Of a DNA stretch of 32,893 bases, positions 1-32,893 are shown piece after piece. The translations under genes were made by a program, and so were the position numbers. How positions within the stretch are numbered: position 1 is the stretch's first letter; the number at the start of each line of letters is the position of its first letter. The stretch covers positions 1-32,893 of the IMG/VR virus record IMGVR_UViG_3300003629_000007; one strand, given 5' to 3'. Source of the DNA: a virus. The notes beneath the pieces are model-generated. The model saw only the letters and a program-made list of their open reading frames with translations. It was not told the origin of the DNA and made no database searches.

Positions 1-11
1 CCTTTCTTTTT

Positions 12-42
12 TTGCTAACACAGATTTTCCAAACCATATAAG
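12..42 (+). promoter_or_regulatory. possible late promoter before the terminase genes
   Basis: The first 70 bases hold no gene. A TTGCTA hexamer (12-17) and a TATAAG hexamer (37-42) could be -35 and -10 boxes, but the 19-base spacer is long. The -35 starts with TTGC like the other promoter candidates in this window. A GGAG ribosome site lies before the ATG at 71. Weak call from sequence only. Confidence 0.25.
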
Positions 43-70
43 ATGCAGATGACAACCACGGAGACTGAAA

Positions 71-535
71 ATGGCTAAGCGAAAGCAACGCATCGACAGC
101 ACATCGGAGCAGGTCCGCGTCATGTCCAAGGCGGCTCAGCAAATCCATCCTCCTGCAACTGTTCCACTTGATGACGATGACATGCCATTCTTTGCAAACG
201 TGATCGAGGAGTTTGCGCGAAGCGAGTGGACGGCTCACCAGCTTGAACTTGCGGCCTTGCTTGCGAGAACTGTTGCGGATCTGAACAGCGAGCAGCTTGC
301 CATGCGCGAAGAGGGCGCAGTCGTTATGACTGAGAAGGGAACGCCTGTCGTGAACCCGCGAAAGACTGTGATCCAGATGCACGCCAGCACGATCTTGAGT
401 TATCGCCGCAGCTTAGGGCTACACGCGCGCGCGCAAGGGGGTGATGCAAGGGATATCGCGAAGCGTAGGACGCAGGCAAAAGGCATTGAGGCAGACAACC
501 CGCTTGACGATGATCTGCTTGCCCGTCCGTCATGA
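71..535 (+). CDS. terS: terminase small subunit (probable)
   Basis: This 154-residue protein probably recognises phage DNA and starts packaging with the large terminase subunit. The call rests on position (directly before an unmistakable large terminase), size and composition: a basic N-terminus rich in Lys/Arg, a helical middle, and a charged C-terminal tail containing DNPLDDD, as in P27-like small terminases. I see no decisive motif in the protein itself. The ATG at 71 has a GGAG site seven bases upstream. Its stop overlaps the next start as ATGA, so the two subunits are translationally coupled. The segment around residues 85-125 would fit the helical oligomerisation core of this family, which is inference. 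Confidence 0.75.
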   Translation: MAKRKQRIDSTSEQVRVMSKAAQQIHPPATVPLDDDDMPFFANVIEEFARSEWTAHQLELAALLARTVADLNSEQLAMREEGAVVMTEKGTPVVNPRKTVIQMHASTILSYRRSLGLHARAQGGDARDIAKRRTQAKGIEADNPLDDDLLARPS

Positions 536-2046
536 CACGCGGCGAGCGCGTTTGCGCTTTCATTGAGCAATACTGCCCCGTGCCGGAGGGCAAGCTGGTC
601 GGCAAGCCGATTAAGCTGATGGCGTTTCAGCGCAAGTTTATCTTGGACATTTACGACAACCCGAAGGGCACCAGCCGCGCATACCTCTCGGTCGCAAGAA
701 AGAACGGCAAGTCTGCGCTGATCGGCGCGATCTTGCTTGCCCATCTTGTCGGCCCGGAAGCGCGTCAAAACAGCCAGATCATTAGCGGCGCGCGCAGCCG
801 AGATCAGGCGGCGCTGGTGTTTAAGCTGGCCGAAAAGATGGTGCGTTTATCGCCGCAGCTTTCCAAGCTGGTGCGGGTGATCCCGTCGCAAAAGTCTCTG
901 GTCGGCCTGCCGATGAACGTGGAATACAAAGCGATTAGCGCCGAGGCAGGCACAGCGCACGGTCTCAGCCCCGTCTTGGCTATCCTTGACGAGGTCGGCC
1001 AGGTGCGCGGCCAACAGGACGCATTCATCGAAGCCATTGAAACCGCGCAAGGCGCGCACGACGATCCGCTGCTGATTGCAATCAGCACGCAGGCGGCGAC
1101 AGATGGCGACCTGTTTTCGATTTGGCTTGACGACGCCAAGAACGCCAAAGACCCGCGCATCGTCAGCCACGTCTACGCCGCGCCGGAGGATTGCGAGGTG
1201 ACGGATAAGAAAGCATGGAAGGCGGCAAACCCGGCGCTGGGCGAGTTCCGCAGCTTGAAGGACATGCAAGACTTTGCCAATCAGGCGGCGCGACTGCCTG
1301 CCAAGGAAAACAGCTTTCGGTGGCTGTATCTAAATCAAAGGATTGAGGCGCAAAGCCCGTTCCTGAGCCGCGCGGAATGGGATGCAAACAAGGCCGGGCC
1401 GGAAGTGGTGCCAGGAATGCCTTGTTTCGCTGGCCTTGACCTGTCGCAAAGCCGAGACTTGACGGCTTTTGTGATGGCGTTCCCTGATGGTGATAGCTGG
1501 CACATCGTTCCGCAGTTTTTCCTGCCGTCTGACGGCATCCGAGAAAAAGCTAAGAACGACAAGGTGCCGTATGACATTTGGGCCGATCAGGGGTATCTGA
1601 CCCTGATCGACGGTCCTGTGATCGTGCCTGCCGTTGTGGCGCGCCACGTTGCGGAGGCGTCGGAGCAGTATGACATCAACATGATGGCCTATGACCGCTG
1701 GCGGATTAACGATTTCCAGCGCGAACTTGACATCATCGGTGCGCAGGTGCCGATGGCTCCGTTTGGTCAGGGGTTCAAAGATATGGCTCCGGCAATTGAC
1801 AAGGTGGAGCGTGCGGTGGCCGAGCGAAAGCTGCGGCATGGCGGCAATCCTCTGCTGAACATGTGCGCGGCCAACGCGATCGCTGTGCGAGATCCGGCTG
1901 GCAACCGCAAGCTGGACAAGATGAAGTCTTCAGGCCGGATTGACGGCATGGTGGCATTGGCAATGGCGCTGGGCGCGGCGTCGCATGAAGACACAAGCAT
2001 TCCGCCTTCGCCTTGGGATGATCCTGATTTTCGGCTTGAAGCCTAG
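532..2046 (+). CDS. terL: terminase large subunit, HK97/Terminase_1 type
   Basis: This is the packaging motor ATPase and genome-cutting nuclease, 504 residues, a normal length. In the N-terminal ATPase domain, the Walker A variant ARKNGKS is at about residues 55-61 and Walker B ILDE at 151-154. The C-terminal nuclease domain starts with GLDLSQSRDLTAF, giving candidate metal-binding Asp at 303 and 309, and has a late RIDGM motif near residue 473 that supplies another acidic residue. The start overlaps the small subunit stop by four bases. The adjacent HNH gene at the other window end fits HK97-like terminases, where an HNH protein helps cut cos. Family assignment is firm; the cos inference is not directly shown. 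Confidence 0.95.
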   Translation: MTRGERVCAFIEQYCPVPEGKLVGKPIKLMAFQRKFILDIYDNPKGTSRAYLSVARKNGKSALIGAILLAHLVGPEARQNSQIISGARSRDQAALVFKLAEKMVRLSPQLSKLVRVIPSQKSLVGLPMNVEYKAISAEAGTAHGLSPVLAILDEVGQVRGQQDAFIEAIETAQGAHDDPLLIAISTQAATDGDLFSIWLDDAKNAKDPRIVSHVYAAPEDCEVTDKKAWKAANPALGEFRSLKDMQDFANQAARLPAKENSFRWLYLNQRIEAQSPFLSRAEWDANKAGPEVVPGMPCFAGLDLSQSRDLTAFVMAFPDGDSWHIVPQFFLPSDGIREKAKNDKVPYDIWADQGYLTLIDGPVIVPAVVARHVAEASEQYDINMMAYDRWRINDFQRELDIIGAQVPMAPFGQGFKDMAPAIDKVERAVAERKLRHGGNPLLNMCAANAIAVRDPAGNRKLDKMKSSGRIDGMVALAMALGAASHEDTSIPPSPWDDPDFRLEA

Positions 2047-2051
2047 CCGCC

Positions 2052-2080
2052 TTGAACTTTTGCAAAATATCGCATACACT
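2052..2080 (+). promoter_or_regulatory. promoter candidate before the portal gene
   Basis: The 63-base gap between terminase and portal contains TTGAAC (2052-2057) and TACACT (2075-2080) with exactly 17 bases between them, a plausible sigma-70 promoter with four of six matches in each box. It would give the head genes a start separate from the terminase. No transcription data support it. Confidence 0.4.
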
Positions 2081-2109
2081 GCGGTTGAATTTGCAAACTC
2101 GGCGGTCGC

Positions 2110-3330
2110 ATGGGCTTTTTCGACAAATTCCGCAAAGCGGAAACCCGGAACTTGGAAGACCCGAACGTGCCGCTTTCGGCGGCTTCGCTGTTTGATTGGG
2201 GCGGCACATCTTCGTCTGGCGTTCGCGTCAACGAGGATTCCGCACTCACGGTTCCGGCGATCTGGGATGCGGTCAACTTCCTGTCCAGCACCATCGCCAA
2301 GCTGCCGATCCATGTCTACTCTCGAGCTGATGGAAGCAAGGCCCGCCCTGAAATTGAGCGGCTGCTGAACTTTGCGCCAAGCGATTACGAAAGCAGCTTT
2401 GAATGGCGCAAGTATAGCTTCGATCAAGTTTTCACTTACGGGCGCAGCTACAGCATCATTGAGCGCAACGGCGCAAATCAGGTCATCAACATCATTCCTG
2501 TTGACCCGCGCGAGATGAAGGTGCGGGAAATACCCGACTTCAGCACGGCTCGCAAAGTTGTCCAGTACATTCACGAAAAGTCTGGCAAGGCGTACAGCTA
2601 CGAGGACGTGATCGACATTGCGTTCATGCGTCACCGGGATTTTGTCAGCCACTATGGGCCGATCAATACCAACCGAGACATCGTTGGGCTGGCCATCGCA
2701 GCCACAAAATACGGCAGTAAGGCGTTCCAATCTGGCGGCATTCCGCCTGCGGTCCTACAAGGCCCGTTCCAGTCCGGCGCAGCGGCATCGCGCGCGTCGG
2801 ATGATGTGGCGCGGACCACGGCCAAGCTGGCTCGTGACGGGCGTCCTATCATGGCCCTGCCGCTTGGCCACGAGTTGAAGTCTGTTGGCTTTAACCCAGA
2901 GCAAATGCAGCTTGTGGAAATCAAGCGGTTCCTTGTCGAAGAGATCGCGCGGATCTACAGCTTGCCGCCGACTTTTCTGCAAGACCTGACGAACGGCACT
3001 TTTTCAAACACCGAACAGCAAGACCTTCATTTCGTCAAGCACACGCTTTCGCGCTGGGTTCGCCAGTTTGAGCAGGAATTGACGTTCAAGCTGTTTGGCC
3101 GTCAGGCCGATGTGGAGGTAAAGATCGAACTGGACGGCTTGCTGCGCGGCGATGTGAAGACGCGGATGGAAGCACACGCCACCGCGATCCAGAATGCTAT
3201 TCGCACGCCGAATGAGGCGCGCGCGCTGGAAGACCTGAAGGCGATGGAAGGCGGCGACAGCCTGATGGTGCAAGGCGCGACTGTTCCGATTGCTGCGCAG
3301 GTCGGGGGCTTTGATGCCGACACCGAATGA
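2110..3330 (+). CDS. portal protein, HK97 family
   Basis: This protein forms the dodecameric portal ring at one capsid vertex through which DNA is packaged and to which the tail joins. At 406 residues it has the standard HK97-portal length. Family features visible are the early segment with SALTVPAIWDAVNFLSSTIA (about residues 44-63), an RGRSY-like patch (TYGRSYSIIERNGANQV), and the C-terminal half with EEIARIYSLPPTFL and NTEQQDLHFVKHTL, typical of the stem and crown helices. It lies between terminase and prohead protease as in HK97. The start ATG at 2110 has only a weak GGCGG upstream. Its end overlaps the protease start by 17 bases. Confidence 0.93.
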   Translation: MGFFDKFRKAETRNLEDPNVPLSAASLFDWGGTSSSGVRVNEDSALTVPAIWDAVNFLSSTIAKLPIHVYSRADGSKARPEIERLLNFAPSDYESSFEWRKYSFDQVFTYGRSYSIIERNGANQVINIIPVDPREMKVREIPDFSTARKVVQYIHEKSGKAYSYEDVIDIAFMRHRDFVSHYGPINTNRDIVGLAIAATKYGSKAFQSGGIPPAVLQGPFQSGAAASRASDDVARTTAKLARDGRPIMALPLGHELKSVGFNPEQMQLVEIKRFLVEEIARIYSLPPTFLQDLTNGTFSNTEQQDLHFVKHTLSRWVRQFEQELTFKLFGRQADVEVKIELDGLLRGDVKTRMEAHATAIQNAIRTPNEARALEDLKAMEGGDSLMVQGATVPIAAQVGGFDADTE

Positions 3331-4270
3331 GGCAATGCGCGAAGAAGCCCAGCGCGGCCTAGACTGGCGCAGCGAATACGGGCGCGGCGGCACAGAGGTC
3401 GGCATTGCCCGTGCGCGTGACATTTCAAACGGCGAAAACCTAAGCATGGAAACCGTTGGCCGCATGGCCAGCTACTTTGCGCGGCATGAGGTTGACAAAG
3501 AGGCCGAAGGCTTCCGTCCCGGTGAAGACGGCTATCCGAGCAATGGGCGCATAGCCTGGGCGCTTTGGGGCGGTGATGCGGGCCAGTCATGGGCCAACCG
3601 CATCATGGAGCAGGAAGATGACGAGCGCGCCGCACCAGTGGACGAGGGGCGCTCTGTTGTGGTATTATCGCCACAAGATATGGAGGCCGACAGCATGGCA
3701 GACAAAGAAATTCGCACTTTGGTGCAGAATGTCGAGGTTAGAGAGGATGATGAAAACATCATTCGCGTCTCGGGCTATGCCGCAGTTTTCGGCGAGGAAA
3801 CCAACATCGCGGGCATGTTCACAGAGACCATTGAGCGCGGCGCGTTTACCAGCGCTCTTGAGCGTCAAGACGATGTGGTGTTCCTAATCAACCATGACGG
3901 CCTGCCTTTGGCGCGCACGCGATCTGGCACGTTGCGTCTCAGTCAGGACGAGCGTGGCCTTTACATGGAAACAGAATTGGATGGCTCTGACCCTGACGTG
4001 CGCTCTATCGTTCCGAAAATGAAGCGTGGCGATCTGGACAAAATGTCGTTTGCCTTTATGCCGGAGCGGCAAGAGTGGAACGATAGCGGCGACATCCCGA
4101 AGCGCACCATCAAGGACTTGCGCCTGTTTGATGTGGCTATCGTGACAACGCCTGCCTATGACGGCACAGAAATCGGTTTGCGTGCGCTTGAGGCGCACCG
4201 CGAGGCACAACGCAAAAGCCAAGCGGCAAGACGCCTGCGGATGAAGGCAAAGGCTCGCTTGACCGAATAG
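3314..4270 (+). CDS. prohead protease with extra N-terminal domain
   Basis: This is the maturation protease that cleaves the capsid delta domain during head assembly (HK97 gp4-like, S78-type). The 318 residues fall in two parts. Residues 1-95 form a domain rich in conserved GRGGTEVG, RMASYFARHEVDK and GRIAWALWGGDAG segments that also occurs in other phage head proteins; its role is unknown to me. Residues 128-300 are the protease, with His194 (INHDG) and Ser245 (KMSFAF) as likely catalytic residues. The start at ATG 3314 gives the conserved PTPNEAM N-terminus and overlaps the portal end. A strong internal ribosome site precedes Met128 (position 3695), so a 191-residue protease alone may also be made. 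Confidence 0.9.
   Translation: MPTPNEAMREEAQRGLDWRSEYGRGGTEVGIARARDISNGENLSMETVGRMASYFARHEVDKEAEGFRPGEDGYPSNGRIAWALWGGDAGQSWANRIMEQEDDERAAPVDEGRSVVVLSPQDMEADSMADKEIRTLVQNVEVREDDENIIRVSGYAAVFGEETNIAGMFTETIERGAFTSALERQDDVVFLINHDGLPLARTRSGTLRLSQDERGLYMETELDGSDPDVRSIVPKMKRGDLDKMSFAFMPERQEWNDSGDIPKRTIKDLRLFDVAIVTTPAYDGTEIGLRALEAHREAQRKSQAARRLRMKAKARLTE
3682..3697 (+). promoter_or_regulatory. internal ribosome site and in-frame start inside the protease gene
   Basis: TGGAGG lies eight bases before an in-frame ATG at 3695. Translation from here would give a protein starting MADKEIRTL, exactly where an ordinary stand-alone prohead protease would begin. This is seen in the sequence; actual use is inferred. 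Confidence 0.5.
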
Positions 4271-4287
4271 CAGCGGCTCTCCCGCTG
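4271..4287 (+). terminator. short hairpin after the protease gene
   Basis: CAGCGG and CCGCTG form a 6-bp stem around a five-base loop immediately after the protease stop, followed by TTTC. It could be a weak terminator or an RNA end-protecting hairpin ahead of the capsid gene. The U-tract is short, so full termination is unlikely. Confidence 0.35.
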
Positions 4288-4298
4288 TTTCGCCCTAT

Positions 4299-4319
4299 CC
4301 CCGCGCCTTGGGCAAGCGC
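4299..4319 (+). repeat. 21-bp repeat copy 1, upstream of the major capsid gene
   Basis: This 21-bp element starts CCCCGCGC and ends GGGCAAGCGC. It matches 7608-7628 at 19 of 21 positions, and the only other copy precedes the tail tube gene. The CGCGC and GCGCG ends can pair as a small hairpin. It lies 53 bases before the capsid ATG. Confidence 0.6.
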
Positions 4320-4371
4320 GTTGGACTGATCGCCGTGATGGCAGACCAGATCCCTTAGATGGAGGCCCAAA

Positions 4372-5610
4372 ATGGCTGAAATTAAAGACCTGCGGGAGAA
4401 GATGGCGAACATCGCCACCGAGGCCCGCTCCAAGCTGTCGGAAGTTGCCGACGATACCCCCGAAGAGCGCGCGGCTGAAATCGAGCGCGAGTTTGACGAG
4501 ATGATGGCCGACCACGACAAGCTGGCCGAGCGCGTCGCACGCATGGAAAAGCTGGACGATGCACAGCGCAAGCTGGAAGCCATCAACGAGCGCACCCAGG
4601 CACCGATGGAAGCCAAGGAATCCCGCCAGATCAACGTTTCTGACGAGATCGACTATCGCGGCGCTTTCAACGAGTACCTGCGTCACGGCTTTGGCGACCT
4701 GCCTCGCGAGGCGCGTGAAGCGCTGCGTGAGCATCGCGCACAATCGGCTGGCACCAACTCCGAAGGTGGCTTCACGGTTCCGACCGAACTGATCCCGGAA
4801 CTGATCAAGTCGATGGTGGCTTACTCGCCGCTGTTCGATGAGAACGTGACGCGTCAGCTTGTGACGGCTGCGGGCAACCCGCTGACCATGCCGACCACAA
4901 ACGACACCGGCAACACGGCTGTTCTTCTGGCGGAAAACACGGCGGCATCTGAGGATGACGCGACGTTCGGTCAGGTCACGCTGGGCGCGTTCAAGTTCAC
5001 TTCGGGCCTGATCAAGGTGTCGAACGAACTGCTGCAAGACACGGCGATCAACCTTGAGGCCGAACTGCGCAGCCTGATGGCCGAGCGTTTCGGTCGTGGC
5101 ATCGGCGCATCGCTGACCACCGGCACCGGATCTGACCAGCCGACCGGCGTCGTCACAGGCGCAGGCACGGGCTTTGAAGCTGCCGCAACAGCGATCACGT
5201 TCGATGACTTGATTGAACTTCAGCATTCGGTTGACTCGGCTTACCGCCGCTCGCCGAACACTGCGTTCATGTTCAACGATTCGACGCTGAAGGCTCTGCG
5301 CAAGATCAAGGACAGCGAAGGCAACTACATCTGGCAACCCGCCAGCGTGCAGACCGGCGCTGCCGAGACGATCCTTGGCGAGACCTATGTGGTCAACCCG
5401 GCGATGGCTGACATCGGCGCAACCAACGTGTCGGTTCTCTACGGCGACATGGAGAAGTTCATCGTGCGCCGCGCGCGTCCGATTGACATCAAGCGTCTGG
5501 ACGAGCGTTACGCCGAGGCGGATCAGGTTGCATTCGTGGGCTTCGCCCGCGTTGACTCCAAGGTTCTGGACAATGCCGCGATCAAGAAGCTGACCCACGC
5601 GGCTTCTTAA
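4372..5610 (+). CDS. major capsid protein, HK97 gp5 fold
   Basis: This protein builds the icosahedral shell. It has 412 residues. The first ~80 are strongly helical and charged (coiled coil with EERAAEIEREFDEMMADHD) and act as the scaffold-like delta domain, expected to be removed by the upstream protease. The mature part begins around residue 85-125, with the typical NSEGGFTVPTELIPELI segment preceding the N-arm/E-loop region. HK97-like SPLFDENVTR, the P-domain helix region and a C-terminal KFIVRRARPIDIKRLDERYAEADQVAFVGFARVD-like end (positions about 5455-5560) are all present. A good GGAGG ribosome site precedes ATG 4372. It is flanked by hairpins on both sides, consistent with high expression. 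Confidence 0.95.
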   Translation: MAEIKDLREKMANIATEARSKLSEVADDTPEERAAEIEREFDEMMADHDKLAERVARMEKLDDAQRKLEAINERTQAPMEAKESRQINVSDEIDYRGAFNEYLRHGFGDLPREAREALREHRAQSAGTNSEGGFTVPTELIPELIKSMVAYSPLFDENVTRQLVTAAGNPLTMPTTNDTGNTAVLLAENTAASEDDATFGQVTLGAFKFTSGLIKVSNELLQDTAINLEAELRSLMAERFGRGIGASLTTGTGSDQPTGVVTGAGTGFEAAATAITFDDLIELQHSVDSAYRRSPNTAFMFNDSTLKALRKIKDSEGNYIWQPASVQTGAAETILGETYVVNPAMADIGATNVSVLYGDMEKFIVRRARPIDIKRLDERYAEADQVAFVGFARVDSKVLDNAAIKKLTHAAS

Positions 5611-5611
5611 G

Positions 5612-5656
5612 TCAGCTTTTAGGTGGGGCGGTTCGCTGCCCCACTCACTAAGCTGA
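5612..5656 (+). terminator. long two-tier hairpin after the capsid gene
   Basis: An outer stem TCAGCTT (5612-5618) with AAGCTGA (5650-5656) encloses an inner stem GTGGGGCGG (5623-5631) with CTGCCCCAC (5636-5644), capped by a TTCG tetraloop. There is one G-U pair. No T-tract follows, so it is more likely a partial terminator or an RNA stabiliser of the capsid message than a full terminator. Confidence 0.6.
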
Positions 5657-5669
5657 TGAGGAGGCGGAC

Positions 5670-5864
5670 ATGCCCAAAGTGAAACTTGTGACTTCGATGG
5701 CCGGGATTTCTTTTTCGCACAACGCAGGCGATGTGATCGACTGCAATGAGGCGGAAGCCTTGGATCTGGTCAAGCGTGGTTACGCCGAGCCGGTCGCAGA
5801 ACAGCGAATTGAAAAGGCCATGAAGAAACCGCGTGGCCGCAAGGCCGTTGCTGACGAGGGCTGA
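5670..5864 (+). CDS. small conserved head-region protein, function unknown
   Basis: This 64-residue protein sits between the major capsid and the head-tail connector. The N-terminal half contains a short beta-rich segment (KVKLVTSMAGISFSHNAGDV) followed by acidic EAEALDLVKRGYAEPV. The C-terminus is basic (KKPRGRKA). Short proteins with a 'promoted motif, then EAxxLxxxGYAEPV' pattern are common just after capsid genes of siphoviruses and are usually left unnamed. A strong GAGGAGG ribosome site precedes ATG 5670, suggesting high expression. A head accessory or decoration role is possible from position alone. Confidence 0.65.
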   Translation: MPKVKLVTSMAGISFSHNAGDVIDCNEAEALDLVKRGYAEPVAEQRIEKAMKKPRGRKAVADEG

Positions 5865-5868
5865 GTAA

Positions 5869-6474
5869 ATGGCGAAGCCGCTTCAATGCCATCACGCACT
5901 TGAACTGGTCGAAGCGCCAGCCATCACTCCGATTGAATTGTCGGAGGTGAAGGCCCAGTTGCGCGTCGAGCATCCCGATGATGATGTACTATTGACCCGG
6001 CTTATAAACGTGGCTGTCGCGTTTACTGATGTGCAAGGTGCGCTTGGTCAGGCGATGATTTCGCAGAAGTGGGCGCAGTGGCTGGACAGCGAAACGACTG
6101 GGGCAGTGAAGCTAATACTTGGCCCGTTTCAGGTCTTGAACAAAATCAGCTACTACGATCTCAGCGGCACGCTTGTTGATGATGACGTGAACAACTACGA
6201 GATCTTTGGAACCAGCACTTACACCACGCTACAGCCGAAAGACGGACTTGACTGGCCGGAAACGCAAGATCGGCAAGACGCCATTAAGATCGAATACACT
6301 ATCGGATACGGCGAAACCGTTGACGATGTGCCGCAAACCATCCGGCACGCCCTGATGCTGATTGTGGGCCACTGGTACGACAACCGCGAGCAGTCTGGCA
6401 TGGACGAGTTGTCAAACATTCCGTTTGGCTTTGAAAGCCTGCTTAATATGCACCGGGATGCTTGGTATGGTTAA
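5869..6474 (+). CDS. head-tail connector (gp6-like adaptor)
   Basis: This 201-residue protein probably forms the adaptor ring below the portal. It has the family pattern of two parts: an N-terminal ITPIELSEVKAQLRVEHPDDD helix-start motif with the following LLTRLINVAVAF helix, then a beta-rich middle (KISYYDLSGT) and a C-terminal helix TIRHALMLIVGHWYDNRE, which is the characteristic signature of phage gp6/gp8-type connector proteins. It lies in the expected place after the capsid gene. It overlaps the next gene by eight bases. The ATG at 5869 follows the previous stop by four bases with only a weak ribosome site. Confidence 0.85.
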   Translation: MAKPLQCHHALELVEAPAITPIELSEVKAQLRVEHPDDDVLLTRLINVAVAFTDVQGALGQAMISQKWAQWLDSETTGAVKLILGPFQVLNKISYYDLSGTLVDDDVNNYEIFGTSTYTTLQPKDGLDWPETQDRQDAIKIEYTIGYGETVDDVPQTIRHALMLIVGHWYDNREQSGMDELSNIPFGFESLLNMHRDAWYG

Positions 6475-6805
6475 GGCTGGCCAATATCGTGAGCGTGCAT
6501 CATTTGAGCGTCTTTTGGAAGGTTCTGTTGATGCTTACGGCAATGTTTATACTAGATGGACGCTTTTCGCCACGCGCTGGGCTGACATGCGCGAGCGAAC
6601 GGGCAAAGAAGACATTCAAGGCGGCGTGCTTTCAGATGTGGGGGCGGCGACAATGCGGGTTCGCAGTGACAGCACAACAAACGAAATAACCGCAGCGGAT
6701 CGGGTCATCATTCGTGGCAAGACTTGGGCGATCAAGGATGTGATACAAGTGGATCGCAAAGGCACTGTGCTTGAGTTCAAATTAGAGCGCGGGGTGGCGG
6801 CATGA
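6467..6805 (+). CDS. head closure / head-tail adaptor protein
   Basis: This 112-residue beta-rich protein resembles the SPP1 gp16 / phage_H_T_join family that closes the head after packaging. The visible pattern is an N-terminal QYRERASFERLLEG strand, YGNVYTRWTLFATRWADM, then ITAADRVIIRGKTWAIKDV and a final hydrophobic strand. That order is typical for this family. The upstream extension in the same frame is discarded because it lies inside the connector gene; the ATG at 6467 gives the conserved N-terminus. It overlaps its neighbours by eight and four bases, so translation is coupled. Confidence 0.85.
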   Translation: MVKAGQYRERASFERLLEGSVDAYGNVYTRWTLFATRWADMRERTGKEDIQGGVLSDVGAATMRVRSDSTTNEITAADRVIIRGKTWAIKDVIQVDRKGTVLEFKLERGVAA

Positions 6806-7194
6806 GGGTAACTGGTGCAAAAAAGCTACAGCAACAGTTCCGAAAGATGCCGAAAACTGTTGAGGCGCGCTTGAAGAAAAGCGTTCGGACCAACACCGAG
6901 GCCACGGCGCGGCTGGCGAAGGCTCTTGTCCGGGTTCATAGCGGGGAACTTAAAGGCTGGATCTTTACGCAGTATGACGAAAACGGCTTGGTTGGATCGG
7001 TTGAAGCTGCGCCCGCCACCAAAGAAGCGCAGAAGAAAGCGCGTGCCGTTGAGTTTGGCCGCAAAAAGGGCAACCGAGGCACCACAAATCCGTCGCCTTA
7101 CATCCGCATTGCGCAACAGCACACCGGCAAAAAGTTTCAGCGAAGCGTGAAGTCCGCAATCCGTAAGGGATTAAAGGAGGCCACCGGTGGCTGA
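6802..7194 (+). CDS. HK97 gp10-like tail completion protein
   Basis: This 130-residue basic protein matches the HK97 gp10 family, involved in joining or completing the neck and tail. The N-terminus (VTGAKKLQQQFRKMPKTVEARLKKSV) is the usual gp10 helical start, and residues around 72-105 hold AVEFGRKKGNRGTTNPSPY, a close version of the family's EFG...P.PF/Y signature. The C-terminal helix is Lys-rich. It starts by ATGA overlap with the head closure gene, and its end overlaps the next gene by eight bases. Confidence 0.85.
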   Translation: MRVTGAKKLQQQFRKMPKTVEARLKKSVRTNTEATARLAKALVRVHSGELKGWIFTQYDENGLVGSVEAAPATKEAQKKARAVEFGRKKGNRGTTNPSPYIRIAQQHTGKKFQRSVKSAIRKGLKEATGG

Positions 7195-7606
7195 TGGTTT
7201 CGCCCTCGCGGTTCAAAAAGGCGTTCGCGCAGCACTTGTGGCTAATGCGGGCGTCACTGATATTGTTGGTCAGCGCGTTTATGACGAGCCGCCGCAAGAT
7301 GCAGTTTTCCCATATTTGCGTTTTGTGGAAACACAGCCGAGCGCCTTTGACACCGACACAACAGAAGGCGCTGAGGTCAGCATATCTCTTGAGGCGCACT
7401 CTCGCAGCGCGTCAGGCCGTGTTGAAGCTGTTCGCATAGTCGAGGCGGTCAAAGAGGCTCTGCACCGTCAGGAGGCGTCTATCACGCTGGAAGGCCATAA
7501 CCTTGTGGAGATGATTTTTCAGACGTATTCTGTTACAAGAGATGATGATGGCCGTGGCTATACGGCTGTTATCGTGCTTCAAGCTATGCTTGAGGAGATC
7601 GCCTAA
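7187..7606 (+). CDS. tail terminator (DUF3168-like)
   Basis: This 139-residue protein probably caps the tail tube at its head-proximal end. Family features include an N-terminal helix (VQKGVRAALVANAGVTDIVGQRVYDEPPQDA) followed by PYLRFVETQPSAFDTD, then a repeated strand ISLEAHSRSASGRVEAVRIVEAVKEAL and the final VTRDDDGRGYTAVIVLQAMLEE, which is close to the DUF3168 C-terminal strand pattern (RDD.G...G.). The gene order gp10-like, DUF3168, tail tube is standard for lambda-like long tails. The GGAGG in the end of the previous gene serves as ribosome site. Confidence 0.85.
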   Translation: MADGFALAVQKGVRAALVANAGVTDIVGQRVYDEPPQDAVFPYLRFVETQPSAFDTDTTEGAEVSISLEAHSRSASGRVEAVRIVEAVKEALHRQEASITLEGHNLVEMIFQTYSVTRDDDGRGYTAVIVLQAMLEEIA

Positions 7607-7607
7607 A

Positions 7608-7628
7608 CCCCGCGCTGTGGGCAAGCGC
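7608..7628 (+). repeat. 21-bp repeat copy 2, upstream of the tail tube gene
   Basis: This is the second copy of the element at 4299-4319, identical except for two bases in the middle. The GCGCT and AGCGC ends pair as a 5-bp stem. As in copy 1, a GATGGAGGCC ribosome site follows shortly before the ATG of a highly expressed structural gene. Confidence 0.6.
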
Positions 7629-7646
7629 AAATGATGGAGGCCGAAC

Positions 7647-8072
7647 ATGGCTAAACAACTTGGACGCGCCCTGCTCGTTAAGATCGGGGATGGCGAAGTA
7701 TCGGAGACTTTTACTAATCTTTGTGGATTGAACAGTAAATCGCTGACAATCAACAACTCCGCGATTGACGTGACCACGCCTGACTGCACGTCGCCGGAAG
7801 GCGCGTTGTGGACTGAAACGCTGGCGGGACTGAAGAACGTGTCAGTTTCTGGCGACGGCTTCTTTGAAGACAGCACGGCGGAAGCGCGCATGAACACTGT
7901 CGCCATGCAGAACGACAACCAAGCCAACTTTCAAATTGTCGTCCCTGACTTTGGCACATTTGCTGGCGCGTTCCGCCTGCCAACTCTTGAGTTCGGCGGT
8001 GAAACCGAAGGTGGCGTGACTTATAGCGTTAGCCTCGAAAGCACTGGCGTTGTTACGTTTACGGCGGCTTAA
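7647..8072 (+). CDS. major tail tube protein
   Basis: The product forms the hexameric rings of the tail tube. It has 141 residues, beta-rich with little Cys or charge clustering. The pattern of MAKQLGRALLVKIGDG, then NSKSLTINNSAIDVTTPDC, TLAGLKNVSVSGDGFF, and a C-terminal LPTLEFGGETEGGVTYSVSLESTG is that of the TP901-1/GTA-type major tail protein (phage_tail_2). Position between tail terminator and chaperone agrees. A strong GGAGG ribosome site lies seven bases ahead of ATG 7647, and the 21-bp repeat is upstream. The last base of its stop overlaps the next ATG. Confidence 0.9.
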   Translation: MAKQLGRALLVKIGDGEVSETFTNLCGLNSKSLTINNSAIDVTTPDCTSPEGALWTETLAGLKNVSVSGDGFFEDSTAEARMNTVAMQNDNQANFQIVVPDFGTFAGAFRLPTLEFGGETEGGVTYSVSLESTGVVTFTAA

Positions 8073-8452
8073 TGACTATTACGGCTGAAGCGCCGCGTGG
8101 GGGCGTTGTCGAGTATCTCGGCGACGCCTCTTACACGTTCATGCTGCGTAACCGTGAAATTGAGCGGTTCGAGGATAAGCATCGCGGCATCTTTGAGATC
8201 TGGGAAGGCTTTTTTAATCGGGGCAAAAAGCCGACATCCCAAGAGGTGCGCGATCTGATCGCGTTGTCGCTTGTGGGTGGGGGCAAGAAGGACCACGAAG
8301 CCGACGCGATTGTTGCTACTTGTGGGCCGGATCGGCTGATGCAGCTTTATCAGATCGCGCAGGCCGTGCTGGGCATCGCCTTCATGCCTGATGCAATGGA
8401 CGAGGCGGATTCAAAAAAAAAGACCGAAGCGGAGAGCAGCCAAAAAGACTGA
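8072..8452 (+). CDS. tail assembly chaperone, short form (G-like)
   Basis: This 126-residue protein probably binds the tape measure and helps tail tube assembly. Residues 15-55 (YLGDASYTFMLRNREIERFEDKHRG) resemble the rhodobacterial gene transfer agent gp10-type chaperone, which senses a similar motif set. The C-terminus is charged and Lys-rich. The zero-frame reading ends at 8452. A poly-A slippery run at 8413-8421 lets a fraction of ribosomes shift to the -1 frame and make a longer G-T form (see 8422-8658). Its ATG overlaps the tail tube stop. Confidence 0.85.
   Translation: MTITAEAPRGGVVEYLGDASYTFMLRNREIERFEDKHRGIFEIWEGFFNRGKKPTSQEVRDLIALSLVGGGKKDHEADAIVATCGPDRLMQLYQIAQAVLGIAFMPDAMDEADSKKKTEAESSQKD
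8413..8422 (+). promoter_or_regulatory. -1 ribosomal frameshift site in the tail chaperone gene
   Basis: Nine A residues followed by G give overlapping slippery heptamers A AAA AAA (8413-8419) and A AAA AAG (8416-8422) in the zero frame. Shifting back one base enters the frame that is open from here through 8658. A downstream stem-loop or upstream SD-like stimulator was not established. Conserved frameshifting at this gene position is well known in long-tailed phages. Confidence 0.85.
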
Positions 8453-8658
8453 ACGTCCGAAACATGATTAAAAACGGCATCGTAATAGGGTTAAAACCTG
8501 AACAGATCCGTGATATGATCCCGAAAGACACATTCCTTGTCTTTGCTGGATGGTCAGAAGCGCACTCACCGAAAAAGCCAGGTTCTGAGGCGATGACCAA
8601 AGAACAATACCGGCAGCTAGTGGAGAAAATAGATGGCGATCAGCGCAGAACAACTTAA
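8422..8658 (+). CDS. tail assembly chaperone frameshift extension (T-like)
   Basis: This is the -1 frame segment that is joined to residues 1-117 of the upstream gene, giving a fusion of about 195 residues. The segment adds 78 residues, beginning D-R-S-G-E and containing NMIKNGIVIGLKPEQIRDM and later FLVFAGWSEAHSPKK. The frame is open without a stop between the slippery site and 8464, the first ATG in this frame. That ATG has no usable ribosome site, which supports production only by frameshift. In lambda the equivalent extension binds the tail tube subunits while the shared part binds the tape measure. Confidence 0.8.
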   Translation, partial: DRSGEQPKRLNVRNMIKNGIVIGLKPEQIRDMIPKDTFLVFAGWSEAHSPKKPGSEAMTKEQYRQLVEKIDGDQRRTT

Positions 8659-10624
8659 CGTCATCTTATCAGCGCGGGATAAAGAGTTTCAGCGCAAGAT
8701 GCGTGATGCTGAACGTCGCGTTCAACGCTTCCAAAAGAAATCCACTGCCAGCCTGAGCCAAGCGTCAAAAGGCTTTGACCTTGTTTCGGCGGCTGCGCGG
8801 CGGGTGTTGCCCGCTTTGGCGGCAGGCGTTGTGATTGGCCAACTGCAACGCATCACTGCGGAGATGGACGAGATCGGCAAAAAGGCTGACCAGATCGGCG
8901 TGACAACAGACGCACTGCAAGAGTTGCGCTTTGTTGCCGAGGGTGCGGGCGTCTCGCAAGAAAAGTTTACATCCAGCTTAGAACGGTTTTCCAAGCGGCT
9001 CGGCGAAGCAGAGATGGGAACTGGCGCGGCCAAGAATGCTCTTGAGGAATTAAATCTTGAGGCTTCGGATCTCACGGCCATGTCGCTAGATGACGCGCTC
9101 GGCGTGATCGCTGACAAGATGCAGCAAATTGAAAGCCCGACAGAACGCGCGGCTTTGGCTGCGGCGCTGTTTGGCCGTGAAGGTGTGGCAATGGTCAACA
9201 TGCTGCGCGAAGGCTCTGACGCTCTTGACGGGATGCGTCAGTCGGCGCGTGATGCTGGCGCTGTTATTGACGAGGACTTGATCCGCAACGCTGAAGAGGC
9301 GCAAACGGGCCTGGACGCAGCGGCTCGCGTTATCAAGGCGCAGCTTTCTGTTGCCTTGGCTGAACTTGTGCCAATCATTGTGGCTGGCGCGGAAGGCTTT
9401 GCATCATTTGTGAAGAATGTTGTCGGCGCGATTAAGGCGGTTGATGAATTTTTGGACCCGCAAAGCGATCTTGAGATTGCCACGGACAATGTCGTGAAGG
9501 CGATGGGCGATGAGATATTGCAGTCTCAAAAGCTTGAAATTGCCTTGGGCAAGTCAACGAACATGTCTGTTGATGCTGCGCGCAAAAAACTGGAAGAGGC
9601 AAAAGCCCGGCATGAAAATGCAAAAGCAGCTATTGCTGAACAGCGGGCATTGCAAATTGGGAGCGGTCAGTATCAAGACTTGACTGATCAGATTTCTAGG
9701 CTTTCGTCTGACGTTGAGTCGCTTGAAAGCCTTGATGATCGAATGCAAGACTTGCCAGATGGGTACAATTTGCCCGGCATAACGGCTGATGAGGGGAGCC
9801 GAGTTGCTGAAATGGTGAACTTGCAGCGCCAGTTGAATGCAGCAATTCAAGAGCGCCACCAAATTCTTCAACAAGATGAAGAAATGACAGATCAGCTTGA
9901 GCGCACAGAAAGCAACATTTCCGACTTGGAAGAGGCGCTTTCGAACGCCAGCAACGGCATGGTTTCTTTTGGCGACAGCATTGTGGAGCCGGTCGAAGCA
10001 TCCGAGCGCCTTGCGGGCGGTACATCTAGGGCGTCTCGGTCAACGCAAGATCTGATTGACAACTTGGCCCAAGCCGCGCCTGTGTTTGATGCGCTTGGCA
10101 TAAGTGTTGAGCAGACCGATGATATTTTCAAGCAGGTCGAAAGCAGCATGGAGAGCGCGTTCATGTCAATGATCGACGGCACCATGTCGGCAAAAGATGC
10201 GTTCCGGTCTATGGCCGCTGACATCATCCGCGAACTGTTCCGCGTGCTTGTGGTGCAGCGCCTTGTGGGGTCTTTTTCATCGGGCGGCGGCGGTATCTTG
10301 GGCAGCGTCTTCACCGGCCTTACGGGCAAAGCGTCCGGCGGTTCTGTGCAGGCTGGCCAGCCCTACATGACGGGCGAAAGCGGGCGCGAGTTGTTTGTGC
10401 CGCAAACGAATGGCCGCATTCTTAGCCCAGCGCAGACAAACAGCGCAATGGGCGGCGGCGGCGACAACGTTACGGTCAATCAAACGATCAACGTCAGCAC
10501 CGGCGTACAACAAACTGTACGGACTGAGATCAAGTCGCTGATGCCACAGATTGCAGAGAGCGCCAAGGGCGCAGTCGTGGACGCCAAGCGACGTGGCGGC
10601 AGTTATGGAAGGTCTTTCACATGA
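8633..10624 (+). CDS. tail tape measure protein
   Basis: This is the longest tail gene but one, 663 residues. The protein sets tail length and probably helps DNA pass into the cell. Most of it is helical: an N-terminal coiled coil, a hydrophobic patch near residues 55-68 (VLPALAAGVVIGQL), a middle with many heptad-like Glu/Gln-rich stretches, and a Gly-rich C-terminus (SSGGGGILGSVFTG) followed by TGESGRELFVPQ, a common tape-measure end motif. By the usual about 0.15 nm per residue, the tail would be about 100 nm, which is inference. It overlaps the chaperone extension by 26 bases and has a GGAG site. Confidence 0.93.
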   Translation: MAISAEQLNVILSARDKEFQRKMRDAERRVQRFQKKSTASLSQASKGFDLVSAAARRVLPALAAGVVIGQLQRITAEMDEIGKKADQIGVTTDALQELRFVAEGAGVSQEKFTSSLERFSKRLGEAEMGTGAAKNALEELNLEASDLTAMSLDDALGVIADKMQQIESPTERAALAAALFGREGVAMVNMLREGSDALDGMRQSARDAGAVIDEDLIRNAEEAQTGLDAAARVIKAQLSVALAELVPIIVAGAEGFASFVKNVVGAIKAVDEFLDPQSDLEIATDNVVKAMGDEILQSQKLEIALGKSTNMSVDAARKKLEEAKARHENAKAAIAEQRALQIGSGQYQDLTDQISRLSSDVESLESLDDRMQDLPDGYNLPGITADEGSRVAEMVNLQRQLNAAIQERHQILQQDEEMTDQLERTESNISDLEEALSNASNGMVSFGDSIVEPVEASERLAGGTSRASRSTQDLIDNLAQAAPVFDALGISVEQTDDIFKQVESSMESAFMSMIDGTMSAKDAFRSMAADIIRELFRVLVVQRLVGSFSSGGGGILGSVFTGLTGKASGGSVQAGQPYMTGESGRELFVPQTNGRILSPAQTNSAMGGGGDNVTVNQTINVSTGVQQTVRTEIKSLMPQIAESAKGAVVDAKRRGGSYGRSFT

Positions 10625-11235
10625 TAACGTACCCGCGCGCATTGCCCAGCAATAAGGACGTTCGCGAGATTGAGTTGCGCGGGGTCAGCGCAACGGCTCT
10701 AAGCCAGTCGCCGTTCACCTTCCAAAGCACGGCGTATGAATACGCTGGTCAGATGTGGCAAGCGGATATTTCACTGCGGGCTATGGGGCGCGCAGATGCT
10801 GAAGTGTGGATCTCTTGGCTTTTATCTCTCAGGGGCCGTGCAAAAACATTCTTGCTTGGCGACCCTAGAGCCTGCAATCCAAGGGGCCAAGCGGCGACCT
10901 TCCCCGGCACACCCATCATCACCGACCAGACTGGCGGCACGATTACTGTAACGGGCGCTTCGGCCAGCAAGACGGGCTGGCTGTTGCCGGGCGACTATAT
11001 CCAGATCGGCAGCGCCAGCACGGCCACGCTGCACAAGGTGCTAGAAGCGGCTGACACCGATGTAAGCGGCGAGGCCACGCTTGAGATCTGGCCCTACATC
11101 CGAGGGACGCGCAGTGGATCTGTTACCGTCAGCAATGCCGTTGGGCGGTTCCGGCTGGCATCCAACGAGCAGGCTTGGTCGATCAATTTCGAAAACAAAT
11201 ATGGCGTCACCTTCGGCGCAATGGAGGCGATCTAA
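10621..11235 (+). CDS. distal tail / tail tip protein
   Basis: This 204-residue protein begins the tail tip cluster right after the tape measure. It is beta-rich, with no membrane segment. The N-terminus (YPRALPSNKDVREIELRG) followed by AYEYAGQMWQADISLRAMGRADAEVWISWLLSLRGR resembles phage minor tail proteins at this position, which form the distal ring. The gene order tape measure, this gene, DUF2163-like hub, NlpC/P60-like, J-like is the same as the end of gene transfer agent and many siphovirus clusters. It overlaps the tape measure by four bases (ATGA). Confidence 0.7.
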   Translation: MITYPRALPSNKDVREIELRGVSATALSQSPFTFQSTAYEYAGQMWQADISLRAMGRADAEVWISWLLSLRGRAKTFLLGDPRACNPRGQAATFPGTPIITDQTGGTITVTGASASKTGWLLPGDYIQIGSASTATLHKVLEAADTDVSGEATLEIWPYIRGTRSGSVTVSNAVGRFRLASNEQAWSINFENKYGVTFGAMEAI

Positions 11236-11795
11236 TGCCACGCGGTCTAAGCGCAGACTTCATCACGGCCCTGACATCTGAAGAGGTCAAACCCTTCTAC
11301 GCTGCGGAACTGGATCTGGACGCAGGCCCGATCCGGCTATGGACAGGCTACGGCGATGCAATCATCAACGGCAATACCTTTATCGGCGCTGGCAATCTGC
11401 TGGGTTTCTCAGGCTTCCAAGAGGTCAACGATCTTTCGGCCAAGTCGATCACGATCACGCTGGCTGGGCTGGACGCGACAGTTCTTAGCCTGAGCCTGAC
11501 CACGCCAATCCGCAATCGCAAGGTGCGCGTTTACTTTGGCGTCATTGCTGATGACGGGACGTTCCATTCGGTCGAGATATTTACAGGCCGCGCCAACCGT
11601 ATACCTTTTGAAGACAATGGCGAGACAGGCACGGTGCAGCTTGAGGTGGACAGTAAGCTGGTGGTGTTGGAAAAGGCGTCGAACCGGCGCTATACGCACG
11701 AAAGCCACCAGTCCCGCCACCCCGGCGATACGTTTTTTTCGTTCGTCGCTGACCTGCAAGACAAGGATATCGTATGGGGCCGCGCGAAAGCCTGA
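11235..11795 (+). CDS. baseplate hub protein (DUF2163-like)
   Basis: This 186-residue protein is a tail tip hub candidate. It has alternating beta strands typical of hub proteins (FYAAELDLDAGPIRLWTGYGD, NTFIGAGNLLGFSGFQEV) and a C-terminal segment with the pattern RYTHESHQSRHPGDTFF followed by DKDIVWGR, which recalls the HPGD-type C-terminal region of DUF2163 proteins in gene transfer agent clusters. The ATG at 11235 is preceded by ATGGAGG and overlaps the previous stop. It overlaps the next gene by 22 bases. Confidence 0.75.
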   Translation: MPRGLSADFITALTSEEVKPFYAAELDLDAGPIRLWTGYGDAIINGNTFIGAGNLLGFSGFQEVNDLSAKSITITLAGLDATVLSLSLTTPIRNRKVRVYFGVIADDGTFHSVEIFTGRANRIPFEDNGETGTVQLEVDSKLVVLEKASNRRYTHESHQSRHPGDTFFSFVADLQDKDIVWGRAKA

Positions 11796-12196
11796 ATGCC
11801 TACCTGTCAGAGGTCAGGCATCGCCCGTTTGAGTGGGGCAAGCATGACTGCCTGACGTTCACCAACGAGGCTTGGCATCGCATGTACGGCCACGGCTGGG
11901 CCGATGAGTGGATTGGCAAGTACATGCAGGACGATAAAATCATCGGGCGGCGGGAACTCACGGACGAACTGAACCGGCTCTATGGCTCTTTTACGCTGGA
12001 GGGGGCCATAGCGACCCGCTGGCGGCATGTTGATGGCGTTCCGCCGCTAGGTGCGCTGGTCGCAACGAACAAGGCTAGAAGGTGGCATACAGGCGTTGCT
12101 ATGGGCATCAGCACGGGCCGTCGCGGCGTTTTCCTATCGGACGAGGGTGTGGTATACATGCCGTTGACAGACATTAAGGATGCTTGGCTCCCATGA
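11774..12196 (+). CDS. NlpC/P60-like tail tip peptidase
   Basis: This 140-residue protein probably cuts peptidoglycan cross-links during DNA entry, or helps tail assembly. The active-site Cys26 sits in FEWGKHDC, the classic WG.DC pattern in slightly altered form, and His105 in RRWHTGVAMG fits the catalytic His. A later polar residue (for example Ser or Asp in the DEGVVYMP region) may complete a triad. It sits between hub and J-like genes, where a lambda gpK-type peptidase belongs. It overlaps both neighbours. No signal peptide is present, as expected for a virion protein. Confidence 0.8.
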   Translation: MGPRESLNAYLSEVRHRPFEWGKHDCLTFTNEAWHRMYGHGWADEWIGKYMQDDKIIGRRELTDELNRLYGSFTLEGAIATRWRHVDGVPPLGALVATNKARRWHTGVAMGISTGRRGVFLSDEGVVYMPLTDIKDAWLP

Positions 12197-14952
12197 AGCG
12201 CGAACTGATCCCCTACAACGTGATGCGCCATGCCGACTGGGACCTAGCGCCGCGTGATCCTGTGACCGTTGGCGGGGCTATTTTGAGTGGCCTTGGTGCT
12301 GGAGGTCTTGCGGGCGCGAGTGCTATCTTTGGGCTTACTACGGTTGGGGCTATTGTTGGGTATGTTGCTGTCACCGCCGTCACATCATGGGCGCTGCAAG
12401 CCCTCGCGCCCAAGCCTGACCTTGGCCGTTTCGGCACGTCATCGGCTGGCCTTTTGGTCAACGACCGCAACGGGATTGCACCGCAAGACTTTATCTATGG
12501 CGAGGTGCGAAAGGGCGGCACGGTTGTCTATGACGAAACGACAGGCACAAACAACAAGTTCCTGCATCGTGTGATCGCCCTGGCTGGCCATGAGGTCGAA
12601 GAGATTGGCGATATTTATATCAACGACGAGATCGTAACTATTGACGATGAAACCAATCTTGTGGACAGCGGACCGTTTGCAGGCAAGATCCGCATAAATA
12701 AGCACCTTGGCGATCAGACGACTGCCGACGCTAACCTGCTTGCGGAAAGCGATCAGATTGACGCCAGCTTTGTCGGCAACGGCATCGCCTATATCTACGC
12801 GCGCTTTGAGTACGATCAAGACGTTTTCGCCAACGGCTTGCCGCTCATCACGGCCAAGGTCAAAGGCAAGAAGGTGTTTGATCCGCGCGACGACACCACA
12901 GCCTACAGCAACAACGCTGCGCTTTGCCTGCGCGACTTCCTGACGGCGGCTTATGGCCTGCAGGACAGCGACATTGACGAGGCGGCATTTCAGATCGCGG
13001 CGAATGAATGCGATGAAGATGTACGACTAGCTAAAACTGAGGCCGCAGGATCTTTTGTAGTTGGTCAAAGGTACGAAATTAAGACTGTTGGCGACACGGA
13101 TTTCACTGCTATTGGCGCGTCTGCCAATACTGTGGGCACGTTTTTCACTGCGACAGGCATAGGGTCTGGCACTGGGACCGCATACGAGGCAGAACCAAAA
13201 TACACCATGAACGGCGTTGTGCGGTCGGATAAGAACTTTGGCGATGTGCTGCAACAGATGACGACTTGCTGCACCGGAACGCTGTTCTGGGGCATGGGAG
13301 CGTGGGATCTGGTCGCGGGTGCGTATTCTGCGCCTGTTCTGGACTTTACGCTGGACGATCTGCGCGGGCCTATATCGGTTGATCCGCTGACAAACCTGCG
13401 AGACGCCTTCAACGCAGTGTCTGGCACGTTCAATGACGCGGACGAAGACTATATCACGGTTGACTATCCGACCATCACAAGCAGCGTGTTTGAGGCCGAG
13501 GACGGCGGCGAACGGCTGCCGCTTGACCTTGAGTTGCCGTTCACCACAAGCGCCGCCACAGCGCAGCGCATCGCCAAGCTGACCTTGTTCCGGGCGCGTG
13601 AGCAGATCAGCATGTCGGCGGATTTCAGCCTCAAGGCGTTCAACGTCGAGGTGGGCGACATCATTACGTTCACGAACGAGAGATATGGCTGGGATCAGAA
13701 GCAGTTCGAGGTTGTGGGCTGGAACCTGAATATCGGCGAAAGCGCAGGCATCTCTGTGCGGCTTGATCTGCAAGAGACAAGCGAAGCCGCCTACGATTGG
13801 AATGCAGAAGAGACGGCGATCATCGCCAATAATTCCAGCCTGCTTTCATACACGGACGTTCCTACGCTGGGCATTCCGGCGGACCAGATCGTGCCAAGCC
13901 TGCGCGTTGTTCGGGAAAAGCTGACCGAGGTCATCTCGATCAACATCACGACCGGAAGACCAGAAGCGGTTGACCGCGTGGAAGTCCAGTTTCAAGAATT
14001 TTCTGACACGGAATGGAAGTCGCTGGGATCGGGTGGGCTTGGCACATATGAGGCTGTTGATCTGCCGCCAGGGGAGTACCGTTTTCGAGCGCGGGCAATC
14101 AACAGCTTTGGCTACTTTGGCGAGTTCACTACCAGCGGCACGGTGCAGACGGCTGGATCGGCTGAGCCTCCGCAAGACGTTGACGGGATGTTCTATGAGG
14201 TCAGCGAAGGCACTACGACGCTTGAATGGGAGCCTGTCCCTGATCTGGACTTGTCGTTCTATCGCATCCGCCACGCGGTTGAGATCACAGGCGCGACTTG
14301 GGCGAACGCAACCACGGCTGTTGATAAGGTGCCGCGACCGGGGACAAGCGTAGCCCTGCCCACCCGACCAGGGACGTACCTGATCCGCGCATATGACAAG
14401 ACCGGGATCGCGTCCGAGAACTATACCAGCGTTGTCGTTTCAAGCGATGAAGTGCCGTCATTCTCTCAAAGCCTATCGCAGCAAGAGGATACGACATTCA
14501 GTGGCACCAAGACGGGCTGCGAGGTGGTAGGCGGTGAACTTCGGATTACAGACCCGTCATCTGGCCCAAGCGAAGCCACTTATGACTTTAGTGACTATAT
14601 AGAAACGCATGACAGCACGGCACGGCGCGTTCGGGCGCGCGTTGATGCGGCTGTCTTGCGGCTGGACGAAAGCGCGGGCCTTTTTGACGATGCACCCGGC
14701 CTCTTCACCGATGCGCCGGGCTTGTTTGACGATCTTGGGGGCGACGCGCAGTTCGCAGATACAAACCTTCTGTTCTACATCTCGACCACGCCCGACGATC
14801 CGACTGGGACGCCTACGTGGTCGCCCTACAAGCAGTTCCGGGCGGGCGAGTTTTATGGACGCGCGTTCCGCTTTCGGGTAGTTCTGAAATCAACGTCTGA
14901 CAATGTTACGCCTTCAATCACGGCACTGTCAGCTATCGTGGAGTACAATTAA
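12193..14952 (+). CDS. tail tip attachment protein (J-like)
   Basis: This is a large tail-tip protein of 919 residues that likely forms the central tail fibre or host-contact tip. Start at 12193 because an upstream in-frame TTG lacks support. Residues 30-80 contain a Gly/Ala-rich hydrophobic stretch with membrane potential (GGAILSGLGAGGLAGASAI, then VGAIVGYVAV), as in phage lambda I/J-type N-termini. The middle follows the phage-tail_3 pattern. Fibronectin type III-like modules lie around residues 600-750 (EVQFQEFSDTEWKSLG, TTTLEWEPVPDLDLSFYRIR). An extra small inserted domain occurs at about 284-330 (see 13042-13185). The C-terminus has a short tandem repeat GLFDDAPGLFTDAPGLFDD. Confidence 0.85.
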   Translation: MKRELIPYNVMRHADWDLAPRDPVTVGGAILSGLGAGGLAGASAIFGLTTVGAIVGYVAVTAVTSWALQALAPKPDLGRFGTSSAGLLVNDRNGIAPQDFIYGEVRKGGTVVYDETTGTNNKFLHRVIALAGHEVEEIGDIYINDEIVTIDDETNLVDSGPFAGKIRINKHLGDQTTADANLLAESDQIDASFVGNGIAYIYARFEYDQDVFANGLPLITAKVKGKKVFDPRDDTTAYSNNAALCLRDFLTAAYGLQDSDIDEAAFQIAANECDEDVRLAKTEAAGSFVVGQRYEIKTVGDTDFTAIGASANTVGTFFTATGIGSGTGTAYEAEPKYTMNGVVRSDKNFGDVLQQMTTCCTGTLFWGMGAWDLVAGAYSAPVLDFTLDDLRGPISVDPLTNLRDAFNAVSGTFNDADEDYITVDYPTITSSVFEAEDGGERLPLDLELPFTTSAATAQRIAKLTLFRAREQISMSADFSLKAFNVEVGDIITFTNERYGWDQKQFEVVGWNLNIGESAGISVRLDLQETSEAAYDWNAEETAIIANNSSLLSYTDVPTLGIPADQIVPSLRVVREKLTEVISINITTGRPEAVDRVEVQFQEFSDTEWKSLGSGGLGTYEAVDLPPGEYRFRARAINSFGYFGEFTTSGTVQTAGSAEPPQDVDGMFYEVSEGTTTLEWEPVPDLDLSFYRIRHAVEITGATWANATTAVDKVPRPGTSVALPTRPGTYLIRAYDKTGIASENYTSVVVSSDEVPSFSQSLSQQEDTTFSGTKTGCEVVGGELRITDPSSGPSEATYDFSDYIETHDSTARRVRARVDAAVLRLDESAGLFDDAPGLFTDAPGLFDDLGGDAQFADTNLLFYISTTPDDPTGTPTWSPYKQFRAGEFYGRAFRFRVVLKSTSDNVTPSITALSAIVEYN
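13042..13185 (+). other. inserted GTTDFTxIG-type mini-domain within the J-like gene
   Basis: Residues about 284-330 of the J-like protein read as a separate compact module with GQRYEIKTVGDTDFTAIGA then TVGTFFTATGIGSGTGTA. This pattern is known from structural proteins of unrelated phages, often as an insertion. The stretch is richer in A/T and uses codons such as ctaaaa and gtaGTT that differ from the flanking text, which suggests recent acquisition. Confidence 0.6.
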
Positions 14953-15662
14953 TGGCACAGCATGACTTTAACATTGCCAATCAAACCTTTCCGGCAACGC
15001 GGACGGACTTGAATAACGCGCTTGAGGCACTTGCCACGCTGTCGTCTGGCCCAACAGCACCATCAGCAACCTACGCCAACATGCTTTGGTATGACAGCGG
15101 CAACAACATTCTCAAGATGCGTTCTGAGGCAGATGACGCTTGGATCAACGTGGGCTATCTCTGCCAGTCCACCAACAAGTTCTGCATTCTGGACGATACC
15201 AACGTCGTGAACACAAGCGGGACGCAGACGGGTCTTTTGGGAGATCAAGCAACGAGCGCTTGGGAAGCTGGCACATCTACGACTAAAAGCCTTGTGTCGC
15301 CTGCTAATGTGAAGGCGGCTGTTGAGGCTTTGGTCACACCTACGGTAGACACTCAGATTGGTGACGGTCAGTCTTGGGGTGGTGTGTCTTTAAGCAGCGG
15401 TGTCGCGGTTCAGAACACCGAAGGTCGATCTATTCAAATTTCTATTACTGTTAGACCTTATGATACCGGGACTACAAACAATCCAACCCCCAACGCAAGT
15501 AGCGTTCAAGTTTCGGCTGATGGTAGTTCTTGGGTGACGCTCGGATCAACTGTTTCTAGTACGCGAGACTCTGACGGAAGGGTAAATGTAACCGCAGTCG
15601 TACCAGATCAGCATTATTATCGCTACAACGGTTCACTTGTTAATGCTGCTGTGTTGAGTTGA
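14952..15662 (+). CDS. tail fibre / virion appendage protein
   Basis: This 236-residue protein probably lies on the tail tip. The N-terminal ~60 residues (HDFNIANQTFPATRTDLNNALEAL) resemble the phage fibre N-terminal region that carries a tail-attachment helix and SGPTAPSATYANMLWYDSGN, a widespread pattern. The C-terminal half is Ser/Thr/Asn-rich and beta-rich (VQVSADGSSWVTLGSTV), ending in a Tyr-rich patch (DQHYYRYNGS). No enzymatic motif is visible. The start overlaps the J-like stop by one base. The 80 bases after it hold no gene. Confidence 0.75.
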   Translation: MAQHDFNIANQTFPATRTDLNNALEALATLSSGPTAPSATYANMLWYDSGNNILKMRSEADDAWINVGYLCQSTNKFCILDDTNVVNTSGTQTGLLGDQATSAWEAGTSTTKSLVSPANVKAAVEALVTPTVDTQIGDGQSWGGVSLSSGVAVQNTEGRSIQISITVRPYDTGTTNNPTPNASSVQVSADGSSWVTLGSTVSSTRDSDGRVNVTAVVPDQHYYRYNGSLVNAAVLS

Positions 15663-15692
15663 TATCTGGCCCACAGCCCCAGAATGACCCAC

Positions 15693-15722
15693 CTTTCCTC
15701 AAACCCTTTCCGGTGCTAATAT
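15693..15722 (+). promoter_or_regulatory. possible promoter before the small fibre genes
   Basis: The 83-base gap 15663-15745 contains TGCTAATAT, a fair extended -10 (TAATAT at 15717-15722), with only a poor -35 (TTTCCT/CTTTCC region around 15693-15699). The GTGCTA core resembles that in the early promoters at 21914 and 24804. A GGAGG ribosome site follows before ATG 15746. Weak candidate. Confidence 0.3.
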
Positions 15723-15745
15723 CCGCGCAACCTTCGGAGGCTTAA

Positions 15746-16066
15746 ATGGCTACAATCACACACAAGCGCGGCGACACGTTCGAGTTGTCCTGCACCCTTG
15801 AGAACCAAGGCGTTGCTGTGGACATCACGAACTTCACCATCACGTCGCAACTGCGCTTGCCCGACGACACGCTTTTGCAGGCTTTGACGGTCACGAAGAC
15901 TGATGCAACCGCTGGTCAATTCACGTTGTCAGCGACAGCCACTGAGACTGAAACCTGGGGTGTTGCCAACTACGAGTGCGACATTGAATTCATTGAAGCT
16001 GGCGGTGAGGTAAACTCCTCGCAGACATTTGTCATCAGCGTCATCAAAGACATCACGAGGGACTAA
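15746..16066 (+). CDS. BppU/Ig-like tail-associated protein
   Basis: This 106-residue beta-rich protein starts THKRGDTFELSCTLENQGVAVDITNFTITSQLR, a pattern matching the N-terminal domain of BppU-type baseplate proteins and similar short virion proteins (RGDTF...; VDITN). It probably forms part of the fibre complex, with the neighbouring fibre genes either side. It contains no catalytic motif. A good AGGCTTAAATG start with GGAGG at 15736-15741 is present. The gene may be a split-off or adaptor module; this is inference. Confidence 0.65.
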   Translation: MATITHKRGDTFELSCTLENQGVAVDITNFTITSQLRLPDDTLLQALTVTKTDATAGQFTLSATATETETWGVANYECDIEFIEAGGEVNSSQTFVISVIKDITRD

Positions 16067-16068
16067 TC

Positions 16069-16836
16069 ATGGCTATGTACACTGTCACGATCAGCACCGA
16101 AGGATCGCCAAACGCCATTTCCGTCTCGGATGGCTCAACCTACGCCACCCTCGCCGTGTCCGCTGGACGGGGGCCGAAGGGTGACGGGTTCACCGGCGGC
16201 TCATATGACTCTGGCACTGGCGTTGTCACGTTCAATTCGAAAGATGGCATTGGCTTCTCCACCGAAGACCTGCGCGGCGATCTGACCGAACCGGGGCCGA
16301 TTGGTTCTGTTACGCCTAGCACGGGTGTTTTTACTGATTTAACAGCCACCACAGCCGACATCAACGGCGGCACCATCGACGGCACTGTGATTGGCGGCAG
16401 CACCCCTGCGGCTATTAGCGGGACGACCGGCACATTCTCTGGTGATCTGACCGTGGACACCGACACGCTGTTTGTGGATGCGTCTACTGATCGGGTTGGC
16501 ATTGGGACGAGTTCGCCGTCTCAATTACTTGAGGTTCGGGGCCAAGCCGCCAAAATTCGGATTACCGACTTCGACATATCTGGCACTACTGGGATTGAGT
16601 TTGTTGACCTCGGAGCTGTGGTGGATGCTGAGATTGAGGTGGGCAACTCCAGTCAATATTTTGCCATAAAAACGGCTGCCTCCGAACGCCTCCGCATCGA
16701 CTCATCAGGCAACGTGGGCATCGGGACGAGTAGCCCCGGCTCAAAGCTATCCGTTGTCGGCCTCCCCACCTCTGCAAGCGGACTGTCTGCCGGGGACATT
16801 TACATTGACGGCGGCACCCTGAAAATCGTGACATAA
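16069..16836 (+). CDS. tail fibre with VGIGTSSP repeats
   Basis: This 255-residue protein is a fibre or spike component. Residues 30-60 hold a collagen-like fragment (GRGPKGDGFTGG; LRGDLTEPGPIG). The VGIGTSSP motif occurs twice (about 16494-16520 and 16711-16737), each followed by a short hydrophobic LxV turn, a repeat typical of phage tail fibres and other trimeric beta-helical proteins. No intramolecular chaperone domain is visible at the C-terminus. It starts two bases after the previous stop with a weak GAGGGA site. Confidence 0.75.
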   Translation: MAMYTVTISTEGSPNAISVSDGSTYATLAVSAGRGPKGDGFTGGSYDSGTGVVTFNSKDGIGFSTEDLRGDLTEPGPIGSVTPSTGVFTDLTATTADINGGTIDGTVIGGSTPAAISGTTGTFSGDLTVDTDTLFVDASTDRVGIGTSSPSQLLEVRGQAAKIRITDFDISGTTGIEFVDLGAVVDAEIEVGNSSQYFAIKTAASERLRIDSSGNVGIGTSSPGSKLSVVGLPTSASGLSAGDIYIDGGTLKIVT

Positions 16837-16845
16837 GGAGAAACT

Positions 16846-16974
16846 ATGAACCCCAACGACATCATCGCACATTACGCCATGGAGCGGCTGCAACTGATGG
16901 TTCAGCTTGAGCAAGCCAAGGCGCGTATCAAAGAGCTTGAAGAGGCTCAGCAGAAGGACACGGAAAATGACTGA
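16846..16974 (+). CDS. small coiled-coil protein, unknown
   Basis: A 42-residue protein, too short for many gene callers. It is a single amphipathic helix (RLQLMVQLEQAKARIKELEEAQQ) with heptad-like spacing. An AAGGAG ribosome site five to six bases before ATG 16846 and an eight-base overlap with the following gene support translation. It lies between fibre and lysis genes. No function can be assigned. Confidence 0.6.
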   Translation: MNPNDIIAHYAMERLQLMVQLEQAKARIKELEEAQQKDTEND

Positions 16975-17272
16975 ATACAACTGGACAATCGCAACTCTCG
17001 AACGTGAAACAGACACAGGCGGCGTGATCGTCTGCCACTGGCGTGTCTCTGCCCAAGACGGCGAATACAGAGCCTCTGTCTATGGCTCTGAGGGCTTCAC
17101 CCCTGACCCCACTGCTCCTGACTTTGTGCCATTTGACCAACTGACCGAGGCGGATGTTTTGGGCTGGCTGTGGGCGAGCGAGGATTTCGACAAGGCTGAA
17201 ACAGAAGCCCGCCTCGCGCAGCAGATCGAAGACCAGAAGACACCGAAGACCGTCTCTGGGACGCCTTGGTGA
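16967..17272 (+). CDS. small virion-region protein, unknown (DUF7936-like pattern)
   Basis: A 101-residue protein beginning TEYNWTIATLERETDTGGVIVCHWRVSAQDGEY, which matches a short conserved protein common near fibre and lysis genes of diverse phages. It has a beta-rich first half and an acidic helical second half (ADVLGWLWASEDFDKAETEARLAQQIEDQK). The inference of virion association comes from neighbours only. Its ATG lies inside the end of the preceding small gene; an upstream extension in the same frame is discarded because it lacks a ribosome site and overlaps that gene. Confidence 0.65.
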   Translation: MTEYNWTIATLERETDTGGVIVCHWRVSAQDGEYRASVYGSEGFTPDPTAPDFVPFDQLTEADVLGWLWASEDFDKAETEARLAQQIEDQKTPKTVSGTPW

Positions 17273-17293
17273 ACTGACAGAAGGACGACCGCC

Positions 17294-17527
17294 ATGCCAG
17301 AATGGATGGAGCATAGCTGGAAAGTCGCCGCCGCTGTCGTGGCTTTCTTGGTGTGGCTTGTGCGTTTGGAGGCAAAGGGTCTGCAAAACGAGCGCGAAAT
17401 CAAACGGCTCTGGAACCAGCGAAAAGAAGATCTTGACGCGGCGCGTGAAGACCGACAGCGCATCCATGACATCCTTGCGGAGATCCAATCGGATATAAAG
17501 CAACTGATCGGGAAGGTGGGCAAATGA
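17294..17527 (+). CDS. single-span membrane protein with coiled coil (holin-associated candidate)
   Basis: This 77-residue protein has one hydrophobic segment near residues 10-24 (KVAAAVVAFLVWLVRLE) and a charged coiled coil after it (EREIKRLWNQRKEDLDAAREDRQ). The layout resembles XhlA-type holin partners. It comes directly before the endolysin gene and overlaps it by four bases. It might be the holin, but it has only one clear membrane span. The next gene's C-terminus also carries membrane segments, so the pore former is uncertain. Confidence 0.55.
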   Translation: MPEWMEHSWKVAAAVVAFLVWLVRLEAKGLQNEREIKRLWNQRKEDLDAAREDRQRIHDILAEIQSDIKQLIGKVGK

Positions 17528-18174
17528 CCAGCCTGACGCAGAGAGATGTTGACTACATCGTTATCCACTACACGGCCACGCCGGTGGAAAGCGACTTCAG
17601 CGCGGCAGACATTGACGCCATGCACAAGCGGCGCGGCTGGGCTGGCATTGGCTATCACAAGTACATCCGCAAGAATGGCTTGGTTGAGAAGGGCAGGCCG
17701 CTGACAGTACGCGGCGCACACGTCAAAGGCCACAACCAGCACTCCATTGGGATCTGCTACGAGGGCGGCGTCCATGCGTCTGACCCAAACACCGGCTTAG
17801 ACACCCGCACAGACGCGCAGAAAGAGGCCATGATCCGCGTGATCCGCGAGATGCTTGCCCGCTACCCTGACGCGCAGGTGATCGGCCACAGGGACATGCC
17901 TGGCGCGGCCACGCAATGTCCAGGCTTTGATGCTGGCGCGTGGTGGGCAGAGGTCAATGCAGGCCCGAAAAAGCGCAAGTCAATTACGCAGTCCACCACC
18001 ATGCAGGCGGCGGGGGCCACTGGCATTGCGGGCCTTACTGGCGTTGCCACGGCGATCGGCCAGCTTGACCAGGCCGCGCAATACATCGTGATCGGGTCAG
18101 CAATCTTGGCGGCGGCGGGCTTGGCGTGGATCGCACGGGAGCGCATCCGCAAGTGGGCGGCGGGCGATAATTGA
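17524..18174 (+). CDS. N-acetylmuramoyl-L-alanine amidase endolysin with C-terminal membrane segments
   Basis: This 216-residue enzyme cleaves the amide bond between muramic acid and the peptide in peptidoglycan. The amidase_2 zinc pattern is His15 (IVIHYTAT), His122 (IGHRDMP) and Cys132 (ATQCPG), with a T7-lysozyme-like tyrosine context around GYHKYI (residues 43-48). After residue 150 comes a KKRK linker and two hydrophobic stretches (AAGATGIAGLTGVATAIG and YIVIGSAILAAAGLAWIA), probably a membrane hairpin. Such a tail suggests a membrane-tethered lysin, or a combined lysin-holin. It overlaps the genes on either side. Confidence 0.85.
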   Translation: MTSLTQRDVDYIVIHYTATPVESDFSAADIDAMHKRRGWAGIGYHKYIRKNGLVEKGRPLTVRGAHVKGHNQHSIGICYEGGVHASDPNTGLDTRTDAQKEAMIRVIREMLARYPDAQVIGHRDMPGAATQCPGFDAGAWWAEVNAGPKKRKSITQSTTMQAAGATGIAGLTGVATAIGQLDQAAQYIVIGSAILAAAGLAWIARERIRKWAAGDN

Positions 18175-18392
18175 CTTGGCTCTACACCAAGCTGGGGCGC
18201 GCGCTGGCGGGCGTTGGTGCTATTCTGGCGACGTTGGGCCTTGCATACCTCAAAGGCCGCTCACAGGCGCGTACAGACGCAGCAGAGGATTACCGTGATG
18301 AACGCAAGCGGCAAGACGATTTGGATGTCGGTTATGGCGCTACTGACAGCGAGCGCATTAAGCGGCTGCGCGACATCGCAAACGGAAGGTGA
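18171..18392 (+). CDS. i-spanin (Rz-like), TTG start
   Basis: This 73-residue protein has an N-terminal membrane span (LGRALAGVGAILATLGLAYLKG, split by a short kink) and a periplasmic charged helix (AAEDYRDERKRQDDLDVGYGATDSE). This is the layout of an inner-membrane spanin. The start is TTG at 18171, which overlaps the endolysin stop; no ATG exists near the membrane segment. The outer-membrane partner begins inside this gene at 18298. Together they would fuse the inner and outer membranes at lysis. The assignment rests on gene order and topology. Confidence 0.65.
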   Translation: MTWLYTKLGRALAGVGAILATLGLAYLKGRSQARTDAAEDYRDERKRQDDLDVGYGATDSERIKRLRDIANGR

Positions 18393-18516
18393 GGCACAAG
18401 CCAAGCTGGATGCTGTTGCGCCTCACGTTCGCCCCTGCGCGGGGGCTTTGGCTGGTGACAGTATGCCCGCCGCGCGGCGGGATTGCCTGCCGGTGCTAGT
18501 CAGGCTTTCGGATTGA
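18298..18516 (+). CDS. o-spanin lipoprotein (Rz1-like)
   Basis: This 72-residue protein begins in another frame inside the Rz-like gene. It has a signal sequence with a lipobox LSGC (Cys27 in the mature N-terminus), so it would be anchored to the outer membrane. The remainder is short, rich in Ala and Pro-neighbouring Cys, typical of small o-spanins. The first 95 bases overlap the i-spanin in a shifted frame, a common arrangement for spanin pairs. The 3' end converges with the leftward gene at 18496. Confidence 0.7.
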   Translation: MNASGKTIWMSVMALLTASALSGCATSQTEGEAQAKLDAVAPHVRPCAGALAGDSMPAARRDCLPVLVRLSD

Positions 18517-18849
18517 CCAGATCCGCACGTCGGCTTCCCTAACATCGTTTGACTTCACCAGTCCGAGTTCACCCATGCTGCGCATCTTTTGCGAGATGGC
18601 TTGCGGGCTGAGTTGATAGCCCGCCTTGCGCATTTTGTGCTTTAGGTCGCCAACTGTGGCTTCTTTCATCGCTTCTAGGCATGACACAAGAGCCGTGTCT
18701 ATCTCACTGATTTTTGCCGGTGCAGTTTCTGCTTCATCTTGAATAGGCCGCTTGCCGCTCATGCCTTGCTTCATACGCTGGTTCTCAGCTGGCGCAAGAC
18801 TGCGCAAGGCTCTTTGATAATGGATCTCGAAAGATTCATTCTGGGGCAC
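18496..18849 (-). CDS. winged-helix-like protein, unknown function
   Basis: A 117-residue basic protein, last gene of the leftward block. The second half (residues 50-115) reads as a winged helix: ALVSCLEAMKEATVGDLKHKM, then QLSPQAISQKMRSMGELGLVKS, then ADVRIWSI as the wing. It may bind DNA and regulate, though no target is known. Its start is GTG at 18849 with GGAG six bases upstream, because the reading to the conserved N-terminus begins there; the upstream stop overlaps by 14 bases. It converges with the Rz1-like gene and overlaps it by 21 bases. Confidence 0.65.
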   Translation of the reverse strand: MPQNESFEIHYQRALRSLAPAENQRMKQGMSGKRPIQDEAETAPAKISEIDTALVSCLEAMKEATVGDLKHKMRKAGYQLSPQAISQKMRSMGELGLVKSNDVREADVRIWSIRKPD

Positions 18850-19207
18850 CTGTTTCTCCTTTCAGTTCTGCCAAGGACTCCCGCGCCCATTTTACAAGAT
18901 GTGGGTCGTTTGAATACGTGGCTACTTCATACATCGCGTTGATTATCTTGGCCTCCAGACGGCGCACCTTGTCCTCCTCGTATCGCTTCATCTTGTGCCT
19001 CATGCGCTCTTGTGTGCAGCCCTCTGCTTTAGCTAAAACCCGCAAGTCAGCCCCGTTCTTCCAGCGCCTATATGTTTCCTCCAAGTTGCCGTCCTTCTTC
19101 GCCAGCTTGGCTTCCAGTTCCTCGATGCGCCGCAGTGCATTCGCTGGCGTTTTGCTTTGGCTTAGCGCCGCCATGTCAGCTAAGTGTTCTTTGATATCAT
19201 CACTCAT
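18836..19207 (-). CDS. helical protein with HTH-like segment, unknown
   Basis: This 123-residue protein has an N-terminal helical part with leucine/charged heptads (RRIEELEAKLAKKDG), a middle resembling a helix-turn-helix (DLRVLAKAEGCTQERMRHKMKRYEEDKVRR), and a helical C-terminus. Small phage proteins of this type sometimes act in terminase-like or regulatory roles, but there is no decisive evidence. The start is at ATG 19207 with AGGAGAG upstream, and it overlaps the previous gene by eight bases. Confidence 0.6.
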   Translation of the reverse strand: MSDDIKEHLADMAALSQSKTPANALRRIEELEAKLAKKDGNLEETYRRWKNGADLRVLAKAEGCTQERMRHKMKRYEEDKVRRLEAKIINAMYEVATYSNDPHLVKWARESLAELKGETGAPE

Positions 19208-19385
19208 CTGTCTCTCCTCTGTTTGCTTTTCCTCTGATCTCGTTCACCACGTCCTTGTTCCCCTCGGCCATACGGATGATCGTCTCAAGCTGATCCCATG
19301 TAACCCATAGCCGTGGCAGCGGCACAAAGCCTGCCTCGCGCAGGGCCTTTGCGCCTTTGCTTTTGAGTTCGCTACCGTTGCTCAT
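19200..19385 (-). CDS. small conserved phage protein, unknown
   Basis: A 61-residue protein beginning MSNGSELKSKGAKALREAG. The middle holds FVPLPRLWVTWDQLETIIRMAEGN, a conserved-looking motif with an amphipathic helix and a charged C-terminus (EIRGKANRGETDE). The ATG at 19385 overlaps the upstream stop as ATGA with GGGAG as ribosome site; the longer reading upstream is therefore rejected. Function unknown. Confidence 0.6.
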   Translation of the reverse strand: MSNGSELKSKGAKALREAGFVPLPRLWVTWDQLETIIRMAEGNKDVVNEIRGKANRGETDE

Positions 19386-19579
19386 TCCACACTCCCAAGG
19401 CATTCGCCATTTATGCCCATCGGCACATTTTTGCCATTGAAGGCAACGGTGTATCTATCGCCCGCATAGAATGACCCATACCAGTCCATAATATCTGGCA
19501 CGGATTTTGCAGAGCACTCCACAGTTTTGTTTTTGGGTTTCGCGTCTGCGTTCATGAAAACAAGTTTGCCTACCGTCAT
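19382..19579 (-). CDS. small protein, unknown
   Basis: A 65-residue protein with two Cys (one at residue 22 and one near the C-terminus) and an aromatic middle (DIMDWYGSFYAGDRYTVAF). It is neither clearly membrane-bound nor HTH-like. It is part of a chain of four-base overlapping genes (ATGA junctions on both sides), which supports it as a genuine coding unit. No family recognised. Confidence 0.55.
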   Translation of the reverse strand: MTVGKLVFMNADAKPKNKTVECSAKSVPDIMDWYGSFYAGDRYTVAFNGKNVPMGINGECLGSVE

Positions 19580-19788
19580 TCTAGCGCCTTTAAAGAATCA
19601 AAGACCATCTTTACTAGTCTGCCCTCGGCCCTTTTAGCCTCTGATCTGGTCAATATGCTGTGGATACGAAGCCGGTTTATCGCAGCGCGATGCGCTTCAA
19701 TTTTTTGTGCTTCCCTGTCGGTCAACTGCGGCAGTTGCTTTTTGATGTGCGGCGCTATTGCGCCGAGTTGAAAAGATATTTTACTCAT
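19576..19788 (-). CDS. small basic helical protein, unknown
   Basis: This 70-residue protein starts MSKISFQLGAIAPHI and continues as a long basic helix with heptad-like hydrophobics (LTDREAQKIEAHRAAINRLRIHSILTRSEAKRAEGRLVKM). The longer possible start at 19833 is rejected because it lies inside a separate small membrane ORF. A weak GTAGGA is just before ATG 19788. It lies between membrane and unknown genes in the leftward chain. Function unknown; a nucleic-acid or protein-binding role is possible from charge alone. Confidence 0.55.
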   Translation of the reverse strand: MSKISFQLGAIAPHIKKQLPQLTDREAQKIEAHRAAINRLRIHSILTRSEAKRAEGRLVKMVFDSLKALE

Positions 19789-19790
19789 TC

Positions 19791-19937
19791 CTACTGTCCC
19801 CACATATACACAAGTATGCTGCCCAAGAGCCACGGCACCGGGTCAGGGTGCAGCACGGCGGTGATGGCCAAGGCGATGCTGGTGAGCGCGCAGAGCAGGC
19901 GGAAGATGGCTTCTAGGTCTTTCATGTTATTGGTCAT
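19791..19937 (-). CDS. tiny two-span-like membrane protein
   Basis: A 48-residue protein, too short for standard gene finders, starting ATG 19937 with GGAGGG eight bases upstream and overlapping the end of the previous gene by eleven bases. It has two hydrophobic stretches (AIFRLLCALTSIALAITAVL and PVPWLLGSILVYMWG) separated by HPDP. It may be a small phage membrane protein acting on the host envelope or transport. No family recognised. The stop is three bases from the next ATG, giving a tight chain. Confidence 0.6.
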   Translation of the reverse strand: MTNNMKDLEAIFRLLCALTSIALAITAVLHPDPVPWLLGSILVYMWGQ

Positions 19938-20325
19938 CGGTCTTGCCCTCCAATATGGCGCGTTGGTCTTTTTGTGATTGTTCGGCTTCCTCGACTAACG
20001 CCTGGGCCATTGCAATTATCGCCTCTGCGGCTTCGGCGCGGGCAACGGCGGCGTCATGCTCGGCGCGAAGATCAAGGACCGAAAACAATCCCGGCCCGCC
20101 CTTGCTGGGATCAAAGGTGTATTCGTACCAAGGGTCGCCGCGCTCCGGGCATATGCCCTCAGCGTCGATGTGCTGGTCCGGGTCGTAGCCGCCGGGGATT
20201 TCTCGGACCATCCCGTAGCTGACGCACAGCTCAAACAGCTCACAGCCATCAATATCGCCCGTCGGCCATTGCTCAAGGATTGCTCTTGCGAACCCATCAA
20301 AGTCTGGACTGGTGTCATTGGTCAT
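19927..20325 (-). CDS. conserved phage protein, unknown
   Basis: A 132-residue acidic protein. The first half holds FDGFARAILEQWPTGDIDGCELFELCVSYGMVREIPGGYDPDQH, a compact-looking domain with two Cys, and a second part with DPWYEYTFDPSKGG. The C-terminal third is a helical Ala/Glu-rich coiled coil (HDAAVARAEAAEAIIAMAQALVEEAEQSQK). Similar bipartite small phage proteins (N-terminal globular, C-terminal coiled coil) are common in early regions of alphaproteobacterial phages. The ATG at 20325 overlaps the upstream stop by one base, with GGAGG seven bases upstream. Confidence 0.6.
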   Translation of the reverse strand: MTNDTSPDFDGFARAILEQWPTGDIDGCELFELCVSYGMVREIPGGYDPDQHIDAEGICPERGDPWYEYTFDPSKGGPGLFSVLDLRAEHDAAVARAEAAEAIIAMAQALVEEAEQSQKDQRAILEGKTDDQ

Positions 20326-20678
20326 TATGTTTCCTCCAGAATTGCGCGGGCGTTCATCTGAGCATCGTGCAACATTTGCATATCAGTTGACGGCCCATGC
20401 CCGATGATGTGTGGATCAAAGGCACTCAGCGCCGCTTTTAGCGCGTCACGCTCGGCGGCTAAGGTCCAAATCATGTCTGAGGCGCGTTGACGTGGAATTT
20501 GGCCGCGGTATTCGTCAACGTCGTAACACACGCGGTCAATGGCCTCTTTGCTTGTGTCATTGGTCATCTCCTGTTGAACAGCGGTTACAAACTCCGCAAC
20601 GGGTTTGGCAAAAACTGTTGGTTCGATGGCGAACAAAATCAGAGCGCCAAGCAAAATGCTGGATAAAACGTCAGTCAT
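20325..20678 (-). CDS. membrane-anchored protein with early-gene C-terminal domain
   Basis: This 117-residue protein begins with a hydrophobic anchor (VLSSILLGALILFAIEPTVFA) followed by MTNDTSKEAIDRVCYDVDEYRGQIPRQ, which itself looks like the natural start of another small phage protein that usually has no membrane part. The C-terminus includes AERDALKAALSAFDPHI. This could be a fusion of two originally separate genes, as the inner MTNDTS segment resembles the next gene's N-terminus. The start chosen is ATG 20678, which has GGGGAG seven bases upstream. Two other in-frame starts exist. Confidence 0.55.
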   Translation of the reverse strand: MTDVLSSILLGALILFAIEPTVFAKPVAEFVTAVQQEMTNDTSKEAIDRVCYDVDEYRGQIPRQRASDMIWTLAAERDALKAALSAFDPHIIGHGPSTDMQMLHDAQMNARAILEET

Positions 20679-20680
20679 CA

Positions 20681-20878
20681 TCACTCTCCCCAATCTTTCT
20701 GGTCGCCGTACCTTATGGCTTGCTCATACCCGGCATAGTATGCGTCCACCTGCGCGGGCGTCATGTCAGTCTTTTCAATGCGGTGGCCGTTGTCTTTGTA
20801 ATGAGGATCTTCTGGCCTGCCGTAGTAGGCGTCGGCGTGGCCCCGGTCGAAGGGGCTTCCGTGCTGTTGGGGGGTCAT
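20681..20878 (-). CDS. small conserved phage protein, unknown
   Basis: This 65-residue protein starts MTPQQHGSPFDRGHADAYYGRP and holds repeated Tyr- and Gly-rich elements (DAYYGRP, DAYYAGYEQAI). This pattern is found in many small proteins of alphaproteobacterial phages, function unknown. The longer start is rejected: ATG 20878 overlaps the methyltransferase stop as ATGA with GGAG seven bases before. It is therefore translationally coupled. Confidence 0.6.
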   Translation of the reverse strand: MTPQQHGSPFDRGHADAYYGRPEDPHYKDNGHRIEKTDMTPAQVDAYYAGYEQAIRYGDQKDWGE

Positions 20879-21450
20879 GCTTTGCTCCATTGTTTTGCAA
20901 TCGCATTGGCTATGCCGGGATACGTTCGGCTGCGGTCTTTCCACCTGTCCGCGCTTGGCGGGGCGAGGTGGCAGTCTGCGCGGGCGTCATTGGCTGTCAT
21001 GTCGGATGTAGGCACCAGCGGCGGCAGGTTGCGCGTCCAGAAGCATGTGCGCTTCTTTGCAGGGTCGCCAAACTGCCAAGGCTGGACAGTAAAGGATGGT
21101 CGCGCGCCGCCGATAGCCTCTCGGCCATACTTGTGCATCACCGGGTTCTCTACGGCCACTTGCGGCGCGTTGGCGTTGAGGCAAGCCAAGAAGAACTCGG
21201 CGGCTTCGCGCACCTGATCCCATTCACTGCGCTCAACGCGCCAGCGAACGCCGCTGTTGGCAAGGTAGGTGCATGGCGGGTGGGCTATGACCAGATCCCA
21301 AGGCTGGCGCAGTAACGGCAGCACGTCGCCTTGGATGTGATGGCCGGGCGTTTCGCTTGGCAGAAGATCACAGGAAACAGCGTCATGCCCGCGCGCAGTA
21401 AACGCATCTCTTACGCGGCCAGAGTATTCGCAGGCTATCAGGACTTTCAT
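20875..21450 (-). CDS. short cytosine-methyltransferase-like protein
   Basis: This 191-residue protein carries the catalytic core of cytosine-5 methyltransferases: an AdoMet motif I (LIACEYSGRVRDAF), HPPC with the candidate catalytic Cys60, and an ENP motif near 101-103 in place of ENV. It lacks a separate target recognition domain, so it is about half the length of a full enzyme. Such short proteins are widespread in phages. It may modify phage DNA against host restriction, or be a degenerate remnant. It overlaps neighbours at both ends by four bases. Confidence 0.7.
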   Translation of the reverse strand: MKVLIACEYSGRVRDAFTARGHDAVSCDLLPSETPGHHIQGDVLPLLRQPWDLVIAHPPCTYLANSGVRWRVERSEWDQVREAAEFFLACLNANAPQVAVENPVMHKYGREAIGGARPSFTVQPWQFGDPAKKRTCFWTRNLPPLVPTSDMTANDARADCHLAPPSADRWKDRSRTYPGIANAIAKQWSKA

Positions 21451-21653
21451 GACAAAGCGTATGCTTGATATACCGCAACAGCTTCTGGCGAAAGTTTTCC
21501 TGCAATGTTGCGCGCGTAAAATGATGCCATCTTTCGACGGCTTGCCGCGCTAGGAACTTCGCGCTCCATGTCTCTAATAATACCGCGCGCTTCGGCGGCA
21601 GTCATTGGGTAGCCTGCGCGGTTTGGGCGGATTGCAATAGGTCCATTAAGCAT
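21447..21653 (-). CDS. small protein, unknown, first gene of the leftward block
   Basis: A 68-residue protein with a basic-charge middle (TAAEARGIIRDMEREVPSAASRRK) and no recognised family. It is the first gene of the leftward operon: GGAG is eight bases before ATG 21653, and a promoter candidate lies about 45-70 bases upstream. Its stop overlaps the methyltransferase start as ATGA. It could be an early regulatory or takeover protein, but nothing shows this directly. Confidence 0.6.
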   Translation of the reverse strand: MLNGPIAIRPNRAGYPMTAAEARGIIRDMEREVPSAASRRKMASFYARNIAGKLSPEAVAVYQAYALS

Positions 21654-21676
21654 CTGTCTGTCTCCTATATCTAGGC

Positions 21677-21694
21677 GGTGTTGCTTGTTACACC
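21677..21694. promoter_or_regulatory. inverted repeat near the leftward promoter
   Basis: GGTGT (21677-21681) and ACACC (21690-21694) form a perfect inverted repeat with eight bases between. It lies just downstream of the leftward -10 box, at the expected site of an operator. A further CACCC/GGGTG repeat occurs at 21763-21781. Binding protein unknown. Confidence 0.35.
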
Positions 21695-21697
21695 CTC

Positions 21698-21725
21698 TTT
21701 ATACACGACCACACACCCCGCGCAA
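21698..21725 (-). promoter_or_regulatory. early leftward promoter (candidate)
   Basis: On the minus strand TTGCGC (21725 down to 21720) and TATAAA (21703 down to 21698) are separated by 16 bases. The start point would be near 21691. It would drive 21653 and the ten genes after it. The rest of the 21654-21944 gap otherwise holds A/T-rich sequence and short inverted repeats. Confidence 0.45.
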
Positions 21726-21890
21726 CACAAAACCCGCTTGCAGATTAAAATAATTCGCGCTACACCCTGCCCGTCCGGGTGCGGTCACACACATCAACAT
21801 GCAATGCCAGGCACTGGTGCTGTATATTGGTCAACGTGCTACCTTAAATGCGCCACATTTAACCGACCGAACCCGGACACGATTCCCGTG

Positions 21891-21919
21891 TTGCATAGTC
21901 CCGCCCGCTGCGCTAGTGT
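21891..21919 (+). promoter_or_regulatory. early rightward promoter for the RHH gene (candidate)
   Basis: TTGCAT (21891-21896) and TAGTGT (21914-21919) are 17 bases apart. The same -10 TAGTGT with GC(t/c)-type upstream base and a TTGCA-type -35 occurs at 24780-24809 before the HTH gene. The start would fall near 21926, about 20 bases before the ATG. The shared sequence suggests common control. Confidence 0.5.
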
Positions 21920-21944
21920 TGCGAAAACGCTAAAGGAGCGAGAC

Positions 21945-22106
21945 ATGAACAAGACAAAAGTCCTTCACTGCCGGGTGACGCAAGAACAGCATCAAGCCGT
22001 ATACCAGGCCGCAAAAGCCGCTGGCGTATCTATGACGCAGTATGTTCTGGCGGCTGTTCTTAAGGCGGCTGGCGACGAATGCCAAAGCAGGCAAGCACAA
22101 GACTAG
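21945..22106 (+). CDS. small ribbon-helix-helix-like DNA-binding protein
   Basis: A 53-residue protein: beta strand TKVLHCRVTQEQ, then helix-turn-helix-like QAVYQAAKAAGVSMTQYVLAAVLKAAG. This is the RHH (CopG/Arc) layout. It likely dimerises and represses or activates one of the nearby divergent promoters. The AAGGAG site sits eight bases before ATG 21945; the longer reading starting at 21678 is rejected. It stands alone between two leftward blocks, and its 3' end overlaps the 3' end of the leftward HNH gene by 47 bases. Its targets are unknown. Confidence 0.65.
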   Translation: MNKTKVLHCRVTQEQHQAVYQAAKAAGVSMTQYVLAAVLKAAGDECQSRQAQD

Positions 22107-22434
22107 CCGTACTCTCGATGTACCCGTAATCTGGCCCATGCTTTGCGCGCCAGCTTGCCTTGCCGTTGTGGATTGCCTCGGGGCCGTCTTGATGGTGCGC
22201 CTTGCATAGAGGCACGGTATCCCAATCGCTGGCCTTTGCGGTGCCGTATCGGTCGCAGATGACGTGATGGGCGTCAGAGGGCGGCGCAGCCCCACACACA
22301 GCGCATGGAAGCTGCTTGACCGCCTGCATGTACGCCAGCGCCTGTTGCCCCTCTTGGCTGGCCCGCCGTGCCTTTCTCTTGGCGCTAAACTTGCGGATGG
22401 GCTTGCCGCGTGACTTAAAGCCGGTGCGTTTCAC
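22060..22434 (-). CDS. HNH-type nuclease (Ref/RecA-dependent nuclease-like)
   Basis: This 124-residue protein has an N-terminal basic tail (RKFSAKRKARRASQ) and a zinc-binding HNH core: Cys44 and Cys47 (CAVC), His56-His57, then Cys77, His80-His81 and His89. The AHHVI...VPLCKAHH spacing fits the P1 Ref / NinG-like group of recombination nucleases rather than the cos-associated HNH at 32514. It probably supports recombination with NinB and the Rad52-like protein of the same block. Its ATG at 22434 overlaps the NinB stop by four bases. Confidence 0.7.
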   Translation of the reverse strand: MKRTGFKSRGKPIRKFSAKRKARRASQEGQQALAYMQAVKQLPCAVCGAAPPSDAHHVICDRYGTAKASDWDTVPLCKAHHQDGPEAIHNGKASWRAKHGPDYGYIESTASLVLACFGIRRQPP

Positions 22435-22883
22435 CTGACCAGTCCTAAATCCTGTTCATATTTGCGCGCCTCGGGATCAATTAACGGAATGCCCTGCGCC
22501 CTGTATTCCCGTTGCACCGCGTCCATAAGCGCCGCCATTTGCCGCGTCGTTAGCTTGCTAGTGAGCGGTATCACCTCAAACAGCTTGAGGCGCTGGGCAT
22601 AGGATAGCGGCCCATATAGGGGCATCCACTCGGCTATCCAAGCCGCATTTTCGGCCTGCATGATCGGCAAGCCAAAGCGCAGCTTAATTTCGCCCTTGGC
22701 CTCTGCAGGGCTTTGACCTGTTTCGGCGGCGATCTGCGAAAACCAAGCGTGAAGCGTAGAGTTCTGCGGATTGCTACGCTTGGCCCCCTTGGCTTGTGAT
22801 ACCGTCATCGGGAAAGCCTGGGCGCGCAGAAACGCGCTCCAAGCCTCTAGGTCGCGTTCGTCGCGCAAGATCCGCGACGGCAT
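22431..22883 (-). CDS. ninB: NinB-like recombination protein
   Basis: This 150-residue protein matches lambda NinB (Orf), a mediator that helps the annealing protein exchange with SSB on single-stranded DNA. The recognisable segment is KRSNPQNSTLHAWFSQIAAETG (about residues 35-56), and the C-terminal part contains PLTSKLTTRQMAALMDAVQREYRAQG, also typical. The length is normal. Its start overlaps the stop of the GapR-like gene by one base and its stop overlaps the next start, so it is translated from a polycistronic message. Confidence 0.85.
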   Translation of the reverse strand: MPSRILRDERDLEAWSAFLRAQAFPMTVSQAKGAKRSNPQNSTLHAWFSQIAAETGQSPAEAKGEIKLRFGLPIMQAENAAWIAEWMPLYGPLSYAQRLKLFEVIPLTSKLTTRQMAALMDAVQREYRAQGIPLIDPEARKYEQDLGLVR

Positions 22884-23131
22884 TATGACATGCCCAATGC
22901 GGATTTGTACATTTCAAGCACGGCTTGCTCCTCGGCAAGCTGATCCGGCGTTTTCTTGCGGTCTGCAATGATGCGGCGCAAAGCCTTTGTGTAATAGCCT
23001 CGCGCCTTGGCTGTTGCCATGATCTCCTTTTGATGCTCGGCAATGTCTTTCTTTTCCGCCTCGGCGCGTTCGTATTGCTCAACGTACTGGCGCAGTTCCT
23101 CGCCGGTTGCGCGGTGGGTTTCATCGGTCAT
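22883..23131 (-). CDS. GapR-family nucleoid protein (DUF2312)
   Basis: This 82-residue protein is a close match to GapR: TGEELRQYVEQYERAEAEKKDIAEHQKEI, then a helical stretch with ARGYYTKALRRIIADRKK and EEQAVLEMYKSALG. GapR is an alphaproteobacterial protein that binds overtwisted or A/T-rich DNA and helps topoisomerases during replication. Here it lies within a recombination operon. It may act on phage DNA during replication or replace the host protein. A strong AGGAG site precedes ATG 23131. Confidence 0.85.
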   Translation of the reverse strand: MTDETHRATGEELRQYVEQYERAEAEKKDIAEHQKEIMATAKARGYYTKALRRIIADRKKTPDQLAEEQAVLEMYKSALGMS

Positions 23132-23140
23132 TCTGATCTC

Positions 23141-23314
23141 CTATCCAGCCCTTAGAATTGTATGCTCTATCACTATGTCATGGACTTCCCGCCAGTCGCG
23201 CCCGCACAGATCGGCCACTTGCTGGCATATAAGGCGCACGTCCTGACCTTGCTGCGTGGCTTTCATGGCGGTTTCGCGCTTCATGTATTCGTCGGCTATC
23301 TTTTCGGGTGTCAT
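23141..23314 (-). CDS. small helical protein, unknown
   Basis: A 57-residue protein, start ATG 23314 overlapping the previous stop by one base (TAATG). It is a helix-rich protein with two Cys (residues 30 and 37) and a conserved-looking end (GRDWREVHDIVIEHTILRAG). It lies between the coiled-coil gene and GapR gene in the recombination operon. No family recognised; its position suggests a role in the same pathway. It is missed by length-based callers. Confidence 0.6.
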   Translation of the reverse strand: MTPEKIADEYMKRETAMKATQQGQDVRLICQQVADLCGRDWREVHDIVIEHTILRAG

Positions 23315-24006
23315 TAATACGCCGCCTTGCGAGTGCGGATCTCGACAACGCCCGGCACATTAAGCCCAAGCTTGCGCGCGCGCTCTGCCTGCGCTTCAAC
23401 AAGCCATTCGCGGTCATTCTGCCAAAGCCAACGGGCAAGCGCTACATCGTCGATCACGACGCTTTCCTTGATCGTGCGCAAACCTTTCACCGTGTCTTTG
23501 TTCGCAGCGCTGGCGGCTTTCTTTGCGTCCATTGCCTCTTGCGCAAGCCGGTCGGCTTCCATCTGTTCCGCATAGCTGGCGGCATTGGCTTTGGCGCGGG
23601 CCTCCTCGGCGGCGCGCTCTTTGGCGCGGGCTTCCTCGTATGCCTCGCGCTTGGCCGCTTCCTTTTCCTCGGCCAGCTTGCGCTTGAACGGGTCAACAAC
23701 GGCGGCAAGCCCTTTCAGGCGTCGTTCTACATCCTCGCGCGTCGGCTTCCACCGTGCAATTTCTGCTTTCCAAGCGTCGTGCAGTGGTGCCGTGGCGCTC
23801 TTTTCCGCTTTGGAAAGGTTCGTCTTGCATGACCGGAGTTCTTTAATTAACGCATCAACGGCTTTCATCTGCTGTTCATTTTCAACAGGCGATCCGTCAA
23901 GCCAGCTTTCGGCCTCTTCGATTACATCGGAGTAGGGCGCGATAGCCTCGTCAATCGGATCTGGCGGGTTGTTATGGTCGCGCGGGGCTAGGGTTTGATT
24001 GGTCAT
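23314..24006 (-). CDS. long coiled-coil protein of the recombination block
   Basis: This 230-residue protein has a short acidic N-terminus (NNPPDPIDEAIAPYSDVIEEAES), a long coiled coil (REDVERRLKGLAAVVDPFKRKLAEEKEAAKREAYEEARAKERAAEEARAK over residues 90-150, shown here only in part), and a C-terminal globular end with TVKGLRTIKESVVIDDVALARWLWQNDREW. It occurs next to single-strand annealing genes in many phages of alphaproteobacteria, where it is unnamed. It may be a structural partner for the annealing protein. The start is ATG 24006 with GAAGGAAAG upstream. Confidence 0.65.
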   Translation of the reverse strand: MTNQTLAPRDHNNPPDPIDEAIAPYSDVIEEAESWLDGSPVENEQQMKAVDALIKELRSCKTNLSKAEKSATAPLHDAWKAEIARWKPTREDVERRLKGLAAVVDPFKRKLAEEKEAAKREAYEEARAKERAAEEARAKANAASYAEQMEADRLAQEAMDAKKAASAANKDTVKGLRTIKESVVIDDVALARWLWQNDREWLVEAQAERARKLGLNVPGVVEIRTRKAAY

Positions 24007-24017
24007 TTTTCTTTCCT

Positions 24018-24758
24018 TCACTGGTAGGGGATTTCGTCATCAATCTGCACAGGCGCATCGGCTGGCGCGGCCTGTTCAATGTAAACGTATTTGCGCGCGG
24101 CTTCGTCAAAGGATAAGCCAAGGTCATTGGCCCGGTCCACGACCATCTTTTGCACGTCGCGGCCAGCTTGCTTTGCGCGGGGCAAAAGCGTGTTGATGCC
24201 GTCCGCGTCTTTGACGTTTGGCAGGGTGGCTTTAAACCATTGCGCTTCGTCATGCTCATTATCGACCGGCTTATCCGCATCATCTAAGCCGTGCAAATCT
24301 CCCTTGTGCCAAAGATCAAGCGCCGCGCCAAACCGCATGGCCGCGTTACGCAGAGCATCTCCAATCAATTCTTTAATTGCATCGCCGCCGCGCTTCCCGT
24401 CTGGGTGGCCGTAACCAAGCCGCGTCACGCCGCATACGGTAAGCCTAATCCACATGCCCCCGTTTTCGTCCGTCATGGGTGTGCCGTGTTCCGTCACCGC
24501 CACAGGCTCCCAATTCCAAGATGGGTCACAATCTAAAAGCCGGTCGGTCAAAGCTGCGTGGCCCACATAGTCAAGGTGCACGACTTGTGGGTGGTGCCAC
24601 CCGCCGCAAATTTTACAGCGAATGCCTTTCTTAAAATCCGCACGAACTTCGTCGGCCTGTCGTTTAGTCGGCTTTGGTAGTTTAGATATCTGATTTGCCG
24701 AAAACGGCTTGCGAAGCAACTCAAGGCCGCTAGGCTTTTCCTTGCTTTTGTCTGTCAT
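24018..24758 (-). CDS. single-strand annealing protein, Rad52-like
   Basis: This 246-residue protein probably anneals complementary single strands. A zinc-like CxxC...HH motif (Cys48, Cys51, His55, His56) is followed by the annealing core: HAALTDRLLDCDPSWNWEPVAV, WIRLTVCGVTRLGYGH, then DAIKELIGDALRNAAMRFGAALDLW. This alternates as in the Rad52/Sak family. The C-terminus reads QIDDEIPYQ, nearly the SSB acid tail (FDDEIPF in the SSB gene at 25004). Start is ATG 24758 with a weak GGGA; the longer upstream reading would run over the promoters and is rejected. Confidence 0.8.
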   Translation of the reverse strand: MTDKSKEKPSGLELLRKPFSANQISKLPKPTKRQADEVRADFKKGIRCKICGGWHHPQVVHLDYVGHAALTDRLLDCDPSWNWEPVAVTEHGTPMTDENGGMWIRLTVCGVTRLGYGHPDGKRGGDAIKELIGDALRNAAMRFGAALDLWHKGDLHGLDDADKPVDNEHDEAQWFKATLPNVKDADGINTLLPRAKQAGRDVQKMVVDRANDLGLSFDEAARKYVYIEQAAPADAPVQIDDEIPYQ

Positions 24759-24779
24759 GTCATTCCCTTTCGTTTGCCC

Positions 24780-24809
24780 TTGCAACATGCCGCAAGCCCG
24801 TGCTAGTGT
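24780..24809 (+). promoter_or_regulatory. early rightward promoter before the HTH gene
   Basis: TTGCAA (24780-24785) and TAGTGT (24804-24809) are 18 bases apart. The pair matches the RHH-gene promoter at 21891-21919. The transcript would start near 24816 and encode the HTH gene from 24840 onward. Confidence 0.55.
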
Positions 24810-24812
24810 CAA
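24784..24812 (-). promoter_or_regulatory. overlapping leftward promoter for the recombination block
   Basis: On the minus strand a perfect TTGACA (24812 down to 24807) precedes CATGTT (24789 down to 24784) by 17 bases. The -10 is weak, but this -35 is the best in the window. Both boxes physically overlap those of the rightward promoter, so the two cannot be used at the same moment. It would drive the recombination operon. Confidence 0.45.
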
Positions 24813-24839
24813 CACACATAACCGCACAAGGTCAGAAAA

Positions 24840-25007
24840 ATGGATACAGAGCAGATGCGGCAAGCGTTGCAGGATCGCGTCATTCGCCGGGTCGCTGATG
24901 CGGCTGGCGTCAATTATTGGACCCTTTTGCGCTTTGCAAACGGGCAACGTACACCGCGCGCGCAAACGCTGGACAAGCTGCGCGCCTACTTGGAGGGACG
25001 GGCATGA
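24840..25007 (+). CDS. small HTH regulator (Cro-like)
   Basis: A 55-residue protein with a helix-turn-helix: RVIRRVADAAGVNYWTLLRFANGQRTPRAQTLDKLRAY matches the Cro/C1-type fold in miniature. It probably binds the shared promoters upstream or at 21891. It is the first gene of the rightward early operon; the ATG at 24840 follows the promoter by about 30 bases. Its stop overlaps the SSB start as ATGA. A purine-rich AGAAAAA precedes the start rather than a strong SD. No standard repressor is otherwise present. Confidence 0.7.
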   Translation: MDTEQMRQALQDRVIRRVADAAGVNYWTLLRFANGQRTPRAQTLDKLRAYLEGRA

Positions 25008-25429
25008 GCCTAAACAGATGTGACTTTATCGGCAATCTCGGGGCAGACCCAGAGCAACGGACATTCGGCAACGGTAACAAGGTGACAAACCTGCGCCTGG
25101 CTGTCTCTGAGAAATGGAAGGATCGGGACACGGGCGAACGCAAAGAAAAAACCGAATGGGTATCGGTGGCCGTGTTTGGGCCGCTTGCCGATGTTGCCGC
25201 CAACTATCTGCGCAAGGGGTCTAAGGTTTTTGTCTCGGGCAAATTTACCACGCGAAAATGGCAGGATCAATCGGGGCAGGACCGCTATAACAGCGAGATC
25301 GTTTTGCAGGGTCCGCAGGCGGTGATGCAGATGCTGGACGGCAAGCGCGACGATCAGGGCGGCGGGTACAGCGCGCCGCAAAACAACGCGCCGCCAAGCG
25401 ATAGCTTTGATGACGAGATTCCGTTCTGA
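25004..25429 (+). CDS. ssb: single-stranded DNA-binding protein
   Basis: This 141-residue protein has a full OB-fold SSB pattern: NRCDFIGNLGADPEQRTFGNGNKVTNLRLAVSE with WKDRDTGERKEKTEWVSVAVFG, YLRKGSKVFVSGKFTTRKWQDQSGQDRYNSEIVL and a Gly/Gln/Asn-rich linker ending in the acidic tail DDEIPF. It coats single-stranded DNA during replication and recombination. It overlaps the HTH gene by four bases. The start ATG 25004 gives the conserved N-terminus; a longer reading upstream in this frame is not used. Confidence 0.95.
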   Translation: MSLNRCDFIGNLGADPEQRTFGNGNKVTNLRLAVSEKWKDRDTGERKEKTEWVSVAVFGPLADVAANYLRKGSKVFVSGKFTTRKWQDQSGQDRYNSEIVLQGPQAVMQMLDGKRDDQGGGYSAPQNNAPPSDSFDDEIPF

Positions 25430-25446
25430 TTTAAGGAGGCGACAAT

Positions 25447-25704
25447 GTGGGACCATGTAAAACGTGCGGCGCGCTGGGTTGCTACGGCTATCAACAGCCC
25501 GGCCCGCGCAAGGATCGAACCGCCCATTACGTCGCGTGGGCATGTGCCGATCACCGGGCGGAAGTCGAAGCGGCCTGGCGCAAGCACAACAAAGGCGGAT
25601 CTGATCGAAAGGCGGGCGCTGCGAAAGGCGGGCAACACGCCAGCAGCAACCGTCCAAAATTACCGGACAGTTCACCAGACACTAGCCAAGGGACGCTTTT
25701 CTGA
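25447..25704 (+). CDS. small zinc-ribbon protein, GTG start
   Basis: An 85-residue protein with Cys4, Cys7 and Cys12 (GPCKTCGALGCYGY) and a second pair Cys33/His36 (WACADH), a zinc-binding arrangement seen in phage proteins next to SSB and RusA. It uses GTG at 25447, preceded by AAGGAGG. An ATG two bases earlier starts another frame that lacks the cysteine motif and is rejected. The C-terminus is basic with low complexity (KAGAAKGGQHASSNRPK). It probably binds nucleic acid, inferred from composition and context. Confidence 0.65.
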   Translation: MGPCKTCGALGCYGYQQPGPRKDRTAHYVAWACADHRAEVEAAWRKHNKGGSDRKAGAAKGGQHASSNRPKLPDSSPDTSQGTLF

Positions 25705-26117
25705 TGCCTGACCGTAAATATATGCTGCGCCTGCCGTGGCCAGATAAAGCCCTGTCACCGAACGCCAGCAATGGGACCAAGTGGCAACGAATGAAGGCGT
25801 ATAGCGCAAAGAAAAAGGCGCGGGGCGACACATGGGCCGCGACCACTGCAATCGGCGCTCACCTGCAAGACTGGGCCGATGGTGCGGATCTGCGCTTTGA
25901 TTTCTACCCGCCGGATCGACGCAAGCGGGACATTCAAAACATGCCTGCGATGTTTAAGGGACATATTGACGGCATAGCCGATGCGCTGGGCATAGATGAC
26001 AGCTTGTTCCGGCTGTACTGGCCACCTGAGTTTTCTGAGCCTATTGGCGGCGGCGTTGTGCTGGTGACGATTGCGCCGCGCGTTGTCGAGGTGCCTTTGC
26101 GCGGGGTGGTAACGTAA
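25704..26117 (+). CDS. rusA: RusA-type Holliday junction resolvase
   Basis: This 137-residue protein cuts four-way junctions. Family segments include LSPNASNGTKWQRMKAYSAKKKAR near the N-terminus and the catalytic region PPDRRKRDIQNMPAMFKGHIDGIADALGIDDS, in which Asp76, Asp89 and the Asp98-Asp99 pair and Lys85 are the RusA-type metal-binding and catalytic residues (positions by my count). It starts inside the previous stop (TGATG overlap). It works with SSB, Rad52-like and NinB/Ref-like proteins in the recombination set. Confidence 0.88.
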   Translation: MPDRKYMLRLPWPDKALSPNASNGTKWQRMKAYSAKKKARGDTWAATTAIGAHLQDWADGADLRFDFYPPDRRKRDIQNMPAMFKGHIDGIADALGIDDSLFRLYWPPEFSEPIGGGVVLVTIAPRVVEVPLRGVVT

Positions 26118-26120
26118 GGA

Positions 26121-26150
26121 AAGCCCCGGCCAAGCTAATGACCGGGGCTT
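26121..26150 (+). terminator. perfect 9-bp hairpin after rusA
   Basis: AAGCCCCGG (26121-26129) and CCGGGGCTT (26142-26150) form a perfect stem around a twelve-base loop, four bases after the rusA stop. No T-run follows. It could be an RNA processing or 3'-end protecting site that separates the recombination genes from replication genes. Confidence 0.5.
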
Positions 26151-26192
26151 GCAAATCCGCTGGGTTCGCGGTAGAAGGAAAGCACGACAAAT

Positions 26193-26257
26193 GCTAGGCC
26201 AAGATGTAGCACGGGGGGCCGTGATACGCAAGGGCCTAGCCCCGACATAAAAGGGGC
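26193..26257 (+). ncRNA. structured leader before the replication gene
   Basis: GCTAGGCC (26193-26200) pairs perfectly with GGCCTAGC (26233-26240), and inside it CACGG (26210-26214) pairs with CCGTG (26219-26223) around GGGG. The two internal single-strand stretches are both nine bases. A competing hairpin GCCCC (26239-26243)/GGGGC (26253-26257) would break the outer stem, offering two alternative folds. Position just before a small ORF and the initiator gene suggests control of initiator expression. The 26151-26192 stretch shows no gene. Confidence 0.5.
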
Positions 26258-26262
26258 AAAAT

Positions 26263-26307
26263 ATGCCAGCAGAAAAATTTTATCTTGATTTGATGGGCTG
26301 CGCATGA
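26263..26307 (+). CDS. candidate 14-codon leader peptide
   Basis: This short frame reads MPAEKFYLDLMGCA and ends TGA overlapping the initiator ATG (ATGA). The main gene has only a weak ribosome site (ATGGGC), so coupling to this mini-ORF may open it. A GGGG stretch precedes the mini ATG. It may be a genuine leader or a coincidence, since a 14-codon frame is easily open by chance. Confidence 0.4.
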   Translation: MPAEKFYLDLMGCA

Positions 26308-27047
26308 GCATTCGCATCATGTCACGCGTTTGGGATCATGGGCCGCTAGATAAAGCGGAAATATTGGTCCTTTTGGCGATTGCGGATTACTGCAACGATG
26401 AAGGCGAATGCTGGCCTGCGGTTTCGTCAATTGCCCGCAAGGCTCGCATGACTGAGCGCGGAGTTCAAAAGATTTGCGCGCGTCTTTGCGAGATAGGTTG
26501 GCTTGAAATTAACCTGAGAAAAGGTCGGCACGGGTGCAACCTTTACCGCGTTACGCCCCCGAACGCAGTTCACCCCGAACATGGTTCACCCCGAACGCCA
26601 GAACACCAAACCCCGAACCCCGTTCGCCAAAACCCCGAACCCCGTTCACCCGAACCATCATTAACCATCAAAGAACCGTCAGATAATAATACCGCGCGCG
26701 AAATTCGCGACATTCTATGCCAGTGGGCATCGCCCGATGCGGTATTGAGTTTCATCGCATACAGGCGAAAGCAAAAGGGCAAGGCTCTGACCCTTACAGC
26801 GGCAAAGCGGCAGGCAAATCAGCTTAAGACTATTTTCCAAGCTGGGGGTGACACCGATGATGCGCTTGGGATGGCAGAGGAAAGAGGCTGGCAGTCGGTT
26901 CAATCGGATTGGTATTTGAAGGCGAAAGGAAATCAACATGACAAACGAAATAACCATCGCGTCGGAAATTCCGACACCGACGCCACAGCACGACAAATCG
27001 CTTTCGCCGCAAGAGCTGGCCGAACACCGTCAAGCGATTGCTTCTGA
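26304..27047 (+). CDS. replication initiator (O-like), winged-helix domain with internal origin
   Basis: A 247-residue protein. Residues 10-75 form a winged helix (KAEILVLLAIADYCNDEGECWPAVSSIARKARMTERGVQKIC, ICARLCEIGWLEI), the HTH_36-type initiator domain. The linker (about 85-115) is rich in Pro/Glu/Arg/Asn because the DNA encoding it is a set of iterons. The C-terminal part holds RRKQKGKALTLTAAKRQANQLK and ends ARTPSSDCF, which fits the C-terminus of phage helicase-recruiting initiators. The C-terminus overlaps the next gene by 110 bases. Replication at the phage origin is its probable role. Two ATGs (26304, 26319) are possible; the first gives coupling. Confidence 0.75.
   Translation: MSIRIMSRVWDHGPLDKAEILVLLAIADYCNDEGECWPAVSSIARKARMTERGVQKICARLCEIGWLEINLRKGRHGCNLYRVTPPNAVHPEHGSPRTPEHQTPNPVRQNPEPRSPEPSLTIKEPSDNNTAREIRDILCQWASPDAVLSFIAYRRKQKGKALTLTAAKRQANQLKTIFQAGGDTDDALGMAEERGWQSVQSDWYLKAKGNQHDKRNNHRVGNSDTDATARQIAFAARAGRTPSSDCF
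26557..26655 (+). repeat. iteron array, probable replication origin inside the initiator gene
   Basis: Five copies of CCCCGAAC start at 26557, 26573, 26589, 26611 and 26633, and a sixth near-copy ACCCGAAC at 26648 (spacings 16, 16, 22, 22, 15). Two neighbouring copies share GTTCACCCCGAAC. GTTC/GAAC arms also give dyads. An A/T-rich region with AATAATAAT-like sequence (26657-26692) follows, a good place for strand opening. The layout mirrors lambda ori inside gene O. Confidence 0.75.
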
Positions 27048-27375
27048 GGTTAAGGTGGTTCTAAGCGCTTATTTCCAGCCGCACGAGGCCGAGGATATTA
27101 AAGCGGCGCAACTGGCGTGGTGGTGCGATGAACTGCAAGACTGGACGCGCGAGCAGGTTGTCTGGGCATTGCGGCAATGGAACCGCGACAAGCCCCGCAC
27201 CCGGCCAACACCGGGCGACATCGTGGCGATTTGCAAAGAGGCGCGCGGAAAGAAATACGCTGCAACCGCGCCGAAAGATCCGCCTAAGCAAGATCGAGAG
27301 CGTGTCAGCCCTGACCGCGCCGCCGAGATAATGGCACAAGCGGGATTTACGCCTAAGCGGTTCGGCCATGACTGA
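26938..27375 (+). CDS. probable helicase-loading or replication partner protein
   Basis: This 145-residue protein follows the initiator and overlaps it by 110 bases in another frame. Its body holds helical LSPQELAEHRQAIASEVKVVLSAYFQPHEAEDIKAAQLAWWCDELQDW, then TREQVVWALRQWNRDKPRTRPTPGDIVAICKEARGKK, a segment found in phage replication P/DnaC-like partner proteins. No Walker A motif is visible, so it is more like an adaptor than an ATPase loader. The ATG at 26938 has AAGGAAA upstream. The stop is followed by an ATGA overlap with the next gene. Confidence 0.6.
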   Translation: MTNEITIASEIPTPTPQHDKSLSPQELAEHRQAIASEVKVVLSAYFQPHEAEDIKAAQLAWWCDELQDWTREQVVWALRQWNRDKPRTRPTPGDIVAICKEARGKKYAATAPKDPPKQDRERVSPDRAAEIMAQAGFTPKRFGHD

Positions 27376-27565
27376 GCCGCCATTTATACAAGGCGAGCGG
27401 GCCGCGCGTGAAGGACAGCCCATTACGTCAAACCCGTTTCCCAAGCAATATGAAACCGGCGACAAATACCCAGGCGATTGGGCTAACTGGCAAGCCGGAT
27501 GGAAAACACAAACAGCAAGGACAAAACATGACTTATCAAGAAATACTGCAAGACGCTCTGATTGA
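27368..27565 (+). CDS. ribosome modulation factor (RMF)-like protein
   Basis: A 65-residue protein. The pattern FIQGERAAREGQPITSNPF followed by PGDWANWQAGWKTQ reproduces the RMF/CrpP-type layout (G..A...G.....NP....W..GW). RMF dimerises ribosomes in hibernating cells, so a phage version could alter host translation. RMF-like phage proteins are known but often unnamed. It begins inside the end of the previous gene (ATGA), and the 3' part overlaps the next gene by 38 bases. Confidence 0.55.
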   Translation: MTEPPFIQGERAAREGQPITSNPFPKQYETGDKYPGDWANWQAGWKTQTARTKHDLSRNTARRSD

Positions 27566-27803
27566 CGCCGCCGCGCGGCATGACATTCACTCGGGCGCTA
27601 TCTATGCCAAGTCCCGCCGCCAGCCCGCTATCTGGGCGCGTCAGGACGTGCAGCTAGAGATGTGGTCGCACGGCATAAAGCTTGAAGCCATTGCGCAAGA
27701 GTTTGATTGCGACCGCGCGACAGTTCACAGCAATGCCCGCGCCGCTGCGCGCCGCTTGTTGGAAAATAGTTGCCAAAAGGCGTTGCAACACAACCCAACA
27801 TGA
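27528..27803 (+). CDS. small HTH protein, DnaA C-terminal-like
   Basis: This 91-residue protein has MTYQEILQDALIDAAARHDIHSGAIYAKSRR, then QDVQLEMWSHGIKLEAIAQEFDCDRATVHSNARAAARRLL, which resembles DnaA domain IV: basic loop, helix, and a helix-turn-helix with RATVH in place of HTTVLH. DnaA domain IV binds DnaA boxes. A phage protein with only this domain could bind the host or phage origin. The ATG at 27528 with AAGGA upstream is used; longer reading upstream overlaps the RMF-like gene. C-terminus is short and basic. Confidence 0.5.
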   Translation: MTYQEILQDALIDAAARHDIHSGAIYAKSRRQPAIWARQDVQLEMWSHGIKLEAIAQEFDCDRATVHSNARAAARRLLENSCQKALQHNPT

Positions 27804-27840
27804 CGTACCGTGAGCATGTAGCAAAGCAAAAGGAAGCAAG

Positions 27841-28038
27841 ATGACAGATAAAGACTTGCCACTTGACGCACCCGTGCTGACCCGACGCGAGGTGTTGGAA
27901 AAAGCAAATGAGCGGCTGACCAGCGTGGTCGCCTACTGTCTCGACGCTGGCCTTGAACCTGACCAGATGGACAAGGAAAGCATCCGCACGGCGCATGAAA
28001 TGGTAAAGCTGGCTTTGCGTGACGATACACCCAAATAA
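27841..28038 (+). CDS. small helical protein, unknown
   Basis: A 65-residue protein: acidic N-terminus (MTDKDLPLDAPVLTRREVLEKANERL), a middle (LTSVVAYCLDAGLEPDQMDKES) and a helical end. AAGGAAG precedes ATG 27841. No family recognised. It lies in the rightward operon between HTH and unknown genes. Its size and charge suggest a small regulatory or host-targeting early protein, which is speculation. Confidence 0.55.
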   Translation: MTDKDLPLDAPVLTRREVLEKANERLTSVVAYCLDAGLEPDQMDKESIRTAHEMVKLALRDDTPK

Positions 28039-28072
28039 CCCGCGCCACGGCGCAGAGATGGAGAGGCCAACT

Positions 28073-28564
28073 ATGATTGATATGGCAGTGACCATTGACC
28101 TTGAGCGGTTCATCAGCATTGATGACCTTGAGGATAACGTAATTCGCCAGCTTGCGGAGACTTGCGAAAGCAAGCTTTCTGGAGGTCACACAGACAGCTT
28201 TCATGCCATGTGCGTTGCCGCCATTGAAAAGGCTATTTCCGAGCGCGTTGAGGCGCGAATTGCCGACTTGATTGATAAGCCGATTGTCCCGCGCAACCGC
28301 TTTGGCGATGCAATAGAAGGCATGGAGGCGAAGTCGCTTGGCGACATGCTGGCAGAAGCTGTTGAAATAGCCTGCACCCAAACCGTGAACCGCGAAGGTA
28401 AGCCCGCAAAAAACACAACTTATGAAAAGGCTGTTCCGCGCATTCAATGGAATCTTTTTGACCGTGAGGCGGCGAGCGCAATTAAGGAATTGAAAGCAGA
28501 AGCAAAGCAGAAGGTGCGCGATCAAATTGCCGCAGCCGTCGCAGCGCAGTTGGCGCGCGCCTGA
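28073..28564 (+). CDS. conserved early protein, unknown
   Basis: A 163-residue helical protein. It starts MIDMAVTIDLERFISIDDLEDNV after GGAGAGG; two upstream in-frame starts lack a comparable ribosome site. The second half (SIGD-type spacing near EAKSLGDMLAEAVEI, then AVPRIQWNLFDREAASAIKELKAEAKQKVRDQI) is charged and helical. No enzyme motif is seen. It is followed by a strong terminator, so it may end a transcript. Function unknown. Confidence 0.6.
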   Translation: MIDMAVTIDLERFISIDDLEDNVIRQLAETCESKLSGGHTDSFHAMCVAAIEKAISERVEARIADLIDKPIVPRNRFGDAIEGMEAKSLGDMLAEAVEIACTQTVNREGKPAKNTTYEKAVPRIQWNLFDREAASAIKELKAEAKQKVRDQIAAAVAAQLARA

Positions 28565-28571
28565 CCCTATC

Positions 28572-28646
28572 CCGCGCCTGCCTCTTCCTCCCTAGGAATG
28601 GCGCGGCAACTGCCGGGGCGGTCGGTCCTTGCCGTCCCGGCTTTTT
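28572..28646 (+). terminator. hairpin pair with rho-independent terminator
   Basis: A first stem CCGCGCC (28572-28578)/GGCGCGG (28600-28606) has a 21-base loop containing TCCTCCC. Then GCCGGGGCGG (28612-28621)/CCGTCCCGGC (28632-28641) forms a 10-bp stem (one G-U) followed by TTTTT (28642-28646). The second is a convincing rho-independent terminator. The two together could form the end of an mRNA or a short RNA of about 75 bases. Confidence 0.8.
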
Positions 28647-28663
28647 CAACAAGGAAAACACAA

Positions 28664-28762
28664 ATGAAAATCAGAGACATCATCACCGACATCATCGCAG
28701 TCGCGGCAATCTTTGGCGGCACATATGCCGCGCTTGTCGTCGGGCATGGAATGGGGATGTAA
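28664..28762 (+). CDS. tiny membrane peptide
   Basis: A 32-residue peptide: KIRDIITDIIAVAAIFGGTYAALVVGHG, one hydrophobic span of about 20 residues. AAGGAAA is upstream of ATG 28664, and its stop precedes the next start by one base, so the two are probably co-translated. It follows the terminator at 28642-28646, so expression needs read-through or a nearby promoter. Membrane role unknown. Confidence 0.5.
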   Translation: MKIRDIITDIIAVAAIFGGTYAALVVGHGMGM

Positions 28763-28763
28763 A

Positions 28764-29180
28764 ATGACCACGAAGCAAATTGCCATCACAAACAGCCTGC
28801 CGAGTAAGGCGACATTCGCTGTGACGACCGAAGCGCCCTTGACCCAAGTCTATATCCCGAGTTCTGTGGGCAGTGCCGTGAATCTTGAGGTTGGCAAAAC
28901 CTATGACGCCACGCTGATCCCCAACAACCACGACAAAAACGCATCGACGCCTTGGCTGGCAATTCGCGTTGAGCCGCCGTGCGAACCGGGCGACACGTTC
29001 CAGGACGTGTTTGATGCGCTGGGCAGATACGAGCATCCTGTCTTTGCAGACGAGATTGGCCCGAGCGAGGACCGCCTGCAAGCGGCATGGGGCCAAGGCT
29101 TGATCGTCAAGGTCACCGCGCAAAAAGGTCCGAGCGGGAAAACCTACACGCTATGGACAGACGAAATCGATAAGGTGTAA
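28764..29180 (+). CDS. conserved early protein, unknown
   Basis: A 138-residue protein with a beta-rich body: TKQIAITNSLPSKATFAVTTEAPLTQVYIPSSVG, then YDATLIPNNHDKNASTPWLAIRVE. It ends VTAQKGPSGKTYTLWTDEIDKV. The N-terminus has no signal sequence. Small OB-like or cold-shock-like folds with this strand spacing are possible, but the resemblance is too weak to name. The start at 28764 is chosen because it follows the tiny peptide stop by one base; the longer reading covers that peptide. Confidence 0.55.
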   Translation: MTTKQIAITNSLPSKATFAVTTEAPLTQVYIPSSVGSAVNLEVGKTYDATLIPNNHDKNASTPWLAIRVEPPCEPGDTFQDVFDALGRYEHPVFADEIGPSEDRLQAAWGQGLIVKVTAQKGPSGKTYTLWTDEIDKV

Positions 29181-29184
29181 GCAA

Positions 29185-29508
29185 ATGACCGACTATTCAA
29201 TCAGCGCCCACAACTACAACCCAGACCACGAGCATGACAAAGCGCACGAGATCGACATGCGCGTGTTATCCCAAGCAATCAAGCTGTCCGATGCGTTGCT
29301 GGACGTGAAGGCATCACGGCTTGGGCATTCGGAAAATGATAACACCGTGGGCCTCGCCGTATCTCGCTTGCTTGACGCGGGGTTGATTGCAGAACACAGC
29401 GCAGATCCGCGCGGCTGGCCAACTTACCGCGTCACAATCGCTGGTTTCAAAGCCGCTGGCGTTAAGCCGCCCTTGTGGGTGGTTGACGGTGACAGCAACA
29501 CAATATAG
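29185..29508 (+). CDS. winged-helix-like protein, unknown
   Basis: A 107-residue protein with a winged-helix pattern: LSQAIKLSDALLDVKASRLGHSENDNTVGLAVSRLLDAGLIAEHS followed by WPTYRVTIAGF as wing. The N-terminus is His/Asp-rich (HNYNPDHEHDKAHEID), suggesting metal binding or flexibility. It ends ten bases before the structured region at 29518. It may regulate the downstream helicase-methyltransferase pair. AAGGTG is a weak ribosome site. Confidence 0.5.
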   Translation: MTDYSISAHNYNPDHEHDKAHEIDMRVLSQAIKLSDALLDVKASRLGHSENDNTVGLAVSRLLDAGLIAEHSADPRGWPTYRVTIAGFKAAGVKPPLWVVDGDSNTI

Positions 29509-29517
29509 GCTAAACCG

Positions 29518-29569
29518 GCGCGCCTAGGGTAGCACCCGAAAGGTCAGATCCTCCCCTGACTTGGCGCGC
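29518..29569 (+). ncRNA. compact three-way-junction RNA candidate before the helicase gene
   Basis: P1 GCGCGCC (29518-29524) pairs with GGCGCGC (29563-29569). Inside are P2 GGG (29527-29529)/CCC (29535-29537) and P3 AGGTCAG (29541-29547)/CTGACTT (29556-29562, one G-U) closed by an eight-base loop ATCCTCCC. The loop complements the GGAGG ribosome site of the helicase (about 29587-29591), so it could hide that site. No known riboswitch was recognised. The 88-base gap is otherwise gene-free. Confidence 0.55.
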
Positions 29570-29596
29570 GCACAAAGGGAGAGCGATGGAGGTCGC

Positions 29597-30979
29597 ATGA
29601 CTATTCAGGAATATAGAGATTTTATAGCGTCAAAGGCATTGGCGAAAAAGTGGCGCGGATTTGATCCGCAGCCGATGAACGCACACATGAAAGCGCACCA
29701 AGTCAACGCTGTTGATTTTGCTCTGCGCGCCGGATCGTCGGCATCGTTCCTTGATACAGGTTTGGGAAAATCTCTGTCAGAACTGGAATGGGCGCGGCAG
29801 GTGGTCAAGGAAACCAATATGCCCGTATTGATCCTAACGCCGCTTGCGGTCGCTGCGCAAATGGTGCGCGAAGGCGTTAAGTTCGGCATTGATGCCAGGC
29901 AGGTGCGCGACCCATCAGATGTTGTTAAGGGGATCAACGTCGCAAACTATGAGCGGTTGCCCAAGCTGGACACGAGCGTGTTTGGCGGCGTCGTTTTGGA
30001 CGAAAGCAGTATCTTGAAGTCATTCGCCGGTCGCACTCGCAACATGCTTATGGATGCGTTCAAGGATTGCCGATACAAGCTGGCCGCGACCGCAACGCCA
30101 AGCCCAAACGATCACATGGAACTTGGTAACCACGCAGAGTTTCTAGGCGTCATGCGCCAGCAGGAAATGCTTTCCAAGTGGTTTATTAATGACACGTCAA
30201 CGGCATCGCAAGACTGGCGGTTAAAGGGCCATGCGGTTGAAGACTTTTGGTCATGGGTGGCGTCATGGTCGCGCTGCGCAACGCTTCCAAGCGATTTAGG
30301 TGGTGATGATGCTGGATACATACTGCCCGAGATCGACCGGCGCATTCATGAGGTCGCAGCAGATCGGCAAGCTGACACACAAGGCATGTTGTTTCGCATC
30401 CCGGAACTTAGCGCGACCAGCTTCCACGCGGAAAAGCGCCTTACAATGCAAGCAAGGTGCGAAAAGGCGGCAGAACTTGCCAACCATGACAAGCCGGTGA
30501 CGGTGTGGTGTGAGACAAACGAGGAAAGCAAGATGCTTTCCGAAATGATCGACGGCGCGCAAGAGGTTCGTGGCGACATGAAACCAGATGAAAAAGAAGC
30601 GCGTTTACTTGGCTTCGCAGATGGTGACTTTCGCGTGATGGTGACTAAACCAAAGCTAGCCGGATTTGGCTTGAACTGGCAGCATTGCGCGCACGCTGTA
30701 TTTGCCTCGATCAGCTTTTCGTATGAGCAACACTATCAAGCCGTTCGCCGCTCATATCGTTTTGGTCAGACGGGGCAAGTCAGAAACGATATTGTAATTG
30801 CAGACACGGAAGGTGCAATCTGGCACACAATTCACGGAAAGGCAGAGAAACACGCAGAGATGAAGCGGCGCATGGCCGATGCTATGAAGCGCGCCCAAAC
30901 AAGCGCAGAAACGCGCGTAAAGTATGACAGGCCAATAGATTTGGCATTTCCAACTTGGATCAAGGAGCAAGCAGTATGA
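29597..30979 (+). CDS. SNF2-type DEAD-like helicase/translocase
   Basis: This 460-residue protein is a superfamily 2 ATPase. Walker A is DTGLGKS (residues 53-59), motif II is DESS (135-138), the LAATATPSPND segment is motif III, and the C-terminal lobe has QAVRRSYRFGQTGQ (motif VI of SNF2 proteins). It probably translocates on double-stranded DNA. It overlaps the methyltransferase start by four bases. A full start is at ATG 29597 with TGGAGG five bases upstream; a longer reading from 29561 crosses the RNA structure and is rejected. Confidence 0.85.
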   Translation: MTIQEYRDFIASKALAKKWRGFDPQPMNAHMKAHQVNAVDFALRAGSSASFLDTGLGKSLSELEWARQVVKETNMPVLILTPLAVAAQMVREGVKFGIDARQVRDPSDVVKGINVANYERLPKLDTSVFGGVVLDESSILKSFAGRTRNMLMDAFKDCRYKLAATATPSPNDHMELGNHAEFLGVMRQQEMLSKWFINDTSTASQDWRLKGHAVEDFWSWVASWSRCATLPSDLGGDDAGYILPEIDRRIHEVAADRQADTQGMLFRIPELSATSFHAEKRLTMQARCEKAAELANHDKPVTVWCETNEESKMLSEMIDGAQEVRGDMKPDEKEARLLGFADGDFRVMVTKPKLAGFGLNWQHCAHAVFASISFSYEQHYQAVRRSYRFGQTGQVRNDIVIADTEGAIWHTIHGKAEKHAEMKRRMADAMKRAQTSAETRVKYDRPIDLAFPTWIKEQAV

Positions 30980-31974
30980 AGCAAGCAGAGTATCAAGGCA
31001 AAGCATGGGCTATCCACGCGGAAACAGATTGCATTGAAGGCATGTGGGCAATGCCCGAAAACAGCGTAGATTGCATGATTACGTCGGTTCCGTTCGGTGA
31101 TCTTTTTGTCTACAGCGACAGCGAGCGTGATCTTGGCAACGCCGGTGAAGGCGCGGCCTTTGCGGAGCAGTATAAATTCTTTGCAGAGGCTCTAACGCGC
31201 GTCATGCGACCAGGCAGTATATCTTGCATTCACTGCACTGACCTGCCGATGCGAAAAGGCAAGCATGGCGCTATCGGCCTTATGGACTTTAGCGGCGAAC
31301 TTATCAAAGCACACACAGATGCGGGGATGGTTTACCATGGCCGCGCAACGATTTGGAAAGATCCGGTTGTTGAGATGCAACGCACGAAAGCGGTTGGTTT
31401 GCTTTACAAGCAGATCCGCAAAGACAGCGTTATGAACCGCGTCGGGATGCCTGACTATATGCTTTTCTTTCGCAAGGACGGCGAGAACCCGCGCCCTATC
31501 CAGCATGCAGCGCCAGGCGACACAGATCAATCAACAAAAATCGCGCGCGAATGGCTGGATGATCTTCGCCGCCAAGGACTTTGCGCTGACGTGCCTGACG
31601 ATGTGGCGCTTGAGCATCTTATGAGGGACGCTGAATTTGACGTGATGGAATGGCAGCAGCTTGCATCGCCTGTATGGATGGACATTAAGCAAGGCAATGT
31701 CCTGCGCAGCTTTAGAGACGCCAAGGGGCCGAATGACGAAAAGCACGTTTGCCCGTTGCAGCTTGACGTTATTAAGCGTTGCCTGCGCCTATACACGCGA
31801 CCCGGTGATGTAGTCATGGACCCGTTCAACGGCATTGGCAGCACGGGATATGAGGCGGTGCGCTCTAATCGTCGGTATCTCGGATTTGAACTCAAAAAGG
31901 AATACGCGGAGCAGGCAAACAAGAACTTGCAAGATGCCGAGCGTCATAGCTTGGACCTGTTCGCCACCGCTTAA
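30976..31974 (+). CDS. DNA methyltransferase (N6-adenine/N4-cytosine type), variant motif IV
   Basis: This 332-residue enzyme is a type II-like methyltransferase. Motif IV reads TSVPFGD (residues 36-42), where the usual DPPY/SPPF second residue is replaced by Val. The AdoMet-binding motif I DPFNGIGSTG is C-terminal (282-291). The order IV before I places it in the beta class. It begins inside the helicase stop (ATGA) with AAGGAG nine bases upstream. The pair may modify phage or host DNA. It could protect against restriction, but its sequence specificity is unknown. Confidence 0.85.
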   Translation: MKQAEYQGKAWAIHAETDCIEGMWAMPENSVDCMITSVPFGDLFVYSDSERDLGNAGEGAAFAEQYKFFAEALTRVMRPGSISCIHCTDLPMRKGKHGAIGLMDFSGELIKAHTDAGMVYHGRATIWKDPVVEMQRTKAVGLLYKQIRKDSVMNRVGMPDYMLFFRKDGENPRPIQHAAPGDTDQSTKIAREWLDDLRRQGLCADVPDDVALEHLMRDAEFDVMEWQQLASPVWMDIKQGNVLRSFRDAKGPNDEKHVCPLQLDVIKRCLRLYTRPGDVVMDPFNGIGSTGYEAVRSNRRYLGFELKKEYAEQANKNLQDAERHSLDLFATA

Positions 31975-31980
31975 CGAGAT

Positions 31981-32052
31981 ATACAGCGCGCCGCACTTGG
32001 GCTTTTCCGTAATTCTTCGGGATGGCACCGGGCCAAGGAAAGCAAGCTGTAT
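31981..32052 (+). ncRNA. multi-branched RNA candidate after the methyltransferase
   Basis: ATACAGC (31981-31987) pairs with GCTGTAT (32046-32052). Inside are hairpins TTCCG/CGGGA (32005-32009/32018-32022, eight-base loop, one G-U) and TGGC/GCCA (32023-32026/32032-32035). An alternative pairing CTTGG (31996-32000)/CCAAG (32033-32037) would compete. No gene occupies this gap. Function unknown; a cis-acting element for the next genes or a free RNA are both possible. Confidence 0.45.
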
Positions 32053-32098
32053 GCCCCGCCCGCTGAAACCAAAGACACGTACGCGGGCGGGGGTTTAA
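32051..32098 (+). CDS. candidate 15-codon basic mini-ORF
   Basis: MPRPLKPKTRTRAGV is very basic and is followed by TAA. AAGGAAAG lies eleven bases upstream. It covers the strong hairpin at 32054-32092, so translation would melt that hairpin. It may be a leader or chance. Low confidence. Confidence 0.25.
   Translation: MPRPLKPKTRTRAGV
32054..32092 (+). terminator. perfect 10-bp G/C hairpin before the small wHTH gene
   Basis: CCCCGCCCGC (32054-32063) pairs perfectly with GCGGGCGGGG (32083-32092) around a 19-base loop, followed by GTTTAATT. It may terminate some transcripts after the methyltransferase. The T content after the stem is modest, so read-through is likely. Confidence 0.55.
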
Positions 32099-32116
32099 TT
32101 GAGAAAGGACACAGAC

Positions 32117-32323
32117 ATGACCAACCTCAAGAAAAACATTCTCCGTGTCATGCCGCGAGACAGCACCCTAACCGCCGTCGAGATCGCTCAGGCCGTCACA
32201 GCGCACAGGGACATGGTACAAGAGGCGCTGCACGAACTGGACGATGAAGGACTGATGATTATGCGAGGAGGCCACTATAGGCTGTCCAGCGTGGCGCTTG
32301 CGGAAAAAGAGGCAGAAAGGTAG
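32117..32323 (+). CDS. small winged-helix-like protein
   Basis: A 68-residue protein with TNLKKNILRVMPRDSTLTAVEIAQAVTAHRDMVQEALHELDDEGLMIMRGGHYRLS, a full winged-helix layout ending in a wing strand. It is probably a DNA-binding regulator of late gene onset or packaging genes. The ATG at 32117 has AAAGGA upstream; the TTG reading at 32099 is rejected. It is close to the HNH and terminase genes if the genome is circular. Confidence 0.6.
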   Translation: MTNLKKNILRVMPRDSTLTAVEIAQAVTAHRDMVQEALHELDDEGLMIMRGGHYRLSSVALAEKEAER

Positions 32324-32332
32324 GATGGCCCT

Positions 32333-32512
32333 ATGGCAGTCACGTTCCACATAGGCGACCAGATCGAGGCCGACAGAACGGATGCCGTCATGGACTTTGT
32401 GCAAGAGCAGGTCGATAACGGCGCGGACGTTGACGATCTGATCGCGTCCATGCTGTGCTGCGTTGCGGCTATTCTAGAAGCCAGTGACGCTGAAGGCGAG
32501 AGGTTGCAGTGA
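32333..32512 (+). CDS. small acidic protein, unknown
   Basis: A 59-residue protein, missed by length-based callers: AVTFHIGDQIEADRTDAVMDFVQEQVDNG and DDLIASMLCCVAAILEASD. The C-terminal half is helical with a CC pair. TAGGA is upstream of ATG 32333. The stop lies one base from the HNH start. Unknown function, but tight spacing supports a real gene. Confidence 0.55.
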   Translation: MAVTFHIGDQIEADRTDAVMDFVQEQVDNGADVDDLIASMLCCVAAILEASDAEGERLQ

Positions 32513-32513
32513 G

Positions 32514-32852
32514 GTGGACCGTTGGCGCACACCAGAAGCCGCAGAATACCGCAAGCTATATCAGCGCAAAGAATGGCGCACCCTGAGAGAGCAAGCACTA
32601 TTCCGCGACGGATTCATGTGCCAAAGGTGCAACTGCATTCTAAAGAGAGGAAGGTCCGACCCGAGGTCAGCGGTCGTGCATCACTTAAGGGCGCACAAAG
32701 GCGATCTTGATCTTTTCATGGATCGCGACAACCTGCAATCGGTTTGTTGGTCATGCCATAGCGGTGCGATACAATCGGAAGAAGCAAGAGGCTATAGCAC
32801 AGAAATAGGAGAGGACGGATGGCCAGTGGACGCCAATCATCCAGGCGCGTGA
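32514..32852 (+). CDS. HNH endonuclease next to the packaging site
   Basis: This 112-residue protein has a complete HNH zinc-finger: Cys36/Cys39 (CQRC), His56-His57 (VVHHLRAHKG), Asn73 (RDNLQSV) and Cys78/Cys81/His82 (CWSCH). This is the type that sits beside the terminase of HK97-like cos phages and stimulates cos cleavage. The start is GTG at 32514; an earlier GTG at 32484 is possible but overlaps the previous gene. If the window ends are joined, the small terminase starts about 110 bases downstream. Confidence 0.85.
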   Translation: MDRWRTPEAAEYRKLYQRKEWRTLREQALFRDGFMCQRCNCILKRGRSDPRSAVVHHLRAHKGDLDLFMDRDNLQSVCWSCHSGAIQSEEARGYSTEIGEDGWPVDANHPGA

Positions 32853-32853
32853 T

Positions 32854-32893
32854 GGGGGGGTGGGTATGATCTCTCAGGCGATTGTTTGCAAAC
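32854..32893. other. G-tract at the window end, possible cos region
   Basis: After the HNH stop come seven G residues, TGGGT and later a perfect ten-base palindrome GTTTGCAAAC (32884-32893) at the end. Many HNH-type cos phages carry their packaging site between HNH and small terminase genes. This is only position-based. No terminal direct repeat with the window start was found. Confidence 0.3.

Follow-up and report, generated by a model that had tools for sequence, protein, structure and literature searches.

An int-alpA-family RNA upstream of a phage helicase gene has the predicted layout of a translational switch

Results

We analyzed a viral DNA stretch of 32,893 nucleotides (1–32893, hereafter the window), a siphophage genome or genome fragment encoding terminase, portal, major head, tape measure and tail J proteins, together with an annealing protein, an O-like replication protein and an HNH protein. 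Within it, a helicase gene follows an upstream ORF on the same strand and is overlapped at its end by a DNA methyltransferase gene, with which it probably shares an operon. The gap between the ORF and the helicase gene holds a structured RNA (Table 1). A sequence-only reading of the locus had folded positions 29518–29569 into a three-way junction with 7-bp P1, 3-bp P2 and 7-bp P3 stems, the last with one G–U pair; P1 and P3 (about 7 bp) were recovered as described, whereas P2 has 4 bp and an AGC loop. The junction reaches a minimum free energy of −25.3 kcal/mol, whereas shuffled sequences average −15.6 kcal/mol (z = −3.64), and 1 of 200 shuffles did as well. The 97-nt leader as a whole is less striking (energy z only −1.49), so the case rests on comparative data.

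Table 1 Features of the helicase leader and flanking genes in the window
Feature	Position	Strand	Description
Upstream ORF	29185..29508	+	107 aa, function unassigned; stop 9 nt 5′ of P1, the usual spacing
Rfam RF02996 (int-alpA RNA) match	29517..29582	+	Model 1–71; 36.8 bits, cut-off 35.8, E = 2.7e-6
P1, 5′ strand	29518..29524	+	GCGCGCC, 7 bp; partner 29563–29569
Junction UA	29525..29526	+	Motif CUAG, conserved; upper case in Rfam consensus
P2 hairpin	29527..29537	+	GGGU-AGC-ACCC, from the fold
Junction GAA	29538..29540	+	Motif CGAAA, conserved; Rfam match and relatives
P3, 5′ strand	29541..29547	+	AGGUCAG, ~7 bp, one G–U; partner 29556–29562
L3 (P3 loop)	29548..29555	+	AUCCUCCC, eight bases; partner common to PK′ and SD
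L3 bases toward SD	29550..29554	+	CCUCC/GGAGG (L3:SD)
L3 bases toward PK′	29551..29555	+	CUCCC/GGGAG (L3:PK′)
P1, 3′ strand	29563..29569	+	GGCGCGC; pairs with P1 5′ strand
PK′ strand	29577..29581	+	GGGAG, pseudoknot partner of L3, 7 nt past P1; covariation
P4 hairpin	29583..29596	+	GCGAU-GGAG-GUCGC, SD in loop, abuts ATG; arm covariation
Shine–Dalgarno (W2)	29588..29592	+	GGAGG, second word copy, 4 nt 5′ of start codon
DNA helicase	29597..30979	+	Helicase_C; phrog_62/phrog_16; controlled gene in the proposed reading
N6_N4 DNA methyltransferase	30955..31974	+	Overlaps helicase end

The P3 loop (L3) had also been described as complementary to the GGAGG before the helicase ATG, and the CCUCC within the loop bears this out; the nearer second complement, PK′, had been missed, as had the position of the Shine–Dalgarno (SD) sequence inside a second hairpin, P4. 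In isolation, L3:PK′ and L3:SD have equal computed energies of −7.0 kcal/mol each, a calculation that leaves out pseudoknot loop costs. The words of the window are plain, purine-rich and SD-like, so that the window alone is no proof of a switch. Two further candidates were rejected: a mini-ORF, MEVA* (ATG GAG GTC GCA TGA, 29586–29600), whose stop overlaps the helicase ATG as ATGA and whose own start reads ATA in several relatives, and a hammerhead-like core (GAAA after P2), which by inspection is missing the CUGANGA segment.

A permissive cmscan of positions 29400–29700 assigned the RNA to int-alpA RNA, a full-length match with a thin margin over the gathering score; a fast Rfam scan covering the full window returned no match, RF02996 having been missed by the fast filters. 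The RNA has the complete P1/P2/P3 junction of the family with its CUAG and CGAAA motifs. The CUAG junction formed part of the descriptor with which we selected relatives, yet it also occurs in helicase leaders collected via protein homology. Relatives 5′ of the same or an adjacent helicase scored 43.9–52.1 bits, apart from one at 34.4 bits; a Klebsiella phage copy reached 63.6 bits, and relatives mostly scored 44–64 bits. The earlier view of an unrecognized RNA needs correcting, since the RNA belongs to a known family; no Rfam riboswitch model matched in either the fast or the permissive scan. Rfam types RF02996 as an sRNA gene, and int-alpA RNA is listed in the literature from some E. coli strains. 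The family takes its name from a place between integrase and alpA, whereas the window copy precedes a helicase. The integrase–alpA position is a positional label only; relatives found by pattern and by Rfam precede many other genes too. The window RNA is a member of a catalogued family in a gene setting that its name does not suggest.

Helicase relatives are encoded at 80 viral loci, at each of which the 110 bases upstream were read. The RNA stood directly before the helicase at about 26 loci, several of them with quite different stems, and about 50 loci were without it. A descriptor comprising P1, UAG, P2, GAA, P3 and P1′, run on all loci, gave 37 matches, in every one of which L3 was found to form a pseudoknot with a strand shortly past P1′. 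On a reversed-sequence control it gave 2, which argues against a DNA-level element (an attachment or recombination site, or an inverted repeat) and against chance folding. The GC-rich inverted repeat GGCGCGCC and the naming of the family for its place beside integrase genes would suit such an element, but the RNA is always in coding orientation ahead of a start codon, and its stems hold 76 G–U pairs against 23 A–C mismatches, a ratio to be read knowing that the descriptor tolerates G–U better. We give this explanation virtually no credence.

A scan of viral contigs with a single pattern found at least 120 loci. In a sample of 90, the genes downstream of the RNA formed 44 unrelated protein clusters, the helicase being over-represented through the search design. 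They include helicase, HNH, AP2-HNH, NUMOD3, endonuclease VII-like and integrase genes, and further tail tube, tail chaperone, methyltransferase, GDP-mannose dehydratase, restriction endonuclease and superinfection-immunity family genes. The largest group other than helicases consists of HNH, AP2, NUMOD3/GIY-YIG-like and endonuclease VII-like genes (L099, L104, L134, L176 and relatives). In proteobacterial phages and satellites alike, the module is found in front of homing endonuclease and cargo genes. Since helicases often occur without it, the RNA is a portable module rather than a component of a helicase system, and the expectation that it would be kept wherever the helicase gene remains did not hold. 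The many unrelated clusters and the helicases that lack the RNA also leave the earlier suggestion of a sensor for AdoMet, or one specific to the helicase, unsupported. The diversity of the clusters weighs against a ligand riboswitch in general, in which the conserved junction (CUAG...CGAAA...) would bind a metabolite such as AdoMet and L3, PK′ and the SD would form the expression platform. Conservation of the junction nucleotides does extend across distant phages, E. coli and Klebsiella, and such a platform would have two exclusive states; the downstream clusters point to no common metabolite, however, and no riboswitch family was matched. A riboswitch is very unlikely in our estimation; its ligand may be a general signal or an ion.

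In 55 of 104 cases, no more than 20 nt separate the stop codon of the upstream gene from P1, and the distances peak at 8–13 nt; this leaves little room for a promoter. Judging from the size of the ribosome footprint, P1 presumably stands at about the leading edge of a ribosome terminating on the upstream gene. On the downstream side, a 93-aa ORF lies between the RNA and the helicase in L007/L008 (2646) and L081 (3646), and in L009 the same scaffold is directly 5′ of the helicase. L081 is a contig of a Verrucomicrobiales MAG with the same helicase and RNA as the phage contigs of its group, and may be a misbinned phage contig.

In bacterial genomes, RF02996 was found in 7 of 289 Alphaproteobacteria (Rfam search) and in 51 of 398 sampled Pseudomonadota, with up to six copies per genome; a genome scan with the helicase as query gave only two loci. 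The classical members, in E. coli satellite-like elements at yicC and a Klebsiella phage, lie by integrases or in the corresponding place and share PK′, the SD copy and P4. A U-run follows P1 in the Rfam enterobacterial consensus (directly past P1 in L083, 3046–3056, and L084, 3050–3058), whereas the window type is without it; this run could be an intrinsic terminator yielding a free small RNA. P2 loops are often palindromic (GGCC, UAGCUA; for example in L099 and L075), which could allow loop–loop dimers. Some contigs hold several copies. L142 has two int-alpA-type leaders 2.2 kb apart (1039–1090 and 3242–3293, minus strand) with near-identical scaffolds; their words differ (CACAGA and CGUAGA), and each word has its match in the PK′ and SD copy of the same leader. 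One bacterial contig, L282, has three RF02996 matches within 2.5 kb (1151–1218, 1851–1918 and 3591–3658, minus strand), possibly decayed tandem copies, in which the second word is not obvious.

Beyond the Rfam structure line of RF02996, which shows neither pseudoknot nor P4, the RNAs have one word common to three strands: L3 carries its complement, and PK′ and W2 carry the word. PK′ lies about 8 nt past P1′ (6–11 nt, with offsets mostly 7–11), and W2 about 21 nt past it (offsets mostly 18–24), where it overlaps the SD region inside the P4 hairpin, 4–11 nt before the start codon; its end lies at most 12 nt from the start codon in 109 of 116 RNAs. Examples of L3/PK′/W2 are CACAG/CUGUG/CUGUG (L099), CGUAG/CUACG/CUACG (L104), UCACUC/GAGUGA/GAGUGA (L123), CUCCGCA/UGCGGAG/UGCGGAG (L215), UCCACAC/GUGUGGA/GUGUGGA (L203) and, in E. 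coli, ACCUU/AAGGU/AAGGU (L083).

We assessed this agreement by permutation, comparing the match of each L3 with its own tail to that with permuted tails, in 154 junctions (117 distinct L3) collected without requiring any pseudoknot. Over the 117 distinct loops, L3 covaried with the PK′ window (z = 21.7) and with the W2 window (z = 15.8), and gave no positive signal in adjacent windows (z = −1.3 and 0.0) or an upstream control (z = −2.2). In a non-redundant set of 55 RNAs with L3 more than two edits apart, the values were 14.4 for PK′ and 11.7 for W2, with none of 2000 permutations reaching the observed match and a flanking window giving a null result (z = −1.0); both pairings are missing in about 8 of these 55 descriptor matches. 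In thirty of the 55, W2 pairs over 5 bp or more and PK′ over 4 bp or more; in 21 of the 30, W2 has no GGAG, GAGG or AGGA core (e.g., CUGUG, CUACG, UAAUGAA, GUGUGGA, UACGGA), so the agreement is not explained by a generic SD consensus. The P4 arms covary as well (z = 16.1; 95 distinct stems in 124 RNAs). Compensatory changes in relatives, which the sequence-only reading had set as its own check, are abundant, with many pair types across P1–P3; since the descriptor demanded those pairs, they serve as supporting evidence, and the unbiased tests are PK′, the SD copy and P4. Of two MAFFT alignments, one (model R1) retained only 7 pairs and was left unused because MAFFT does not hold structure, and in the other (A3) the pseudoknot slid by one base between rows, the permutation tests being used instead.

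PK′ and W2 pair with overlapping, shared L3 bases in all 124 RNAs; the two pairings are thus mutually exclusive. Two exclusive pairings, one masking the SD (L3:SD z = 11.7–15.8), are what characterizes a translational switch, and the earlier proposal of such a layout, a structured RNA whose P3 loop covaries with the ribosome-binding site, is borne out. Mean duplex energies are −6.65 kcal/mol for L3:PK′ and −5.83 kcal/mol for L3:W2. This average advantage of 0.8 kcal/mol would accord with PK′ being the sole real pseudoknot and a degenerate standby ribosome site that the SD merely resembles, without any switch, and an essential pseudoknot in the active timP form does enable initiation (PMC11228461). 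The 3′ tail of 16S rRNA, however, pairs far better with the W2 region (−7.96 kcal/mol) than with PK′ (−4.68 kcal/mol), so that PK′ is generally no ribosome site, and SD copies follow L3 even when the word differs from a standard SD. We regard a standby site as extremely unlikely.

Discussion

Covariation shows P1, P2, P3, L3:PK′, L3:SD and P4, together with their location before start codons. A cis-acting translational switch is in our view the probable role of this int-alpA-family RNA, which would sit between two genes carried by a single phage transcript; from this anatomy we infer the alternation of the two pairings in the cell, the assignment of on and off, and the trigger. The three-way junction would present L3 to two competing partners. 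Pairing with PK′, a decoy strand 6–11 nt past P1, would form a compact pseudoknot that leaves the SD in the P4 loop free and translation on, and pairing with the SD word in that loop would block the ribosome and turn translation off. During transcription, L3:PK′ should form first, with the SD left free. Because both pairings use the same L3 bases at near-equal energy, stabilizing or melting the junction would tip the balance between them. Such a change could come from a bound protein, from a ligand recognized by the conserved junction, or from a ribosome that terminates on the upstream gene some 10 nt short of P1.

The L3 word may instead act on other transcripts. As a trans-acting antisense RNA of the P4 CI or P1/P7 C4 sort, the junction would be released from the leader by cleavage or termination, and its word would block the ribosome-binding sites of matching transcripts, for example those of a superinfecting relative, with the diverse words setting specificity and PK′ merely protecting the free RNA. 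The Rfam classification as an sRNA gene, the terminator-like U-run of enterobacterial members, the great diversity of words although three strands must change together, and the near-identical L142 scaffolds with different, individually matched words all speak for this. So do precedents: CI RNA pairs with two sites (seqA, seqC) of its own transcript (PMC4825925), and c4, which acts at a ribosome-binding site, determines P1/P7 heteroimmunity (PMC12197685). Against it, the RNA is always beside its own target SD, the stop often about 10 nt upstream leaves scant promoter room, the U-run is missing in the window type, a nearby PK′ would mask L3, and the downstream genes are mostly endonuclease, cargo and structural rather than immunity genes. 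We therefore judge a trans-acting antisense RNA unlikely as the main explanation, while noting that a cis switch and a trans antisense role are compatible with each other.

Comparison with known systems clarifies what is particular to the cis switch. C4 (RF01695, without a match in the permissive cmscan of the window) and P4 CI are likewise phage or satellite RNAs on the transcript of their target, and the words in C4 loops complement a ribosome-binding site as those of CI complement two sites, much like L3; both act in trans, whereas the window RNA has both complements within ~25 nt downstream, one of them in a local pseudoknot. RNA structure also covers the ribosome-binding sites of the free-standing phage homing endonuclease genes mobE, I-TevI and segB (PMC3014915). 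Those structures are described as sequestering the site, while int-alpA has a conserved three-way junction and a loop with two competing partners. In preQ1-type translational riboswitches and timP mRNA, too, a pseudoknot or alternative structure governs SD access; the int-alpA word is variable and self-matched rather than a conserved aptamer–SD contact, and no ligand is known for int-alpA. The new part would be this regulatory layout, in which a translational switch carries its SD word a second time as a decoy; we did not find such a layout described in the literature searched; the founding int-alpA paper (10.1093/nar/gkx699) lay outside that search.

We lean toward a broader view of int-alpA as a portable, self-addressed switch, in which a fixed scaffold carries a variable word that fits its gene's own SD as well as the decoy. 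Mobile endonucleases and cargo genes would thereby bring orthogonal translational control with them, perhaps along with cross-talk or immunity between phages that depends on the word. A family filed as an sRNA, common in sampled Pseudomonadota genomes and abundant in viral contigs, gains an anatomy and a testable job: switching translation in cis by means of a three-strand code. Its position before homing endonucleases and cargo may account for the way such mobile genes restrain their expression within phage transcripts, and variable words on a fixed scaffold could also supply a set of orthogonal regulators of translation.
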